The position numbers and the translations under genes are program-made. A DNA stretch of 64,000 nt from Betaproteobacteria bacterium (lineage in GTDB: Bacteria > Pseudomonadota > Gammaproteobacteria > Burkholderiales > JACQAP01), in contig JACQAP010000029.1 in assembly GCA_016194905.1 (NCBI GenBank), positions 62,001-126,000 of the forward strand. The letters are read 5' to 3'. Under the pieces are notes generated by a model. The model worked only from the letters and a program-made list of their open reading frames with translations. It ran no database searches and was not told where the DNA came from. This document shows positions 1 through 64,000 of the stretch, in pieces (the first letter of the stretch is position 1; each line of letters starts with the position of its first letter).

Positions 1-219
1 GAAGCCGCCGACCCGGTCTTCGACGACGCGATGACCGAACGTGGCATACACGTCGCGATTTCGGTTGGCATTGATCAGGACTTCGCCGACCTGCGGGGCC
101 AGGCGTTGCAGTACCCAGGCTATGAGCGGACTGCCTTCGAGCAACTGCAACCCCTTGTCGATGTTGCCCATGCGGCGGCCCAGGCCGCCGGCGAGAACGA
201 CGACCGTGACCGAGGTCAC
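1..219 (-). CDS. mobA: Molybdenum cofactor guanylyltransferase MobA, N-terminal part (runs off the window)
   Basis: Only the first 73 codons are present; the gene continues to the left of the window. Translating the minus strand from a GTG at 219 gives an N-terminus with the nucleotidyltransferase motif LAGGLGRRMG, followed by DKGLQLLEG and then INANRN. This is the GTP-binding signature of MobA, which attaches GMP to molybdopterin in the cytoplasm to make the guanine dinucleotide cofactor. The motif is seen directly; function follows from the family. The start is uncertain because the upstream stretch is a G-rich run without a clear ribosome site. It is divergent from the OFA transporter. Confidence 0.85.
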   Translation of the reverse strand, partial: MTSVTVVVLAGGLGRRMGNIDKGLQLLEGSPLIAWVLQRLAPQVGEVLINANRNRDVYATFGHRVVEDRVGGF

Positions 220-332
220 GGAGGGGAGAGGGGAGTGGGGCGAGGGGCGAGGGGACACGAGGATTGCGATTGGTTATGAACGAAAGTGCCTATGCCTCTA
301 CTGAATAAATTTATTACAAATCGGAAGGTTAT

Positions 333-349
333 CATCGTTTACAACGATG
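333..349. promoter_or_regulatory. 17-bp perfect inverted repeat upstream of the OFA transporter gene, possible operator
   Basis: CATCGTT-tac-AACGATG is a perfect dyad with 7-bp arms. It lies in the 244-bp divergent space between mobA and the MFS gene, about 115 bp before the MFS start. Size and position fit a dimeric repressor site. No cognate regulator gene is adjacent, so the role is inference. Confidence 0.35.
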
Positions 350-463
350 GCGGCCGGGTATTGGACTGCGAAAGGTTTACGGTATTATTCGCCAGCACCG
401 TAGAGACCTAACCGGGCCTGAGCTAGAGCCCCGGACTGAAAAATAACAAGGAGGAACCGTAGC

Positions 464-2098
464 ATGGCCGGATTTCTGGATAAGGAACGCAGTATCGCGG
501 GACCGACGTTCAATCGATGGCTGGTGCCGCCCGCCGCGTTGTGCATTCACCTCTGCATCGGCATGGCTTACGGTTTTTCCGTGTTCTGGTTGCCACTGAC
601 CAAGTCGCTTGGCATCACCAAGTCGGTCGCCTGTCCGGCCGATATGAGCTGGATCAGCATGCTGTTCACCACGACCTGCGATTGGGACAAGCCGATCCTG
701 GGTTGGATGTTCACGCTGTTCTTCGTCTTCCTCGGCTCCAGCGCGGCAATCTGGGGCGGGTGGCTCGAGCATGCAGGCCCGCGCAAGGCGGGTGTGGTAT
801 CCGCCTTGTGCTGGTGCGGCGGACTGCTGCTGTCGGCGATCGGGGTCTATACCCATCAGTTGTGGCTGATGTGGCTGGGTTCCGGTGTCATCGGCGGCAT
901 CGGGCTGGGTCTGGGCTACATCTCCCCGGTGTCGACGCTGATCAAGTGGTTCCCCGACCGGCGCGGCATGGCCACCGGCATGGCGATCATGGGCTTCGGC
1001 GGCGGTGCGATGATCGGCTCGCCGCTGGCCGACAAGCTGATGAAAATTTTCGCCACACCGACTTCCGTCGGTGTCTGGGAAACCTTTGTCGCCATGTCAG
1101 CGATCTACTTCGTGTTCATGATGATCGGCGCGCTGTCCTACCGGATACCGCCGACCGGCTGGAAACCGGTCGGTTGGACACCGCCGGCGAATGCGGCGGC
1201 CAATGCGATGATCACCATGCGGCACGTGCATCTGAAGAACGCGCACAAGACGCCGCAGTTCTGGCTGCTGTGGGGCATTCTGATGTTGAACGTGTCGGCG
1301 GGCATCGGCGTCATCGGCATGGCTTCGCCGATGCTGCAGGAAATATTCGGCGGCCGGCTGATTGCCATGGATCTGAAATTCGACGAACTCAGCAAGGAAC
1401 AGCTCGGCCAGATCGCGGCGATCGCCGCCGGTTTTACCGGCCTGCTGAGCCTGTTCAACATAGCGGGGCGTTTCATTTGGGCCTCGTTGTCCGATTACAT
1501 CGGGCGCAAGGCAACGTACTTCGCGTTCTTCACGCTTGGTTTCATTTTGTACGCGTCTGCGCCGTGGGCGGGGCATGCCGGCAACATGGCGCTTTTCGTT
1601 GGCTTTTTCTGCATCATCCTCACCATGTATGGCGGCGGCTTCGCGACCATACCCGCCTATCTCGCCGACATGTTCGGCACGCAAATGGTAGGCGCCATCC
1701 ATGGCCGCCTGCTGACTGCGTGGTCGACTGCCGGCGTGCTCGGTCCGGTGATCGTGAACTACATCAACGATTATCAGATCAAGCACGGCGTACCCAAGAG
1801 CGCCGCTTACGACACCACGATGTACATTCTCGCGGCGCTGCTGGTCGGCGGTTTCATCTGCAACCTGCTGGTGCGTCCGGTGAATCCGAAATGGTTCATG
1901 ACTGACGCTGAACTTGAAGCGGAACGCAAGCTCGCGCACGACGCCGCGGCGAAGATCGCGGTCGGCGGGGATGCGGCGGCAGTGAGCGGGCGGGGAAGTC
2001 ACCGCGGTCTGGTGTTGGCCTTCTGGCTGTTCGTCGGCATCCCGCTGGCCTGGGGCGTGTGGACGACGGTCACCAAGGCGCTCGTGCTGTTTAAGTGA
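464..2098 (+). CDS. OFA-family major facilitator superfamily transporter
   Basis: A 544-residue inner-membrane carrier with about 12-13 hydrophobic segments. It resembles the OFA (oxalate/formate antiporter) branch of MFS. The start has a strong ribosome site, AAGGAGG at 448-454, ten bases before the ATG. The loop between helices 4 and 5 carries an MFS-like motif (WFPDRRGMATGMAIMGFGGG), and the second half has a motif-A loop (SLSDYIGRKA). A cytoplasmic charged stretch (about residues 465-510) precedes a last helix at the C-terminus. OFA proteins move small carboxylates; the substrate cannot be read here. A 17-bp palindrome lies upstream. Confidence 0.85.
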   Translation: MAGFLDKERSIAGPTFNRWLVPPAALCIHLCIGMAYGFSVFWLPLTKSLGITKSVACPADMSWISMLFTTTCDWDKPILGWMFTLFFVFLGSSAAIWGGWLEHAGPRKAGVVSALCWCGGLLLSAIGVYTHQLWLMWLGSGVIGGIGLGLGYISPVSTLIKWFPDRRGMATGMAIMGFGGGAMIGSPLADKLMKIFATPTSVGVWETFVAMSAIYFVFMMIGALSYRIPPTGWKPVGWTPPANAAANAMITMRHVHLKNAHKTPQFWLLWGILMLNVSAGIGVIGMASPMLQEIFGGRLIAMDLKFDELSKEQLGQIAAIAAGFTGLLSLFNIAGRFIWASLSDYIGRKATYFAFFTLGFILYASAPWAGHAGNMALFVGFFCIILTMYGGGFATIPAYLADMFGTQMVGAIHGRLLTAWSTAGVLGPVIVNYINDYQIKHGVPKSAAYDTTMYILAALLVGGFICNLLVRPVNPKWFMTDAELEAERKLAHDAAAKIAVGGDAAAVSGRGSHRGLVLAFWLFVGIPLAWGVWTTVTKALVLFK

Positions 2099-2244
2099 GT
2101 GAACGATCTGCGCGGGGGGCGTACGCTGTTACCGCCGCGCGCAGGGGCGCCTTGCCGGGAATTTGCATCACGGGAGTAAGGCGCTCCGTGGATTTCTGTT
2201 GTCGATGTGCAAGGGACCAGACCGGCTAACGTCTATAACCTGCA

Positions 2245-3027
2245 ATGGGCGAGCGGACATACGAGTACATGGTGCGGATGGAGAAGATCCGCATGGCCTA
2301 CGGCAATGTGATCGCGCTGAACGACGTGAGCCTTACCGTGGGCCGCGACGAGATCGTCGGGTTGATCGGCGACAACGGCGCCGGCAAGTCCACGCTGATC
2401 AAGATCATGACCGGCGTAGTCAGGCCGACCGGCGGCGAACTCTACATCCGCGACGAACGGATCGACCTTTCGCATTATTCGGTGCGCCAGGCTCACGACT
2501 GGCGCATAGAAACGGTTTACCAGGAAAAAAGTCTCGGCGAGAAGCAGCCGCTGTGGCGCAACTTCTTCGTCGGGCGGCAGATCACCAACCGCTTCGGTTT
2601 CATCGACATTAAAAAGCAGAAGGCAATCACCAATGACGTGCTGAAGAACCAGATCGGGTTTCGCGGCGTCGGTGTCGATGCCGACAGCCCGGTGCAGAAG
2701 CTCTCCGGGGGCGAACGCCAGGGTATCGCGATCGGGCGCGCCATGTACTTCGATGCCGACCTGGTCGTCCTCGACGAGCCCACCGTTGCGCTCGCGATCA
2801 AGGAAGTGCAGAAGGTGCTCGACTTCGTGCGTTCCATCAAACAGCGCGGACGCGCTTGCGTCTACATCGAGCACAATCTGGCGCATGTCCATGAACTCGC
2901 CGATAAACTCGTGATTCTGGATCGGGGCGAGATAGCCAAAATCTTCCGCAAAGGCGAAGTCACGCTGACCGAGCTCACCCGTTTTCTCCTCGATCTGCAG
3001 AAAGACACCACCGAGGACGCCGCCTGA
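2245..3027 (+). CDS. Sugar-type ABC transporter ATP-binding protein (single nucleotide-binding domain)
   Basis: The 260-residue ATPase has Walker A GDNGAGKST at residues 42-50, signature LSGGERQ at 153-159, Walker B LVVLDEP at 173-179 and the switch His at 210. It pairs with the RbsC/FrcC-type permease that starts on its last base (3027) and with the binding protein downstream. RbsA and XylG have two fused ATPase domains; this one has a single domain, so it probably works as a homodimer like FrcA. Starts at residues 9 or 12 are also possible. Role inferred: energising sugar uptake as first gene of the catabolic operon. Confidence 0.9.
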   Translation: MGERTYEYMVRMEKIRMAYGNVIALNDVSLTVGRDEIVGLIGDNGAGKSTLIKIMTGVVRPTGGELYIRDERIDLSHYSVRQAHDWRIETVYQEKSLGEKQPLWRNFFVGRQITNRFGFIDIKKQKAITNDVLKNQIGFRGVGVDADSPVQKLSGGERQGIAIGRAMYFDADLVVLDEPTVALAIKEVQKVLDFVRSIKQRGRACVYIEHNLAHVHELADKLVILDRGEIAKIFRKGEVTLTELTRFLLDLQKDTTEDAA

Positions 3028-4022
3028 TGCCGCGCATATCGATGTCCCGGGTCGAAGGCCTGCCGATCATCGTGGTCTTTGTTGCGCTGATCGGCTGCTT
3101 CATTGTCGCCACGCCGGAAGTATTTCTCAGCCTCCCCATCTACCTTTCGTTCCTGACCACGGTCCCGCCGGTGCTGGTGCTGGCGCTGGGCCTTACCTTC
3201 GTGATCGCCGCGGGCGAGATAGACCTCTCCTTTCCGTCGATCATCGCCTTTTCCGGTTACCTCTTGGCGATGCTTTACCGGGACCACGACATGATCTGGC
3301 TGGCGGTGTTGGCCGCCATCGCCGGCGGCGCCCTGATCGGGCTGATCAATGGCTTGATCGTCGCTTACATCGGCGTGCCGTCGATCATCACGACGCTGGC
3401 GACCCAGTTCTTCTGGGGCGGCATCACCACCGTCATTTCGGGGGGCACCTCTTATAGCCTGAGAACCGTCGATGAGACGTCGATGTGGCTCGTGTTCGTC
3501 GGCAAGATCGGCGATTTCCCGGCGCAGGCGCTGTGGGCCGCCGGCCTCGCGGTGTTGTTGTGGTTCATCATGAACCGGCATCGCTTCGGCGAGCATGTCC
3601 TGTTCATCGGCGACAACGCCGGTGTCGCGCGCGTGGTCGGCGTCAACGTTGCCCGCGAACGGGTGAAACTGTTTACCCTGATGGGAACGCTCGCGGGATT
3701 TGCCGCGATCCTGCTGACGCTGGAGAACCGCAACTTCTTCAATACGCAAGGCCAGGGTTATCTGCTGATTGCGCTCGCCTCGGTGTTCATCGGCGGCACG
3801 TCCATCTTCGGCGGCCAGGCGACGATCGTCGGTACGTTTATCGGTGCTTTCATCATCTCGATGATCGAGGCGGGGCTGACGGCGACCGGGATTCAGGGTT
3901 TCTGGGTGCGGGCGGTGGTCGGACTGGTGTTCCTGGCCGCCGTCATCTTCCATCTGACGATGGAACAACCGCAGCGCAGGACATGGCTCGCGCGCGCCTT
4001 CGGGATAAAACCGGGAAGTTGA
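3027..4022 (+). CDS. Sugar ABC transporter permease (RbsC/FrcC type)
   Basis: A 331-residue protein with 8-10 hydrophobic helices and the BPD_transp_2 character of ribose/fructose-type permeases. Examples are the conserved stretch LGLTFVIAAGEIDLSFPSI near residue 55 and GGTSIFGGQATIVGTFIG near 255. Its ATG overlaps the stop of the ATPase gene by one base, so the two are translationally coupled. It should form the inner-membrane pore of the importer. The substrate is unknown; dehydrogenases downstream suggest a sugar or sugar acid. Confidence 0.9.
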   Translation: MPRISMSRVEGLPIIVVFVALIGCFIVATPEVFLSLPIYLSFLTTVPPVLVLALGLTFVIAAGEIDLSFPSIIAFSGYLLAMLYRDHDMIWLAVLAAIAGGALIGLINGLIVAYIGVPSIITTLATQFFWGGITTVISGGTSYSLRTVDETSMWLVFVGKIGDFPAQALWAAGLAVLLWFIMNRHRFGEHVLFIGDNAGVARVVGVNVARERVKLFTLMGTLAGFAAILLTLENRNFFNTQGQGYLLIALASVFIGGTSIFGGQATIVGTFIGAFIISMIEAGLTATGIQGFWVRAVVGLVFLAAVIFHLTMEQPQRRTWLARAFGIKPGS

Positions 4023-4151
4023 ATCCGGCAAAACCATGGACGGCACAAAACCGTTCGGCGGTGGAGCGCTGCATAACAGCGCTCTGAATGCGGGGTGTTC
4101 GAGAGCGATGCCCCGATATCAAAAGATGTTACGCGACATGGAGGAACCAAC

Positions 4152-5138
4152 ATGAAAGGCAAACTTCTGGCAGCGACCGCGGCCGCGGTCATTTTCGCGG
4201 CGGGTTACGTGCCCTCGCAAGCGGCGGAGCCGCTCGGCAAGGGCATGACGATGTACATGCAGATGGGTGGCAATGCCGGAGACGGCGCAACCTGGGCGCG
4301 GACTAACGGTGCCCTGGCGGCGGCCGATGCGTTCGGTATCAAGGTGATCGAGCAGTATTCGGCCTGGCAACCGGAAAAGATGCTCGAACACTTTCGTCAG
4401 GCGCTTGCCGCCAGGCCGGACTGCATCGGCATCATGGGCCATCCGGGCAACAATGCTTTCGAACCGCTGGTCAAGCAGGCGGAAGACAAGGGCATTCTGA
4501 TCACGGTCGGGAATTCGCCGCTGACCAAGATCCAGCAGATGTACGGATCGAAGGGTACCGGCTATGCCGGCGTCGAACTGTATGCGGGCGGTGCCATCAC
4601 GGCGTCCAAGATGCTCGAGGCAGGACTCAAGTCCGGCGACAAGGCCCTGGTCTACGGCCTCCTGAGCGAGGCCGAGCGCGGTCAATCCGACAAAGGCTTG
4701 AAGGACACGCTGGAGAAGGCCGGCGTAAAAGTCGACTACCTCGAGATTTCCGCTGAAGTGAACTCCGACAGCTCGCTGGCGGTACCGGTGCTGACGGCCT
4801 ATCTTGCCAAGAATCCGGGCGTGAAGGGGATCGGCACGCAGCACGGCGGCGTTACGTCGGTAATCCCCAAGGCGCTGCAAGCGGCAGGCAAGAAGCCGGG
4901 CGACGTCATCGTCGGCGGGATCGATCTTGCTCCCGCGACCATCGACGGCCTGCAGAAAGGCTGGATCACCGTTACGCTCGATCAGCAACTCTACCTGCAG
5001 GGCTTCCTGCCGGTGATGCAGTGCGTGCTGTCGAAGAAGTACGGGTTTGCCGGTCTCTCCATCAATACCGGTGCCGACGTGGTCACGCCGAAAACCATCA
5101 AGACACTGGTTCCGTTGATCGAGAAGGGCATTCGCTGA
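4152..5138 (+). CDS. Periplasmic sugar-binding protein of the ABC importer
   Basis: 328 residues from the ATG at 4152, which has GGAGGAACC just upstream; an in-frame ATG at 4095 lacks such a site and would spoil the signal peptide. Residues 1 to about 25 form a Sec signal (basic MKGK, hydrophobic core, SQAA cleavage). The mature part has the alternating pattern of the Peripla_BP_4 family, for example CIGIMGHPGNNAF and VIVGGIDLAPATIDGLQKG. It captures the substrate in the periplasm and delivers it to the permease. The 130-bp gap before it may allow separate mRNA processing, a common way of making more binding protein than permease. Confidence 0.9.
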   Translation: MKGKLLAATAAAVIFAAGYVPSQAAEPLGKGMTMYMQMGGNAGDGATWARTNGALAAADAFGIKVIEQYSAWQPEKMLEHFRQALAARPDCIGIMGHPGNNAFEPLVKQAEDKGILITVGNSPLTKIQQMYGSKGTGYAGVELYAGGAITASKMLEAGLKSGDKALVYGLLSEAERGQSDKGLKDTLEKAGVKVDYLEISAEVNSDSSLAVPVLTAYLAKNPGVKGIGTQHGGVTSVIPKALQAAGKKPGDVIVGGIDLAPATIDGLQKGWITVTLDQQLYLQGFLPVMQCVLSKKYGFAGLSINTGADVVTPKTIKTLVPLIEKGIR

Positions 5139-5208
5139 TGTGTTCTTCCGGGTGCGCTGCGGCGCGCCCGGACTCGCCTCAACAGAAACAGGATACGTCG
5201 GTCGGTCT

Positions 5209-6099
5209 ATGAAAACAATTTTAATCACTGGCGCCGCGGGCGACGTCGGTACGCATCTGCGCCGCGAGCTGGCCGGCAAGTACCATCTCCGTTTATCCGA
5301 CGTGCGGCCGATCAATGCGCTCGCCGCCGGAGAAAAATCGGCGCCCGGCGACGTCGCAAAGATGTCCGACATGCTGCGCGTCACCCAGGATGTGGATGCG
5401 ATCGTGCATCTCGGTGGATTTTCGGTCGAAGGGCCGTGGGAGATGATCCTGCGTGCCAACATCATCGGCTGCTACAACCTGTTCGAGGCCGCGCTCAGGA
5501 ACGGCGTCAAGCGCGTGTTGTTCGCGTCCAGCAATCACGCCACCGGCTTCTACAAGCGCGACGAGAAGATCGATCACCGTGTCTATCCGAAACCGGATAG
5601 CCGCTACGGCGTTTCGAAGGCCTTCGGCGAGCAGATTGGCAGTCTCTATGCCGACAAGTACGGCATGGAAGTATTCTGCATGCGCATCGGCAACGTCACG
5701 ATTGCGCCGCCGGACAAGCGGCGGCTGTCGAACTGGATCAGCCCGCGCGATTTCGCCCGGCTGGTCTCGGTGGGCATCGACAATCCGAATATCCGTTTCG
5801 AAATCGTCTACGGCGTCTCCGACAACAAGCGCAGCTGGTACGACAATGCGAACGCGCATCGGCTCGGTTATCAACCGCAGGACGATGCCGAGCGTTATGC
5901 CGACGAAGTGCTGGCCAGGGAGAAGCCGGGCGATCCGCGTGCCGAGAGGTATCAGGGCGGCAACTTCGTGTTCGCCGAGATCGGCGGCGACCCGAGTCGC
6001 AGGGCTCCTGATTTGGGGAAGGCCCCTAAACTTGGTAAGGCGCGAAAGTCAAAGAAGGCCCCCAAGCTGAAGAAAGCGCCGAAACCGAAGAAGAAATGA
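5209..6099 (+). CDS. NAD-dependent epimerase/dehydratase, uronate-dehydrogenase-like, with a lysine-rich tail
   Basis: 296 residues from the ATG at 5209. The Rossmann motif TGAAGDVG is at residues 7-14, IVHLGGFSVEGPWE at 65-78, and the catalytic pair Y133/K137 sits in YGVSK. These blocks match uronate dehydrogenases, which oxidise C1 of hexuronates to aldarolactones with NAD; the substrate here remains an inference. The last 30 or so residues are unusual: a repetitive Lys/Ala/Pro tail (APKLGKARKSKKAPKLKKAP...). The start at 5140 would add 23 unrelated residues. The stop overlaps the ATG of the amidohydrolase stub. Confidence 0.85.
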   Translation: MKTILITGAAGDVGTHLRRELAGKYHLRLSDVRPINALAAGEKSAPGDVAKMSDMLRVTQDVDAIVHLGGFSVEGPWEMILRANIIGCYNLFEAALRNGVKRVLFASSNHATGFYKRDEKIDHRVYPKPDSRYGVSKAFGEQIGSLYADKYGMEVFCMRIGNVTIAPPDKRRLSNWISPRDFARLVSVGIDNPNIRFEIVYGVSDNKRSWYDNANAHRLGYQPQDDAERYADEVLAREKPGDPRAERYQGGNFVFAEIGGDPSRRAPDLGKAPKLGKARKSKKAPKLKKAPKPKKK

Positions 6100-6179
6100 A
6101 CCGGCATCGTCCGAAGCTGATCGCGCCAACGGGCACGTGCGACACGCACATGCATTTGTTCGGATTTCCGAAAGCGTAG
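6096..6179 (+). pseudogene. Stub of a metal-dependent amidohydrolase (lactonase-type) gene
   Basis: An ATG at 6096 overlaps the dehydrogenase stop (ATGA) and encodes 27 residues ending at a TAG: the metal-binding start motif TGTCDTHMHLFG appears, then the frame closes. That motif opens proteins of the PDC-lactonase/amidohydrolase-2 family, normally about 280-300 residues long. The remaining 90% is gone, because the next gene starts 10 bases later. In related operons such a hydrolase would open the lactone made by the uronate-dehydrogenase-like enzyme. This looks like an internal deletion that kept the start. Confidence 0.7.
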
Positions 6180-6188
6180 CAAGTCATC

Positions 6189-7184
6189 GTGGCTACCATC
6201 CTGCTCACGCATCCGCCGCAAGTCCGGGAAAACTATTACAGCGATAAGGCCCTCGCCGCGCTCAAGGCATTGGGCGAAGTGCGCCGCAATCCGCTGGAAC
6301 GGGAACTGAGCACCGCCGAACTGATCGAGGCGGCACGCGGCTGCGAGATCATCGTGACCCATCGCCATGTTCCCGGCGATGCGGAACTGTTCGCCGGCCT
6401 GCCGGGGCTGGTGGCGTTCTGCCGCTGTGCAATCGATATCCGTAACGTCGATGTCGCAGCAGCCTCCGTGCACGGTGTGCTGGTGACGCAGGCGAGCGCG
6501 GGCTTCATCCCCGCTACGGCCGAATGGGTGCTGGGGGCCATGATCGACCTGGGACGCAGGATCAGCCTCGCGACCGAGGACTACCATGCCGGCAAAGTGC
6601 CGGTGTCGGTCATGGGACGGCAGTTGCAAGGCGCGACGCTCGGCGTCATCGGCTACGGTCAAATCGGGCGTTACCTGTGCGATCTGGGGATCGCGCTGGG
6701 AATGCGCGTACTCGTCAGCGATCCCTACGCGAAAGTCGTGAACGCCGCACTGGCTCACGTCGAGTTGCCGCAACTGCTGGCGGAATCGGATTTCGTCGCC
6801 TGCCTTGCGGTCGCAACCGAAGAGACTGAAAATCTGATGAACGAACAGGCTTTCGCACAAATGAAACCGGGCGCCTTCTTCGTCAATGCTTCGCGCGGCA
6901 ATCTGGTGGACGAAGCGGCGCTGCTGCGTGCGCTCGACGGCGGACGCATCGCCGGCTGCGCAATGGATGTCGGCCGTGCCGCGGATCAGACGCCGTCGCC
7001 CGCGCTCGCGCGCCATCCACAGGTGATCGCCACGCCGCACATCGGCGGACTCACGCCACAGGCGACCGAGCATCAGGCGTTGGAGACGGTGGCGCAGGTT
7101 GCCGAAATTCTCGAGGGCCGCGCACCGAAGGGGGCCGTCAATGCGGAGCAAGCCACGCGGCTGACGAGGCCGCGGCGTGACTGA
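6189..7184 (+). CDS. D-2-hydroxyacid dehydrogenase family protein
   Basis: 331 residues from a GTG start. The NAD-binding motif GVIGYGQIG is at 152-160, the catalytic Arg at 236 in ASRGNLVDE, and the catalytic His at 284 in TPHIGG. The acidic residue usually found in DVF..EP is not obvious: the segment reads DVGRAADQTPSP, which may be a subfamily trait. Such enzymes interconvert 2-keto and 2-hydroxy acids with NAD(P)H. The position in the operon suggests a step after sugar-acid oxidation. Substrate unknown. Confidence 0.82.
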   Translation: MATILLTHPPQVRENYYSDKALAALKALGEVRRNPLERELSTAELIEAARGCEIIVTHRHVPGDAELFAGLPGLVAFCRCAIDIRNVDVAAASVHGVLVTQASAGFIPATAEWVLGAMIDLGRRISLATEDYHAGKVPVSVMGRQLQGATLGVIGYGQIGRYLCDLGIALGMRVLVSDPYAKVVNAALAHVELPQLLAESDFVACLAVATEETENLMNEQAFAQMKPGAFFVNASRGNLVDEAALLRALDGGRIAGCAMDVGRAADQTPSPALARHPQVIATPHIGGLTPQATEHQALETVAQVAEILEGRAPKGAVNAEQATRLTRPRRD

Positions 7185-7203
7185 ACAGAGGTTTCCGAAA
7201 TAA

Positions 7204-8250
7204 ATGAAGAAGACACGCATTGCCATCGTCGGGCTTGGCATGGCCGTCGAGCCGCACGCAAAGAGCGCACTCGACCTTGCCGGCCGGGTCGAGGTCGCTT
7301 ACGCCTATAGTCCGAGTGCAGAGCGGCGCGCGAAGTTCGCGGAGAAATTTCCGTTTTCCCAGTGCGACAAGCTGGAAACCATTCTCGACGATCCCTCGAT
7401 CGACGCCATTGCGGTGCTGACGCCGCCGAATACGCATCTGGGAATCGTCAAGCGCTGCGCCGTCGCCGGAAAGCACGTACTGCTGGAGAAGCCGCTTGAA
7501 ATCACCACGGCCCGCGCCGAAGAAATGGTTGCCGAATGCCGCGCGGGCGGGGTTACGCTCGGCGTGGTTCTGCAGCATCGCCACAAGCCTGCCGTGGAGC
7601 GGCTGGCCGAACTGCTGCGCAGTGGAGAGATTGGCGCCCTGGTTGGCGCCTCAGCCATCATCCGGTTGTGGCGGCCGCAGAGTTATTACGACGATCCCGG
7701 GCGCGGCACACGCGCGCGCGACGGCGGCGGGGTGCTGATCACGCAGGCAATCCATACGCTCGATGTGCTGCTGTCGCTCGCCGGCCAACCCGCGGAAGTG
7801 ATGAGCCTCGCGGGTACGACCCCGGTTCATCGCATGGAGAGCGAGGACATGGTCTGCGCGGCGGTGCGCTGGCGCAATGGCGCCCTCGGCGTCATCGAGG
7901 CCACCACCGCGGCTTATCCGGGTGCGGCGGAGCGCATCGAACTCACCGGCACGCGCGGCACGGCGACGCTGCTCGGTACGGCACTGGAAGTGCGCCGGCA
8001 CGACGGGCATACGCAAATCCTGGCAGCGGATGGTTCATCGGGAGGCACCGGCGCCGATCCGATGGCCTTCCCACACGATTATCACCGCAGCGTCTGGCGG
8101 GATTTCCTGGATGCGATCCAGCGCGGCGGCGAGCCACGGGTCAACGGCGAAGAAGCGCTGCGTGTGCACCGGCTGATCGATGCGCTGCTCGACAGCGCTG
8201 CGAAAGGCGCTCCGGTTCATTTCAGTGCCGCAAGTATGGGAACCCGGTAG
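7204..8250 (+). CDS. Gfo/Idh/MocA family oxidoreductase
   Basis: 348 residues. The N-terminal Rossmann fold starts IAIVGLGMAVEPHAK (residues 6-20), and the family's EKPLE motif is at 95-99. The C-terminal half has the alpha/beta domain of inositol-dehydrogenase-like proteins (MAFPHDYHRSVWRDFLDAI near 280). Members oxidise ring or side-chain hydroxyls of sugars and cyclitols with NAD(P). It lies 19 bases after the hydroxyacid dehydrogenase and 12 before the next oxidoreductase, so it is surely co-transcribed. Substrate unknown. Confidence 0.88.
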   Translation: MKKTRIAIVGLGMAVEPHAKSALDLAGRVEVAYAYSPSAERRAKFAEKFPFSQCDKLETILDDPSIDAIAVLTPPNTHLGIVKRCAVAGKHVLLEKPLEITTARAEEMVAECRAGGVTLGVVLQHRHKPAVERLAELLRSGEIGALVGASAIIRLWRPQSYYDDPGRGTRARDGGGVLITQAIHTLDVLLSLAGQPAEVMSLAGTTPVHRMESEDMVCAAVRWRNGALGVIEATTAAYPGAAERIELTGTRGTATLLGTALEVRRHDGHTQILAADGSSGGTGADPMAFPHDYHRSVWRDFLDAIQRGGEPRVNGEEALRVHRLIDALLDSAAKGAPVHFSAASMGTR

Positions 8251-8262
8251 GGAACACGCGCC

Positions 8263-9573
8263 GTGCAGAAGAAGCACACTATCGTCATTCTCAATCCCGG
8301 CCACTTTCACGCCGCACTCACGCTGCGCGAGCGCCATCCGCTGATCGACGACGACGTTCATGTCTTCGCCGAAGATGGACCGGACGTGGACCATTTCGTG
8401 CGCCTCGTTCACTCCTTCAACGATCGCGAAGTCGACCCGACGGACTGGATGCTCTACGTCCATCGCGGTGCCGATTATATGGAGAAGCTGATCGCGCAGC
8501 GTCCGGGAGAGGTCGTCATCGTCGCCGGCAGGAACAACGAGAAAATACCGCTAATCCATATCCTGCACGCGCAGGGTTTTCGCGTGCTGGGCGACAAGCC
8601 CTGGTTGATCGAGAGCGAGCAGATCGGACTGCTGAGAGAGGTCACCGCGAGTGCGCCGCTGGCGATGGATATCATGACCGAGCGCCATGAGGTGGCGAAC
8701 CGGGTGCAGAAGGCGCTCGTACAGCAGTCCGCGGTATTCGGCGACTTCCGCATCGACGGCGACCAACCCGCGATTGCCGTCCGCAGCGTGCATCACCTCT
8801 ACAAGAGGGTCAACAACCGGCCGCTGCAGCGGCCAGCCTGGTACTTCGATCCCGCGGTGCAAGGCGAGGGCATCACCGATGTCACCACGCATCTGGTCGA
8901 CCTGGTGCAATGGATGACCGGCGACGGCGTGCGCTTCGACTTCGACTGGCATGTCGAGCGACTGTCGGCGCGACAGTGGCCGACGGCCATTCCGCGCGAC
9001 CTCTTCTCGCGTATCACCGGTCTCGAAGATTTTCCGGCAGCGTTGCGTGACCGCGTGGCCGACGGCGCGCTACAGTATCTATGCAACGCCGCGCTGTCGT
9101 ATCGACTGCGCGGCATTCCGGTGGAAATCGAAACGCTCTGGGCGTTGGAAGAACCGGAGGGCAGCGGCGACCTTCACCGTGCCATTCTACGGGGGACCAA
9201 GTCCGATCTGATCGTCGATCAGGGGCCGGAGACGGGATTCCTGACCATGCTTACCATCAGCCCGGCCGAAGGCGGCAAGGTTTTTGCCGAAGCGCTGACC
9301 GACGCCGTCGCCAAGATGCAAACCGAGTTCCCCGGGCTCGGCGTCGAGCCCGCCGGCGCGGAGTTCCGCATCACGATCCCGAAGGCGCTGCGCACCACGC
9401 ACGAGCAGTACTTCGCCGCCGTGCTGCAGACGTTCCTGGCCTATATCGATGAGGGCAGGTGGCCCGGCAACCTCGGTTCGGATCTCGATACCAAGTACAC
9501 GCTGCTGGCGCAGGCCCTGGACCTGTCCCATCGCTCGGCTGCGGCCGCGCCCCGCGTGGAACTTCGTGGATAA
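8263..9573 (+). CDS. Long oxidoreductase related to the Gfo/Idh/MocA fold, with an extended C-terminal domain
   Basis: 436 residues from a GTG. The N-terminus (HTIVILNPGHFHAALTL) and GDKPWLIES around 109 are a variant of the Rossmann fold and EKP motif of Gfo/Idh enzymes. The rest matches my memory of proteins annotated as having a putative oxidoreductase C-terminal domain. Family length is typically 420-450, so it looks complete. It probably works with the shorter Gfo/Idh enzyme immediately upstream; paired genes of this kind are common in sugar-oxidation operons. The reaction is not known. Confidence 0.75.
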   Translation: MQKKHTIVILNPGHFHAALTLRERHPLIDDDVHVFAEDGPDVDHFVRLVHSFNDREVDPTDWMLYVHRGADYMEKLIAQRPGEVVIVAGRNNEKIPLIHILHAQGFRVLGDKPWLIESEQIGLLREVTASAPLAMDIMTERHEVANRVQKALVQQSAVFGDFRIDGDQPAIAVRSVHHLYKRVNNRPLQRPAWYFDPAVQGEGITDVTTHLVDLVQWMTGDGVRFDFDWHVERLSARQWPTAIPRDLFSRITGLEDFPAALRDRVADGALQYLCNAALSYRLRGIPVEIETLWALEEPEGSGDLHRAILRGTKSDLIVDQGPETGFLTMLTISPAEGGKVFAEALTDAVAKMQTEFPGLGVEPAGAEFRITIPKALRTTHEQYFAAVLQTFLAYIDEGRWPGNLGSDLDTKYTLLAQALDLSHRSAAAAPRVELRG

Positions 9574-9609
9574 TCGGACGAGGTTGCGGCTGCGAATAAC
9601 TGGACCCGG

Positions 9610-10356
9610 ATGAACAAGATCATGATCGTGACCGGCGGCAGCCGTGGCATCGGCGCGGCAACAGCGCTGCTGGCCGCGCAGCGCGGCTACGCGGTCTGCG
9701 TGAACTATCTGCATAACCGCAAGGCCGCCGAGGAGATCGTGCGCAATATCGAGCAGATCGGCAGGCACGCCGTTGCCGTTGCCGCCGATGTGGCGTCGGA
9801 GCAGGATGTGGTGCGCCTGTTCGAGACGGTCGACAGGGAACTCGGGCGCGTGACCGCGCTGGTCAATAACGCCGGTATCGTCGAACAGCAGACGCGGCTG
9901 GACGGGATCGACGCCGCGCGCCTGCAGCGCATATTTGCGACCAATGTCACCGGAACATTCATCTGCTCGCGCGAGGCGGTGCGGCGCATGTCGACCCGAC
10001 ATGGCGGCGCGGGCGGCGGCATCGTCAATGTCTCATCCCGCGCGTCGCAGATCGGCTCTCCCGGGGAATACGTCGATTACGCGGCGTCCAAGGGGGCGGT
10101 CGATTCCCTGACCATCGGCCTGGCGAAAGAGGTCGCGGAAGAGGGCATCCGCGTCAATGCCGTGCGGCCGGGGTTCATCTATACCGGAATGCATGCCAGC
10201 GGCGGCGAGCCGAACCGGGTCGACCGCGTCAAGACCTTCGCGCCGATGAAGCGCGGCGGCAAGGCGGAGGAGGTCGCCAGCGCCATTCTCTGGCTGCTGT
10301 CAGAGGAGGCGTCCTATACCACCGGCGCCTTCATCGAGGTATCCGGCGGCCGATAA
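9610..10356 (+). CDS. SDR family oxidoreductase
   Basis: 248 residues, the classical short-chain dehydrogenase length. The cofactor motif TGGSRGIG is at 8-15, NNAG at 86-89, the catalytic Ser near 142-143, and Tyr157/Lys161 in YAASK. N31 followed by Y suggests NADP preference is possible but not proven. It is the last gene of the sugar operon, 36 bases after the preceding stop. The C-terminus (LLSEEASYTTGAFIEVSGGR) is the normal family ending, so the gene is intact. It likely reduces or oxidises a sugar or polyol intermediate. Confidence 0.9.
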   Translation: MNKIMIVTGGSRGIGAATALLAAQRGYAVCVNYLHNRKAAEEIVRNIEQIGRHAVAVAADVASEQDVVRLFETVDRELGRVTALVNNAGIVEQQTRLDGIDAARLQRIFATNVTGTFICSREAVRRMSTRHGGAGGGIVNVSSRASQIGSPGEYVDYAASKGAVDSLTIGLAKEVAEEGIRVNAVRPGFIYTGMHASGGEPNRVDRVKTFAPMKRGGKAEEVASAILWLLSEEASYTTGAFIEVSGGR

Positions 10357-10466
10357 AAAACCTCGAAACAGGGGCGCAAAAAAGGCGCAAAGTGTTCAAA
10401 GAAAGGCGATAATTGCCTTTGCATTGGTCGGCGGTTCATTTTCAACTATTTTTGAGAGGTGACAGA

Positions 10467-10634
10467 TTGGCCAAACCAAACTACGCATTCGAAAAACGGC
10501 AAAAAGAAATCGCAAAGAAGAAAAAGCAGGAAGAAAAGCGCCTGCGCAAAGCAACGGACAAAGCTGAAACACCTGCTGAGGGCGATGGCACCCCGCCGCC
10601 GCCGGCTGGAGGAGAAACTCCCTCCCAAGGCTGA
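10467..10634 (+). CDS. Small highly charged hypothetical protein
   Basis: 55 residues from a TTG at 10467, with GAGAGG just upstream; the reading frame is open further left but without a convincing start. The sequence begins LAKPNYAFEKRQKEIAKKKK and has a basic first half and a Pro/Gly/Glu-rich second half. Short proteins with this AKPNY-FEKRQKE start are widespread in Betaproteobacteria and have no known role. It is likely cytoplasmic and may bind nucleic acid, which is inference from charge only. Confidence 0.65.
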   Translation: MAKPNYAFEKRQKEIAKKKKQEEKRLRKATDKAETPAEGDGTPPPPAGGETPSQG

Positions 10635-10649
10635 ACAGGGGACCGGTGC

Positions 10650-11102
10650 ATGCGGATATGGGTCGATGCCGATGCCTGTCCGAATGTCATCAAGGACATC
10701 CTGTTCCGCGCCGCCGAGCGGGCGCAAGTCACGCTGACGCTGGTTGCCAACCAGCCGATCAGAACTCCGCCTTCGCAGTTCATCAAGGCGCTCCAGGTTC
10801 CGGCTGGATTCGACGTCGCCGACGACAAGATCGTCGAACTGGTCGAAGCCGGTGACCTGGTCATCACCGCCGACATTCCCCTCGCCGCCGGCGTCATAGA
10901 GAAGGGCGGCCACGCCCTTGATCCACGCGGCGAGTTTTATACCAAAGACAACATCAAGGAACGCCTGGCGATGCGCAAGCTCATGGACGAGTTGCGCAGC
11001 AGCGGCGTGGAGACCGGCGGCCCATCGACTTTCAGCAATGCCGACCGCCAGGCCTTTGCCAACAAGCTCGACCGCTTTCTGGTGGGAAGCAGCGGGCGGT
11101 AG
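10650..11102 (+). CDS. YaiI/YqxD family protein (UPF0178)
   Basis: 150 residues, full family length. It opens with the conserved [20 protein letters not shown], an Asp-rich metal-site-like motif related to PIN/NYN nucleases. It also has [21 protein letters not shown] in the middle, which is diagnostic for the family. The biochemical role is not established. It lies 15 bases after the small charged protein and may share its transcript. Confidence 0.9.
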
Positions 11103-11331
11103 GCGCCCGACCCGTAGTTGTGAAATGATTGACACATGAACTTGGAAAAAGCAGTTGCACCGCCAGGGACGCCATGGACGCAAGGAAAACAAATGCATGG
11201 ATCTGTCGACACTTTCACCCTTTGGGTGAGTTCGGTCAGGCACGCCTATCGCTCTCCTTTGCGTCCTTGGCGCACCCCTCAAGGGGGTATTGAAAAGAAT
11301 CCTTTGCGGTGAATGAACTACCGGATTTAGG

Positions 11332-12015
11332 ATGAAACGACTCGACAGGCTGCTCTCGAACAATCGGCTCTGGGCCGCGGGCGTGCGCAGTCGGGAGCCG
11401 GATTATTTCACCAAGCTCTCCCAGATCCAGGTACCGGAGTTTTTATGGATCGGCTGCTCCGACAGCCGCGTTCCGGCGAACCAGATCACCGGCCTGGCGC
11501 CTGGTGAAGTCTTTGTCCATCGCAACGTCGCCAACATTGTCGTTCATGCCGACCTGAACTGCCTTTCGGTGCTGCAGTACGCCGTCGATGTGCTGAAGGT
11601 GAAGCACGTCATCGTCTGCGGACACTACGGCTGCGGCGGCGTGACGGCGGCGCACGACAACCTCAAGCTGGGATTGATCGACAACTGGCTGCGCCATGTG
11701 CAGGACGTAGGCCAAAAGCATCGCGATGCGCTCGGCGCGATCCCGAGCCGGGAAGGGCGGATTGCCCGTCTGTGCGAACTCAATGTGATCGAACAGGCGG
11801 TCAACGTCGCCCAGACCACCGTGGTCCAGGACGCCTGGGCGCGCGGGCAGGAGCTGGCCGTGCATGGCTGGGCTTACGACCTGAACGACGGCGTGATACG
11901 CGATCTGAAGATGTCCATGGAAGGACCGGGAGAATTGGAAGACTGCTATGCCGCGGCGCTGGCTCCTGCCGATGCCGTAACGGCAGCGCTTGGCGGAAAG
12001 GGCCTCAAGCTCTAA
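11332..12015 (+). CDS. can: Beta-class carbonic anhydrase
   Basis: 227 residues. Zinc ligands are visible: C42 in IGCSDSRVPANQI (with the D44/R46 dyad), H98 and C101 in VCGHYGCGGV. The enzyme hydrates CO2 to bicarbonate in the cytoplasm. Length and motifs match the E. coli Can-type family. The 229-bp stretch before it holds only degenerate GC-rich repeat-like sequence. Standing alone, it is probably housekeeping. Confidence 0.93.
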   Translation: MKRLDRLLSNNRLWAAGVRSREPDYFTKLSQIQVPEFLWIGCSDSRVPANQITGLAPGEVFVHRNVANIVVHADLNCLSVLQYAVDVLKVKHVIVCGHYGCGGVTAAHDNLKLGLIDNWLRHVQDVGQKHRDALGAIPSREGRIARLCELNVIEQAVNVAQTTVVQDAWARGQELAVHGWAYDLNDGVIRDLKMSMEGPGELEDCYAAALAPADAVTAALGGKGLKL

Positions 12016-12019
12016 GGAC

Positions 12020-12094
12020 TACACCCAACGCAGATACCCTACGTGCGTAGCACGTCGGAGTACCCTTTTAGGCGCAGAGGACGCAGAGGAAAAG
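12020..12094 (+). repeat. Dispersed repeat, copy 1 (66 bp identical to copy at 16020)
   Basis: Bases 12020-12085 are identical to 16020-16085. The unit contains a small dyad (ACGTGC-gta-GCACGT) and ends in the purine-rich GGCGCAGAGGACGCAGAGG type run common in betaproteobacterial intergenic repeats. It starts four bases after the carbonic anhydrase stop. The rest of the 249-bp gap to the RidA gene shows no gene. Confidence 0.85.
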
Positions 12095-12264
12095 ATGACT
12101 TGATCGCAAGCTGACTTTGGGTCATTGAGGCGGGCTGCCGTGGCTTGGAGTTTTGGCTGGTGGGTTATACCGAGCAACGGGATGCAGGATTTTATTTTGG
12201 AATATTCTCTCGACTTTACATCGTTGGTCCCCTGATCTTTTTGTCGTCAATGGAAGGCTAAAAA

Positions 12265-12726
12265 ATGAAGAAGATCTTCTTGCTTGTTGCTGCCTGTTTC
12301 AATCTCGTGCTCGCAGGGTCGCTATTTGCCGGGGAGGGAGGGTCGGTCGAATTCCTGAACTCGGGCAAGGTGCTGCCCACGACGCTGCCGTTTTCGGAGG
12401 CCGTTCGCGTCGGCAATACGCTTTATCTGTCCGGGCAGATCGGCATTGTTCCCGGAACCATGAAGCTCGCGTCCGGAGGTATCAAGGAAGAAGCTGCGCA
12501 GACACTGGAGAATATCAAGACTTCGCTCGAGGCACATGGTTACTCGCTGGCCAATGTCGTGAAATGCACGGTCATGCTGGCGGACATAGCCGAGTGGGGA
12601 GCATTTAACGAAGTCTACAAGACCTTTTTCTCGAAGCCCTATCCCGCCCGAAGCGCTTTCGGCGCCAGCGGCCTGGCTCTCGGTGCCAGAGTGGAAGTGG
12701 AGTGCGTTGCTGCTCTGGACAAGTGA
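12265..12726 (+). CDS. Exported RidA-family protein
   Basis: 153 residues. Residues 1 to about 22 (MKKIFLLVAACFNLVLAGSLFA) form a signal peptide, which is unusual because RidA proteins normally act in the cytoplasm on reactive enamines and imines. The mature part has the RidA pattern: GNTLYLSGQIG, TLENIKTSLEAHGYSLANVVK and PARSAFG with the substrate-binding Arg. A periplasmic location is therefore predicted. It stands alone between two intergenic regions. Confidence 0.88.
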   Translation: MKKIFLLVAACFNLVLAGSLFAGEGGSVEFLNSGKVLPTTLPFSEAVRVGNTLYLSGQIGIVPGTMKLASGGIKEEAAQTLENIKTSLEAHGYSLANVVKCTVMLADIAEWGAFNEVYKTFFSKPYPARSAFGASGLALGARVEVECVAALDK

Positions 12727-12727
12727 T

Positions 12728-13076
12728 AGCGGTGTGCTTAGGTGCTTTACGAAGAGATTCGCAGAATGTCCAAGAAACTTGCGGGTGGTTGCACTGGCGC
12801 CACCTTGACATGAATGATGTGCTGTCAAAGATAAAGGTGCGTTGCCCGGATCAAGCCAAGTACGGAACTTGTCCGCCTATCACCTGCGCCGGGCGCCGTC
12901 ACCTAGGCCGCACGCGGCAAGCATTGTTGGCATGTCTATGATTCGGTAGTAGCCTGCTTGCGCAAAAGGCGGTCTCCCCTGGCACGGCACGGTTCCAGAG
13001 ACTGCGTGATAGACGGAACCTTGCCGTGGAATAACACGGAAATATTCCTTTGATTACATGTTAGAGGGCAACAGCC
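12728..13076. other. Intergenic region with a 14-bp inverted repeat; no gene seen
   Basis: No convincing reading frame is found in these 349 bases. An inverted repeat with one mismatch pairs 12983-12996 (CACGGCACGGTTCC) with 13015-13028 (GGAACCTTGCCGTG), separated by 18 bases; no T-run follows, so it is not an ordinary terminator. At 13059-13070 lies TGTTAGAGGGCA, repeated in inverse orientation at 14072. Confidence 0.55.
13059..13070 (+). repeat. Left 12-bp boundary repeat (inverse copy at 14072-14083)
   Basis: TGTTAGAGGGCA here and its exact reverse complement at 14072-14083 bracket the PIN-like gene and the lipoprotein gene. Eleven bases of it recur at 13625-13635 between the two genes. 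It resembles, but does not strictly match, integron attC core sites (GTTRRRY). Confidence 0.6.
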
Positions 13077-13640
13077 GTGGTGCGCTTTACCCTAGACACA
13101 AACTGCCTCATTGACGTCGAGGAAGCACGGGCAGATGGGCCATACATACGCGAACTCGTCTCACGCCTAGGAAACGGGATTACCGTTGCCGTATCCGCTA
13201 TAGGTGCATCTGAACGGCAACGGAACGGGGGGTACGCTCGGAGCTTCTCCGAATTTCAACAGAAGCTCAACGCCATTGGGTTTGGTGGTCTAGAGATTCT
13301 CCTCCCGCTGGCGTACATGGACGTCTGCTTTTTGGACCATTGCGTCATGGCGGACGAAGCGGACACACTGGAGCGCGATATCCACAGCGTGCTGTTCCCA
13401 AACATTGAGTTCTTGTGGGTCGAATATGCAAACGCACGCGGTCTGCCTGTCGATTCAATAGACAAGAATTGGCGAAATGCAAAATGTGACGTGCTAGGGC
13501 TTTGGTGTCACATCAAGCACGGTGGCGGCGTATTCGTGACGAGCGACGGCAATTTTCACGCAGCGACCAAGCAAGGTAAGCTGAAAGCTCTAGGAGCCGG
13601 AACGATTGCATATCCCAAAGACGCGTTAGAGGGCACTTAG
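13077..13640 (+). CDS. PIN-like domain hypothetical protein
   Basis: 187 residues from a GTG. The N-terminal FTLDTNCLIDVEE resembles the first Asp motif of PIN nucleases (aDTNvLid). The late KCDVLGLWCHIKHGGGVFVTSDGNFH resembles the family's third acidic block plus vTsD. No antitoxin-like partner is adjacent: the upstream space is empty and the downstream gene is a lipoprotein. Base composition looks more AT-rich than in neighbours, and short repeats flank the gene, suggesting acquisition. Function unproven; a stand-alone RNase or cassette protein are both possible. Confidence 0.65.
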   Translation: MVRFTLDTNCLIDVEEARADGPYIRELVSRLGNGITVAVSAIGASERQRNGGYARSFSEFQQKLNAIGFGGLEILLPLAYMDVCFLDHCVMADEADTLERDIHSVLFPNIEFLWVEYANARGLPVDSIDKNWRNAKCDVLGLWCHIKHGGGVFVTSDGNFHAATKQGKLKALGAGTIAYPKDALEGT

Positions 13641-13651
13641 AAGGAGCCAAT

Positions 13652-14068
13652 ATGAAATTACTTCTAGCCGCATTTGCTGTGACCCTCGTGGCGTTTGCCG
13701 CAGCTTGCGCAACCGTCCGACAGCAGGATCTTGACGCATGGGTTGGGATGCCCGTCGAAGCTTTGGACACGCATTCGCTATTCATCACGGTACCTATGTA
13801 TCGCACCGTGACGGCAAGCGGTATTGAAATCCGAAACTATGCGAACGGGAGGGATGTTGCGAACTGCTTTGGGACGGCCGGAGCCACCAATACGGGCAAC
13901 TTTGTAAATGCAAATGCGTTCACCACCTGCTCAAGCGGGCGAATCGTTTGCAATAACATCTTCTACATCAAGGATGGGAAGGTAGTCGAATATGCTCCTA
14001 CTGGTCGGTGCTTCACGGACGAAAGGGTTCAGCCTCAGGCACGCTATCTGCGCTTAAGAGGTCAATGA
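13652..14068 (+). CDS. Hypothetical lipoprotein
   Basis: 138 residues with an AAGGAG ribosome site. Residues 1-19 form a lipoprotein signal ending FAAAC, so Cys19 should be lipidated. The mature part contains WVGMPVEALDTHSLFITVP, a motif I associate with uncharacterised proteobacterial lipoproteins, and four more Cys, possibly in disulfides. It starts 11 bases after the PIN-like gene and shares its flanking repeat, so the two probably travel together. No function can be assigned. Confidence 0.7.
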   Translation: MKLLLAAFAVTLVAFAAACATVRQQDLDAWVGMPVEALDTHSLFITVPMYRTVTASGIEIRNYANGRDVANCFGTAGATNTGNFVNANAFTTCSSGRIVCNNIFYIKDGKVVEYAPTGRCFTDERVQPQARYLRLRGQ

Positions 14069-14071
14069 ATA

Positions 14072-14083
14072 TGCCCTCTAACA
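14072..14083 (-). repeat. Right 12-bp boundary repeat (inverse of 13059-13070)
   Basis: TGCCCTCTAACA is the exact reverse complement of the left copy. It begins three bases after the lipoprotein stop. A degenerate CTAGAGGGAC about 95 bases further on could be a decayed partner site. The rest of 14084-14334 shows no gene. Confidence 0.6.
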
Positions 14084-14334
14084 ATACATATATGGACTCC
14101 TCCCAGGAAACAAGAGAAACACGGTAGATAGTTGGTCAACGCGGGAATCGGTTGCAGTCGTATATCCGGCATCTAGAGGGACGACGGGGTCTGGCCTGCA
14201 TAATTGCATAAATAGCAGTTCCGCCTACCCGATCACATGGCTTTCCCAATGCTTTCGTTATTGACGATCCAGACGTTTTGTATCGCCCGGGGATCTTGTT
14301 GGTGTGTGTCTGCTCATTGCATTGCCGTCGGCTT

Positions 14335-14796
14335 TTACCGCAGAGCTGCCGGTTCCCGCAGAGCTCCATACCCAGGCGCCTTCGCCCCCATCGCCCCGGC
14401 AATGATCTGTAGATCGTGCTCGCTGATCTCGAACAGGCCAAAGCGAAGCTGGTATCCCCAGTTACGTTTCCCGGCCGAGAAGTCGAGTTCGTCCAGCAGC
14501 GGAAGGATCGGCGCGTCGTGCGCCTTCAACCATTTCACGTCGCGGCGGAAGGGGCAGAAGCCTTCGCTCATGTCGAACTGGTAAGGCTCTCTGTCCTTCG
14601 CAATGCCGATGGCCGTGAAGGCCCGGAGTTTTTCCTTGCCCCTGAACGCGAGTGTCGGCGAGTAGTAGATGACTCTGTCCTCGGGCTGGACGCGGCGCAA
14701 TGGCGCGGCTTTGCCGTGACAGACCTGCATGAATCCCGCCTGTCGGCCATGGCGCACGTGCTCGGCCGATGCTATGGCTATCCAGTTCCGGCTCAT
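14335..14796 (-). CDS. EVE domain-containing protein (UPF0310-like)
   Basis: 153 residues from the ATG at 14796 ([17 protein letters not shown]). The body has [29 protein letters not shown] and [15 protein letters not shown], the pattern of EVE/PUA-like domains that bind modified bases in nucleic acid. Length matches the family. Its start overlaps the stop of the VOC gene (ATGA), so the two are translationally coupled. In other genomes EVE proteins may act in sensing modified DNA or RNA; here the link to a VOC protein suggests a simple housekeeping operon. Confidence 0.85.
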
Positions 14797-15164
14797 GGCG
14801 CGGTCGGAGCAAACACACGCAGGCGGTGCCCGTCCGGATCGAGGGCGACGAAGGTGTGGCCGAATTCCATCTCGACCGGTGCCTGCGCGATCTTCAGACC
14901 GCGCTTGCTCCAATCGGCATGCAGAGTGCGCACCGCGCTGGCATCGGCAACGGTGAAGGCGAGTTCGCCGCCGCCACCCGCTACGGAAGTGACGGGTTGT
15001 ACTGTGTGCCGCGCCCATAGTCCGAGCATGGTGCCGGTTTCTAGGGCGAACATCGCGAAGGTCGGCGAAGATTCCACGGGCTTGATGCCAAGCAGATCGG
15101 AATAGAATGCGGCGCTGGCCGGCGGGCTGTCGACGTAGAGGATGACGAGGTTCGGTTGGGGCAT
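14793..15164 (-). CDS. VOC superfamily (glyoxalase/bleomycin-resistance fold) protein
   Basis: 123 residues. It begins [21 protein letters not shown], the first beta-alpha-beta of the VOC fold, and ends with [16 protein letters not shown], the typical last strand with the DPDGH metal-site loop. It may be a dioxygenase-like or binding protein; substrate unknown. It lies between a WYL regulator gene (91 bases upstream) and the coupled EVE gene. WYL/YafY regulators next to VOC genes are a common pairing, which suggests direct regulation. Confidence 0.85.
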
Positions 15165-15255
15165 GACGATTCTCCTGGGTTGCGAGCGGGCTTCGCTCGG
15201 GCCAACCCAGATTAAGCGAGGCTGCTGTCAGTTTCTGTCAGCAGTGAACGTGCGG

Positions 15256-15945
15256 TTACTGCGGAGGAATGCCCTCGGCCGCCCGCCATTCCTTGAAAAG
15301 CGCCTGGCGCCGGCGCGGATAGCGCGTTTCTTCCAGCGTCAGGGCCGTGATCCGGTCCGTACGGAAATGCCTGAACCCCTGGCGCAGTTCGCACCAGGCC
15401 ACCACGACACGCGCGCGATCGAAGAAGCCGACGGCAAAGGGCCAGACCGTGCGCCTGGTTTCGGTTTCCTTGAGGTCGAGATAGGTGATGGCGAGTTTGC
15501 GCTCCAGTCGTATCGCCCTGCGGATGGCTTCGAGTTCCGCGTCGCCTGCGGCGATCGGCCCACCGGGACCGATGAGCAGCGCGGAATCGTCGAGGTCGTT
15601 GCGCAGATCCGCCGGCAGTACGGCGGCTATCTTGGAAATGGCTTCGCGCGCGGCTTGCCCGAGCCGGGCATCGCCCCGGTCGGCCACCCAACGGGAACCG
15701 AGCGCCAGCGCCTCGATTTCGTCCTGCGAGAACATCAAGGGCGGCAGCATAAAGCCGGGTCGCAGGATATAACCGAGTCCCGGCGCACCGTCGATGGTGG
15801 CGCCTTGCGCCTGCAGCGTTGCGATGTCGCGATACAGCGTGCGCAGGCTGATGCCGAGTGCGGACGCAAGCTTCCCACCGCGCACCGGGTACCGGTAGCC
15901 GCGCAGGAGCTGGATCAAATCGAGCAGACGTTGAGCCCGCGACAA
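15256..15945 (-). CDS. YafY-type transcriptional regulator (HTH + WYL domain)
   Basis: 229 residues. The N-terminal HTH_11 domain (residues 1-60) contains ASALGISLRTLYRDIATLQ. The WYL domain follows, with the variant WYL segment (VVVAWCELRQGFRHFRTDRI) near 190. Such regulators sense a ligand through WYL and control adjacent genes; the VOC and EVE genes downstream on the same strand are the likely targets. No operator was identified. Confidence 0.88.
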   Translation of the reverse strand: MSRAQRLLDLIQLLRGYRYPVRGGKLASALGISLRTLYRDIATLQAQGATIDGAPGLGYILRPGFMLPPLMFSQDEIEALALGSRWVADRGDARLGQAAREAISKIAAVLPADLRNDLDDSALLIGPGGPIAAGDAELEAIRRAIRLERKLAITYLDLKETETRRTVWPFAVGFFDRARVVVAWCELRQGFRHFRTDRITALTLEETRYPRRRQALFKEWRAAEGIPPQ

Positions 15946-16019
15946 GTGCCGACCCTTTCAACGGAAGAGGGCAATACAATACCGACTTTCCCACGCTAGC
16001 GGTCTCAAACTGTATGGAT

Positions 16020-16103
16020 TACACCCAACGCAGATACCCTACGTGCGTAGCACGTCGGAGTACCCTTTTAGGCGCAGAGGACGCAAAGGTCGCAGAGGAA
16101 AAG
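16020..16103 (+). repeat. Dispersed repeat, copy 2
   Basis: Bases 16020-16085 are identical to 12020-12085. After that the copy has nine extra bases (aaggtcgca) before the shared GAGGAAAAG, as expected from slippage in the purine-rich end. It is not next to a transposase. Confidence 0.85.
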
Positions 16104-16435
16104 GAAACAGAAGGAATTTCTTTTGCAGGGTGTTCTCTTAGCGCATGGTACGCAGCACAGATTAGTATTTCATCGTACTTTGCATGGGTGGCATCTCGAT
16201 GGTGGATGATCTGCTGCAATAAGCCCCTCATGAATGGGCGGCATCAGGTTTCAAATCAGCATGATTGCTGAAACTGACTCTCGATGCGGGGATTGACCGA
16301 CTGCCGGGCAGGCAGCACAATCCTGCCCATGAATACGAAATTCAATGACGCGCTTCGACGCCGCATTACGACCAGCGGGATGCGTTCGTGCGGCCGACGA
16401 CAACCCTGAATTCTCGAATAGCGAATGTTATCGAT

Positions 16436-16466
16436 AGGCCGCACATCTCTGCGGCCTTTTGTTTTT
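16436..16466 (+). terminator. Intrinsic terminator upstream of the aminotransferase gene
   Basis: AGGCCGC (16436-16442) pairs with GCGGCCT (16451-16457) around an 8-base loop, and TTTTGTTTTT follows. It is oriented on the plus strand and lies directly before the ArgD-type gene. Confidence 0.8.
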
Positions 16467-16491
16467 GAACTGACCACCAGGGGATCGGAAC

Positions 16492-17715
16492 ATGAAATTC
16501 GACGACTTTCCCGCGAAGACGTTGATGGAGATCACGACCAGGCCGCCGCTCGTGTTCGTTCGCGGAGAAGGATCCTGGCTGTGGGATCACGAGGGTAAGC
16601 GTTATCTCGACTTCGTGCAGGGCTGGGCGGTCAACTGCTTAGGCCACTGTCCGGCGGTGATTACAAATGCGCTGGTCGAGCAGTCGCGCAAACTGATCAC
16701 GCCGAGTCCCGCGTTCTACAACGAGCCGTCCATGCAGTTCGCCCGGCGCATCGTCGAGCACAGTTGCTTTCAGCGAGTGTTCTTCACCAACAGCGGGGCG
16801 GAGGCCAACGAAGGCGCGATCAAGCTCGCGCGCAAGTGGGGCGCCCGTAACAAAGGCGGCGCCTACGAGATCATCACTTTCGAGGACTCGTTCCACGGGC
16901 GTACGCTGGCCACCATGTCGGCGTCGGGCAAGCCGCAGTTCCGCGAGCTGTTCGAACCGAAGGTGCCGGGCTTTCCGAAGGCGAAGCTCAACGATCTCGC
17001 ATCGGTTGAGCGCCTGATCACCGACAGGACGGTTGCGATCATGCTGGAACCCATCCAGGGCGAGACCGGCGTCATCATCGCAACAGACGCCTTCATGCGC
17101 GAACTTCGCGAACTGACGCGGCAGCGTGGCCTGCTGCTCATCGTCGATGAAATCCAGACCGGGGTAGGCCGCACCGGCAAGCTGTGGGGCTATGAGCATT
17201 CCGGCATCGAGCCCGACATCATGACGCTTGGCAAAGGATTGGGTGGCGGCGTCCCGCTTGCCGCACTGGTTGCGAAGGAGAATGTGTCCTGCTTCGAGTC
17301 CGGTGATCAGGGCGGCACATTCAATGGCAACCCGCTCATGGCTGCGGTCGGTTGCGCGATCATGGACGTCATACTCGCACGCGGGTTTCTCGAAAGCGTC
17401 GAGGAGCGGGGTGCTTATCTTATGAAAAGCCTGTCAGCGCTATCAGTCCGCCGCGATCTGGGCGAGGTACGCGGTCGCGGGCTGCTGGTGGCGCTCGACT
17501 TGAAAAAGGACATCGCAGCCAGGGTGGTGGAACTGGCGCGCGACGACGGGCTGCTACTCAACGCACCGCGACCGAACCTGTTGCGCTTCATGCCTGCGCT
17601 GAATCTGTCGCTGGAAGAGACCGACACCATGCTGGCGATGCTGGAGGACGTCTTGCGCCAGGTGAAGGAATCCTGGCCACGCAGTGCCGGCGGTTTCGCC
17701 TTCATCAGGTCGTGA
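16492..17715 (+). CDS. argD: Acetylornithine aminotransferase-type class III PLP enzyme
   Basis: 407 residues. The glycine-rich PLP-phosphate site [17 protein letters not shown] is at 99-115, SFHGRT at 133-138, the cofactor Asp in [13 protein letters not shown] at 217-229, and the Schiff-base Lys248 in TLGKGLGGG. This is the ArgD pattern: transfer of an amino group from acetylornithine to 2-oxoglutarate in arginine biosynthesis, often also succinyl-diaminopimelate. Other omega-aminotransferases share much of this, so the exact substrate is inferred. Possible control by the terminator just upstream. Confidence 0.82.
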
Positions 17716-17792
17716 GGTTTGCATCCGTGAACCAAGACCTGTGATGAAAATGGCCATCGACCGGTTAGCTTGAATGCGTTACCATTATCCGG

Positions 17793-17957
17793 TCATTGGG
17801 GAGTAGTCGCTCTTCGCACGAAGAGGCTTGCGTCAACACACTTGACCGTTTGGTCATGGCGCAAGCGGTTCCTTAGCTTGGCGAGACCTTTGACCATATC
17901 GTCTTCGGACTGGCCGGAGAAGCGATCTGGTCATTCGTCTTTAGTCCGGCCAAGGGG
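17793..17957 (+). promoter_or_regulatory. yybP-ykoY (manganese) riboswitch
   Basis: The two hallmark loops are present: GGGGAGTAG at 17798-17806 and GGCGAGACCTTTG beginning at 17880, with paired flanks (TGACCA 17891-17896 with TGGTCA near 17927). Downstream, GGCCGGA (17912-17918) can pair with TCCGGCC (17945-17951), which abuts the AAGGGG ribosome site at 17952-17957, giving a plausible on/off helix. Known members bind Mn2+ and turn on Mn exporters (MntP, Alx, UPF0016). It sits before a UPF0016 remnant and a CaCA-type exchanger, so it should report metal excess. Confidence 0.88.
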
Positions 17958-17962
17958 TACCC

Positions 17963-18151
17963 ATGGAAGCTTTCCTCATATCAACGGACATCGTTTCCCT
18001 CGCCGATATCGGCAATAAGACTCGACGTCTCGCGTTCACCGCCGCTGCGGAGTTTCGCAATCCTCCTTCTGATCGAGATCGCCATTCTGGTCGCAGTGCT
18101 GGCGAACCTGTCATCTGCCGGTGCGAAGGAATCCCGAAGGTGGATCTATGA
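17963..18151 (+). pseudogene. Decayed 5' part of a UPF0016/MneA-type manganese exporter gene, now a short upstream ORF
   Basis: The ATG at 17963 follows the riboswitch ribosome site. The first residues, MEAFLISTDIVSLADIGNKT, match the start of UPF0016 (Gdt1/MneA) proteins, normally MEAFLvStg.valaEiGDKTqLLal. The key Glu and Asp are changed (ADIGNKT for AEIGDKT). After about residue 32 homology jumps to another frame (LLIEIAILVAVLANLSSAG), so a frameshift occurred, then the gene ends. The frame that remains is 62 codons and its TGA overlaps the ATG of the exchanger (ATGA), so it may now serve as a coupling leader ORF. Confidence 0.72.
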
Positions 18152-19158
18152 CTGGCTTCGTCTTCGAATTGATCGTGATGCTCTTTGTCATTCTCGCGGC
18201 ATCGGAACTGTTCACCAATGCATTGGAGCATCTGGGGGAGAGGCTCAAGATTTCCGAGGGGGTGACCGGCTCTTTGTTCGCCGCAGTCGGCACGGCGCTT
18301 CCGGAAACGATGGTTCCGCTCCTTGCGCTGTTCGCCGGCACCGCCAATGTCAGTGTAAACGAGGAGATCGGCGTCGGGGCTATCCTCGGCGCCCCTTTGA
18401 TGCTGTCGACGTTATCGACCTGCCTCATGGCTCTGGCCGTACTGCCGCGACGGGGAGCGGTGGGTCATGTCAGCCCGGAACGAAGCGGCTTCGTGCGCGA
18501 CCTCAACTTCTTCCTGTTTGCATTCACGCTTGCCGCAGCGGCGATGTACGCTCCGCAAGAAGCACGTTACGTCCGAGGCGCACTGAGCTTCGCGCTTGTG
18601 CTGACCTACTTTATTTACATCATGCTGACCCTTCGTGCGTCGGAGCGGTTAGTTGGGGATGGTCACGGCACTGAGGCGGAGCAAAGGATGTTCTTAGCCC
18701 GGATTGGCCTGCCGACAAACTTGCTCACGATTTTACTTCAGCTGGGTATTGGACTTGTCCTGCTTGTATTTGGTGCCAAGGGTTTCATTTCAGGGGTTGA
18801 GGGTGTGTCGCATTTGCTTGGTATTTCCGCACTCTTGCTGTCGCTGCTGATTATTCCCATAGCAACCGAACTTCCCGAGAAGGTGAACAGTATTCTCTGG
18901 ATTCGACGAGGCAAGGACACGCTTGCCTTCGGCAATATCACCGGCGCGATGGTGTTTCAGGGCACGTTGCTCCCGGCCATTGGCATCATGCTGACGCCGT
19001 GGCAACCCCGTATCGAAGTTCTGAGTGGTGTTCTGGTCACACTGATCGCTGCCGCATGGCTTCGTATCAACTCGCGAAGCCCAGGGCTGCCGATCTGGGC
19101 GCTATCGATTAACGGTGCCTTGTACGTAGCCTATCTTGTAATAACGCTTAAGCGATGA
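18148..19158 (+). CDS. CaCA-family cation exchanger (Na+/Ca2+-type) under Mn riboswitch control
   Basis: 336 residues from the ATG at 18148. About ten hydrophobic helices form two inverted halves, with alpha-repeat motifs GTALPETMV near 48-56 and ATELPEKVN near 240, each carrying the ion-binding Glu. YrbG-like members are normally 310-360 residues. Sitting behind a yybP-ykoY riboswitch and overlapping an MneA stub, it probably exports Mn2+ or another divalent metal rather than serving calcium homeostasis, which is inference from context. Its stop overlaps the next gene's ATG. Confidence 0.85.
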   Translation: MTGFVFELIVMLFVILAASELFTNALEHLGERLKISEGVTGSLFAAVGTALPETMVPLLALFAGTANVSVNEEIGVGAILGAPLMLSTLSTCLMALAVLPRRGAVGHVSPERSGFVRDLNFFLFAFTLAAAAMYAPQEARYVRGALSFALVLTYFIYIMLTLRASERLVGDGHGTEAEQRMFLARIGLPTNLLTILLQLGIGLVLLVFGAKGFISGVEGVSHLLGISALLLSLLIIPIATELPEKVNSILWIRRGKDTLAFGNITGAMVFQGTLLPAIGIMLTPWQPRIEVLSGVLVTLIAAAWLRINSRSPGLPIWALSINGALYVAYLVITLKR

Positions 19159-20120
19159 GAGGGACAAATACCATGCATAGTGAAAATTGGTCCGCTTGGA
19201 CCCACGACCACGTATTCGACGAAGGAAGCCATGCTGCCGAGCGGGGTACGCGAATTGTCATGTGGATCACCGCCGCGATGATGGTGATCGAAATTGTTGC
19301 TGGCTGGAGGTTCAACTCGATGGCGTTGTTGGCCGATGGTTGGCACATGAGCTCTCACGCTGTAGCCATTGGCCTGAGTGCGTTTGCGTACGCCGCAGCG
19401 CGGCGCTACGCCCGCGATTCTCGATTCGCCTTCGGTACATGGAAGATTGAAGTGCTCGGCGGATTCGCCAGCGCCATTTTTCTGCTGGGTGTCGCCGCCC
19501 TCATGGTATTCGGTTCAGTCGAGCGTATTTTCTCGCCGCAACCAATTCACTACCAGGAGGCGATGATCGTCGCGACGGTTGGACTTCTCGTGAATATCGT
19601 CTGCGCGATCATTCTGGGCAGGGCGCACGATCATCATGCCCCGGGTGCGCATGATCATGCCGGACACCGGCACCAGGAACATCATCACGATCTGAATCTG
19701 AAATCGGCCCATATGCATGTCATCGCGGATGCTGCGACATCGGTTCTCGCGATCGTGGCGCTGGCCGGTGGATGGTTCTACGGGTGGTCATGGCTTGATC
19801 CGGTCATGGGAATTGTCGGAGCCGTGCTGGTAGCCGTCTGGGCGAAAAATCTCCTCGCGGAAACCGGCAAAGTGCTACTGGACCGGGAGATGGACCACCC
19901 TGTTGTCGAGGAAATTCGCGAAGCGGTGGAGACCGGGCCGGATGCTGGGGAGACTCGCATTGCCGATTTGCACGTCTGGCGCGTCGGCAAGCAGTCCTAC
20001 GCGTGCGCGATAAGTCTCGTCACCCACGCCGAGGCGCTGACGCCTCAGCGCGTCAGGGAACAACTTGCTCAACATGAGGAAATCGTCCATGCAACGGTCG
20101 AAATCCAACGCTGCCATTAG
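19155..20120 (+). CDS. dmeF: CDF-family Co/Ni(-type) efflux transporter, DmeF-like
   Basis: 321 residues (an ATG at 19173 with GAGGG upstream is an alternative start). It begins WTHDHVFDEGS, and helix 2 has LLADGWHMSSHAVAIGLS. A His-rich cytoplasmic loop at about 155-175 (HDHHAPGAHDHAGHRHQEHH) is followed by HMHVIADAATSVLAI in helix 5 and a C-terminal metal-sensing domain. The WTHDH start and ADGWHMSSHA block are typical of DmeF, an exporter of Co2+/Ni2+. It overlaps the exchanger gene by four bases, so the Mn riboswitch may also control it. Confidence 0.85.
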   Translation: MRGTNTMHSENWSAWTHDHVFDEGSHAAERGTRIVMWITAAMMVIEIVAGWRFNSMALLADGWHMSSHAVAIGLSAFAYAAARRYARDSRFAFGTWKIEVLGGFASAIFLLGVAALMVFGSVERIFSPQPIHYQEAMIVATVGLLVNIVCAIILGRAHDHHAPGAHDHAGHRHQEHHHDLNLKSAHMHVIADAATSVLAIVALAGGWFYGWSWLDPVMGIVGAVLVAVWAKNLLAETGKVLLDREMDHPVVEEIREAVETGPDAGETRIADLHVWRVGKQSYACAISLVTHAEALTPQRVREQLAQHEEIVHATVEIQRCH

Positions 20121-20343
20121 ACCGGCGGCGCAGGCATGACCACGGGTGCAATGTGCGCGTCATATTCTGGGGTGCACTTGACCATGGTACCGGCTGCTGC
20201 CGTCGGGGCTCTGCTCGGAACGGCCGCGTGAGTGGGGCAAAGATTCCTTGCTGCTGGATCAGAGGGGCATGCATGCAGAGCGCACTCCGCCGGTGCAGGA
20301 TTCGCCCGCAGAGAAGGGCCAAAATTAACCGCTTCGCCGCTAT

Positions 20344-20976
20344 CTACCCGATTGCACTAGCCGGTGAGAATCGCAGAGCCTGGAATGCCTGTCTCAGGAC
20401 ACGAATTGCGGAAGTCAGAAACAAGCTAGCGATAACGACACCGACAATGATGTCCGGCCAACGCGATACCAACATGTAACTGAATCCCGCAGCAGCCAAT
20501 ACGCCTACGTTCGCGATCAGGTCGTTGCGCGAGCAAAGCCAGGTCGAACTCATATTGAGATTGTCGCTACGGTGACGGTACAACAGGAAAAAGCACACGA
20601 GATTAGCGACCAGGGCGATCCCACCGACAATGCCCATGGTCTCGACGCTCGGCATGATGGGATTGAGCGCCTTGTACGCGGCCTCTCCAAGCACACCGAA
20701 TCCGAATATGAGCATGAACGAACCTTTGGCTGCCGCTGCGCTCGCCTGCCAGCGTACCGAACGTGCCAGTACAAATAAGCTGAAGCCGTATACGAGTGCG
20801 TCACCGAGCATATCTAGCGCATCCGCCATTAACGAAGTCGAATGAGCCAGAAGACCGGCCACGCCTTCACCGAAGAACATCAGCGCATTGATGGCGAGCA
20901 CAACCCACAGAACGCGTTGATGACTTTCACGCATTGCGGTGATCTCACAACTCTTGTCTTCGCAGCAACTCGCCAT
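20344..20976 (-). CDS. Compact cation transporter of the CDF superfamily with an N-terminal CC..C motif
   Basis: 210 residues, shorter than classical CDF pumps because the cytoplasmic C-terminal domain is missing. It starts MASCCEDKSCEI, a Cys cluster that could bind metal. Six hydrophobic helices follow, with SLMADALDMLGDALVYG (DxxxD metal site) in helix 2 and CSRNDLIANVGVLAAAG in helix 5. Proteins like this accompany czc/mer clusters in Betaproteobacteria. A truncated relative lies at 60710. Substrate metal unknown. No close minus-strand gene is coupled to it. Confidence 0.8.
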   Translation of the reverse strand: MASCCEDKSCEITAMRESHQRVLWVVLAINALMFFGEGVAGLLAHSTSLMADALDMLGDALVYGFSLFVLARSVRWQASAAAAKGSFMLIFGFGVLGEAAYKALNPIMPSVETMGIVGGIALVANLVCFFLLYRHRSDNLNMSSTWLCSRNDLIANVGVLAAAGFSYMLVSRWPDIIVGVVIASLFLTSAIRVLRQAFQALRFSPASAIG

Positions 20977-21099
20977 ATAGCCGATTTTAACCTGGGAACA
21001 CGTCAGAGGTGGCGCACCGTGCCGTGGACGCTCGGAATTGCCGTCAGACAGGCCGCTCCTTCGGAGCCAGTGCCTAGAATTTGGATACTTTGCCGACCT

Positions 21100-22008
21100 T
21101 TACACGAGCGCGCAATCGTGCGGTACCTCACCCAGTTCAATTTGAAGTGTGGCGTGATGAATGCGGAAATGGTGCTCCAGCTCCTCGGCAGCGTCCGCCA
21201 TGAAGCGGTCTCCGGGATGCCCGCCAGGCATGACCAGATGCGCCGTCAGCGCAGCTTCGGTGGTGCTCATCCCCCAGACGTGCAAATCATGCACTTCCGT
21301 TACGCCTGGCAGGTCACACAGGTAAGTCTGCACGGATGCCATGTCGATGCCCGTGGGTACGGCATTGAGCGCTAGGTTGATCGCATCGCGCAAGAGTCCC
21401 CACGTCCCCACCAGAATCACCGCCACGATCACCAGGCCGATCATCGAGTCGATCCAATGCCAGCCGCTCAGGAGAATGGCGAGCCCGCCCAGGACTACGC
21501 CCAACGATACTGCCGCATCCGCAGCCATGTGCAGAAACGCGCCGCGGATGTTGAGGTCGGTCCTCCGACCAGACATGAACATCCAGGCGGTAATACCGTT
21601 GACCCCAATCCCGATGGCAGCGACGATCATTACCGTCGTGCCCTGGACTGGCGCCGGAGTGCCGAAGCGCTGCACCGCTTCCCACATGATCGCTCCACAC
21701 GCGAGCAGCAACAACATCGCGTTAGCAAGCGCGGCGAGAATCGACGAGCTGCGCAGTCCATAGGTAAACCGCGTTGTGGGCCGGCGGCGCGCCAGCGCCA
21801 GTGCACCCCATGCCAGCAGCAGGCCCAACACATCCGACAGGTTGTGGCCGGCATCGGCAAGCAGCGCCAGCGAACTGGCGAGCACACCATAGACTGCCTC
21901 GACGATGACGAAAGCGACGTTCAGTGCGATGCCGATGGCGAACGCGCGGTTGTAATTCCCGGGTTCGTGGACGTGCCCGTGATCGTGTCCTGCGTGATTG
22001 CCGCTCAA
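21100..22008 (-). CDS. czcD: CDF-family Zn/Co/Cd efflux transporter (CzcD/ZitB-like)
   Basis: 302 residues. The N-terminus is His-rich (MSGNHAGHDHGHVHEPGNYN), and helix 2 has LADAGHNLSDVLGLLLAWG with the HxxxD site. Helix 5 has HMAADAAVSLGVVLGGLAI, and a C-terminal ferredoxin-like domain contains VTEVHDLHVWGMSTTEAALTA. This is the standard CzcD/ZitB pattern: proton-coupled export of Zn2+, Co2+ or Cd2+ to the periplasm, where the RND pump encoded on the same strand upstream takes over. It lies 79 bases after the PII-like gene. Confidence 0.9.
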   Translation of the reverse strand: MSGNHAGHDHGHVHEPGNYNRAFAIGIALNVAFVIVEAVYGVLASSLALLADAGHNLSDVLGLLLAWGALALARRRPTTRFTYGLRSSSILAALANAMLLLLACGAIMWEAVQRFGTPAPVQGTTVMIVAAIGIGVNGITAWMFMSGRRTDLNIRGAFLHMAADAAVSLGVVLGGLAILLSGWHWIDSMIGLVIVAVILVGTWGLLRDAINLALNAVPTGIDMASVQTYLCDLPGVTEVHDLHVWGMSTTEAALTAHLVMPGGHPGDRFMADAAEELEHHFRIHHATLQIELGEVPHDCALV

Positions 22009-22087
22009 GTTTTTGTCTCCTTACGTCGATCAGCGATTTGTAAATTTACTTTTCGTCGGACCTGACAGTCGGTTGTTTGCGAGTTCA

Positions 22088-22429
22088 TCAGCTACCAATT
22101 TGCATGGCCGATTCGACTGTGGTTATGTAGACCCATCCTGCTTCGCCTTGTCCCGTTCGTCCGGACATTGCTACTACGTTCGCCAACCGCTCTGCGTCGG
22201 TGTCCACGCACAGAAGTTCCAGCTTGTATTCTTCGATCACCGGCTCGGCGAGATCCATGGAGTAGCGCTGCTCTTTCGTATCGACGGCCGTCAGAAGACT
22301 TTGCACTGCGGCGACGTTGATGTTACGCATGCCACCCGGATGACCCGTCGCCGCTAAGTCGGCCAATTTGAGGGCCTCGATCACCGCTGCGATGCGGTGC
22401 TTGTGAATGAATGCCTTGATCTCCTTCAT
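22088..22429 (-). CDS. PII-like signalling protein of metal-efflux operons
   Basis: 113 residues from the ATG at 22429, which has AAAGGA upstream (an ATG five codons earlier is less well placed). The fold pattern is PII-like: MKEIKAFIHKHRIAAVIEAL at the start and GRTGQGEAGWVYITTVESA near the end, the segment that in GlnB forms the B-loop. The T-loop region lacks the uridylylated Tyr context of GlnB. PII-like proteins next to CzcA/CusA genes are known, but their role is not settled; sensing nucleotide or metal to tune export is plausible. It follows the czcA gene by 18 bases. Confidence 0.8.
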   Translation of the reverse strand: MKEIKAFIHKHRIAAVIEALKLADLAATGHPGGMRNINVAAVQSLLTAVDTKEQRYSMDLAEPVIEEYKLELLCVDTDAERLANVVAMSGRTGQGEAGWVYITTVESAMQIGS

Positions 22430-22447
22430 GGATTTTCCTTTCATACT

Positions 22448-25400
22448 CTATGCTCGGGATGCTGCGGTCACCGGGGCGGATTTCTGTTGGCGTTCAATGC
22501 GTGTTTCCACCCATTCGTATATGAGCGGTAGCAGAAGCAGCGTCAGGGCCGTCGAGGTGAACAAGCCACCGACCACCACTGTCGCCAATGGCCGCTGCGT
22601 CTCGGCGCCCACGCCGCTGGAGAGCAGCATGGGAACCAGCCCGAGAATCGCTACTGAGGCCGTCATCAGAACCGGCCGCAGGCGCAATGCCGCGCCTTCC
22701 CGCACCGCCTCGCGCACCGAGCGCCCCTGGCTGCGCAGATCGTTCAGGAAGGTGAGCAGCACGATGCCGTTCAGCATCGCCACGCCGAATACGGCGATGA
22801 AGCCGATGGCGGAGGGCACCGATACGTATTGCCCCGTGATGGCCAGACCGAAGACACCACCGATGACGGCAAAGGGCACGTTGGCGATGATCATGGCCGC
22901 GTACCGCACCGAATTGAAGGCGGTGTACAGCAGGATGAAGATGAGGCCGATGGTGAGCGGTACGATCACCGCGAGCCGCGCCAGCGCCCGCTGCTGGTTT
23001 TCGAAGGCGCCACCCCATTCCATCCAGTAACCGGTCGGGAGTTTCACCTTGTCGCGGATCCTCGCTTCCGCCTCCTTCACGAAGCCGTCCACATCGCGCC
23101 CCTTCACGTCCATCTGAATCACCGCGTAGCGCTGCAACTGCTCGCGGCGGACGAACGAATAGCCTTCGTCTGTTTCTATCGAGGCTACCCGGGACAGCGG
23201 CACGAGTGCCCCTGACTGCGTGCGGATGGGAATATCGCTGATGGCCTGCTGACTGTCGCGGAAAGCGGCATCCAGCCGCACCTGGATATCGAAGCGCTTC
23301 ACGCCATCGATAACCGTGCTGACACTCTTGCCGCCTATTCCCGCCTGAACGACTTCGAGGACCTCGTCGGCATTGATGCCATAGCGGGCCGCCTCGTCGC
23401 GGTTGACCTTGATCACCATCTGCGGCTTGCCCTTGTTCGCCTCCAGCGCCAGGTCCGCGGCCCCGGGCACTTTGTCGAGCACCATCTTCATTTCGCCCGC
23501 CAGTCTGTCGAGCGTGGCCAGGTCTTCGCCATAGATTTTCAGGGCCAGAGTCGCGCGCACGCCGGAAATGAGTTCTTCGACTCGCATCTGGATCGGCTGG
23601 GTGGCCCCGAATACCACCGTGGGAATGGATATTTCCAGGACTTCCTGCATCTCCCCGGAAAGCTCGGTCATGCTCATTTTCCCGGGCCACTCTTTCTCCG
23701 GCTTCACATCGACCAGCACTTCCATATAGTTGACATCCGCCGTCTCGCCCTTCTCGGCGCGGCCGATGGTCGCAAGCGTGGACTTTACCTGGGGGAAGTT
23801 CTGCTTCAACGCGGCGTCGAACCTCTTCGCAACGCCTATGCTCTCCTCCAGCGAGGTGGACGGGATACCCGTCACCCGGAACATGATCGTGCCTTCCTGC
23901 AGGGTGGGCATGAATTCCTTGCCGAGAAACGGAAACACCGCCAGCGATGCGGCCAGCAGCACGGCGGCCGCGCCGATGACTTTGCGTTTGTTGTCGAGCG
24001 CCCAGTCCAGCAGCGGCAGATAGAAGCGCTTGGCCTGGCGCACGATGAAGGTGTCCTTCTCCTCCTTCGCCTTCAGGATCAGCGCTGCCAGTACTGGCAC
24101 GAGCGTCAGCGTCAGAATGAGCGAGCCGACCATGGCGAAGGTGATGGTGAGCGCCATGGGCTTGAACAGCTTGCCCTCCAGTCCGGTGAGCGAGAACAGT
24201 GGCAGGAAGACCACGATGATGATCAGGATCGCAAAGGCGATGGGGTTGATGACTTCTTTTGCCGCCGCGAGCATCACGTTTGTCCGGTTCACCTCTTTGC
24301 CGGCGTGGTGAGAGAGCAGCCGAAAGCCGTTCTCCACCATGACCACGGCGCCGTCCACCATCATGCCGATGCCGATGGCGAGGCCGGCAAGCGACATCAG
24401 GTTGGCCGACATGCCGGCGTACTGCATCAGGATGAAGGCGATGAGCATCGCGAGCGGCAGGGTGACGACCACGACGATGGCTGAACGGATTTCGCCGAGA
24501 AACAGGAACAGCACTATGGCCACCAGGATAGAACCTTCGATCAGCGCACTTTCCGCGGTCTTCAGCGCCTTATCCACGAGTTCGGTACGGTCGTACACCG
24601 GGTTGATGGAAACCCCTTTCGGCAGTGCCTGCTTCGCCGTCAGCAGCTTTGCCTTTACCGCATCGGTGACATTCTTGGCGTTCTCGTTGATGCGCGCCAG
24701 TACGATGCCCAGCGACACTTCCCGGCCATCCCTGGTCACCGCGCCAAAGCGAAGACTGGGCGCCTCCTTCACCTCGGCCACGTCGCGTACATAGACGGGC
24801 GCACCCTCGCGCTGCGTAATCACGACGTTGCCGATATCGCGTGTACCGGTGACCAGCCCCAGTCCACGCACCAGATACTGCTCCTGGCCCAGGTTCACGT
24901 ACTGGCCGCCCACCTGGCGGTTGTTGGCGGCGAGTGCTTCCATTACCGCCTTGAAGGTGAGGCCGTACTTGATCAGCTTCTGCGGTTGGATCAACACCTG
25001 ATATTGCTTCTCGTCGCCACCCCAGGAAGTCACGTCGTCGACTCCCGGCGCGGTGCGCAGCAGCAGGCGTACGTTCCAGTCCTGCAGCGTGCGCAAATCC
25101 ATGGTGGACAGCTTCTGGTCGGCTGACTCGACGGTGTACCAGAACACCTGCCCCAATCCGGAACTGTTCGGCCCCAGTGACGGCTCGCCGTAGCCTTCGG
25201 GAATGCGGGCCTTCGCTTCCAGCAGTTTCTCCCCGGCGAGCCGGCGGGCAAAGTAGATATCCACGTTGTCCTTGAAATAGACGCTCACATAGGACAATCC
25301 GAACAGCGACACGGAGCGAATTTCCTCGACTCCAGGCAACCCCGCCATGGCGGTTTCCACCGGGAACGTCAGCAGTTTCTCCACGTCCTCGGCGGCGAGC

Positions 25401-25564
25401 CCCGGCGACTCGGTATACACGTTGACCTGTACCGGCGTCACGTCCGGAAACGCGTCCACCGGCACGGCGCGAAACGCCTGCACGCCGAACACCACGATGA
25501 GCAGGAATCCGACCAGCACCAGCACCTTGTAGCGCAGGGATATGTCGACAATTGAATTCAACAT
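22448..25564 (-). CDS. czcA: Heavy-metal RND efflux pump, CzcA-type inner-membrane subunit
   Basis: 1038 residues, full length for the HME-RND family. Helix 1 is followed by PVDAFPDVTPVQVNVYTESPG, the hallmark of metal RND pumps. Helix 4 holds the proton-relay signature GMMVDGAVVMVEN, and two large periplasmic loops and twelve helices are present. It should take divalent metal from the periplasm or cytoplasm and drive it through CzcB/CzcC to the outside using the proton gradient. It lies 11 bases after czcB in the order C-B-A-PII-CDF. Exact metal inferred from neighbours (CzcD-like pump), not seen. Confidence 0.92.
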   Translation of the reverse strand: MLNSIVDISLRYKVLVLVGFLLIVVFGVQAFRAVPVDAFPDVTPVQVNVYTESPGLAAEDVEKLLTFPVETAMAGLPGVEEIRSVSLFGLSYVSVYFKDNVDIYFARRLAGEKLLEAKARIPEGYGEPSLGPNSSGLGQVFWYTVESADQKLSTMDLRTLQDWNVRLLLRTAPGVDDVTSWGGDEKQYQVLIQPQKLIKYGLTFKAVMEALAANNRQVGGQYVNLGQEQYLVRGLGLVTGTRDIGNVVITQREGAPVYVRDVAEVKEAPSLRFGAVTRDGREVSLGIVLARINENAKNVTDAVKAKLLTAKQALPKGVSINPVYDRTELVDKALKTAESALIEGSILVAIVLFLFLGEIRSAIVVVVTLPLAMLIAFILMQYAGMSANLMSLAGLAIGIGMMVDGAVVMVENGFRLLSHHAGKEVNRTNVMLAAAKEVINPIAFAILIIIVVFLPLFSLTGLEGKLFKPMALTITFAMVGSLILTLTLVPVLAALILKAKEEKDTFIVRQAKRFYLPLLDWALDNKRKVIGAAAVLLAASLAVFPFLGKEFMPTLQEGTIMFRVTGIPSTSLEESIGVAKRFDAALKQNFPQVKSTLATIGRAEKGETADVNYMEVLVDVKPEKEWPGKMSMTELSGEMQEVLEISIPTVVFGATQPIQMRVEELISGVRATLALKIYGEDLATLDRLAGEMKMVLDKVPGAADLALEANKGKPQMVIKVNRDEAARYGINADEVLEVVQAGIGGKSVSTVIDGVKRFDIQVRLDAAFRDSQQAISDIPIRTQSGALVPLSRVASIETDEGYSFVRREQLQRYAVIQMDVKGRDVDGFVKEAEARIRDKVKLPTGYWMEWGGAFENQQRALARLAVIVPLTIGLIFILLYTAFNSVRYAAMIIANVPFAVIGGVFGLAITGQYVSVPSAIGFIAVFGVAMLNGIVLLTFLNDLRSQGRSVREAVREGAALRLRPVLMTASVAILGLVPMLLSSGVGAETQRPLATVVVGGLFTSTALTLLLLPLIYEWVETRIERQQKSAPVTAASRA

Positions 25565-25575
25565 GATGGGGGCCT

Positions 25576-26814
25576 TTAGTGCGCGTCACCGATTTGCGAC
25601 TTGAGCATGCGCGCCTTGAGCGCATAGGCTCCCGCGATTACCACCTGCTCGCCTTCCTTGACCCCGCCGCGCACGACGACCCGCCCGCCGACCTTGTCGC
25701 CGGGTTCGACGGCGCGCGGCTCGAACCCGCCGGCTTCCCGTACGAATACCATCGTCTGGCCATTGATGAGCAGCACCGCCTCCTGAGGAAGAGTGAGCGC
25801 CTGGCTCGTGGACGCCGTGTCGATCGACGCATTGGCGAACATCTCCGGTTTGAGCTGCCCGCCCGGGTTCGGCACTTCCACACGCGCCCCGACGGCTCGG
25901 GTGTTTTTGTCCACCGTGCTGCTGATATAGGTCAGCTTGCCCTTGAATAATTCGCCGGGGTAGGCGTTCACCGTAACCGTCGCAGATGCCCCCACGCGCA
26001 CCCTGCCGAGGTCCTTCTCGAACAGGTTGGCTTCGATCCACAGAGTCGAAAGATCCGCGACGGTGAAAAGGCTTTTGTCCGGTTGGGCGAGCTCGCCGAG
26101 CACCGCGTCCTTCTCGATTACCGTGCCGCGAAATGGCGCATTGAGCGGGAAAACGGACCCGGGTCCTGTCTCCGATTCGCGATGCTCCACGTCCAGCAGC
26201 CGCAGTTTGTCGTCGGCCGCACGCAGGCTGGCCTTGGCCTTCTCGTACTCGCTGCGCGCGCGCAGGTAGTCCTTCTCGGGAATGATGTCGTCAGCCTTGA
26301 GTTTCTGTGCCCGTTCAAAGTCGGACTTCGCCAGAGAGAACTGGCTTTGCGCCTGCTGGTAAGCGGAGTGCGCTTCACCCAATTCGATACTGTCCAGAAG
26401 CGCGAGCGTTTGTCCTTTGACTACGTTGTCGCCGAGTTTGGCTCTGACTTCGGTGATACGAGCCGAGACTCGCGGTGCCACGTGGGCGATGCGATCCTGG
26501 TTGGCGCGAATGGTGGCGGTGAGAACCACCTGATCAAGGAGAGATTGCGTCCCGAGTTCCGCAACCTTGATCCCCGCGATTTCAAGTTCTTCGGCAGACA
26601 GTGTCAATCGCTGTTCGTCGCCATGGTCCTTGGTAGCCCCGGCCAACGACTTTTCGCTTGAGTTGTCTCCGGCGTGCGACGCATTTGTACTGACGCGATT
26701 CTGGGCAACAGGTTTGGCTGCTGTTTCTTCGGGTTTGCCGCAACCGGAGAGACCGACTGCGGTGGCAAATCCAATGGACAGTAAATAGACATTCTTAAAT
26801 AAGGATGGATTCAT
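25576..26814 (-). CDS. czcB: RND periplasmic adaptor (membrane fusion protein), CzcB-type
   Basis: 412 residues. The signal ends LSGCGKPEE, a lipobox, so it may be a lipoprotein at the inner membrane. The order is beta-barrel and lipoyl parts (IAHVAPRVSARITEVRAKLGD), alpha-hairpin (residues 155-215), second lipoyl half (FRGTVIEKDAVLGELA) and a C-terminal membrane-proximal domain. It bridges CzcA and the outer-membrane channel. Spacing to czcA is 11 bases and to czcC 54, so one transcript is likely. Confidence 0.9.
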   Translation of the reverse strand: MNPSLFKNVYLLSIGFATAVGLSGCGKPEETAAKPVAQNRVSTNASHAGDNSSEKSLAGATKDHGDEQRLTLSAEELEIAGIKVAELGTQSLLDQVVLTATIRANQDRIAHVAPRVSARITEVRAKLGDNVVKGQTLALLDSIELGEAHSAYQQAQSQFSLAKSDFERAQKLKADDIIPEKDYLRARSEYEKAKASLRAADDKLRLLDVEHRESETGPGSVFPLNAPFRGTVIEKDAVLGELAQPDKSLFTVADLSTLWIEANLFEKDLGRVRVGASATVTVNAYPGELFKGKLTYISSTVDKNTRAVGARVEVPNPGGQLKPEMFANASIDTASTSQALTLPQEAVLLINGQTMVFVREAGGFEPRAVEPGDKVGGRVVVRGGVKEGEQVVIAGAYALKARMLKSQIGDAH

Positions 26815-26868
26815 GTTCTTTGCATTGACAAAGTAGGATTCATCGGACTACGGGATGTCAGGAGCCGC

Positions 26869-28185
26869 TCAGCGGGCGTTGTCTTTCACGACGAAACCTG
26901 CGGCCTCTTCAAGCGCTATCCGCGTTTGACTGAAATCGGTAACGGCGTCCAGATAATCGCGCCGCCCATCCAAAAGCTGCCGGTTGACCAGCAAGAGTTG
27001 CAACAGGCCGATCTCTCCGCTACGAAAGGAAACGGTAGACAAGCGCTGGTTTTCCTCCAGACTCGGCAACACCGATTCGGTGAGTCGACCTACGCGGGCA
27101 TGAAGGCTTTCCAGCCGCTGCCACGTCGCGCGCACTTGTGCCTCGACATCGCGTGACGCCGCCTGTTTCTCAATCTGTGTCTGCGTAAGCTCCGCGGATG
27201 CTTGACCAACTCCGCCAGCGTTGCGCTTGAACAAAGGCAAGGGCATGGAGATGGACAGCATCGTGAGATTTTCTCTTGCGTCGCCGGGGCCCTCGCGGCC
27301 GGTCGTCACTCCCACCGTGATGTCGGGGTAGGTCGATGCGCGCTGCAAGGCCAGCTTGCTTCTTGCGGCCTGTTCACGAAGGTTGAGGGCGCGAAACAGA
27401 GGGCGACTGGCGACGTTGTCGAGCAGGTCCTGCAGGATGTAACGGGGCCGGGCGGCGCTAAGCTCACCGATTGCCTCGGGAAGATTGTTCGGGGGTAGCT
27501 GGACTAAGGCCGCAAGGTCCACACGCGCCTGAATGAGTTGTTCACTCAACAGTGTTACTTGATTTTGAGCACGCTCGGCCTCAACGGAGGCTAGATTCCC
27601 GTTGAGACGGCTGTCTTCTCCGGCTCCAACCCGCTTCTTTACCGCCGCCGCTGCATCCTGAATCAACTTCGACGAATCGCGTTCGATCTCGATGCGTTTC
27701 TGCAACGCCAACACGCGCGTAAATCGCTGTTCGACTGCTGCATGAATCCGGCGTCGGAGTTCCGCAATTCTTTCGTTGGTTGCATCGAGTTCAAGTTCAG
27801 CCGCCTGGCGCCGGTAGCCGTGCTGACCAGCCAGCTCAAAGGTCTGGGCAAGCCCGATGTTCCACTCCCCGAATGCCTGGCCGGGAAGTCCGGACTGCGC
27901 GAGCGTTCTCCGTGTGAGATCGGTGGAAATCTGCGGGTTATTCCAGAACCACCCGTGAGTGTCTTTGAGTTGACCCCTGGCGGCAGATAGCCCCGCGTTA
28001 GCCGTGCGCAGCTCTGGATTGGCCTGTTCGGCACGTGCCCATGCCTGATCGAGCGTTAGCGGTTCCGCCCGAACGGCAGCCAAGGACAGCGTACTTGAAA
28101 TGACGATGAGAAAAAACGGCGCCACCCTATTCGCAAGTGCACGAATGGAACGGGCAGGTGCGCCTGGGGCAAAGTGGCCCGGCAT
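26869..28185 (-). CDS. czcC: Outer-membrane channel of the RND pump, CzcC-type (TolC family)
   Basis: 438 residues from the ATG at 28185, which has GGAGG eight bases upstream; an ATG nine codons earlier lacks one. A signal peptide spans about residues 10-40 (ALANRVAPFFLIVISSTLSLAAVRA). Two repeated OEP domains follow, with the usual long helices (WARAEQANPELRTANAGLSA and the matching region near 290). It forms the trimeric exit duct with CzcB/CzcA. First gene of the operon after the small exported protein. Confidence 0.9.
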   Translation of the reverse strand: MPGHFAPGAPARSIRALANRVAPFFLIVISSTLSLAAVRAEPLTLDQAWARAEQANPELRTANAGLSAARGQLKDTHGWFWNNPQISTDLTRRTLAQSGLPGQAFGEWNIGLAQTFELAGQHGYRRQAAELELDATNERIAELRRRIHAAVEQRFTRVLALQKRIEIERDSSKLIQDAAAAVKKRVGAGEDSRLNGNLASVEAERAQNQVTLLSEQLIQARVDLAALVQLPPNNLPEAIGELSAARPRYILQDLLDNVASRPLFRALNLREQAARSKLALQRASTYPDITVGVTTGREGPGDARENLTMLSISMPLPLFKRNAGGVGQASAELTQTQIEKQAASRDVEAQVRATWQRLESLHARVGRLTESVLPSLEENQRLSTVSFRSGEIGLLQLLLVNRQLLDGRRDYLDAVTDFSQTRIALEEAAGFVVKDNAR

Positions 28186-28265
28186 AGAACCTCCGTCTAG
28201 CATGAACAACACCCGTCATGCAGCCGTGCACGACGGGCATCAACCGAGATCGAACGTGGTAACGG

Positions 28266-28628
28266 TTAGGCTAGAGCGGAGAAGCGGGGCGGGCGGAAGA
28301 GGCCATCCGGAGAGCGATCCCGCGGAAATTTCAGGGAACCGTGGATAGCGAAAGAGTCGAGCGTCGGACGATTGACGGGAGTGACATATACGAGGCCCAG
28401 CAAATGGCTAAAAACGTGGCAGCCTTCATTGCAGTGCTTACCGCTCTTTTCCGGGTAACCGGTATCTGGCGCGTTGCTGTCCGTGTCGTCTGATTGTACT
28501 GATGCCTGTTCGCTTGCCACCCAATCGGCAAAAGCCACCGCGCTCACGCTCCAACTTAGAGTGTTGAGCATGAACACGATGAGAACTGAAACAATGAGTT
28601 TTTGAACAGGGATGCGCACGACGCGCAC
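28266..28628 (-). CDS. Small exported Cys-containing protein upstream of czcCBA (CzcI-like)
   Basis: 120 residues from a GTG at 28628. The hydrophobic segment IVSVLIVFMLNTLSWSVSAVAFA acts as a signal peptide. The mature part has KHCNEGCHVFSHLLG and ends FRPPRFSALA. It sits 80 bases before czcC, the place occupied by czcI in other systems, whose product is proposed to modulate czc expression. The same C-terminal RPPR-SAL ending recurs in the protein at 60142. Function inferred only from position. Confidence 0.65.
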   Translation of the reverse strand: MRVVRIPVQKLIVSVLIVFMLNTLSWSVSAVAFADWVASEQASVQSDDTDSNAPDTGYPEKSGKHCNEGCHVFSHLLGLVYVTPVNRPTLDSFAIHGSLKFPRDRSPDGLFRPPRFSALA

Positions 28629-28704
28629 TATACCACTATCCCGTTTGACTGAAATTCAAAAATGGGCTTCCGCGATTCGAAAGAGCCGGCGAGTGGGACC
28701 AGAG

Positions 28705-28730
28705 GGGCATGCTGAGGCATACTCCCCCGA
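28705..28730 (-). terminator. Hairpin after the bufferin-like pseudogene, homologous to the terminator at 37162
   Basis: On the minus strand GGGGAGTATGC and GCATGCCCC pair around a CTCA loop, with one bulge. The whole stretch 28705-28756 aligns with the sequence following the intact gene at 37212, so the duplication carried gene end and terminator together. No clear U-run. Confidence 0.5.
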
Positions 28731-28753
28731 TCGCGGGCGGCGGCGAAAACGCC

Positions 28754-28891
28754 TCAGCCTTTCTCCACCTTGCCGCCTTTCGCGAGGCATTGCTTTTCGG
28801 TCATGGATAACCATCCCTGGCCCTTGCAGGCGTTCTGCCCGCTACATCCGTTTTTGGCAGACGAGCACTCGCTCTTGCCCTTGCAGGCGCA
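28754..28891 (-). pseudogene. 5'-truncated copy of a BufA2-type (bufferin-like) peptide gene
   Basis: Read on the minus strand, 44 codons of the mature peptide survive: CACKGKSECSSAKNGCSGQN, then ACKGQGW and TEKQCLAKGGKVEK before a stop. They match the C-terminal half of the intact gene at 37212 almost residue for residue. Four codons (AGVN in the intact copy) are deleted between the first two Cys, and everything upstream, including the signal peptide, is lost. The flanking 28892-29078 shows no supported gene. A gene relic, probably left after duplication of the copper cluster. Confidence 0.75.
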
Positions 28892-29078
28892 GAAAAAGTC
28901 TCCTTTGCATCACCCCGCGCGCTCCGCGACGCTCTATCCCAACATCCGCCTGCGCTAACAGCCGCATGTAGTAGCAGTCGCCGGCAATCCTCTTTTCAGC
29001 GGTGTCCATGCCTGCATCCACAAGGATGCGCACGGCGGTGTCGCCTGGCGATTGCCATATCGGGCGACCGTCTGTCTT

Positions 29079-30596
29079 TCAGTCGTGTGTTATGTTCCGG
29101 AAATCAACCCCGAGCGAGTGGAGCTTGCGGTACAAGTGCGTTCTCTCCAAGCCGACGCGCTTGGCAAGCTGCTCGACCCTGCCGTTGCAGATCAGCAGTT
29201 GCTGCTGCAGGTACGCGCGTTCGAACTGCTCGCGAGCCTCGCGCAACGGCAACGCCAGTCCGAGTGAGTGGAACTTGCGATACGCATGCGTTCTTTCCAG
29301 GCCGACGCGCTTGGCAAGCTGCTCGACCCTGCCGTTGCAGATCAGCAACTGCTGCTGCATGTACGCGCGTTCGAACTGCTCGCGAGCCTCGCGCAACGGC
29401 AGCGCCAGCACGTCCGGCTTCACCCGCGGTTCGTCGACCGGAAGCTGGCTGGACAGCTCACGTTCGATTTCATCGAGACCGATTTCTTCTCCGCCCTTCA
29501 GAATCAGCAGCCGCTGCACGAGGTTCTTGAGCTCGTGGATGTTGCCGGGCCAGGGATAGTTGCGCAGCCGGTTCTGCGCGGCCACGCTGAAGCGCCGGAA
29601 CTGCAGCCCGGTGTCATCCGCCAGCCGATCGACGTAGTAGCGCAGCAGATCCGGCACATCCTCAACGTAATCGCGCAGCGGCGGGACGCGCAGCGTCACC
29701 ACGTTCAGTTGCGACAGCAGATCGCGGCGGAACGGCTCCGGCACCCCGCGCGCCTCGAAGCCGGGCTGCGCGGAACTCAGGAACCGTACGTTGAGCGGCC
29801 GCGATTGCGCGGCCCCGAGCCGCGTATAGTGGCCGTTCTCGATATCGGCGAGCAGCAGCCGCTGCGCGGCCGGCAACAGATCCTCCAGGCCCTTGATGAA
29901 CAGCGTGCCTCCGTCGGCCTGGTCATATTGCCCGGGCTCGACACCCGCGGCCGTCTCGCGTCCATGCAGTAGCGCGGCGGCAGTCTCTTCCGCAAGGCTG
30001 CCCGCGACAACTGCGACGAACGGCTGCGCACTACGCGGGCTGAGAGAGTGAATGTAGCGGGCGAACGCCTCGCGGCCCGTGCCCGATTCGCCCAACAGCA
30101 GAATCGGCACGTCGTGCGGTGCGATCTGCTGCACTTGCTGGCGGATCAACTGCATCGCGCGGCTGCGCCCCACCGACGCGACCGACGGCGGCAACAGCGC
30201 GTGTGCTCTCTGGCGCTTCTGACGGCCGGCATCCAGTGCCCGCTCCACGGTGCGCAGAAGCTTGGCGAGCGACAGCGGTTTTTCCACGAAGTCGAACGCG
30301 CCGAGGCGGATCGCCTCCACCGCGGTCTCCACGGTGCCATGGCCGGACATCATCACGACAGGACAATCCGCCATGGTCGGGCCACGCGACCACTCACGCA
30401 GCAGCGTGATGCCATCGGTATCCGGCATCCAGATGTCCAGCAGCACCAGATCGGGGTTCCGCCGCGCGCACGAGGCGTACGCCTGCGCCGCGTCGGCTGC
30501 GAGCTCGATCTCGTAGCCTTCGTCGGAGAGGACCTCGCGCAGGAGACTGCGGATGTCGGCCTCGTCGTCGACGATCAGAATGCGCTGTGAGGTCAT
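29079..30596 (-). CDS. NtrX-like response regulator with degenerate AAA+ domain and a duplicated C-terminal HTH
   Basis: 505 residues from the ATG at 30596 (AGGAAG upstream); the frame is open further up but without a good start. The receiver domain has D54 in LVLLDIWMPD. In the central AAA+ domain Walker A is GESGTGRE (169-176), the Walker B region reads DGGTLFIKG instead of ...FLDE, and the sigma-54-contacting GAFTGA loop is absent (HGRETAAG). The C-terminus has two consecutive Fis-type HTH units of 50 residues (about 395-444 and 445-494), both with GRVEQLAKRVGLERTH. It likely binds DNA without activating sigma-54 polymerase. No histidine kinase gene is adjacent. Confidence 0.8.
   Translation of the reverse strand: MTSQRILIVDDEADIRSLLREVLSDEGYEIELAADAAQAYASCARRNPDLVLLDIWMPDTDGITLLREWSRGPTMADCPVVMMSGHGTVETAVEAIRLGAFDFVEKPLSLAKLLRTVERALDAGRQKRQRAHALLPPSVASVGRSRAMQLIRQQVQQIAPHDVPILLLGESGTGREAFARYIHSLSPRSAQPFVAVVAGSLAEETAAALLHGRETAAGVEPGQYDQADGGTLFIKGLEDLLPAAQRLLLADIENGHYTRLGAAQSRPLNVRFLSSAQPGFEARGVPEPFRRDLLSQLNVVTLRVPPLRDYVEDVPDLLRYYVDRLADDTGLQFRRFSVAAQNRLRNYPWPGNIHELKNLVQRLLILKGGEEIGLDEIERELSSQLPVDEPRVKPDVLALPLREAREQFERAYMQQQLLICNGRVEQLAKRVGLERTHAYRKFHSLGLALPLREAREQFERAYLQQQLLICNGRVEQLAKRVGLERTHLYRKLHSLGVDFRNITHD
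29111..29410. repeat. Tandem 150-bp in-frame duplication encoding two HTH domains
   Basis: 29111-29260 and 29261-29410 are tandem copies with a period of exactly 150 bases (50 codons). By eye they are about 90% identical; most differences are synonymous or conservative (for example AYRKF against LYRKL). This duplicates the DNA-binding domain of the NtrX-like protein. Confidence 0.9.
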
Positions 30597-30740
30597 GCGC
30601 GCTTCCTGCGGGAGGACGACGGCAACGGGCTGTGAAACGAGCTCAGGCTGGTCGAGGGCAGCCCGTTCTAGCGCGGCTTTCCCTCGTTCTATTTCATCGA
30701 CAACGCTAACCATGCGGCTTTTATTGCGTTCGGGAACCAA

Positions 30741-30766
30741 GACGAGCGCCCGAAGAGGCGCTCGTC
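30741..30766 (-). terminator. Hairpin after the porin gene
   Basis: GACGAGCGCC (30741-30750) and GGCGCTCGTC (30757-30766) form a perfect 10-bp stem with a 6-base loop, 28 bases after the porin stop codon. It lacks a strong U-run, so termination strength is uncertain. Confidence 0.65.
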
Positions 30767-30794
30767 CCGTCACCGTAGACAGATGATGCGAATA

Positions 30795-31958
30795 TCAGTA
30801 GACGTGTTTGAGGCGGACATCGAATACTTGGTTGGTAGTTCCCGCCCCCGCAAGCGGTGCCCCGATCTGAACGTAAGTGGCGGCATCCTCGTTGTTGGTA
30901 CGAGCGAAAATAAATTGCAGTTGCGACTGCTTTGACAGATTGTGGAAGTAGCCGACGCCTAACATCTTCGCACCGGTGTTGGTAGCCGTGCCGACATTGG
31001 TCTTACCTTTCTGGGCAACGCCGATCTCGCCGCCAACGTAGCCGGAAGGCAAATTGTACTTAGCCGCGAGCCAGTACGCAGTGCGTTTGTACTCGTTGAC
31101 GGCGCTTGCGGAACCGTCTGTCTTGTACTTCAGTTGCTCGTAACGCAAGTGCAGGCCAAGGTCGCCAATCGTGTAGCCGCCACCTATCTGCACGGCATTG
31201 TCGCTAGAACTTGTCCCGCCGGCAAAGCCCACGATTTTGTTAGCGCCGAACATGTCGTCATGCTTTTCGTAGGCCAGATCCACATAGAACGGCATGCCGT
31301 CCGGTTGGAATTTGCCGCCGATGGACACAATCTTCGGATCGGTGGTCTGGGTCTTGAATGCGCTCAGCGTGTAATCGACTTCGAACGAGAAACCACTCCA
31401 GTTCGGGCTCTCGTACCAAATCTCCTGCTCCGCACGACGATAGAAGCCGACGCAGCCGGTTGTGGCTGTAGGACCGCAGCCGGCCTGACCAACTTCAAAC
31501 ACTGTGGCTGCGCCGGGCGTACCCAGGAGATTAAGGTTCCCGCCGGGTCCTACCGCGCCATCAAGCGGATCAGCCGTATACATCCATTTCTCGTACACGT
31601 TCTCGTTCGTCCCGACCTTGAACGCACCCCATTGGCCGGTGAGTCCTAAAAAGGAGTTACGGTTCCCAATGGCGCCGCCCGCGCGTCCTGGATTCGCGGA
31701 CGATGTGCCGGAAATATCCATTTGATAATGCATGACCACCTTGTTGCCACCCCCTATATCGTCCACAGATTCGAGATCCATGTGCGAATAGCTCGGATGC
31801 AACTGGTTAGTGGTCAGTCCGGGGTTACCTGCGGTATCGCTGCTCGACTTTCCAAGTTGGATACCCATGTTGATGGCGCCGCTCAGCGTGACTTCCGCCA
31901 TTGCGGCCGGTGCGGCGAAGGCGCCAGCTACCGCTAACGCGATGAGTCCCCTCTTCAT
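30795..31958 (-). CDS. Gram-negative general porin, betaproteobacterial type
   Basis: 387 residues from the ATG at 31958. Upstream ATGs at 31976 and 31979-frame are possible, but this one gives a classical signal peptide (MKRGLIALAVAGAFAAPAAMA, cut before EVTLSG) and has GAGGAG before it. The mature protein shows the alternating beta-strand pattern of trimeric 16-strand porins and ends with ...VFDVRLKHVY, an aromatic C-terminal residue needed for outer-membrane assembly. A 590-bp upstream region probably holds its control sites. Substrate range unknown. Confidence 0.88.
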   Translation of the reverse strand: MKRGLIALAVAGAFAAPAAMAEVTLSGAINMGIQLGKSSSDTAGNPGLTTNQLHPSYSHMDLESVDDIGGGNKVVMHYQMDISGTSSANPGRAGGAIGNRNSFLGLTGQWGAFKVGTNENVYEKWMYTADPLDGAVGPGGNLNLLGTPGAATVFEVGQAGCGPTATTGCVGFYRRAEQEIWYESPNWSGFSFEVDYTLSAFKTQTTDPKIVSIGGKFQPDGMPFYVDLAYEKHDDMFGANKIVGFAGGTSSSDNAVQIGGGYTIGDLGLHLRYEQLKYKTDGSASAVNEYKRTAYWLAAKYNLPSGYVGGEIGVAQKGKTNVGTATNTGAKMLGVGYFHNLSKQSQLQFIFARTNNEDAATYVQIGAPLAGAGTTNQVFDVRLKHVY

Positions 31959-32548
31959 AGCTATACTCCTCTTCATCACTATCTCCTTGTGGTAGGGTTA
32001 CTTAGACCGGGTGGGTGCTTATCTAGTCCTTTCCGGTACACGAGGGCAGCACAAGAAAGGACGCGGTACCAAGTGTCCCAAAACCTTGGGCCAGCCCTGC
32101 GCTGCTGCCTTGTGTTGGTGGCGGGATATCGGGTTGAGCGCGCGCACTTCCCCGCATCCGTGTGTGGAAGCAAGAGGTGTTTATCTCCCTGTTGGCGGCC
32201 GATCCAGCCGCTCAAGTTGTGCTGAGACATCGGCTTGCCGTGTTCGGGAGTCAACACGGTCGCAGCCATTCCTACGGCGGCGCGCCCGACGAGAGGTACG
32301 GCGTGTCGATAGGAGGCGACCTCCTGCTCGGCGCGTGGAATCAGATGACCGTGTCCTTTGAAGCACATCGACTCCTTGTCGGTTGTTGCTGCCCAGTGCG
32401 TGGGAGACAACTTGTTGCACAGTCACGACAGATGGAGCCATCCTAGCGGCCTGCGGCAAACGCCCGCCTGACAGCAGGATTACATTTTTGTAATGATGTC
32501 CCGGGTGCCGTTTGCGCGAGAATTGGCGGGACGTCGGGGAGGGGGACG
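31959..32548. other. Divergent intergenic region between porin and the metal two-component system
   Basis: These 590 bases show no supported gene; an open frame on the minus strand has no recognisable protein features. The only clear element is the 16-bp palindrome at 32479-32494 near the response regulator. The region presumably carries promoters for both flanking operons. Confidence 0.5.
32479..32494 (+). promoter_or_regulatory. CopR/CusR/CzcR-type operator palindrome
   Basis: ATTACA-tttt-TGTAAT is a perfect 16-bp dyad, 55 bases before the response-regulator start and preceded by CTGACAG. Metal-responsive OmpR-family regulators bind ATTACA/TGTAAT-like dyads, so autoregulation is likely. 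Confidence 0.65.
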
Positions 32549-33229
32549 ATGCGGTTGCTGGTGGTTGAGGATGAGATCAAGACCCGTGAGTACCTGCGCA
32601 AGGGCCTCACGGAAGAGGGGTTCATCGTGGATACCGCGGCAACCGGGGTCGACGGACTGCACCTCGCGACCACCGGCGACTACGAGCTAGTGATCCTGGA
32701 CATCATGCTGCCTGGCGTCAGCGGCTGGCAGGTCCTGGCGGCGCTGCGGCGGCAAAAGCAGACGCCGGTGCTGTTCCTGACCGCACGCGACGAGGTGGCC
32801 GACCGCGTGCGCGGCCTGGAGCTCGGCGCCGACGACTACCTGGTCAAGCCTTTCGCCTTCGCCGAGTTGGTGGCGCGCATGCGCACGGTGATGCGCCGCG
32901 GTGCCGGGCGCGAACCCGACGTGCTCCAGATGGCGGACCTGGAGCTGAACCTGCGTCGGTGCCGTGCGCGCAGAGGCCAGAAGAGGATAGATCTGACCAA
33001 GAAGGAGTTCGCCCTTCTCGCGCTGCTGATGCAGCGCCACGGCGATGTCCTGTCCCGGGCTTACATCGCCTCCCAGGTCTGGGACATCAACTTCCACACC
33101 GACACCAACGTCGTCGACGTTGCCATTCGCCGATTGCGCGCCAAGGTCGACGACCCCTACGAGCGCAAGCTCATCCATACGCTGCGGGGCATGGGCTACG
33201 TCCTGGAGGAGCAGGAAAGACATGGCTAG
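32549..33229 (+). CDS. Heavy-metal response regulator (CusR/CzcR/CopR family)
   Basis: 226 residues. Receiver domain: acidic pocket E7/D8, phospho-acceptor D51 in [10 protein letters not shown], switch Thr and Lys in FLTARDE and DDYLVKPF. A winged-helix OmpR-type domain follows (residues 125-222) with [21 protein letters not shown], which is typical of the heavy-metal subgroup. It is phosphorylated by the kinase encoded next, whose ATG overlaps its end by eight bases. Likely targets are its own palindrome and the neighbouring porin or RND operons. Confidence 0.9.
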
Positions 33230-34709
33230 CGCCGGAGCACCGGTCTCGCTGACGGCGAGGCTTACCGTCGGATTCGTCACCGTGCTGGTGACCGCGCACG
33301 TCGGCATCTGCCTCTATCTCGACTACACCTTCCAGGAGGAGTTCTCGACCGAGGATCGGCGCGAGTTGGCGGGCAATGCGGCCTTTGTACGGCAGATCCT
33401 GGCGGAGCAACGTTCCTTCGAGGAGCTGCGCGCCAACCCCCAGCGCCTGCTCGATGCCAAGACGCTGCATCAGCGGCTGAGTTTCGTGTTTAGCGACTCG
33501 CGGGGCCACACCATCGAGTCCTCCTACGAGGCTCGCTCGCTGGCCGACAGCGTTTGGGCGCGCGCGCGCACCTCTGAACGCGCGGGCGAACCGATGGGCA
33601 CGCTTACGCACGAGGGTCGCATATGGCGGGCGCTGGTCGCGTCGGGTGCTCTTGGGGACGCCGAACACACGCCCATCGCCATCATGCTCGCGCTGGACGT
33701 GACCGAGCGCGAGAACTTCGCCCGGCGCTATCGTTCGAGGCTGGTGGTGGCGGCTGTCGTAGCGGCCGTCATCGCGGGCCTGGTGGGTTTCCCGCTCGTG
33801 CGGGGCGCGCTCGTCCCACTCGACGCAATGGCGCGTCGGGCGGGCGAGATCTCGGCGAGCCGGCTGGACGAGAGGCTACCTGTGGACGGCGTGCCGCGCG
33901 AGCTGCAGGAACTATCTATGGCCTTCAACCACGCCCTCGAGCGCTTGCAGGATTCCTTCCGGCGGTTGTCCCAGTTCTCTTCGGAGCTGGCACACGAGCT
34001 GCGCACGCCCATCGGCAATCTCATGGGCGAGGCCCAGGTGGCGCTGCGCCGCGTGCGCACCGCGCCGGAGTATCAGGCCGTGCTGGCCTCCGCGGTAGAG
34101 GAGTGCGAGTGGTTCGGCCGCATGATCGACGCCATGCTGTTCCTCGCGCGCGCGGACAACGCGCAGACTGCCCTGCACCGCAAGCTCCTCGACGGCAGAC
34201 AGGAAGTCTTGCACGTGGCCGAGTACTACGAGGGGCTGCTGGCCGAGCACGGGCTGGAGCTGTGTATTGAAGGCAACGCGGCGATCTGGGCCGACCCCGA
34301 GCTGCTGCGGCAAGCACTGTCCAACCTCGTGATCAACGCCATCGGCCACACGCATAGGGGCGAAGCCATCATGGTGTCCTTTGCCCTCGCGCCCGATGCG
34401 AGCGTCCTCGTCGAGGTCTCCAACCCCGGCTCGGGGATTCCCGCCAACGTCCTGTCACGAGTGTTCGATCGCTTCTTCCGGATGGACGAAGCGCGGGGCG
34501 GGTCGGAGCGCGGCTCGGGGCTGGGGCTAGCGATCGTGCGCTCCATCATGCAGTTGCACGGTGGGTCCGCGAGTGTGCGCAGCACGCCCGAAGGGCCGAC
34601 CGTATTCACCCTGTGCTTTCCGAGCGAAGCTGGCGTTCAAGCAGCAGCCATGGGTGTCAGCGTCGGCTCCTTGCCGCAACGCCGGGAGCTGGGCGCGTCG
34701 CCAAGTTGA
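33222..34709 (+). CDS. Heavy-metal sensor histidine kinase (CusS/CzcS family)
   Basis: 495 residues. Helix 1 is at about 13-32, followed by a periplasmic sensor of about 135 residues. Helix 2 is near 172-192 ([19 protein letters not shown]) and leads into a HAMP domain. The H-box is [14 protein letters not shown] near 257, and the N-box ([12 protein letters not shown]) and G-box ([16 protein letters not shown]) are near 370-460. It senses periplasmic copper, silver, zinc or cadmium and phosphorylates the partner regulator. The start at 33222 overlaps the regulator gene; earlier frames encode a regulator shadow. The metal cannot be read from sequence. Confidence 0.9.
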
Positions 34710-34802
34710 CGCTGGTCGCGTTCATGCCCGGCTTCTCCAAAATGGAACAGGCGCAAGTGTCGCCGCTGGTACTGGTTTGATGAGCACCCATAACGTTCTT
34801 GG

Positions 34803-35066
34803 TTAAGGTGTCCCGATCCCCGCCGCCCTGAGGCTTGCCTCGTTCGGCCCGCGCCCCACGCAGCAATCGGCAAGTCGGCCGTCGACAACGACGGCGGGAA
34901 CCCTACCTACGCCATGGGCCTTCGCCTTCTTTGCAACAGCTGCATTGCGCATGTCGAGGATTTCTACTTCGCACGATGGACATACCAAGCGGTTGATCAG
35001 TGCAATTGTGTCCTCGCAGACCGAACAACCGGCACTGAACACTTCGATCTTTCGAGTAGCGGCCAT
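34803..35066 (-). CDS. Small thioredoxin/glutaredoxin-like protein with a CSVC motif
   Basis: 87 residues from the ATG at 35066 with AAGGAG upstream. It starts KIEVFSAGCSVCEDTIALI, a redox-type CxxC at the end of the first strand, then CPSCEVEILDMR, cis-Pro-like VGRVPAVVVDG, and DCCVG near the end. Six Cys in 87 residues suggest metal or disulfide chemistry. It is the last gene of a merR-led operon, 13 bases after the fusion gene, and may carry Hg2+ or reduce thiols. Confidence 0.75.
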   Translation of the reverse strand: MAATRKIEVFSAGCSVCEDTIALINRLVCPSCEVEILDMRNAAVAKKAKAHGVGRVPAVVVDGRLADCCVGRGPNEASLRAAGIGTP

Positions 35067-35079
35067 ATCTGCGATCTCC

Positions 35080-35826
35080 TTACTGCGCCTGTGTTTTAGG
35101 CTCGCTCTCTGCCCCTGCGCAGGCAGGACAGGAAGTGGGGTGAACGGGTCGTCTTCGAGCAGCCAGGAAAATTGCTCCGACGAGCAATGCGACGCCGACA
35201 TTGGTCGTCCAGTCGGAATCGAAAACGAATCTGCCAAATAAAACCAATGCTGACGAAGTGATGCCGAGGACGAGTGGTAGCAGCCGGCCAGTTCTACGGA
35301 CTCCGATCGCGAGCGAGCCTACGGCGACGACTAGAAATGCCAAGGTCGCCGGCAAAAGGTAGGGTGTGTAGTCGACGAATCCCAAACCGATCGCACTGAG
35401 GAGGGCGGAATAAGCCGGCCAGCAAAGGGGACACGTAAGTTTCGGCATAAGCGCGGCCCCGATCGCGGGCAGTGACGCGACAAGAGTACGCAAGCGGCCT
35501 TGTTCATTGGCTGGATGACCAGCGGCATGAAGCAGCACCGCGGAGATCGTTTCCAGCGTCGGTGTGCGGCTCAAACTGCCATCCTGAGCCCTATAGACCC
35601 TGCAGCTCGCTTCGCCAGCTCCCGGAATCATCTCCACAACATCCCGGCCGTCGACCAGAATCGTTGGAGAGCCGTACTTCTTTACATGTGTCGGCGTGCC
35701 TGAAGTATTGCGTTCCCACTCCCGCCAGCGTGCCGAAGTCCCAGTCTTGGTGAACGCTTCGATCAATAATGAGCGTGTGACTGCCACGTTGGGACAATCC
35801 GCGTCGTATACCAGTTCGACTTTCAT
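35080..35826 (-). CDS. Thioredoxin-like domain fused to a MerC-like membrane domain
   Basis: 248 residues from the ATG at 35826. Residues 1-100 are a soluble domain, ELVYDADCPNVAVTRSLL then YGSPTILVDGRDV, with a lone Cys at the usual CxxC place and a second Cys in SCRVYRAQDG. Residues 115-225 carry four helices starting GAALMPKLTCPLCWPAYSAL, whose CPLC pair resembles the Hg-binding Cys of MerC/MerT. The C-terminus has CPAC. It lies four bases after the merR gene, so mercury (or similar) uptake is the probable role. The fusion order is the odd point. Confidence 0.78.
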   Translation of the reverse strand: MKVELVYDADCPNVAVTRSLLIEAFTKTGTSARWREWERNTSGTPTHVKKYGSPTILVDGRDVVEMIPGAGEASCRVYRAQDGSLSRTPTLETISAVLLHAAGHPANEQGRLRTLVASLPAIGAALMPKLTCPLCWPAYSALLSAIGLGFVDYTPYLLPATLAFLVVAVGSLAIGVRRTGRLLPLVLGITSSALVLFGRFVFDSDWTTNVGVALLVGAIFLAARRRPVHPTSCPACAGAESEPKTQAQ

Positions 35827-35830
35827 GCAT

Positions 35831-36244
35831 TCAACTCCGGTGAGCGTCAAAGGCTTCCAGGATGGGGCACTCACTGGTTGGGCCTTCACCCCGGCACGCC
35901 GTGGCAAGCTTTGCTAGTGCGCCGCGTATCCGTGTGAGCTCGGCGATTTTTTCTACCACAGTCGCGATTTTCTGGCGAGCCCTCATCCGTATGTCGGCAC
36001 AAGTAATCCCGGGCCGCATTCGGAGCGACAGCAACTCGTCGATTTCGTGCAGGGAAAAGCCAAGCAACTGAGCCTTACGGACAAAGCCTAATCGCCTGAC
36101 GGTCTCTTCGTCGTAAAGGCGGTAGCCCGATGAAGAACGGTTAGGCTTCGGGATCAGTCCTAGGCGCTCGTAATAGCGAATAGTCTGGATGTTGACTCCG
36201 CCCTGTCGAGCGAGCTTTCCGATCGTCAATTCTGTGCTGGCCAT
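35831..36244 (-). CDS. MerR-family regulator with mercury-type cysteines
   Basis: 137 residues. The winged HTH spans 6-75 (LTIGKLARQGGVNIQTIRYY). C82, C117 and C126 fall at exactly the positions of the Hg-binding triad of MerR from Tn501. A MerR-type promoter with a 20-bp spacer and a 22-bp near-palindrome lies directly upstream (36265-36296). It should repress and, with metal, activate its own operon (merR, thioredoxin-MerC fusion, CSVC protein). A second Hg-type MerR is encoded at 48709. Confidence 0.88.
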   Translation of the reverse strand: MASTELTIGKLARQGGVNIQTIRYYERLGLIPKPNRSSSGYRLYDEETVRRLGFVRKAQLLGFSLHEIDELLSLRMRPGITCADIRMRARQKIATVVEKIAELTRIRGALAKLATACRGEGPTSECPILEAFDAHRS

Positions 36245-36264
36245 CTGTCCCTCTATACGAACGC

Positions 36265-36296
36265 ACTATAAACCCTATACGTACGTACAGAGTCAA
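36265..36296 (-). promoter_or_regulatory. MerR-type promoter and operator of the merR-fusion operon
   Basis: On the minus strand: -35 TTGACT (36291-36296), 20-bp spacer, -10 TATAGT (36265-36270). The spacer holds a 22-bp dyad at 36272-36293 (ACCCTATACGTACGTACAG...) with only two mismatched pairs. Overlong 19-20 bp spacers are the hallmark of promoters untwisted by MerR proteins. Confidence 0.85.
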
Positions 36297-36393
36297 GCCA
36301 GTTCGTTTAGATTCAATCTGAGGTGTCGCAGCTTTCTCCAGCGTTACGAGCTCACGGTCGAGTAAAGGTCCCCGCTTCCGCCGACCTGATTGG

Positions 36394-37104
36394 TCAGTGG
36401 CACGATTCCTTGATGAACGAACTAATCTCGCGCGGTGCAGTAAATATGACCGCTGCACGGTCACCCATCATGCCGGTCCCCACGATGATCGGCTTTCCCT
36501 TGAGGGGGCCGTACTTGCTCGAGTCCGTTTGTAAGCGGAGGTTGAACTCCCAGAATTTGTACGTTTGTTCCGTTGCCGTTTTGACGATATAGGTATCGCC
36601 GCAGTATTCGAGAGAGACGACCTGCATCTTCGGGTCGGTGTTTTTCAGATCCAGTTTGTTGCGACCTATCATCATCCCCATGCCGCCTTCATTTTTGGAT
36701 GGCGCGGGCGCATGACCTTGGGAGACCGCTTTCAGGTACGCGATGACGTCCCGGCGATCCTTGCTGCTTTCGATACCGGGGAACGTCATGTCGTTGTGGG
36801 GAATAAATTTCGCCGGATCGCGCAGCCATTGGTCCAGGGTGCGCTCATCCCACACTACGTTCGCATGCTTCAATGCATCCGAATACCGGGTAAACCCTCC
36901 CGCAGTCCCGGCCTTACGGCCCCAGAGGTGCGCGAGGCTCGGGCCTGTCATGTGCTCGTCGGGTTCGACGGAATGACACGCAATGCATGCCCGGAAAACG
37001 GCAATGCCATGAGTTGGATCGCCGGCAGCAAAGGTGATGCCACCAAACAGCATTGAGAGCACAAAGAATAGGAAATGCAAAAGCGGATTGGCAGTGTTCT
37101 TCAT
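36394..37104 (-). CDS. Exported c-type cytochrome with an extra C-terminal domain
   Basis: 236 residues. A signal peptide occupies residues 1-27. A class-I cytochrome c domain follows, with haem motif CIACH near 39 and a likely axial Met in HNDMTFPGI, then RRDVIAYLKAVS. After a Gly/Met-rich linker, a domain of about 90 residues (LDLKNTDPKMQVVSLEYCGDTYIV...) contains one Cys and ends with SFIKESCH. I do not recognise the second domain. It lies 3' of the bufferin-like gene and RND operon on the same strand, so periplasmic copper redox is a reasonable guess. Confidence 0.8.
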   Translation of the reverse strand: MKNTANPLLHFLFFVLSMLFGGITFAAGDPTHGIAVFRACIACHSVEPDEHMTGPSLAHLWGRKAGTAGGFTRYSDALKHANVVWDERTLDQWLRDPAKFIPHNDMTFPGIESSKDRRDVIAYLKAVSQGHAPAPSKNEGGMGMMIGRNKLDLKNTDPKMQVVSLEYCGDTYIVKTATEQTYKFWEFNLRLQTDSSKYGPLKGKPIIVGTGMMGDRAAVIFTAPREISSFIKESCH

Positions 37105-37161
37105 GATTAGCTCTCAAGAAAAAACGGGGGACAATCCTTATGCACTGCTCAAGAATATAGA

Positions 37162-37185
37162 GGGAGCACGCCGAAGCATGCTCCC
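37162..37185 (-). terminator. Terminator-like hairpin with UUCG tetraloop after the bufferin-like gene
   Basis: On the minus strand GGGAGCATGC-TTCG-GCGTGCTCCC makes a 10-bp stem (one G-U pair) capped by the stable cUUCGg loop, followed by TCTATATTCTT. It lies 27 bases after the stop of the gene at 37212 and is shared with the pseudogene copy at 28705. Confidence 0.75.
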
Positions 37186-37211
37186 CGATAGCAGGCGGCG
37201 ATCGAAGCGTC

Positions 37212-37490
37212 TCAGCTTTTCTCCACTTTGCCGCCTTTTTCCAAGCACTGCTTTTCGCTGACGGATACCCAGCCTTTGCCCTTGCAGGCGTTCTGACCGC
37301 TGCAGCTGTTGCTGGCGGATGCGCACTCGCTCTTGCCTTTGCAGGCGTTGACACCCGCGCAATGCACCTTGGCTTCCGTCTTGTCCGCCGCGATTACGCC
37401 AGCCGTACCGGCCAGGAACAGGCCTGCTGCCGCGGCCGCAAGCGCGGCGCCCGAAACGGCTCTCATCGTATTTCTCTTCCTTTCGTCCAT
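37212..37490 (-). CDS. BufA2-type exported peptide (bufferin-like metallophore precursor)
   Basis: 92 residues from the ATG at 37490 with AAGGAG upstream; an earlier ATG lacks it. The signal peptide runs to about residue 37 (GLFLAGTAGVIAA). The mature part is a Cys ladder: VHCAGVNACKGKSECASASN, then SCSGQNACKGKGW, ending EKQCLEKGGKVEK. The repeated NACKGKS/NACKGKG pairs are what I recall of the BufA2 family, periplasmic copper-buffering RiPPs normally modified by a DUF692 (MNIO) enzyme. No such enzyme is encoded in this window. It lies 112 bases after cusA on the same strand. Confidence 0.75.
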   Translation of the reverse strand: MDERKRNTMRAVSGAALAAAAAGLFLAGTAGVIAADKTEAKVHCAGVNACKGKSECASASNSCSGQNACKGKGWVSVSEKQCLEKGGKVEKS

Positions 37491-37602
37491 TTTCCACTCC
37501 TTACGTTGCTTGGTTGAAGACACGACACTGCTGAAACACAGCCTCATCTAACGCCAATTCGCGGAAAGTCGCGAAAATCTTCTCGTGCATGAAATCACCC
37601 CT

Positions 37603-40600
37603 TCATGACCGCGTAACAACATCACGGCTTGACGGATTTTCTGCTACTTGCTCGTCGTCGTGGAGTCGGACAAGTCTCAAATCTGCTCGACGGCGATAGA
37701 TCAGGTAATAGGCGGCCGGCAGCACCACCATGGACAGCAGCGGTGCGGTGATCATCCCCCCGACCATCGGGGCAGCGATGCGACGCATCACCTCCGAGCC
37801 GGTGCCAGTGCCCCACATCACCGGCAGCAAGCCTGCAATGATCACGGCGACCGTCATCGCGATTGGGCGCACGCGAAGTGCCGCGCCCTCGATGATCGCC
37901 TGCGCCAGATCCTGCTCTTTAGTGAGCTGTCCTTTTTCTTCACGGGCAATTACCGCCTGATTAATGTAAAGCAGCATGACCACCCCGATCTCCGCCGCCA
38001 CGCCGCCCAGTGCGATGAATCCCACCGCGGAAGCGATCGACATGTTGTAGCCCAGCAGGTAAATCAGCCAAAAACCGCCTACCAGCGCGAAAGGCAGCGT
38101 AGCCATGATCAGGAACGCTTCGACGAAACGTCGGAACGTGAGGTAGAGCAAGACGAAGATGATCAGCAGCGTCGCTGGTACGACGATCTTGAGTTTGGCT
38201 GTGGCGCGTTCCAGGAATTCGAATTGGCCGGACCACGAAATGGAGTAGCCGGCCGGAAGCTTGATCTCCTTGGCAACCGCTTGCTGCATGTCGCGCACTG
38301 CGGAACTGAGATCGCGCCCATGGAGGTCGATGTACACCCAGCCCGACAGCCGTGCGTTCTCGCTTTTCAGCATCGGCGGCCCGTCACTGATGCGGATCGT
38401 CGCCACATCGCCGAGACGAATCTGCGCACCTCGCTCGGTGAGCACCGCAAGGTCGCGGATCTTCTCGACGGAGTCGCGAATTTCGCGCGGATAGCGCACG
38501 TTGATCGGAAAGCGTTGCAGCCCCTCGACCGTCTCGCCGACATTGTCACCGCCGATCGCGGCCGAGACGATGCTTTGCACGTCGGCGATATTCAGTCCGA
38601 ATCGCGCTGCCTTGTCACGGTCGATATTGACGTCGATATAACGCCCGCCGGAAAGACGCTCGGCGAACGCCGAACTGACTCCCGGCACGGTTTTGACCGC
38701 GCGCTCGATCTGCGCGGCGATCTTGTCGATTTCCTGCAGGTTTGTGCCAGCCACCTTCACACCCACCGGGCTCTTGATGCCGGTCGCCAACATGTCGATC
38801 CGGTTGCGGATCGGCGGCACCCAGATGTTCGACAGACCCGGTACCTTCACTATGCGGTCCAGTTCCTCGACCAGCTTGTCCTGCGTCATGCCCGGACGCC
38901 ATTGATCGTGCGGCTTGAACTGGATGGTAGTCTCGAACATCTCCAGCGGCGCCGGATCGGTGGCGGTCTCGGCGCGGCCGGCTTTGCCGAACACGGTCGC
39001 CACCTCGGGCACGGTCTTGATCAACCGGTCAGTCTGTTGCAATAGTTCAGATGCCTTTCCGGCGGAAAGACCGGGCAAGGAGGAGGGCATGTACAGCAGG
39101 TCACCCTCATCCAGCGGCGGCATGAACTCGCCACCAATGTGGGTGGCGGGATAGGCGCTCGCCAGCAGGATCAGCAGCGCAGCGAGCAACGTGGTCTTTG
39201 GAAAGGCCAGCACGCCTTCGAGTAGCGGCCGATACAGCGCGATGAGTGCGCGGTTGAGCGGGTTTTTCTTTTCCTCGGGAATCCGACCGCGGATGAGGTA
39301 GCCCATCAGTATCGGAATCAGCGTGACTGCCAGTCCCGCGGCGGCGGCCATCGCATAGGTTTTGGTGTAGGCGAGCGGCGAGAACAGCCGGCCTTCCTGG
39401 GCTTCAAGCGTAAACACCGGGATGAAGGAGAACGTGATGATCAGCAGCGAGGTGAACAGCGCCGGCCCGACCTGGGCGGCGGCGTCGCCGATCACCCGCC
39501 AATGCTCGGCACCCGCCAATGGTTGCCCGGGATGCGCGTGGCGCCATGCTTCGATGTGCTTGTGCGCGTTCTCGATCATCACCACCGCGGCATCCACCAT
39601 CGCACCGATAGCGATGGCGATGCCGCCGAGGGACATGATGTTGGCGTTTACGCCTTGGTAGTACATCACGATGAAGGCCATCAATATACCCAGAGGCAGG
39701 GAAACAATGGCCACGAAAGCGGAGCGCAGATGGAAAAGGAACACCACACAGACCAGCGCAACGACGATGAATTCCTCGACGAGCTTCTGCGCGAGGTTTG
39801 CGGTCGCACGCTTGATGAGGCTGGAACGGTCGTAGGTGGGGACGATTTCGACGCCCGGCGGCAAACTCGGCTTGAGTTTTTCCAGTTTCGCCTTGACCGC
39901 GTCGATCGTCTCCAGTGCGTTCTTGCCGAAGCGCATCACAATCACGCCGCCGGCCACTTCGCCCTCGCCATCGAGTTCCGCGATACCGCGGCGCATTTCC
40001 GGCCCGACCTGAAGACGCGCTACGTCACCCAGCCGTACCGATATGCCTGCCTCGGTGGTCATCAGCGGAATCTTGCGGAAATCGTCGAGCGACTGCAGAT
40101 AGCCGGAGGCGCGCACCATGTATTCCGCCTCGCCCAGCTCCAGCACCGAACCGCCGGTTTCCTGGTTCGCCTTTTGGAGCGCATCGATCACCTTGCCGTG
40201 GGTGATGTTGTAGCTGCGCAGCTTGTCCGGGTCGAGCACGATCTGGTACTGCCGTACCATGCCGCCCACGCTTGCCACCTCCGAAACGTTGGGCACCGTC
40301 TTTAATTCGTACTTGAGAAACCAATCCTGCAGCGCCCGCAACTGCGACAGATCCATTTTGCCGCTCTTGTCGACGAGCGCGTATTCGAATACCCAGCCCA
40401 CGCCGGTCGCATCGGGTCCGAGCGAGGTCCTCGCTTGCGGCGGAAGACGCGACTGCACCTGATTCAGGTATTCCAGCACGCGCGAGCGTGCCCAGTACGG
40501 ATCGGTGCCGTCCTCGAACAGGATGTAGACGAACGAATCGCCGAACATCGAGTAACCGCGCACCGTTTTCGCGCCCGGCACCGACAGCATGGTGGTGGCC

Positions 40601-40806
40601 AGCGGATAGGTCACCTGGTTCTCGACGATCTGCGGCGCCTGTCCCGGGAACATGGTGCGGATGATCACCTGCACGTCCGACAGGTCGGGAATCGCGTCCA
40701 ACGGAGTTCGCGACAGCGACCATAGCCCCCAGCCCGTGACCATCAGCGTCGCGAGCAGCACCAGGAAACGGTTCGCGATCGACCAGCGTATGAGTCTGGC
40801 GATCAT
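37603..40806 (-). CDS. cusA: Copper/silver-type RND efflux pump, CusA-like
   Basis: 1067 residues. After helix 1 comes [21 protein letters not shown], diagnostic for CusA. Helix 4 has [19 protein letters not shown], the copper/silver subgroup signature, in contrast to the VDGAVVMVEN of the czcA gene at 22448. Putative Met ligands appear in [19 protein letters not shown] and [12 protein letters not shown]. The pump should take Cu+/Ag+ from the periplasm or cytoplasm to the outside with CusB and CusC. Its ATG overlaps the cusB stop (ATGA). Confidence 0.93.
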
Positions 40807-42404
40807 TTCTTCGGCCCCTTCATGCTGCCCTGCGCTTCGCCTCTGGTCGGCGCAACGGGTGCCCGGGCGATCGGGGTGATGCTCGTAATTTCGTACATCC
40901 CGTCTTTGGTCTGTCGAATCTCGAAAGCGACCGTGTCACCCACGGCCACATTGGCGGGGAGACCGGACGCAGGCGGCCTGAAGCCCATGGTCATCGCACC
41001 CCACTGCAGCGAAGGGATGGGGCCGTGCGAGAGCGTGATCTCTCCTTCGCTGATTTTCTCGACCTTGCCTTGGCCCTTATGCGTCATGCCGATGCGCTCA
41101 CCGGCAACCGTTGCCGGCGCGTCTTCCATGCGCATGGTGGAAGCTTTCAAGCTTGCCTCGGAATCGATGAGGAATTGGCCCGAGACAACGACTTTCTGGC
41201 CAGCCTCGAGTCCTTCGCGGATTTCGGTTTTGCCGTCGGCCTCCATGCCGATTTCGACATCGACCGGAGCGAATTTGCCCGCACCCTCCTCGACAATAAC
41301 GACGTTGCGCTTGCCGGTCTGGATGACCGCCTCGGTGGGCACCATGAGGACTTCCTGGCGGCCCCGCGGGGTCAAGTCGATCGTCGCAAACATGCCGGGT
41401 TTGAGCTGCCCGCCGGGATTTGCAAGCTCAATGCGCGCCTTGATCGTACGCGTGGCCGGGTTGATCTCGGGCAGGATGGCAGCAACGCGCCCCTTGAACA
41501 CCTTTCCGGAAAGGGCGGGCGTGCGCGCTTCCACCGGATTGCCGGGCTGTACGATGTCAGCCTGGCTCTCGGGGATCTCCGCGTTTACCCAGATGGGTTC
41601 GAGTCCGTTGATCCGAAACAGGGACGCACCCGCCATCACGGTCATGCCCTCGCGCGCGCCGAGTTCCGCGACCACGCCGCTGATCGGCGCGGTTACAGTC
41701 AATCGCGCATGTACCTTGCCGGTGGATTCGACCAGGCGGATCTGATCGTCTGGCATGCCCACGAGGCGCATGCGTTGACGGGCGCCTTCCAACAGACCCG
41801 CCATCAGGCCCTCCAGGCCGGTATCGGTGATGCGCCGCGCGGACAGGTACTCTTCCTGCGCCGCCACCCACTCGGGAAGGTACAGTTCGGCCAGCGGCTC
41901 TCCCTTGCGCACAGGGTCGAGCACCGCCCGCACGTAAAGTTTCTCCACGTAGCCGTTATTGCGTGCCTGAACGACCACTAATTCCCGCTCGTTGTAGAGC
42001 ACGGTGCCGACCGCTACCACCGCCGGCGCCAACGCGCCTTTGGTGACTTCGACCGACCGTACCCCCAGGTTCTGCCGGACGCGCGAGCTGATGGTCACCT
42101 TACCTTCGTCGCCGTTGCCGTCCGCATAAACGGGGACCAACTGCATGTCCATGAAGGGTGACTTGCCAGGCTTGTCGAACTTCTGTCCCGGTACCATCGG
42201 GTCGTGCCAGTAAAGAACCGTCTTGCCCGTGGCAGGATCGATGGCGCCCGTTTTTTGCGCGCTGGCGTCGGCAGGTGCGGCGGCGCTGGGAGTCGGGTCC
42301 CCCATCTGCATGCCCCGGTTCATGCCGACCTCATAGAGGCCATAACCGATTGCGCCGAGAAGGCCGGCGGCGGCGACCGCGAGGAGGAGATTCCTGGTCT
42401 TCAT
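40803..42404 (-). CDS. cusB: CusB-type adaptor with N-terminal metal-binding and C-terminal CusF-like domains
   Basis: 533 residues from the ATG at 42404. After a membrane anchor (7-27), a short heavy-metal-binding motif reads [20 protein letters not shown] with MDMQLVPVY. The lipoyl, hairpin and beta-barrel domains follow. Residues about 440-515 form a CusF-like domain ([20 protein letters not shown], then WGAMTMGF with the Met/Trp copper site). In E. coli CusF is a separate chaperone; here it is fused. The gene overlaps cusC upstream and cusA downstream, so the three are tightly coupled. Confidence 0.92.
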
Positions 42405-43813
42405 TTCGATTCCTTCGTCGAGGCGGCGGTGGACGGCGAGGCGGCATGCGGCGCATTCCCCTCCACCGGGAACAGGAAATTCAGTTGCGCCCACAGGCGC
42501 GCGGTTTCCATTTCCAGTTGCAGCGCCTGCATCCGCATGTCGATCTCGTTACGTCGTGCGAGAAGGAGATCCGTGAGGCTGGTCTTGCCGCCCCGGTAGG
42601 CGCCGAACGCGGCTTTGGTGCGCTCCTTGGCAAGCGGGATGAGCTGCCTCTCGTAGCGTGTCAGACGTTCGCGGCCGTTCTCCCATTCGGCGACCATCGC
42701 ACGTACTTCGCCAATGTGCGCGCGCAGCGCCTCTTCACGCTCGGCCCTGGCTTGATCGGCCGTCGCCAGCTTGGACGCCAACTCCCGATCCTGGCGGTTT
42801 CTCTGGTCCCACTGCAATGGAATCGAAACGCCGACCGACACCATGTTCGAGAAGGAGGAGCCGCGCTGGCTATACGTCACTTCGACGCTCCAGTCCGCCT
42901 TCTTGTCGGCCTGGGCGATCCTGGCTTCGGTCGAAGCGATTTCTTCCTGCTTCCTGAGGACGGTGAGTTGCGGGTGATGGGCGAGATCGGCCTCGAGCGC
43001 ACCCGTATCCAGACGAATGGAATCGAAGGCGGGCGTTCCCTCCAGCGGCGCCTCGGCGCTTTCGCCTACCCAGCGCGCCAGGACGGCTTTCGCTGAGCTG
43101 ATGCGCCGGTTGAATTCGCTCGCGCGATCATCCAATGCGGCAAGGGTGCTGTGCGCCGCAAATACGTCGGCCTGACTGCCGCGCCCCGCGCGATACGCAC
43201 TTTCAGCGGCCACGATCTCGAGCTTGACCTCCGTCGCCTGCTCGGCAATCACCGCGGCAATGGCCTCATCGTAGTAGCGGTCAAGCCAGGCGAGCGCCGT
43301 ATCTCGCTGGATGGACGCGATGGTTGCGGTTTTTTCGGCGCGGGACTTTTCGGCCTGGCGCTCGAATCGCTGGGCACGCAGTTGGCGTTTTTCGGAGCGC
43401 GTGAACTCTTGCATGACGCCGATGCGGCGCATCGTCATGAAGTCGCGTCCGACGCTGAATTGATCGGGGCCATTGATCGGCAGATTGTCGACCCCGAGCC
43501 TGAGCACGGGATCGGGTAATTGCCCGGCCGCCACCGCCATTTCGCGAGAGGCAGTAACGGCCGCGTCCTGCGCCGGTATCTGAAGGGAGCGCTCGATTGC
43601 GCGACGTTGCGCCTCCGCAAGCGTGAGCGGTGCTTCGGCGCCGGAAACGACGCCGCAGAACCCGAGTGCGCCTGCCAGCGCGACCAGAACGATTCCGCGG
43701 GGAAGCCCCCGAATCGCTTTCGGTTCCCGATCGGGCGCGCGGCGGGAGTTGATCCGAACAGACTTGATGGGTGCGGCAAGGGTTGCCCTTGCCAGGAAAA
43801 CCAGAGAATTCAT
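42401..43813 (-). CDS. cusC: Outer-membrane channel CusC-like (TolC family)
   Basis: 470 residues. A long N-terminus precedes the hydrophobic signal (GIVLVALAGALGFCGVVSGAEA, to about 60), so a later start is possible. The mature protein has two OEP repeats with LTLAEAQRRAIERSLQIPAQ and the matching LALADQ-like region near 300. It completes the CusCBA export tunnel. The stop codon overlaps the cusB ATG. The gene upstream encodes a small exported protein. Confidence 0.88.
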   Translation of the reverse strand: MNSLVFLARATLAAPIKSVRINSRRAPDREPKAIRGLPRGIVLVALAGALGFCGVVSGAEAPLTLAEAQRRAIERSLQIPAQDAAVTASREMAVAAGQLPDPVLRLGVDNLPINGPDQFSVGRDFMTMRRIGVMQEFTRSEKRQLRAQRFERQAEKSRAEKTATIASIQRDTALAWLDRYYDEAIAAVIAEQATEVKLEIVAAESAYRAGRGSQADVFAAHSTLAALDDRASEFNRRISSAKAVLARWVGESAEAPLEGTPAFDSIRLDTGALEADLAHHPQLTVLRKQEEIASTEARIAQADKKADWSVEVTYSQRGSSFSNMVSVGVSIPLQWDQRNRQDRELASKLATADQARAEREEALRAHIGEVRAMVAEWENGRERLTRYERQLIPLAKERTKAAFGAYRGGKTSLTDLLLARRNEIDMRMQALQLEMETARLWAQLNFLFPVEGNAPHAASPSTAASTKESK

Positions 43814-43874
43814 GATGCCTCCGCAAAGAAAACACGAACGGCCGCTTGCGCGGCGGATTCAATGCTAGCGAAGG

Positions 43875-44249
43875 CTAAAGCTGGAAACTGCAGTATCGAA
43901 TCGAGAGCGGAGGATCAGTAGATCGGTGCGGTACGGCCGTCGCAACGATATATGACGTCGTCGCGACAAGTTCACGAGGAAGGGTAAGAACCACCACATC
44001 GGGCATTCCCGACACCGGAAGCTCGGCTTGGCTGAAGCTTTGATCGGTTGCGGTCGACTGTTGCAGGCAACTATTGGGATTGACCCGTTTGGCGCAGTGA
44101 CTGTGATGATCCGCGTTTGCGAATGCCATGACCGGAGAAAGCGGCGGCATGATGCATGCCTGACCCGCATTGACCAATTGAGCGAACAGCATCGCGCCGA
44201 TCAGAACACGGCCCAAGGCAACACTCAGTTGGCGAAACCCGCTATTCAT
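43875..44249 (-). CDS. Small exported protein upstream of cusCBA
   Basis: 124 residues from an ATG at 44249; an ATG twelve codons earlier is the alternative. Signal segment ALGRVLIGAMLFAQLVNAGQA, then CIMPPLSPVMAF, HHSHCAKRVNPNSC and a C-terminus STDPPLSIRYCSFQL. With four Cys and a His cluster it could bind copper. It occupies the position before an RND operon, as the CzcI-like protein at 28266 does. No function can be assigned. Confidence 0.6.
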   Translation of the reverse strand: MNSGFRQLSVALGRVLIGAMLFAQLVNAGQACIMPPLSPVMAFANADHHSHCAKRVNPNSCLQQSTATDQSFSQAELPVSGMPDVVVLTLPRELVATTSYIVATAVPHRSTDPPLSIRYCSFQL

Positions 44250-44535
44250 GGCGCCGGGTTGAATCCTCGAAAATTGGCACTTCATTGTAGAGCATATTCC
44301 GTAGGCCGGTCGAGCCCATCCTCTTATCTACGTTCTCGGTGGGCAGGATGGATGCATCACATTGCAGCAACATCCAAGAACTCGAAGAAGGGGGAAATCG
44401 TAGCTTTGTCCCCCTCTTTCTCTGGAACCGGCTGCTAGATTGCACCGTCGTTCACCGAGGGACATAGTTTTCATTGCTGCGAACCCCGAGACCACCTGGT
44501 TCCAAGGTGGCCCCGGAGTCGCCAGCACATCGCCC

Positions 44536-44751
44536 TTAGCCTCGCATCAGATGACGATGCGCCATCCAGCAATTGACACGGTTTCTAATGGCCGGTTTTT
44601 CCATTAGCACTGCGTGCGCCTGGAAGCATTCGTCAATCTGCTTCGAGCGCAATGCTTGCTCTGATGTCGTCGAAGCGTCAGTTGCAGCGTGCGCAACGGC
44701 CGACAGGGTTAACGCGATACCAGCAATTGTTCCAAACAATAGTTTGTTCAT
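44536..44751 (-). CDS. Very small exported protein
   Basis: 71 residues: a clean signal peptide (MNKLLFGTIAGIALTLSAVAHA), then a short mature part with two Cys and a Met/His-rich end (CWMAHRHLMRG). A ribosome site is weak (GGAGATACGTC before the ATG). Neighbours are other small exported proteins in the copper cluster. Not recognised; periplasmic metal binding is only suggested by the residues. Confidence 0.5.
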   Translation of the reverse strand: MNKLLFGTIAGIALTLSAVAHAATDASTTSEQALRSKQIDECFQAHAVLMEKPAIRNRVNCWMAHRHLMRG

Positions 44752-45024
44752 GACGTATCTCCATTAATAAACACAATTGAACGCCGGCCGCAATCTACTG
44801 CTGCCGACAATAAGTGCCAGAAAATGAAAAGCGATCCTTTTCGTTCCAGCCTTCATTCCCACGGCCGCAAATCCCACCAAAGAACCCAAGAGGGGAGGGG
44901 CATATTTCATATCCCTCCCGCTCTTGGACAGCGTGCTAGTTGGTCTTATGCGTCCTCAAGCGTTCTACCTCCATCGAGAAAAAACGAATTGGTTAAATAA
45001 CGGTAGGAAAGCGCAATGCCAGAC

Positions 45025-45237
45025 CTACCGTCGTCCCATGACGTTCGACGGATAGCGGGACGAAGATCCGCTATGTGTGCGAACAACGCTGGCCTCTTTC
45101 TTCGCGGAGACGTCGCTTCCGCGTTTGTCGGTAATCGAAGGGTTGTTCTCCTGCAAATCCATTGGCTCCTTTGCGGCATCCGCCAGTACGGCAAATCCGC
45201 TCAGGGTCAGTAATACGATCGTCGTGACGATGCGCAT
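45025..45237 (-). CDS. Very small exported protein, charged
   Basis: 70 residues with signal peptide MRIVTTIVLLTLSGFAVLADA and GGAGTCC before the ATG. The mature part is polar (AKEPMDLQENNPSITDKRGS) and lacks Cys. No family recognised. It lies between two other short exported-protein genes on the same strand. The 273 bases between it and the gene at 44536 hold nothing recognisable. Confidence 0.45.
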   Translation of the reverse strand: MRIVTTIVLLTLSGFAVLADAAKEPMDLQENNPSITDKRGSDVSAKKEASVVRTHSGSSSRYPSNVMGRR

Positions 45238-45360
45238 GATGGACTCCTATCTTGTCTTGTTTAGTAGCGATGGGTTGCCGCGCGCTTGATGCGCGCACGC
45301 AATGGACCATCGAAGCCGTTACGACTCAGCTCGCGATGAGCCTTGCCGCAACGTAAACAG

Positions 45361-45723
45361 CTAGACCAGAAGGAAGTCCGTGTGAGGGGGGTGCTCGGGA
45401 GGCGTCGTTACGAAAGTCACCACGCTCCAGGGCATCCGCAGGCCAAGCGCGAGCGCTGGCTTTAGCGGTAGCGAGGAGTGGGCGTCTTTAACGAAAGAAG
45501 CGGGACAAAAAACGCAGGAAAAACAGAGCTTGCATGCCGCACTACCGTAATTGGTTGCCGGCATTTGCTGGCAGTCCATCTGCTCCGCAGGTGTGGACAT
45601 ATTCTTCGCGTCGTCCCCGATCGCGGCCGGACAAAGGGAGGAACTGGCCGCGGCAACCGCCTGGAATGGCAGCCACAAGGCTACTCCGAGTACAAGTACC
45701 CGGATCAGCAAGGAGTGGATCAT
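45361..45723 (-). CDS. Small exported Cys-rich protein
   Basis: 120 residues from the ATG at 45723. Signal segment IRVLVLGVALWLPFQAVAA, then DCQQMPATNYGSAACKLCFS followed by CVFCPASF, giving a CxxCxxCxxC ladder, and an end EHPPHTDFLLV. General layout (signal, linker, Cys ladder, hydrophobic stretch, Pro-rich end) matches the proteins at 60142 and 28266. It lies next to the DUF2282-type bufferin gene. Role unknown; metal binding probable from the Cys ladder. Confidence 0.6.
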   Translation of the reverse strand: MIHSLLIRVLVLGVALWLPFQAVAAASSSLCPAAIGDDAKNMSTPAEQMDCQQMPATNYGSAACKLCFSCVFCPASFVKDAHSSLPLKPALALGLRMPWSVVTFVTTPPEHPPHTDFLLV

Positions 45724-45878
45724 CTGGTCAATCCGTAGACGGTGTGCATATTCGTTAGGTCCGGCGATTTCGAGAAAGTTCGGCTCCACCATGAACTTTT
45801 TGGCCGGGCCGCTTGCTCGTTATCTCCAGTGCGGCTTACGGCATCCGAGGGCAATCAATCAGCGCGCATTGATCCTCG

Positions 45879-46148
45879 CTACCCCTCGATCGGCTTGAGA
45901 CTGCCGCCGACAATCTTTTCGCAAGTGCCCGCGGGGATGTAGATCCAGGCGTCCCCGACACGGTCCCGCTTGACCGTGCCGCCGCAAGCCGTCTTCGCAG
46001 TAAAGCAGTCGTTTTTCCCTGCCTTGGCGACCCCGTAGCACTTCTCATACTTCCAGGTCGGCTTCTCTGGGTGCACCTGCGCACCGGCGGCGGTCGCAAG
46101 CAACATGGAAATTGCCGGGGCGATCGTTGCGTGTTCGAATTTGTTCAT
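45879..46148 (-). CDS. DUF2282 / BufA1-type exported peptide (bufferin-like)
   Basis: 89 residues with AAAGGAG upstream. Signal peptide to about residue 23 (ISMLLATAAGA), then YEKCYGVAKAGKNDCFTAKT followed by ACGGTVKRD and GTCEKIVGG. KCYGVAKAGKNDC is the DUF2282 signature; members are bufferin precursors that chelate copper after modification by a DUF692 enzyme. Usual family members have a second C-G block AGTSKVDYQ-like (here CGGTVKRDRVGDAW). The normal partner genes (DUF692, DUF2063, DoxX) are absent from this window. Confidence 0.85.
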   Translation of the reverse strand: MNKFEHATIAPAISMLLATAAGAQVHPEKPTWKYEKCYGVAKAGKNDCFTAKTACGGTVKRDRVGDAWIYIPAGTCEKIVGGSLKPIEG

Positions 46149-46198
46149 GATTCATTTCTCCTTTCAGTTGTCCAGATTAATGTCTTCAGATGTGCGGC

Positions 46199-47344
46199 TC
46201 ACAGCGTCAGCCGTACCCCACCGAGCAGGACGGTGCCATCGAAACGGCCGGCTGACCCGCCCTCGTCGTCGAAGCGATATCGATAGGCGGCGGCAAATAG
46301 ACGCATCCGTGTGCTGATGCGATATGAGATTCCAAATTGCGCCACGTTCAGCACATCTGCTCCAGGGAGGCCCGTATCGCCTTCGCTGCGTGCTCGCTGC
46401 GCATAGCCGCCGATAGTCCAGGGGCCCGTGTTGTAGTTCGCGCTGACGCTCACGCCATGAGCGTCGGTCAGGTACGGACCACGGACGAGTCCCGAGTCGC
46501 CGTCGTAAGTGAACGCAGCGCCGAGTGTCAGCGCGTCAACGAACGTGGCACTGATTCCAGCATTCAGCGAGTGAAGATCGCTGACGGTGAGGTTGCCGGT
46601 CGAGTCGCGACCGCCTCGTGCATACGCGAAACTGCCGCCAAATTTATAAACGGTTCGCCCGGTATAAATCTCACGGGTAACACCTGCCTGTGCGATATCC
46701 TTGAATCGGCTTTTCTGATCTTCTGCATCCGGAGAATACGACGCGCCGAACTGCCATCCGTTGGTCTTGGGTGCAATGTAGATCAGTTTTCCCGATTGGT
46801 CGTTGAAGAGCGTGGTGGCGAAGCCAAGTGTCGAGATCGTGTCGATGCGTGCGGCCAGCGCCGGTGAGAGAAAGGCGGTGGCGAGCGTACCCCCGGGATC
46901 GAGTCCCCGCCCGGAAGACACACTGAATTCTGCTCCGGTAAACGTGAAGTTATTGGGTGCATAACCTGTAAGGGTCACCGGCAATCCCTGACGTTTGCCC
47001 AGTTCCAGTCGCCCCCATTCACCGAGCGCGAGCACGCTGCGCTCGCCCGCCTGGAGGTTGTCTTCCGGTGAGGACAACACCTCGGCGCGTACGCCGAACG
47101 CAGTGCCCGAGGCCGAATGGCGCAAAGCGAGCAGGCGCAGACCGGCGTCTACCCTCGAATCACCTCTTGCCTCTTCGCCATCCTCGTCAAAGCTGCGGCC
47201 GGCGACAATATTGGCGTAGCCCTCGGCGGTCAGGCTCCAGGGCGTACGCTCAAACGCCATTTGGGCGAACGTGACCGGGCTCACTGCAACGCAGCCGACT
47301 AATGCAGCAACACGCCAAGCCGTGCCCCAGGGTTTGTATGCCAA
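46199..47344 (-). CDS. Porin, second copy
   Basis: 381 residues. Signal peptide to about 28 (ALVGCVAVSPVTFAQ), then porin strands (TAEGYANIVAGRSF, LGEWGRLELGKRQGLPVTLT) with the porin constriction-loop-like FTGAEFSVSSGRGLDPGG, and a C-terminus LLGGVRLTL. It is divergent from the porin at 30795. Beta-barrel assembly normally needs a C-terminal Phe/Tyr; Leu here is less usual. It lies 50 bases after the DUF2282-type gene. Metal or anion uptake cannot be told from sequence. Confidence 0.8.
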   Translation of the reverse strand: MAYKPWGTAWRVAALVGCVAVSPVTFAQMAFERTPWSLTAEGYANIVAGRSFDEDGEEARGDSRVDAGLRLLALRHSASGTAFGVRAEVLSSPEDNLQAGERSVLALGEWGRLELGKRQGLPVTLTGYAPNNFTFTGAEFSVSSGRGLDPGGTLATAFLSPALAARIDTISTLGFATTLFNDQSGKLIYIAPKTNGWQFGASYSPDAEDQKSRFKDIAQAGVTREIYTGRTVYKFGGSFAYARGGRDSTGNLTVSDLHSLNAGISATFVDALTLGAAFTYDGDSGLVRGPYLTDAHGVSVSANYNTGPWTIGGYAQRARSEGDTGLPGADVLNVAQFGISYRISTRMRLFAAAYRYRFDDEGGSAGRFDGTVLLGGVRLTL

Positions 47345-47547
47345 TGACAGACTCCTCGATATGGTTCGTGCGCACAGAATCCTGGCGCACGGGAGGAAGT
47401 CTGGTCCGAAGATGTCACGCCGCCGTCACGAAAGCTTCACGAATTCCATCGGCAAGACGTTGGCCGGCAAGCTTGTTGATCTGCTCCGGGATTGCCGAGG
47501 TCAATCACCCGGTTTCCATCCCGCAGTCATGGCGTTTACCGAAGATG

Positions 47548-48634
47548 TCAGTGCAGGTGGCGGTGGTGCGTATCGGGAAAATGCGGATGTGTATGCGTCG
47601 ACGGCTCGTGAACATGCGGGTGTTGGTGCGGAATGTCTGCCGATTGTCCCTCTGTATGTGGATGTTGATGGTGCACGTCATGTTCGTGTCCGTGTTCATG
47701 GTCGAGTGGCTCGTGAGAGTGTCGGTGATCGTGCCGCTCAGTGAGATGCAGCCACACGCCGGCCCCCATCAGCGCGCCGGCGAGCGTTAACTGGACCGTC
47801 ACAGGTTCGCCGAGCAAGGGAAGGGCGATCAAAGCGCCGGCGAAGGGAGCGGTGGAGAAGTAGGCACCGGTGCGCGCTGTCCCAAGATGGCGCAGCGCGA
47901 CAACGAAGAGCGCGAGGCTGACGCCATAGCCGAGGAAGCCGATTCCGCCTGCGGCGATCAGGATCTTCGTCCCGGGCAATGTGCCGCCGGAGGCCAGTGC
48001 GAATCCCGTATTCATGGCGCCTGCCGTCAGCCCCTTCACCATTGCGACAAAAGTCGCGTCGGCCAACGACACCTTGCGGGTGAGATTATTGTCGATCGCC
48101 CAGGCGAGACACGCGCCCAACACGGCAAGCCCGGGGAGGGCAACGCCGAACCCGGCCTCGCCTGGCCAGGACAGAACGACGGCCCCCGCCACGATTAGCG
48201 CCATCCCGAGTGCAATGCGGCGATCGAAGTTCTCGCGGAAGACGAACCATGCCAGCAGCGCCGTGAAGACGCCTTCTGCATTCAGTAACAGCGACGCGCC
48301 CGACGCCGACATGTTTGCCAGTCCCCACATCAACAGCACCGGGCCGACAACGCCACCCGAAGCAATCGCGCCGGTCAACCAGCCGAACTCACTCCTCGTC
48401 AGTCTGACTGGCTCGGCCCGCCGCAAGAGTCGCAGTGCGAAAAGTCCGAGTCCCGATCCCAGGTAAAGTAGTCCCGCGAGCAGCCAGGGGCTCACCGGGC
48501 CGAGCAGCAACTTCGCTGCGGGGGTTGCCGGCGCCGAACAGAACAGCGGCACCAAACGCCGCGAGTACACCCCGGTTGCACAAGGCGTTCAAATACTTGC
48601 CCCGGCTGCGTACGCAAGGCGGACCCTTGCGCAC
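47548..48634 (-). pseudogene. EamA-family transporter with a frameshift near the N-terminus and a long His-rich tail
   Basis: Two frames together encode a DMT/EamA transporter of about 345 residues. Frame one gives RGVLAAFGAAVLFGAG; an extra base near 48525-48526 shifts to frame two, which continues TPAAKLLLGPVSPWLLAGLL and runs through about ten helices. The last 70 residues are very His-rich (HDHRHSHEPLDHEHGHEHDV...). Either a sequencing error or a recent inactivating insertion; translation might also start internally at 48570. His tails are common in Zn/Ni/Co carriers, so metal or metal-metallophore export is plausible. Confidence 0.75.
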
Positions 48635-48708
48635 CTCTTTAAGATAGACAGAACCTTTCGCACCATGGTGTCGAGTCTTTAATCCTTATTCGTTGACGAG
48701 GAGATCCA

Positions 48709-49125
48709 TCAGGTGTTGTCATGAGCCAGCGTTTCAATGATCGGGCATCTGATCCTTCCGCCGCCGGCGCCGCACTGGGCTATCAGATTCTTTAAGGTAC
48801 GGCGCATGCGGTTGAGGTCCGCAATCCGGGCCTCTACGGTGGCCAGTTTCTTCGCGGCCAAACTTTGGGCCTTGCTGCAACTCCGACCATCCTCGAGGGC
48901 AAGCAGATTCTTCACTTCAGCCAAGGTGAATCCGAGCTGCTGTGCGCGCTTGATGAAGCGAACCCGTGTTGCGATCTCCGGCGGGTAATCGCGAAAACTT
49001 CCATAGACCCGCTTAGGCACAGGTACCAGCCCCATCCGCTGATAGTACCTGACGGTTTCTACATTAACCCCTGCAGCGCGCGCGACGCCGCCAATCGTCG
49101 ACTCCTTGGGTTCTTTCATGTGCAT
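48709..49125 (-). CDS. merR: Mercury-type MerR regulator
   Basis: 138 residues (an ATG two codons later is possible). HTH at 9-50 (TIGGVARAAGVNVETVRYYQ), and Hg-binding Cys at 83, 118 and 127, matching the MerR triad. It is divergent from merT with a mer-type operator between (49142-49157). It should repress merTP without Hg2+ and activate it with Hg2+. It is 65 bases from merT, the classical arrangement. Confidence 0.92.
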   Translation of the reverse strand: MHMKEPKESTIGGVARAAGVNVETVRYYQRMGLVPVPKRVYGSFRDYPPEIATRVRFIKRAQQLGFTLAEVKNLLALEDGRSCSKAQSLAAKKLATVEARIADLNRMRRTLKNLIAQCGAGGGRIRCPIIETLAHDNT

Positions 49126-49135
49126 CCCTTTGCGC

Positions 49136-49166
49136 TTGAATCCGTACCAGTGTACGGGTTTAAGAT
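49136..49166 (+). promoter_or_regulatory. mer promoter and MerR operator
   Basis: -35 TTGAAT (49136-49141), 19-bp spacer, -10 TAAGAT (49161-49166). The spacer holds the dyad CCGTAC-cagt-GTACGG at 49142-49157. This is the overlong MerR-controlled promoter, reading toward merT and overlapping merR control. Confidence 0.85.
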
Positions 49167-49190
49167 TGTGTCAGAAGGAGAGAAGTTCCC

Positions 49191-49541
49191 ATGCAATCGC
49201 CACCCTCTGCCCGCACGTCTTTGGCTGCGGGCGCGCTCGCCGCGCTCGGCGCCACCGCCTGTTGTCTCGGTCCGTTACTGCTGGTCACGCTCGGAATCGG
49301 GGGTGTCTGGGTAAGCGGCCTGAGCGCGCTGGAGCCGTTCCGGCCGATCTTCATCGGTGGTTCGGCGCTGTTCTTCGGCGTGGCATTTCATCGGCTCTAC
49401 GTCGTCCCGCGGCGGTGTGCGCCCGGCGAAGCCTGTGCGGTGCCCGCGACGCTCGTTCGACAGAAAATCGCGCTCTGGATTCTTCTGATCATTGCCGCCG
49501 CAATGCTCCTGTTCCCCCTCTACGCGCACTGGTTCTATTGA
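49191..49541 (+). CDS. merT: Mercuric ion transporter MerT
   Basis: 116 residues with three hydrophobic helices. The first carries the Hg-binding pair in GATACCLGPLLLV. A cytoplasmic-loop pair also appears (RRCAPGEACAVP). It receives Hg2+ from MerP in the periplasm and moves it to the cytoplasm. RBS GGAG lies upstream of the ATG. It is 12 bases before merP. No merA follows, so imported mercury would have to be handled elsewhere. Confidence 0.92.
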   Translation: MQSPPSARTSLAAGALAALGATACCLGPLLLVTLGIGGVWVSGLSALEPFRPIFIGGSALFFGVAFHRLYVVPRRCAPGEACAVPATLVRQKIALWILLIIAAAMLLFPLYAHWFY

Positions 49542-49553
49542 AAGGAACCCATC

Positions 49554-49841
49554 ATGTTCCGGTCCTTCATGTTTGTGATATTCCTGGCTCTCTCCCCGGG
49601 CATCTTTGCCGCTGACGCAATCAAGACAGTGACGCTGGGAGTGCAGGGCATGACTTGTGCAGCTTGCCCCATCACGGTCAAAACCGCGTTGAAAAGAGTT
49701 CCGGGTGTGTCCGACGTCAAAGTGGATTACAAAACCGGGATTGCCGAGGTCAATTATGACCCAAAGAAAACCAGTCCTGATGAACTGGCGAAGGCGATAA
49801 CATCAGTTGGATTCCCGACGTCCGTCAGAGGGGTGCACTAA
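49554..49841 (+). CDS. merP: Periplasmic mercury-binding protein MerP
   Basis: 95 residues: signal peptide to about 20 (FVIFLALSPGIFAAD), then an HMA fold with the metal-binding GMTCAACPITVKTALK. Length and motif match MerP. It collects Hg2+ in the periplasm for MerT. It is preceded by AAAGGAACC. Its last base is the first base of the next gene. Confidence 0.93.
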   Translation: MFRSFMFVIFLALSPGIFAADAIKTVTLGVQGMTCAACPITVKTALKRVPGVSDVKVDYKTGIAEVNYDPKKTSPDELAKAITSVGFPTSVRGVH

Positions 49842-50050
49842 TGACGCTTGTGCTGGAAAGCATGATCACCTGCCCAAAATGCGGCTTTGACAAGGAAGAA
49901 ATCATGCCGACCGACGCATGTTTGTTCTTTTATGAGTGTACGAATTGCAGGGCGCTTCTCCGCCCGGAACCGGGCGACTGCTGCGTGTTCTGCAGCTATG
50001 GCACGGAAAAGTGTCCTCCGAAACAGTATGAGCATGGCTGCTGTGGTTAA
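49841..50050 (+). CDS. Small GDCCVxC-motif protein of mer operons
   Basis: 69 residues with ten Cys: ITCPKCGFDKEEIMPTDACL, ECTNCRALL, PGDCCVFCSYG and HGCCG. The GDCCVFC block is what defines this family, commonly placed in mercury operons. Its start overlaps the merP stop (TAATG), so it is translationally coupled. The Cys content suggests Hg2+ or Zn2+ binding in the cytoplasm (no signal peptide). The reaction, if any, is unknown. Confidence 0.85.
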   Translation: MTLVLESMITCPKCGFDKEEIMPTDACLFFYECTNCRALLRPEPGDCCVFCSYGTEKCPPKQYEHGCCG

Positions 50051-50266
50051 TTCAGTCGTTCCGCGATGCGACTTTGCCGTGCAGTCACGACTTTCGAAGG
50101 TATGTTGCGAGCGTAGTGTCAATGCCATCTGGCGAGCATCGCAAGCGACTGATTCACATAAAGCAAAAAATACAGGCTAAACTTTTGACTGGCGGATTTC
50201 GAAGTCTTGCGCAGTGAAAGTGTAACGCCCGACCCTCGAGCGTCACCTGAAGCCAAGGCGAGCATA

Positions 50267-50986
50267 GTGGCAGCAAATTCAAGCGCATTGGTTCTTTTTT
50301 CCGGCGGGCAGGACTCCACGACTTGTCTCGCCTCAGCGCTGACGCGCTTCGGTCGTGTTGAGACTGTCGGATTTGACTATGGCCAGCGGCATGCGATCGA
50401 ACTCGAATGCCGAAACAAGGTGTTGGCGAGTATACGGTCACAATTCCCGGTTTGGGGGCAGCGGCTCGGTGAAGATAAGGTGCTTGAATTGGGACTTTTT
50501 AAGACGATCAGCGACACGGCGCTTACTCGTGACGTGGCCATCGAGATCGACGAAAGCGGTCTGCCCACCACTTTTGTTCCGGGGCGTAACATTCTTTTTC
50601 TCGCTGCGGCAGCGGCTGTGGCCTACCGGCGTGGCCATAAAATCATCGTAGGAGGGATGTGCGAGACCGACTTTTCGGGTTATCCGGACTGCCGAGATGA
50701 CACGATCAAGGCGGTGCAGGTGGCGCTCAACCTCGGTATGGACAAACGCTTTGTAATCGACACTCCGCTTATGCGAATTGATAAGGCCGCAACCTGGTGT
50801 CTTGCTCACGAGCTTGGCGGTGACAAGTTGGTGGATCTCATCGTCGAGGACACACACACCTGCTACCTCGGTGATCGCTCGCGGCGGTGGGACTGGGGCT
50901 ATGGGTGTGGTAGTTGTCCGGCTTGTGAATTACGCGCACGAGGCTACGCGGCTTTTCGTGGCAGGGAGGGCCCCTCCGTCGTATGA
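50267..50986 (+). CDS. queC: 7-cyano-7-deazaguanine synthase QueC
   Basis: 239 residues from the GTG at 50267 with AAGG upstream; a TTG at 50207 in the same frame is possible but adds a stretch unlike the family. PP-loop [15 protein letters not shown] near the N-terminus; zinc Cys near the C-terminus in [16 protein letters not shown]. It converts CDG to preQ0 with ATP and ammonia in queuosine biosynthesis. Overlaps queE by four bases. The gap 50051-50266 shows nothing recognisable; no preQ1 riboswitch was seen. Confidence 0.92.
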
Positions 50987-51618
50987 CTTATGCGGTAAAG
51001 GAAATTTTCTTCACCCTCCAGGGAGAGGGCGCAAACATGGGGCGCGCGGCCGTCTTCTGCCGGTTTGCAGGCTGTAATCTCTGGAGCGGGCAAGAGAAAG
51101 ACCGGGCAACCGCAGTCTGTAATTTCTGCGATACAGAGTTCGTCGGTGTGGACGGAGTCAATGGTGGCAAGTACCGCTCGGCTGAGGATTTGGCGGCGCA
51201 GATCGAGCGAATTTGGTTAGCCGAGGACGAAAGCAGGCGGTTCGTAGTCTGCACGGGAGGAGAGCCCCTCCTGCAGATGGACTCCGCGTTGACCGAGGCG
51301 TTACACGCACGTGGCTTCGTGATCGCCGTGGAAACGAATGGCACGGTCGCGGCACCCGCTGGCTTGGATTGGATCTGCGTGAGTCCTAAAGCCGGTAGCG
51401 CTGTCGTCCAACGAAATGGCGATGAGCTGAAACTTGTTTTCCCGCAATCCGGCGCCGAACCGGGCAAGTTCGAAGACTGGGACTTCGAACATTTTTTTCT
51501 GCAACCCATGGATGGACCGCAGATAGGTGAGAACACTACGCTGGCGGTCCAGTACTGCCTGCAGCATCCCCAATGGCGGCTAAGCCCGCAGACGCACAAA
51601 TTCATCGGCATTCCATAG
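50983..51618 (+). CDS. queE: 7-carboxy-7-deazaguanine synthase QueE
   Basis: 211 residues. It begins [20 protein letters not shown] and has the radical-SAM Cys cluster in the modified CX14CX2C form: [29 protein letters not shown] is the SAM-binding GGE motif. It makes CDG from carboxy-tetrahydropterin, the step before QueC. Length is normal. Overlapping with queC implies one transcript; its substrate-making partner queD follows but is broken. Confidence 0.93.
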
Positions 51619-51655
51619 CATCAGTCCCATAGAACAGACATTGGAAGGTGGCAAT

Positions 51656-51784
51656 GTGAAGGTTTTCAAACGCTTTACCATCGATGCAGCGCATCGGCTT
51701 CCGGACATGCCGGAACTCCATGGCCACTCCTACAAGGTTGAGGTATGGTTTGAGGGGCCGGTCGTGGATGGTTACGTCATCTAG
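51656..51784 (+). pseudogene. queD: Truncated queD (6-carboxy-tetrahydropterin synthase)
   Basis: A GTG with GGAAGG upstream opens a frame of 42 codons: FKRFTIDAAHRLPDMP then ELHGHSYKVEVWFEGPV, ending at TAG. QueD is normally about 118-125 residues. Between DMP and ELHGHS the normal GHKC segment with the catalytic Cys is missing, and everything after DGYVI is lost. So it cannot be active. Nothing resembling the rest of QueD is seen before the convergent gene at 51886. A functional QueD elsewhere would be needed for queC/queE to matter. Confidence 0.8.
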
Positions 51785-51885
51785 ACCCCTCGCTGTAGAA
51801 GTCGCGACTTTTACACCTTCAAGATCCGGGCAAGCAGAAATCTGCCATTTCCAAGTCCGCTCAAGTACCGCCCAAGCCGATTAAG

Positions 51886-52344
51886 TCACCCGGTAAATCT
51901 TGTGCCAATCTGGCGACGTACGAACCAAACCACGAGTGGTGGCATTACGAGCCACTGAATCAAAGGCAGAAGCCCAGTCCCCAAGATCGGCAGGCGCGGC
52001 ATCGCGTCGCTGTAGACCCAGCGCTCGAGTACCCCGGTGGCCAGTGTTTCAAAGATAATTGTTGCTACAAGTCCGACGCCGATAAAGATTGCGATATCCG
52101 GTCTGCTCGGTTGTATGATCCAGCTTCTGGTCCTGGCAAAGAAAGCTGTGACCCAGAACGCGGCCAGCGCGATTCCCGCATCACCGAAAGTCGCCTGCGT
52201 ACAGGCCTTCACGCCCAGCCAGTGCGGCTGATCGGCCATCCCCCGGAAGAACGGCACCTGCCAGACCTCCCACCCCAGGTTGAGCAGGAAGGAGAAGATC
52301 ACCACGTTCAGTTCGGGTATTTTCAGCAATCCTTGAAATTTCAT
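51886..52344 (-). CDS. Hypothetical inner-membrane protein
   Basis: 152 residues with four to five hydrophobic segments (VVIFSFLLNLGWEVWQVPFF, ALAAFWVTAFFAR, IAIFIGVGLVATIIFETLA, LLPLIQWLVMPPLVVWFV). Several Trp and a conserved-looking GWEVWQVPFF suggest a defined family, but I do not recognise it. It is divergent from the ArsR-rhodanese gene and convergent with queD. Membrane location is clear; function unknown. Confidence 0.65.
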   Translation of the reverse strand: MKFQGLLKIPELNVVIFSFLLNLGWEVWQVPFFRGMADQPHWLGVKACTQATFGDAGIALAAFWVTAFFARTRSWIIQPSRPDIAIFIGVGLVATIIFETLATGVLERWVYSDAMPRLPILGTGLLPLIQWLVMPPLVVWFVRRQIGTRFTG

Positions 52345-52460
52345 CTGGTGGTCGGTTCAGTGCAGATTCCCTGGCCTCTCGGGCAACAGCCGTGCTATCC
52401 GGACAATTTAATCTGTCCCTGCTTACCGGCGGGTTTCCGTCTCACGATCCTAAACCCCGA

Positions 52461-52503
52461 TTGACAGATGTGGAGGATCGGGATTACATTCTAACGATCG
52501 TTA
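52461..52503 (+). promoter_or_regulatory. Promoter and operator of the ArsR-rhodanese operon
   Basis: -35 TTGACA (52461-52466), 17-bp spacer, -10 TTACAT (52484-52489), then a 12-bp perfect palindrome TAACGATCGTTA (52492-52503) across the expected transcription start, and another ATCGTT copy just after. Ideal place for repression by the ArsR-type protein encoded next. Confidence 0.7.
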
Positions 52504-52517
52504 GATCGTTAAATCGT

Positions 52518-53171
52518 ATGCGGGAACTGAAGAATCTTCTGTACGAGCAGGTTAGCCGAATCGGCAAGGCACTGGCGAGCCCCAAGCGCCTGGAACTCAT
52601 CGAGTTGCTGTGCCAAGGCGAGAAACCAGTAGAAATGCTGTCGCGGCAGGCGGATATCAGCGTCAAGCTGGCTAGCGCCCATCTTAAGGAACTGCGTAGT
52701 GCCCGGCTGGTGGAAACACGGAAGGAAGGCAAGTACGTGCTCTATCGGCTGGCGGACCATGGGGTCGCCGGCCTTTGGGTGAGCCTCCGGGGTTTGGCCG
52801 AAGAGCGCTTGGTCGATCTGCGGATGGGGCTTAACTCGCTTGTCACCCATGGCAATGATCTGCGGGGTGTAGACCGGGAAACGATCCTCAAACGCACAAA
52901 GAGCGGTGAGATCGTGGTTATCGACGTGCGCCCCGAGGACGAATTCGCGGCTGGACACCTTCCCTACGCGCGGTCACTGCCGCTCACCGAACTCAAAAGG
53001 CGGCTGGACGAATTGCCGAAGAACAAGCCGGTGGTGGCTTACTGCCGCGGCCCGTTCTGCATGATGGCAAAGGATGCAGTGCTGCTTCTGCAGAAGCGTG
53101 GCTTTCAAGCCTTCAAGCTGGACGACGGCGTGGCCGAATGGAGGGCGCGCGGGTTGCCGATCGAGCAGTAG
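52518..53171 (+). CDS. ArsR-type regulator fused to a rhodanese domain
   Basis: 217 residues from the ATG at 52518. Residues 10-90 are a winged HTH (SRIGKALASPKRLELIELLC, then ISVKLASAHLKELRSARLVE). Residues 115-215 are a rhodanese fold with active site YCRGPFC (Cys in CRGPFC) after DVRPEDEFAAGHLP. Fusion regulators of this kind often sense sulfide or persulfide and control sulfur-oxidation genes. A palindrome overlaps its promoter, suggesting self-control. It precedes the persulfide-dioxygenase-like hydrolase by 70 bases. Confidence 0.88.
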   Translation: MRELKNLLYEQVSRIGKALASPKRLELIELLCQGEKPVEMLSRQADISVKLASAHLKELRSARLVETRKEGKYVLYRLADHGVAGLWVSLRGLAEERLVDLRMGLNSLVTHGNDLRGVDRETILKRTKSGEIVVIDVRPEDEFAAGHLPYARSLPLTELKRRLDELPKNKPVVAYCRGPFCMMAKDAVLLLQKRGFQAFKLDDGVAEWRARGLPIEQ

Positions 53172-53241
53172 CATGCTCGGGGAGGACATGCTGATAGCAG
53201 TGTTCATTTTTAATGACCCGCCCTACGGGTAGGAGAAAGAA

Positions 53242-53976
53242 ATGTTCTTCAAGCAACTCGCCACCAAAGAGTCTTCACTTTCCTACTTCTTCGGTTGCGG
53301 GACACTGGGGAAGGCCGTAGCGGTCGATGTGGTGGCCGGAGATGAGGACTGGTTCGTGGAGCAGGCAAGCAAGGCCAAGGCCGAAATCACCCATGTGATC
53401 GACACGCATATCCACGCCGATCACTATTCGGGTGGCCGCAAGCTGGCAGCGATGACCGGCGCGGCCTACTGCCTGCACGAAAGCATCCAGGGTTTCGTGA
53501 AATTTTCCTTCACGCCGCTGCGTGACGGCCAGACCATCGAAGCCGGCAATACGATAGTCAAGGTCATGCACACCCCGGGCCATACGCCGGATGGCATGTC
53601 GCTTGTGGTCACGGACAAACGCCGCGGTGATGAGCCTTGGTTTGTTCTGACCGGAGACACGCTGTTCGTGGGCGCGGTTGGCAGGCCGGACCTCGCGGGA
53701 CGGGAGCGCGAAATGGCCGGCATCCTCTTCGATACTCTGCAGAAAAGGATTCTGCGGCTGCCCGACACGTTGGAGATCTTTCCCGGCCATCAGGCGGGAA
53801 GCGTTTGTGGCGCCGGGCTCTCGGGCAAACCGTCCTCGACTCTGGGCTTCGAGAAGCGCTGGAATCCAGCCCTGTCCATCAACGACCGGGAAAAATTCAT
53901 CGAGTACGTGGTGCGCGAGATTCCGGTCCGTCCCGCCAACATGGACCAGATTGTCGCGGCCAACATTGCCGGCTGA
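53242..53976 (+). CDS. MBL-fold hydrolase, persulfide dioxygenase (ETHE1)-like
   Basis: 244 residues. Metal-binding THIHADHYSGG near 54-64, HTPGHTPDGMS near 114, GDTLFVGAVGRPDL and PGHQAGSVCGAGL. The GRPD and the single-iron ligand set are typical of ETHE1-type sulfur dioxygenases, which oxidise glutathione persulfide to sulfite. Its place after an ArsR-rhodanese gene supports a role in sulfide detoxification; a beta-lactamase-fold hydrolase of another kind cannot be excluded. AGGAGAAAGAA precedes the start. Confidence 0.85.
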   Translation: MFFKQLATKESSLSYFFGCGTLGKAVAVDVVAGDEDWFVEQASKAKAEITHVIDTHIHADHYSGGRKLAAMTGAAYCLHESIQGFVKFSFTPLRDGQTIEAGNTIVKVMHTPGHTPDGMSLVVTDKRRGDEPWFVLTGDTLFVGAVGRPDLAGREREMAGILFDTLQKRILRLPDTLEIFPGHQAGSVCGAGLSGKPSSTLGFEKRWNPALSINDREKFIEYVVREIPVRPANMDQIVAANIAG

Positions 53977-53999
53977 AGACGCTCACGAACCAGCCAGTC

Positions 54000-55289
54000 A
54001 TGTCTCACGCCGGCGAACTCCAGCACGGCATCCGCCATAACCTCGACCAGTTCGCTCATCAGTTGCTGCAAGTGCTGCTGGTGGGCTTCACAATCGGCAT
54101 GATGCGCACGGTTGTGCCGGCACTCGCGGAGAGCGAGTTCGGTGTACCCCGCAACTCCTTCATGTTGCTCAGCGCGTTTGTGGTCGCGTTCGGTTTCGTG
54201 AAAGGCGTGATGAATTTCGTTGCCGGCCGGCTCTCCGAGCGCATCGGGCGCAAGCGGGTGCTGCTGCTCGGCTGGCTCGTTGCGTTACCGATTCCGCTGA
54301 TGCTGCTGTGGGGACCAAGCTGGAATTGGATCGTGGCGGCGACGGTTCTGCTCGGCGTCAACCAGGGGCTCACCTGGTCGATGACCCAGACTGCGAAGCT
54401 CGATATCACCCGGCCTGAACAGCGCGGACTCACCATCGGTCTAAACGAGTTCTCCGGTTACGTCGGAGTTGCCGGCGCGGGGATCATTACCGGTTATCTT
54501 GCCAGTGAATTCGGCGCCCGCAATGGAGTTGCCGTCTTCGGGCTAACCGTTATTGTGCTCGCCACTGTGCTCACGATCGTGTGGGTCAAGGATACGCGAC
54601 CTTGGGCGAGCGCCGAGGCAGCAAGACATTTGACGAACCCGCCCAAACACCTGCCACGGTATCCAAGAAATATCTCGAACGAGCCTTCGACCTGGGAAGT
54701 CTTTACCCTCATGTCATGGCGTGACAAACGATTGATGGCGCTGAGCCAGGCTGGTCTGGTCGAGAAGTTCGTCGATGCGCTGGTATGGGTGTTCTTCCCG
54801 GTCTTCCTTTACCGCCATGGTGTCGGCATCAGCGGTATCGGCTGGGTGGTTGGCGCCTACGCATTCGTGTGGGGCGGCGCGCAGCTTTTCACCGGGAAAC
54901 TCTCCGACCGTGTGGGCCGGCACAGGCTCAATGTCTGGGGCATGTGGCTTTGCGGGGCCGGCGTGGGTCTGATGCTCGGTTTCGATGACGTGTTGTGGTG
55001 GGCGCTGTGTGCCGGGCTGAGCGGCTTCGGGATGGCGCTCCTATATCCGAATCTGAGCGCCGCGGTCGCGGACATCGCTCATCCGAACTGGCGCGGCTCC
55101 GCCATCGGGATTTACCGCTTCTGGCGCGATATCGGGTACGGTGTCGGTGCACTGGGTATGGGATTGGTGGCGAGTTTTACCGGTTCTATTGAAAGCGGCT
55201 TCTGGTTCGTCGCCGTTGCCATGCTGTTTTCCGGCGGCGTCCTATGGCTCCTGGGTGAGGAAACCCAACCCGGACTCAAGCCCTCATGA
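54000..55289 (+). CDS. MFS transporter of the sulfur module
   Basis: 429 residues, twelve predicted helices. It begins [20 protein letters not shown], with the motif-A-like [15 protein letters not shown] near 80 and [15 protein letters not shown] near 300. It starts 23 bases after the ETHE1-like gene and is probably co-transcribed. Its role might be export of sulfite, thiosulfate or another by-product; no substrate can be read. The ATG at 54000 is chosen because upstream frame overlaps the previous gene. Confidence 0.82.
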
Positions 55290-55680
55290 AGCCGCCGTCC
55301 GCTCTAGCAGTTGTGCGTTGATAGCGACGATGATGGTACTGGCCGACATGAACACGGCGCCGAGTGCCGGCGACATCAGGAAGCCAAAGTTTGCGGTGAC
55401 TCCGGCGGCGAGCGGGATGGCGATCGTGTTGTGGCCGGTGGCCCAGAGCAGGTTCTGCACCATCTTGCCGTAGGTGGCACGCGACAGCCGGAGAATTTCG
55501 GCAACGTCCTGAGGATGGCTTCTCACCAGGACCACGTCCGCCGACTTTCGCGACCGCGCCCTGGCCGGTGATGTTGCGGAAGTTCGTCGCTTGCCCGAGC
55601 GCGATATAAGTCAGCCACGATGCGGTGCGGTTGGCGAGGTCCTGCGAGCGAGAACGCGACGCCTGCGCCCTCTCGACCAT
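55284..55680 (-). pseudogene. Collapsed CopB-type copper P-type ATPase gene
   Basis: Three pieces of one ATPase are fused in a 400-bp relic. First: VERAQASRSRSQDLANRTAS (the segment before the actuator-side helices). Second: [18 protein letters not shown] (nucleotide domain). Then a frame change near 55545 and [36 protein letters not shown] and [11 protein letters not shown] (the C-terminal helices). The actuator domain, CPx helix, phosphorylation site and most of the nucleotide domain are missing. It overlaps the MFS stop by six bases. Clearly non-functional. Confidence 0.82.
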
Positions 55681-55759
55681 ATTTCTTCTCCTTCTGAGTC
55701 TTCAGACCAATACTGAACATGGTGATGCACTACCTGCCGGTGCAATTCGCAGTCTGGTC

Positions 55760-56371
55760 CTATTGCTCGTGGTGGTGATGCTCCCCTTTCTGGGTGCCCT
55801 CCGTGTGATGAGAGTTCTTCGAAGCGCCGGTGTGGTCATGGTGATCGTGCGAATGCTGGTGGTGAGATTCTTCTTCAATCTTGGCAAGGGCCTGATACTG
55901 GGCCGGGGTGAGGTCAGGCAATTTCTGCAGGAACGCGACCAGGCCCCAGATGCTTGCATCATCGTGGGTCAGGCCCCAAGCCGGCATCCCGGACATCTTG
56001 ATGCCATGTTTGATCACCCAAAATTCTTGTGCGGGACTTGCGTGGAGGTGCTTGGTCAGATCGGGCGGCTGCGGATAGAGTCCGGCGCGAATCTCGGAAT
56101 CTTTTTTGCCTGGCTCGAGATGGCAGCCGCCGCACATGGCCGCGTAGTGCTCGGCACCCGTTTCAATTAATTTTGCATCGTCAAGTGGAGGCGGTTGAAC
56201 ATCCTTGGTTCGTACCGCGATCGAACGGGAACGAACGGTTTCCATGATCGTGTATGTGAAAGCGGAATGCGGTGCATCCGCCGCGACGTTGAAAATCCCG
56301 GCATAGACAAAAACAAATGCCGATGCAACCAATACACCCGCAATGAGCAACGCTGTTATAAAGGATTTCAT
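55760..56371 (-). CDS. Exported cytochrome c with His-rich C-terminus
   Basis: 203 residues. N-terminal membrane anchor (ITALLIAGVLVASAFVFVY). Haem motif CGGCH near 81, with axial Met in KMSGMPAWG near 125 and VAFLQKLPDLT. The last 40 residues are extremely His-rich (HHQHSHDHHDHTGASKNSHH...), probably a metal-binding tail. It lies upstream of the copB relic and downstream of a CusF-like gene on the same strand, in a copper-handling context. Confidence 0.83.
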   Translation of the reverse strand: MKSFITALLIAGVLVASAFVFVYAGIFNVAADAPHSAFTYTIMETVRSRSIAVRTKDVQPPPLDDAKLIETGAEHYAAMCGGCHLEPGKKDSEIRAGLYPQPPDLTKHLHASPAQEFWVIKHGIKMSGMPAWGLTHDDASIWGLVAFLQKLPDLTPAQYQALAKIEEESHHQHSHDHHDHTGASKNSHHTEGTQKGEHHHHEQ

Positions 56372-56427
56372 CGCTAGCCCCCGATTCTTCGGAAAGATAC
56401 ATCGTGCATAACGGAAGTCCGGCCGGT

Positions 56428-56775
56428 TCAGTTGGCGGACGGCGAGATCTTCATGATGTGGTAACCATCACCCATCTTCATGAGTTCGAAGTCGACCTGG
56501 GTGCCGGGTTTGAGGTCTTTCAATATCGCCGGATCGCGCGCCCTGAAATCCATGGTCATCTTCGGCCATTTGAGGCTCTCGATCGGATCGTGGGTCAGGT
56601 TGACCGTCCCAGATTCCAAGTTAACGGAATTGATTTTGCCGTGGCCCGCGTGGGCTGCCCCCGTGTTCGCTTCCGCCTTGGGACCATCGCCGTGCACGCC
56701 GTGCTGGTCTGCCGCCAGTGCCGCAAAGGCGGTCATGCTCAATGCAAGTGAAGTAGCAAGAAAAACTGATTTCAT
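56428..56775 (-). CDS. cusF: CusF-like periplasmic copper-binding protein
   Basis: 115 residues from the ATG at 56775, GGAG six bases before; an ATG eight codons earlier is weaker. Signal peptide to about 22 (TSLALSMTAFAALAA). The CusF domain at 45-112 (GKINSVNLESGTVNLTHDPI, then KWPKMTMDFRARDP) has the Met-x-Met and Trp copper site. It delivers Cu+ to RND pumps. It lies between the His-tailed cytochrome and the multicopper oxidase on one strand. A second CusF-like domain is fused to the CusB protein at 40803. Confidence 0.9.
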   Translation of the reverse strand: MKSVFLATSLALSMTAFAALAADQHGVHGDGPKAEANTGAAHAGHGKINSVNLESGTVNLTHDPIESLKWPKMTMDFRARDPAILKDLKPGTQVDFELMKMGDGYHIMKISPSAN

Positions 56776-56859
56776 GTGGTTCTCCATCCGGGTTGTCAAA
56801 GTTAATTAAACGCCATTGGTCTTGGTGCATTGACCGACGGCGTGTCCTGCATGGAACCG

Positions 56860-58197
56860 TTAACGTGAGTGACCTTTGTGTCTGGCGGACTCGTTCGGGG
56901 TCGCGGGCGGGACGCCGTCTTCCAACTTCCAGGCGATCGTGCCCTCGGGGTGCTTGTACCAACCAGGGTCGCCGTAGTCGCCGGGAGCAAGGTCCTCGCG
57001 TATCTTCACCACCGTAAACATCCCACCCATCTCCACCGGCCCGAACGGACCTGCGCCCATCATCATCGGCAGGGTGTTCTCCGGCAGCGGCATGCCCATT
57101 TCCACCATGTCGGTCATCTCGGCCATGCCGTTCTGTCCCATCGCCATGTAGCCCGGCACCAGGTCACCGATCTTGTCGGCGAGATCGTCGTGCTTGACTC
57201 CCACCATGTTGGGAACGCCGTGGCCCATGGCATTCATGGTGTGGTGCGATTTATGGCAGTGGAAGGCCCAGTCGCCGGGGGCATCCGCGATGAACTCGCC
57301 GACGCGGATGTTGCCGACCGGGACCAGCATGGTGGTTTCCCGGTAGCGGGCGGTATGGGGAATCCAGCCCGAGTCGGTGCCGGTAACCTCAAATGCGGTG
57401 CCGTGGATGTGGATGGGATGTTCGTGCATCGATAAGTTGGCGACCCGGATGCGCACCCGTTCGCCCACTCGCGCGACCATCGGATCGATGCCGGGGAAGA
57501 CTCGGCTGTTGAACGTCCACATGTTGAACTCGGTCATTACCGATGCGTCCGGCCGCGCAGTGCCGGGCTTGACGTCGAAGTTGTGCAGGATGATTCCGTA
57601 GTCGCGGTCTATCCTCGGATTCTCGGGTGTCGTCGGGTGCACGATGAACAGCCCCATCATGCCCAGCGCCATCTGCACCATCTCGTCTGCATGCGGGTGA
57701 TACATGAAAGTGCCGTTCTGCCGCAGCGTGAATTCGTAGACGTAGGTTTCGCCCGGTTGAATGTGAGGTTGGGTGAGGCCGCCGACTCCGTCCATGCCGT
57801 TGGGCAGGAATATGCCGTGCCAATGAATCGTGGTGTGCTCGGCCAATTTGTTGGTGACCAGGATGCGCACGCGGTCGCCTTCCACGGCTTCGAGCGTCGG
57901 ACCCGGTGTGGAACCGTTGTAACCCCAGCAGTTCACGACCATGCCTGGTGCGAATTCGCGCTTTACCGGCTCCGCGATCAGATGAAAGACCTTGACGCCG
58001 TTTTCCATTTTCCACGGCAGCGTGCTGCCGTTGAGCGTGACCACCGGTGTGTAATGGCCGCCCGGCGGCATGGGGGCCGGTGGTTTGGTTGCGGCCGCCG
58101 ATTTCTCGGCGGCATTGGCCTTGCGAAAGGTTGCGGATACCGCTCCGCCGGCCAGCAGTGCCGCTCCGCCTCTGAGAATGTCGCGACGAGTCGTCAT
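56860..58197 (-). CDS. Multicopper oxidase (copper-resistance type), Tat-exported
   Basis: 445 residues with a Tat-like start (MTTRRDILRGGAALLAGG). Copper ligands: HWHGIFLPNG, YHPHADEM, HPIHIHGTAFEV and HCHKSHHTMNAMGH, giving the type 1 and trinuclear sites. The SHHTMNAMG form is typical of the CopA/CumA-like branch. It oxidises Cu+ to the less toxic Cu2+ in the periplasm. It overlaps the TolC-type gene's stop (ATGA, 58194-58197), so expression is coupled. Met-rich stretch (GQNGMAEMTDMVEMGMPLP) near 360 may bind copper. Confidence 0.88.
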   Translation of the reverse strand: MTTRRDILRGGAALLAGGAVSATFRKANAAEKSAAATKPPAPMPPGGHYTPVVTLNGSTLPWKMENGVKVFHLIAEPVKREFAPGMVVNCWGYNGSTPGPTLEAVEGDRVRILVTNKLAEHTTIHWHGIFLPNGMDGVGGLTQPHIQPGETYVYEFTLRQNGTFMYHPHADEMVQMALGMMGLFIVHPTTPENPRIDRDYGIILHNFDVKPGTARPDASVMTEFNMWTFNSRVFPGIDPMVARVGERVRIRVANLSMHEHPIHIHGTAFEVTGTDSGWIPHTARYRETTMLVPVGNIRVGEFIADAPGDWAFHCHKSHHTMNAMGHGVPNMVGVKHDDLADKIGDLVPGYMAMGQNGMAEMTDMVEMGMPLPENTLPMMMGAGPFGPVEMGGMFTVVKIREDLAPGDYGDPGWYKHPEGTIAWKLEDGVPPATPNESARHKGHSR

Positions 58198-59672
58198 GAT
58201 TGCCTGTCTCCATGTTGGTGAGCGTTGTCCGCAGGGGCGTCCGTGCTAGGTTCAGTTGGCGATGCGGATGGGGGTTCAGCCGCGCCTGCGACTGTCGGCA
58301 GCCTGATCCGCCCGCCGACCACCCGTTCGAGTTCGGTCCAGGCAAGCCAGAAATCGCGGTTCGCGGCGATGTACTGGCGTCCGGTTTGGATCTGGCTCTG
58401 CGAGGCGAGGAGCAGGTCATAGACGCCGATCAACATGCCGTTGTAGAACTTGAGCGTCTCGGCCACGATGGTCTGCTGCAGCGGCAGCAGCACGGTCTGG
58501 TAATGCTTCGCTGTATGCGCCGTTGCCATGACTCGACCGCGGTTTTCGCGCGCTTCGGAACGAATGTCCACCGCCAGTGCAGCGACTTGTTCCTCGGCCC
58601 GCTTGCGTTCGGACTCGATCCGCGCGATCCGGGTCTGGCCTTGATTGAAAATCGGCAACCCCAGTTCGATCTTGGGGCCGTAGGACTTTTCCCCGTCGGT
58701 GTCGCGTTTGAATTGCACGCCGATCCCGAGTGGTCCCAGCCAGCGGAAGTCGCGCGCGAGGTTGACCGCATGCGTCAGCCCCTCCGCTTCTTTTTTCGCG
58801 GCGGCCAGATCCATGCGTCGGGAGATCGCCAGCTTTTCAATCTGGTCCAGCGTTGGCAGCGTTGCGGGGACTTCCGGCAGGCGATTGGGGAATTTCCAGC
58901 CGGTGTCGGCGCCCCACAAACCCATCAGTCGCGTCAGCTTCTCCCGGTCCACATGGAGTTGCGCCTCGACCTGCGCGACTTCCAGGAGATTTTGCGCGTA
59001 GAAGGCCTGCTGCAGACTTTGCTCGCGCTTGCTCAGGTTACCGGCGGCATATTGTCGTTGCGCGATTTCGGCAGCGGCCTCTGTGGAAGTGACGACCTGG
59101 CGCGCCAGCCCGAACGTCTCGGCGTCGCCAACCACACGGTAGTATTGGGACTGCACTTGCGCCGCGAGATCGAGCACGTCACCGGAGACTTCCAGCGTCA
59201 CGCGTTCGGCCGCCGCCCGTCCGATCTTCTTGCGTGCCGACAGCGTGAAAATACCCAGGAAGTTTTGCACGATGTCCAGGTCGATCTCTGTGCCGGCGTC
59301 CTGGATTAGTGCACCAACGCCGAGCATCGGGTTGTCCAACAAACCGGCTTCGACCAGGTCCGCCTGGGCAACACCCAGATTTTCGAATTTCGCCTGCAGC
59401 CTGCGATTGTTGAGCAGAGCGACTTGCACCGCAGCTTCGGCGGAGAGTTCCCGCCGCAGCAACGTGCGCAAGGCTTTTTGCGCCCGCTCATCGCCCTTGC
59501 CGTCGCGATTCCACTCGACCTTCTGGCCGAGATGGTCCGCAACCGCGCTTTGCACTTCCGGGAAGCGAGCCTCGCGCTGTACCGTCGCGCAACCGCCGAG
59601 CACGAATGCACCGAGCACGAAGGCGATGACCGTCCTGATGCAGGGCACCAGTCTGAATTCAGTGCTGGTCAT
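58194..59672 (-). CDS. TolC-family outer-membrane lipoprotein of the copper group
   Basis: 492 residues from the ATG at 59672 with GGAGG upstream. Signal with lipobox LGGC (near 25). OEP repeats follow, with LSAEAAVQVALLNNRRLQAK and the second repeat region IELGLPIFNQGQTRIA near 345. A His-rich, Pro-rich tail (PSTDAPADNAHQHGDRQS) ends the protein. It is unusual in standing without an RND pump gene: its neighbours are the oxidase and a lipoprotein. It may serve the CusBA or CzcBA pump. Confidence 0.85.
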   Translation of the reverse strand: MTSTEFRLVPCIRTVIAFVLGAFVLGGCATVQREARFPEVQSAVADHLGQKVEWNRDGKGDERAQKALRTLLRRELSAEAAVQVALLNNRRLQAKFENLGVAQADLVEAGLLDNPMLGVGALIQDAGTEIDLDIVQNFLGIFTLSARKKIGRAAAERVTLEVSGDVLDLAAQVQSQYYRVVGDAETFGLARQVVTSTEAAAEIAQRQYAAGNLSKREQSLQQAFYAQNLLEVAQVEAQLHVDREKLTRLMGLWGADTGWKFPNRLPEVPATLPTLDQIEKLAISRRMDLAAAKKEAEGLTHAVNLARDFRWLGPLGIGVQFKRDTDGEKSYGPKIELGLPIFNQGQTRIARIESERKRAEEQVAALAVDIRSEARENRGRVMATAHTAKHYQTVLLPLQQTIVAETLKFYNGMLIGVYDLLLASQSQIQTGRQYIAANRDFWLAWTELERVVGGRIRLPTVAGAAEPPSASPTEPSTDAPADNAHQHGDRQS

Positions 59673-59955
59673 CGTTGTCCTCCTTGGACTCATCGGCAGG
59701 CTCTTGCGCGGAACTGCCATGTCGGGCGTGGCTGGAGGGGTCTGCGGGTGCGGAAGGCTGCCCGGACAGGTCTTTCCTGGCTGGCGCCGGTCGATAGCTG
59801 TCTAGCGCGCTCGATGCAGTCGGCGCGGGGACTTGGATTGCGTCGGGGTTAGCCGGGTGCTGTCTTGGATAGCCGGGCGTGGACACCGTGGCGCAGGCTG
59901 GCAGTAGCAGGGTCGCTGCCAGCACGCCGAATGGTTTGCGTGACCTGGGTTTCAT
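59659..59955 (-). CDS. Small lipoprotein upstream of the TolC-type gene
   Basis: 98 residues from the ATG at 59955 (GAGGATTTCT upstream). Signal with lipobox LLPAC near 20; mature part is Pro/Ala/Ser-rich and ends acidic (ESKEDNDDQH). It overlaps the TolC gene start by 14 bases. No family recognised; probably an accessory of the copper oxidase/channel operon. Confidence 0.6.
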   Translation of the reverse strand: MKPRSRKPFGVLAATLLLPACATVSTPGYPRQHPANPDAIQVPAPTASSALDSYRPAPARKDLSGQPSAPADPSSHARHGSSAQEPADESKEDNDDQH

Positions 59956-60141
59956 AGAAATCCTCGGCTTTATCGAAATCCTCAATCTGTTCGCGGTCCG
60001 GCGCTCCGTTCCCGACAAGGGGGATCGGATGCCGTGACACGGAGTGTCGCGTCAGGGCTGTACGGAAACGGCCAGTGTTTATCGCGGGAGGAAAGAACCG
60101 CTCCGGCAGACGTGCCGGTCGGTCAAAGTTTCAAGCCGCGC

Positions 60142-60567
60142 TCAGAGAAGCGCGGACCGAGGAGGACGCTGGGGTTGTTCGGGATAGAAGAAGTGCGGGG
60201 AATCGGCGAGAGCCGATTCAGGAACAGAGTCTATGGTCAACAGGGGCATGGACACAAGCGCGACGATTGCAGGCGCGCATGCCAGATGACATGCGCCGCA
60301 GTCGTTGCAAGCCAGGCCGCTCGCCTCGCCCATTGCGGCGATTTGCGGAGTGTGGGCATCACCGGAGTAGGGAGTACTACTTTGAGCATCGCCGCGAGTT
60401 ATATCCGAATGAACGTCATGATGATGCTGGGAATGATCGGCATGCCCAGGATGGGCCGACGCCACTGTCATGCTGTGCTGGCAGAACGGCATCGCAACCG
60501 CAGCGTAGCCCTGCAACGGGAGCCACAGCGCGATCAGCACAGACAGAATGGATCTCCAGCGATTCAT
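60142..60567 (-). CDS. Small exported His/Cys protein at the head of the copper oxidase operon
   Basis: 141 residues from the ATG at 60567. Signal SILSVLIALWLPLQGYAAVA, a His-rich stretch (HPGHADHSQHHHDVHSD), a Cys ladder CNDCGACHLACAPA, and an end PEQPQRPPRSALL. The Cys ladder and RPPR-SAL ending match the CzcI-like protein at 28266 and the ladder of 45361. Both sit upstream of metal-export genes. Probably periplasmic metal binding or sensing; unproven. Confidence 0.65.
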   Translation of the reverse strand: MNRWRSILSVLIALWLPLQGYAAVAMPFCQHSMTVASAHPGHADHSQHHHDVHSDITRGDAQSSTPYSGDAHTPQIAAMGEASGLACNDCGACHLACAPAIVALVSMPLLTIDSVPESALADSPHFFYPEQPQRPPRSALL

Positions 60568-60709
60568 ATTCTCAGTATATGCCACAACATTTAGTTGTTC
60601 CAATCCTCCGAACCCGAAAGTGGCGCCAAAGTTCCTTATTTTTCAGTTGAAGGCGGTGATTGTTTTCGATTTGAGCGTCGCCTAGATACGGTTGCGGCGG
60701 GATCTGGCA

Positions 60710-61039
60710 TCAACACTTCTTAGTCTGCAAGACCGCGGGCCAATGAGGCGTCCTTACGCTGATCCCTGCGATGAAGATCAAAGCGCCTTTGAAAAGCGCA
60801 ACCCTGGCTTTTGTTCGTGCGCCCCCCGACACGGCATACAGGCTCAATCCGTAAGTGAGTGCATCGCCGAGATTGTCGAGCGAATCCGACAGCAAGGCGG
60901 CAGACCCCGAAATAACGCCGGCGGCCAGTTCCACGGCAAACATCACCGCATTGATGGCAAGCACCGTCCTGAGGGTCGTGCCTTGCCGCTTCCCGAGGGT
61001 TTCCATCGCGCACGCTTTGTTTTCGCAACAATCTGCCAT
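60710..61039 (-). pseudogene. Truncated cation transporter (CDF superfamily, CC..C type)
   Basis: 109 codons: starts MADCCENKACAMETLGKRQG, then SAALLSDSLDNLGDALTYGL, parallel to the intact protein at 20344 (210 residues). After about residue 95 (GALIFIAGISV) the sequence leaves the family and stops. So only the first two to three helices remain. It shares the CCxxxxC start. A relic of a gene equivalent to that at 20344. Confidence 0.75.
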
Positions 61040-61084
61040 TTCTTTAGTTTATCGAGGTATCTTTGTCGGGTACCCAGGATGCTT

Positions 61085-61633
61085 ATGGAACTATTCTATA
61101 TGACACAGTTCGCACCGGAGGTTGAGCGCCGCAGCGGCTTAGGTCCTGAAGTGAATCCACCAGTGAGTCCCGTCGATCTCATCAGCCGCCATCTCACCGA
61201 TCCGCGGACGAGTTGGGCCATCGGCACATTCGGCGCGATCGCGGAGTTTCACCGCGATGCCGACGAGCCGGTTGCGTTGTCCACCCACGGTGCGGTGACG
61301 GCGCGAGGAGGCATCCGATTGCAATTCGATCCCGCAGTCCGGACGATCGCGTGGGAGCGGCCTTCGGCGGGAGACGGATGGATGCACGGTATCGAGCTGT
61401 GCCTTCCCGCGACCGCCGGCGCGATGAGCGGGCGCACGACGGTGACTGAACTCGGCCCCGATGCCGGGGCGTTGCAGGAAGAAGATCGCGAAGCGGTCCT
61501 GTTCGATCTCGGCATCGGCGCGTCGCATTGCGACATCTGCGTGCGCACCTCGGATGCCGCGATACTGCGTACCCTGCGCGCGGCGGTCGGCCGGTGCTGG
61601 CGACGGAATTGCTGCGCGAGATTCCCGCCATGA
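61085..61633 (+). CDS. First part of a split DUF-type protein (DUF6925-like)
   Basis: 182 codons from the ATG at 61085. Content: SWAIGTFGAIAEFHRDADEP, TAWERPSAG-like block and EAVLFDLGIGASHCDICVRT, which I recall from uncharacterised proteins labelled DUF6925. The frame reads through to an out-of-family tail (CWRRNCCARFPP) and stops at TGA 61631-61633, overlapping the next ATG. A -1 shift near 61595 would join it to the following gene into one protein of about 340 residues. Sequencing error, decay or programmed shift are all possible. Confidence 0.6.
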   Translation: MELFYMTQFAPEVERRSGLGPEVNPPVSPVDLISRHLTDPRTSWAIGTFGAIAEFHRDADEPVALSTHGAVTARGGIRLQFDPAVRTIAWERPSAGDGWMHGIELCLPATAGAMSGRTTVTELGPDAGALQEEDREAVLFDLGIGASHCDICVRTSDAAILRTLRAAVGRCWRRNCCARFPP

Positions 61634-62106
61634 GTCCGGCGCGAGTATTCATGTCCCGGTTGGGACGTGTCGAGGTGCGCACGCCGATTCCGAAGTCCGA
61701 CGGCAGAACGCCCGACGGACCTCACACTCATGTATTGCCGGATCTGCTCAGGCACCGGCGTACGCATTCGGCGAATGTGCCGCTGCCCGAGGGCGTGGTG
61801 CCGAGCGTGGAGATTTTTCCGGCAAGTGCGATTCACGACGGACATGGAAAGCGGGTACCTTTCGATGCGAGCGGACACGAGACGTTTCAGTCTTTGCTCG
61901 CCGTACACGGCGACCCGGCGTGCAGCAAAGCCAAGTCGGATACCTTCGCCGCGGTGCGCGCTGCCGAGCCGGCGCGAGATGTGTCGTCCTATTCCCGCGC
62001 GCAGCGACTTGCGCGCCGAGTGGCGCTCAGGCAGTTGGCGCAGACCGACGGGTTATCGCCGGCTTTGACAGTATGGCGTGAGATGTTCGATTGCGAGAGT
62101 GGATGA
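61630..62106 (+). CDS. Second part of the split DUF-type protein
   Basis: 158 codons from an ATG in an ATGA overlap. It has the block ARVFMSRLGRVEVRTPIPKS, DGPHTHVLPDLLRHRRTHSA and VEIFPASAIHD, the C-terminal half of the same family. The frame is open further upstream (PVLATELLREIPAMSP), which matches the protein's expected interior, so the gene is probably one frameshifted reading frame. Function unknown; His-Thr-His in PHTHV could bind metal. Confidence 0.6.
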   Translation: MSPARVFMSRLGRVEVRTPIPKSDGRTPDGPHTHVLPDLLRHRRTHSANVPLPEGVVPSVEIFPASAIHDGHGKRVPFDASGHETFQSLLAVHGDPACSKAKSDTFAAVRAAEPARDVSSYSRAQRLARRVALRQLAQTDGLSPALTVWREMFDCESG

Positions 62107-62471
62107 GTAACATGGCCAACCAGAAGCGCGGAGCCATGCAGCGGGGCTGGGGACGCATTGAAACGGCCATTCTGGCGATCAGCGTGGCAGGTCTTGCATG
62201 GCTGTTCTTATGGCCCAGAGATATGTTCAGCCAGGTGAACATCGGGATGTCACGGGCCGAAGCTATCGCGATGGTTGGAACTCCGCCCCGTAAAGAAGAC
62301 AAGACGCTGCCGTTTTGCCGCGAAGGCGCAGCGCCCTACCGGGATTGCGAGGAAATAAAGAAAACCGGCGCGGTGTACTTTCTCTTGTGGAAAGTGGGAA
62401 TCGGATCCTGGATGGTCATCGGGTTGGATGCCAATGACAAAGTCTGCTTTCGTGGCCGGGTGAATACGTAG
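62103..62471 (+). CDS. Small membrane-anchored protein with a BamE/SmpA-like motif
   Basis: 122 residues from an ATG overlapping the previous stop (ATGA; an ATG at 62112 is also possible). One helix (TAILAISVAGLAWLFLWP), then VNIGMSRAEAIAMVGTPPRK, resembling the G-M-s-x-x-e-v...lG-P motif of BamE-like domains. A Cys pair (PFCREGAAPYRDCEE) may form a disulfide. The protein is likely periplasmic and anchored. Role unknown. Confidence 0.6.
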   Translation: MSNMANQKRGAMQRGWGRIETAILAISVAGLAWLFLWPRDMFSQVNIGMSRAEAIAMVGTPPRKEDKTLPFCREGAAPYRDCEEIKKTGAVYFLLWKVGIGSWMVIGLDANDKVCFRGRVNT

Positions 62472-62630
62472 CCGTCAGAGTCATTTTCGAACAAGGAAGT
62501 GCGCACGTTTCCGGTCAAGACGTTTTTTGTCGAAGGCGATCGCACGGTGGTCCAGCCGCGCAAGGTTCTGCCGAGCACGATGATCTTCAGTCGTGAGGGA
62601 GGCATGCCACGCCGGGCGGCGGTGCTATTC

Positions 62631-63020
62631 CTATTCCGGCATGAATTTCAGGGCGACGCCGTTGTTGCAATAGCGCAACCCGGTCGGATCAGGTCCGTCC
62701 TCGAACACATGGCCTTGGTGACCGCCGCATTGCGCGCAGTGATACTCGGTGCGTTCCGTAAACAGCTTGCGATCCACCTTGGTTTCCAGCGCACCGGGAA
62801 TGGCGGTGAAAAAACTCGGCCATCCGGTCTTGCTGTCGTACTTCATTTCGGATTTGAACAATGGTTGCCCGCAACCTGCGCAGACGAACGCGCCTTTGCG
62901 ATATTCGGTATTCAGCGGGCTGGTGAAACGCCGTTCGGTGCCCTCTTCGCGCAACACCTGGTATTGCTCCGGCGTCAGATCGCTTTGCCACTGCGTATCA
63001 GGTTTGTCGATATGTCCCAT
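62631..63020 (-). CDS. msrB: Peptide methionine-R-sulfoxide reductase MsrB
   Basis: 129 residues from the ATG at 63020. Zinc Cys pairs CAGCGQPL and CAQCGGHQGHVF; catalytic Cys in RYCNNGVALKF; FTSPLNTEYRKG is also typical. It reduces methionine-R-sulfoxide with thioredoxin. Normal length. The gap 62472-62630 shows no gene. Confidence 0.95.
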   Translation of the reverse strand: MGHIDKPDTQWQSDLTPEQYQVLREEGTERRFTSPLNTEYRKGAFVCAGCGQPLFKSEMKYDSKTGWPSFFTAIPGALETKVDRKLFTERTEYHCAQCGGHQGHVFEDGPDPTGLRYCNNGVALKFMPE

Positions 63021-63198
63021 AATTCGATGCTCCTCCAGAATCTCCACGTTCTCCTGGCCGGGCCCGTTCGGAATGCTGAATTTGCCGGGCGCCGGGTGTT
63101 GTGTTATCTCTGACAACTGCACGAAGCGTGCGTGCGGCGTAACTATAATCAATATCACGCGGCGATAAAAACCGACGATAACAATGAGGAGGGAAGCC

Positions 63199-64000
63199 AT
63201 GAACCCGTGGCATTCCATAACGGTCTGTTTTTTGTACGCCAGACTTCGCAGTTCCGGTGCGTGGCATTTGCTGCGCTGCAGTCTCGGGGCAGCGCTGGTG
63301 GTTCTGATGTCCGGATGTTCCTGGCTATGGCCATCTCCGCCCCAGCCCGAACCCGAGCGGGAGGCGGTGCAGTACAGCGATGCCCCACTGCCACCGCCCG
63401 AGCCGCGAAAGGTGATTGCGCCGGAACCGCCACCGCCGTCACCGCCACCTCCGTCTCAGAGAAAGACGGCACGCGACCAGGTCACCATCCTGCCGAAGAA
63501 AGACGGTTCGATCGGTGGCGTGGTCGTGCGCACGGATGGTGTCGTCGTTCTACTCAACAAGGCCTATGCGACCGCACTGGTCGAGGGCCCGGGCATGGTG
63601 ACGGAGTCGACTTACGATGCGGAGCTTGCGAAGCAGGATTTCGCGGATGTGCTGGCCGCGTTCCCGGGTGAGCCCGCCAAATTCCTGCTGTATTTTCTCG
63701 AAGGCAAAGACGAGCTGACGCTTGAGTCCGACGAGGAGATCGAGAAGATTTTCGCCGACTTGGCGATGCGGCCCGCGCCGGAAATCCTGGTCATCGGTCA
63801 CACCGATGCGGTCGGTGCAGGACAATACAACGACAAACTGTCGCTGCAGCGCGCCGAACGCGTGCGTGCTGAACTGGTCCGGCGTGGTATTCCGGAAGAC
63901 AGCATCACGGTGGCTGGGCGGGGCAAGCGGGAGCCGCTGGTGCTTACTGCCGACGGAGTGGCGGAACCGAAGAACCGGCGAGTCGAAATCAACGTCAGGT
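63199..64000 (+). CDS. OmpA-family lipoprotein (5' part, runs off the window)
   Basis: 267 codons with no stop before the window edge. RBS GAGGAGGGAAG. The signal has a lipobox LMSGC near 41. A Pro-rich linker (PQPEPEREAV..., PPPSPPPPSQ) probably spans the peptidoglycan. After a domain with KDGSIGGVVVRTDGVVVLLN, the OmpA C-terminal domain shows IGHTDAVGAGQYNDKLSLQR and NRRVEINVR. Such proteins tether the outer membrane to peptidoglycan. Likely nearly complete at the edge. Confidence 0.85.
   Translation, partial: MNPWHSITVCFLYARLRSSGAWHLLRCSLGAALVVLMSGCSWLWPSPPQPEPEREAVQYSDAPLPPPEPRKVIAPEPPPPSPPPPSQRKTARDQVTILPKKDGSIGGVVVRTDGVVVLLNKAYATALVEGPGMVTESTYDAELAKQDFADVLAAFPGEPAKFLLYFLEGKDELTLESDEEIEKIFADLAMRPAPEILVIGHTDAVGAGQYNDKLSLQRAERVRAELVRRGIPEDSITVAGRGKREPLVLTADGVAEPKNRRVEINVR

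Follow-up and report, generated by a model that had tools for sequence, protein, structure and literature searches.

The locus considered here lies within a window, the whole stretch of 64,000 nucleotides that was analysed, and the coordinates of the locus are positions within it. On the forward strand a riboswitch is followed directly by a short open reading frame (ORF), and this in turn by genes of two transporter families, with the components arranged as follows.

17786 to 17962, forward strand: Mn2+ riboswitch (yybP-ykoY, RF00080), assigned by sequence to the GDT1-controlling class; cmscan, 106.2 bits
17952 to 17957, forward strand: Shine-Dalgarno (SD) sequence AAGGGG of the leader ORF, read from the sequence, with predicted pairing to UCCUU of the riboswitch
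17963 to 18151, forward strand: 62-codon leader ORF, derived from the start of a GDT1/UPF0016 gene; profile, DNA alignment and ORF list
17963 to 18064, forward strand: in-frame GDT1 remnant, residues 1-34, with ExGDKT degraded to DxGNKT; profile, 41.1 bits
18072 to 18125, forward strand: out-of-frame GDT1 remnant containing ILVAVLANLSSAG, in the +1 frame past an extra base; 7.8 bits, a weak match, and DNA alignment
18137 to 18143, forward strand: SD-like AAGGTGG of the CaCA gene, read from the sequence
18148 to 18151, forward strand: ATGA overlap of the CaCA start and the leader stop, read from the sequence
18148 to 19158, forward strand: CaCA (Na_Ca_ex) exchanger of 336 amino acids, presumed Mn2+ exporter; PF01699, 96.9 bits; NCX_Mj, E 4e-6
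19155 to 20120, forward strand: dmeF, Co/Ni exporter of the CDF type; NF033827; start codon at 19155 in an ATGA overlap with the end of CaCA, or alternatively at 19173

The riboswitch had been proposed in the initial annotation from the sequence, and the Infernal search with RF00080 bears this out, with a covariance-model score well over the gathering score of 45 (E 5.4e-27), although the match begins 7 bases before the start of 17793 given there. It is also the sole RF00080 match found in a search of the whole genome (4.75 Mb). In the predicted fold the bases of AAGGGG are paired with probabilities of 0.46-0.99 per base, the first five of them at 0.52-0.67 with the UCCUU strand, and this pairing lies close to the closing pairing of the Rfam model, GGUUCCU with GGGGuACC. 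As to the class of the riboswitch, comparison with 60 other aptamers places 25 nearest to it, at 64-82% identity, of which 24 precede a GDT1 gene; the nearest CaCA-linked aptamer is 64.1% identical. A tree of 61 sequences including that of the window, for which 24 of the 44 CaCA-class loci described below were selected (all but L154 and L163 of these being in the tree), likewise puts the window riboswitch among GDT1-linked aptamers, with successive node supports of 0.08-0.91 that leave its exact sister unsettled. One tip labelled as GDT1-linked, L057, is among the 29 top riboswitches and has no GDT1 after it, and for L043 the downstream sequence in the GDT1 comparison was limited to 370 bases. 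On aptamer similarity, then, the riboswitch of the window is of the GDT1-controlling class.

Two of the aptamers have unusual surroundings. The riboswitch of L057 (G098:C56, 1501-1670) precedes an ORF that reads like a secreted or outer-membrane protein, with GDT1, CaCA and dmeF all absent within 1.4 kb. In L074 (G002:C362, same genus) a Mn riboswitch of 69.1 bits, running from 4379, lies near the end of its contig; its position in the tree is closer to the CaCA class, a search of that genome found no CaCA, and GDT1 is not recognisable in the 228 bases left after the riboswitch, which is apparently orphaned.

What, then, is the short ORF that begins at 17963, the first base past the riboswitch match? 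The family to which its start points, GDT1/UPF0016, includes exporters under Mn2+ riboswitches, also known as MntX or MneA. A profile was built on the N-terminal 60 residues of those 28 GDT1 proteins of relatives that are encoded directly after RF00080. It matches residues 1-34 of the ORF with an E value of 2.7e-12, whereas none of 500 shuffled versions of the ORF scores above 3.3 bits. The UPF0016 similarity claimed at the outset is thereby upheld at the level of this profile, with Pfam itself silent, as the PF01169 search reported no family for the 62-codon ORF. The genome has an intact GDT1 of its own elsewhere, which shares 16 of 33 residues with the ORF, and the 12-kb stretch around it (L005) gave no RF00080 match. 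Members of the family carry one or two copies of the motif ExGD(K/R)(S/T), according to excerpts of PMC7380456. In the 62-codon ORF the corresponding residues read DxGNKT, and only 5 of the 11 residues that are invariant across the 28 GDT1 proteins are kept. Differences at second codon positions average 6.8 for the stub versus 2.4 between pairs of GDT1 genes. When differences at first and second positions together are divided by those at third positions, the value for the stub (0.75) is not extreme, as 2 of the 28 intact GDT1 genes exceed it, and the argument for relaxed GDT1 constraint therefore rests on the motif residues. Judged by these features the ORF is the decayed start of a GDT1 gene, and most likely a remnant rather than a working antiporter. 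Among the loci examined, the GDT1-stub arrangement occurs in the genome of the window only. A separate case of what is apparently a decaying GDT1 is found in the riboswitch-GDT1-dmeF locus L052 (G019:C5), where GDT1 matches in two pieces in different frames.

The DNA alignment of the stub to the 28 GDT1 genes contains one extra base near codon 35, with 55-78 of 104 bases identical over the first part, 18-30 of 45 over the next and 10-23 of 41 over the last. The frameshift reported initially thus stands, and the continuation of GDT1 in the +1 frame is matched weakly, at 7.8 bits over residues 37-54. The former GDT1 frame runs on to 18674, some 526 bases into the exchanger (ORF 18096-18674), and the one-base insertion shifts the stub into a frame that stops at the start codon of the exchanger, with the TGA at 18149-18151 overlapping the ATG at 18148-18150 as first described. 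The GDT1 frame is indeed broken, but to see only decay in this is to miss a part of it, since the insertion sets the stop at the start of the exchanger. Could the insertion be an error of sequencing or assembly? It is a single-base difference in one genome, and yet such an error is a very improbable explanation of the stub, for even with that base removed GDT1 would be cut short after ~53 residues, its reading continuing out of frame through CaCA as far as 18674, and its motif residues are substituted as well.

There is clearly more than chance in the riboswitch and in the GDT1 match, but only weakly so in the ATGA overlap at the window locus taken by itself, since 6.7% of shuffles also yield a coupled frame, a figure in keeping with an alternative account in which the stub is a roleless remnant of a pseudogene, the riboswitch acts through transcript stability or termination, the exchanger starts from its own SD and the overlap is coincidental. 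CaCA could start unaided because it has its own SD-like AAGGTGG upstream. Further points on the side of this account are that NTGA at the CaCA start is frequent also in loci without a riboswitch, and that the switch of Bordetella pertussis is interpreted, in excerpts of PMC8546581, as stopping transcription.

The two transporter genes are as the initial annotation had them, a CaCA exchanger and then dmeF. PF01699 is found in the exchanger in two stretches, and the dmeF product, counted from 19173, scores 355.5 bits with NF033827, for which the cut-off is 250. In the second repeat of the exchanger, the only repeat compared, alignment to NCX_Mj shows the Glu kept and Gln at the Asp position of what we take to be the Asp and Glu cation-site residues of that protein. 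By analogy with BP3410 of B. pertussis, the exchanger would export Mn2+. The window locus is situated within a metal-resistance cluster; on the reverse strand, 20344-25564 holds two CDF-like genes and a gene for a 1038-residue protein resembling RND heavy-metal efflux pumps, all named from their translations. A plasmid origin of the locus was considered and set aside, no plasmid record covering 80% of it having been found.

The pairing of riboswitch and exchanger is widespread. A scan of named genomes listed 80 of 524 CaCA relatives, and these are the loci compared, 69 of them having been run through Rfam and 11 judged by motifs only. Of the 80, 44 have RF00080 immediately before CaCA, as Rfam confirmed for each one. 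A 45th riboswitch locus, L103 in a Methylobacter sp. metagenome-assembled genome (MAG; JAQTLI010000124.1), has GDT1 fused in frame to CaCA as one ORF of 552 residues (647-2302) in which both Pfam families are found, downstream of a riboswitch at 458-633; two exporter families are thus joined in one protein. The remaining 35 loci comprise 24 that are RF00080-negative, L123 among them being cut by its contig end, and the 11 judged by motifs. The order was sampled with 399 genomes, of which 93 have CaCA relatives and 140 have RF00080 (105 over the cut-off), and by eye, among the matches listed, the two adjoin in at least 11 other genomes, 7 of these having a distant CaCA of 31-35% identity. In a class-wide draw of 360 genomes, 23 had RF00080 and 36 had CaCA (E up to 1e-15), with adjacency, again by eye among the matches listed, in the window's genome only. 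Outside the order the riboswitch-CaCA pair is found in Mangrovitalea (L161, Pseudomonadales), and the riboswitch with the fused GDT1-CaCA in the Methylobacter MAG (Methylococcales); Chitiniphilus (L120) belongs to the Neisseriales according to NCBI. Near other CaCA loci, Rfam reported a SECIS_3 element (RF01989, 83.3 bits) at 427-485 on the reverse strand of L108, from a Burkholderiales MAG, and a Group II intron (RF02005, 124.9 bits) at 5882-6097 on the forward strand of L129, downstream of CaCA in Paraburkholderia elongata.

In B. pertussis the CaCA exporter BP3410 has been shown by experiment to export Mn and to be under a Mn riboswitch, according to excerpts of PMC8546581, and the succession of Mn riboswitch and CaCA-superfamily exporter there is that of the window locus. 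Because of this case and of the 44 of 80 loci that share the pairing, CaCA under RF00080 is not new, which removes one half of the original proposal that the riboswitch had been handed to a new transporter, namely that CaCA is a novel client. The other half is retained: the riboswitch of the window is of the GDT1 class, it is followed by a decayed GDT1 start, the stub abuts CaCA, and the class of the riboswitch therefore supports a handover at this particular locus.

Fundamental to the interpretation of the stub is that a short leader ORF is present in all 44 listed riboswitch-CaCA loci, where it closes in an NTGA overlap with the CaCA start. These leaders begin with ATG, GTG or TTG, 5-7 bases past an SD (GGAG, GGAA or GGAT) at the end of the riboswitch in every one of the 44, and in 43 of them the riboswitch tail lacks other-frame start codons 4-11 bases past an SD-like tetramer. 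Their lengths range over 17-56 codons and the peptides are unrelated between genera. The window locus and the 44 thus share an SD-started upstream ORF with its stop in a NUGA overlap with the following start. In GDT1 loci it is the gene itself that starts at the position of the leader start (28 of 29). Of the 11 genomes from the order sample, apart from G099, G098 and G324, whose upstream regions were left out of this reading, the same layout recurs in G207, G176 and G284, and in G010 with a distant CaCA; in G119 the coupled leader opens with a GTG that lacks the SD pattern of the others. Distant loci G138, G236 and G296 (31-33% identity) have no NTGA start: in G296 the CaCA start is 2 bases past the riboswitch match, and G138 and G236 have riboswitch matches that stop early, with probable CaCA starts 79 and 103 bases on. 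A mechanical rule requiring a coupled, SD-started ORF is satisfied by 43 of the 44 riboswitch-CaCA loci versus 4 of the 36 others, a set that includes L103, where the riboswitch is present and the gene fused. The single riboswitch locus to miss the rule is L104, with GGAT as its SD, and the four others to satisfy it are L094 and L098 (Nitrotoga), L123 (whose contig ends inside the region) and L171. About 130 bases before CaCA, the Candidatus Nitrotoga loci L094, L097, L098 and L100 have a riboswitch-like tail but no aptamer. Of these, L094 and L098 still have a coupled leader, of 32 codons; in L097 the leader has lost the frame, and in L100 it has lost both the frame and a start codon at the leader position.

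The coupling has also been maintained as the leaders changed. On a CaCA tree of 47 tips the leaders come in 14 distinct lengths, with at least 20 changes of length between them. Every one of these preserves the frame, and if one change in three keeps the frame by chance, the chance that all 20 would do so is ~3e-10. A shuffle test of the coupling gave a product of 5.6e-5 over four leader groups (60% identity cut), one group containing 45 of the 48 loci. Riboswitch, short ORF of any sequence, NUGA overlap and CaCA are thus, in this sequence survey, a general design of the Mn-riboswitch operons of the close CaCA subfamily, mostly in the Burkholderiales. The account in which the overlap is coincidental is unlikely in the face of 44 differing leaders that all keep frame through at least 20 length changes, and of coupled ORFs in just 4 of 36 other loci. 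It had been suggested initially that the old GDT1 start was kept as a coupling leader peptide; its part as a leader ORF is retained, while any peculiarity of the GDT1 start is not, because all 44 loci have unrelated short ORFs with the same overlap. Folding of the leaders of four representatives against shuffled leaders gave no effect of masking of the CaCA SD (mean z 0.00), and a hairpin at the window locus that would mask this SD, with a pairing probability of 0.43, was dropped since it shows no excess over shuffled leaders. The claim of a relay rests on frame conservation for this reason.

We therefore consider it likely that a Mn2+ riboswitch that formerly started a GDT1 gene now drives the CaCA exporter through a leader relay. 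Most of GDT1 would have been lost beside a CaCA-dmeF unit, leaving the first ~50 codons, and a later insertion of one base would have changed the frame of this stub to the one with its stop on the start codon of CaCA. At high Mn2+ the riboswitch would release the SD of the stub, and ribosomes would translate the 62-codon leader, stop at its UGA and restart on the overlapping AUG. Through such termination-reinitiation at the overlap CaCA, and probably dmeF, would be made at high Mn2+.

The likely sequence of events can be related to several existing arrangements. Riboswitch-GDT1-dmeF is found in three loci, L037, L052 (with the frameshifted GDT1) and L062, of which L037 matches a conjugative Hydrogenophaga plasmid, and CaCA-dmeF without a riboswitch in Nitrotoga and Uliginosibacterium. 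The fused riboswitch-GDT1-CaCA of L103 and the riboswitch-GDT1-dmeF loci are possible intermediates, and the window locus can be derived from recombination of any of riboswitch-GDT1-dmeF, CaCA-dmeF and riboswitch-GDT1-CaCA. In the dmeF tree the gene of the window groups with those of both riboswitch-GDT1-dmeF and CaCA-dmeF, so that a parent operon is not indicated.

A different origin, compatible with the relay, is that a CaCA-class riboswitch with its leader was replaced by recombination with a GDT1-class riboswitch and GDT1 start. This has some plausibility, though we lean against it. Four of the six Nitrotoga-like CaCA loci examined (81-83% CaCA identity) keep a CaCA-class-like tail, and two of these four have a coupled leader without an aptamer; reshuffling of this kind is also seen in Polaromonas L104, which pairs a riboswitch near that of G010 with a close-subfamily CaCA and has its own 56-codon leader. 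Against such a replacement, the arrangements riboswitch-GDT1-CaCA and riboswitch-GDT1-dmeF exist, and a deletion within an operon therefore suffices; moreover, the Nitrotoga upstream regions of L094, L097 and L098 align to the window locus no better than shuffles, 23-40 of 200 being as good.

Might the leaders of Mn-riboswitch CaCA operons in general be worn-down starts of displaced GDT1 genes, with the window locus the youngest and still readable and L103 an early stage? On such a scheme deletion would remove the body of the first client gene but leave its start with the riboswitch, and the next gene would become the client by termination-reinitiation. At its base in the aptamer tree, the CaCA class is joined by GDT1-type aptamers, first that of L056 (support 0.97), then those of L064 (0.03) and L103 (0.77), which fits a GDT1 origin of the CaCA-class leaders without proving it, and we regard so general an origin as doubtful.

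How does the proposed relay compare with known systems? Of 333 strains screened that have a UPF0016 member, 328 carry its gene under a Mn2+ riboswitch, according to excerpts of PMC7380456. With riboswitch-controlled GDT1/UPF0016 exporters the window locus shares the aptamer class and the position of the start codon right past the riboswitch, whereas its directly controlled gene is a stub that ends at the start of another exporter. The riboswitch-GDT1-dmeF operon of Hydrogenophaga plasmid pPBL-H3_B2-1 has the same riboswitch class and the same downstream dmeF, but its GDT1 is intact and CaCA is absent. For BP3410, a leader ORF goes unmentioned in excerpts of PMC8546581, whereas the window has one. 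The closest parallel in mechanism is the B12 riboswitch of Mycobacterium tuberculosis ppe2, with the upstream ORF uPPE2, an AUGA overlap and demonstrated termination-reinitiation (excerpts of PMC11260477). Here the succession of riboswitch, short ORF, AUGA overlap and downstream gene is shared, and the reinitiation shown for ppe2 is what we infer at the window locus. Ligand and phylum differ, ppe2 lacks an SD whereas the CaCA of the window has an SD-like site, and, relative to the ppe2 case described in those excerpts, the design of the window recurs across an exporter subfamily and includes one leader of traceable origin. None of the titles and abstract openings searched describes a leader ORF lying between CaCA and a Mn riboswitch, which is weak evidence of absence. 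A copper-responsive upstream ORF is reportedly the subject of one published paper (PMC9426467).

The handover of a riboswitch with the start of its old client still legible is thus a new arrangement of known parts. On the relay reading, the regulated start in riboswitch-CaCA operons differs from the exporter gene's own start, and a translated leader is predicted in those genomes of Burkholderia, Paraburkholderia and Caballeronia that have such an operon. It would also follow that a riboswitch can switch client without redesign of its expression platform, with the first codons of the old gene acting as a translated adaptor to which the new gene is hooked by a stop-start overlap.
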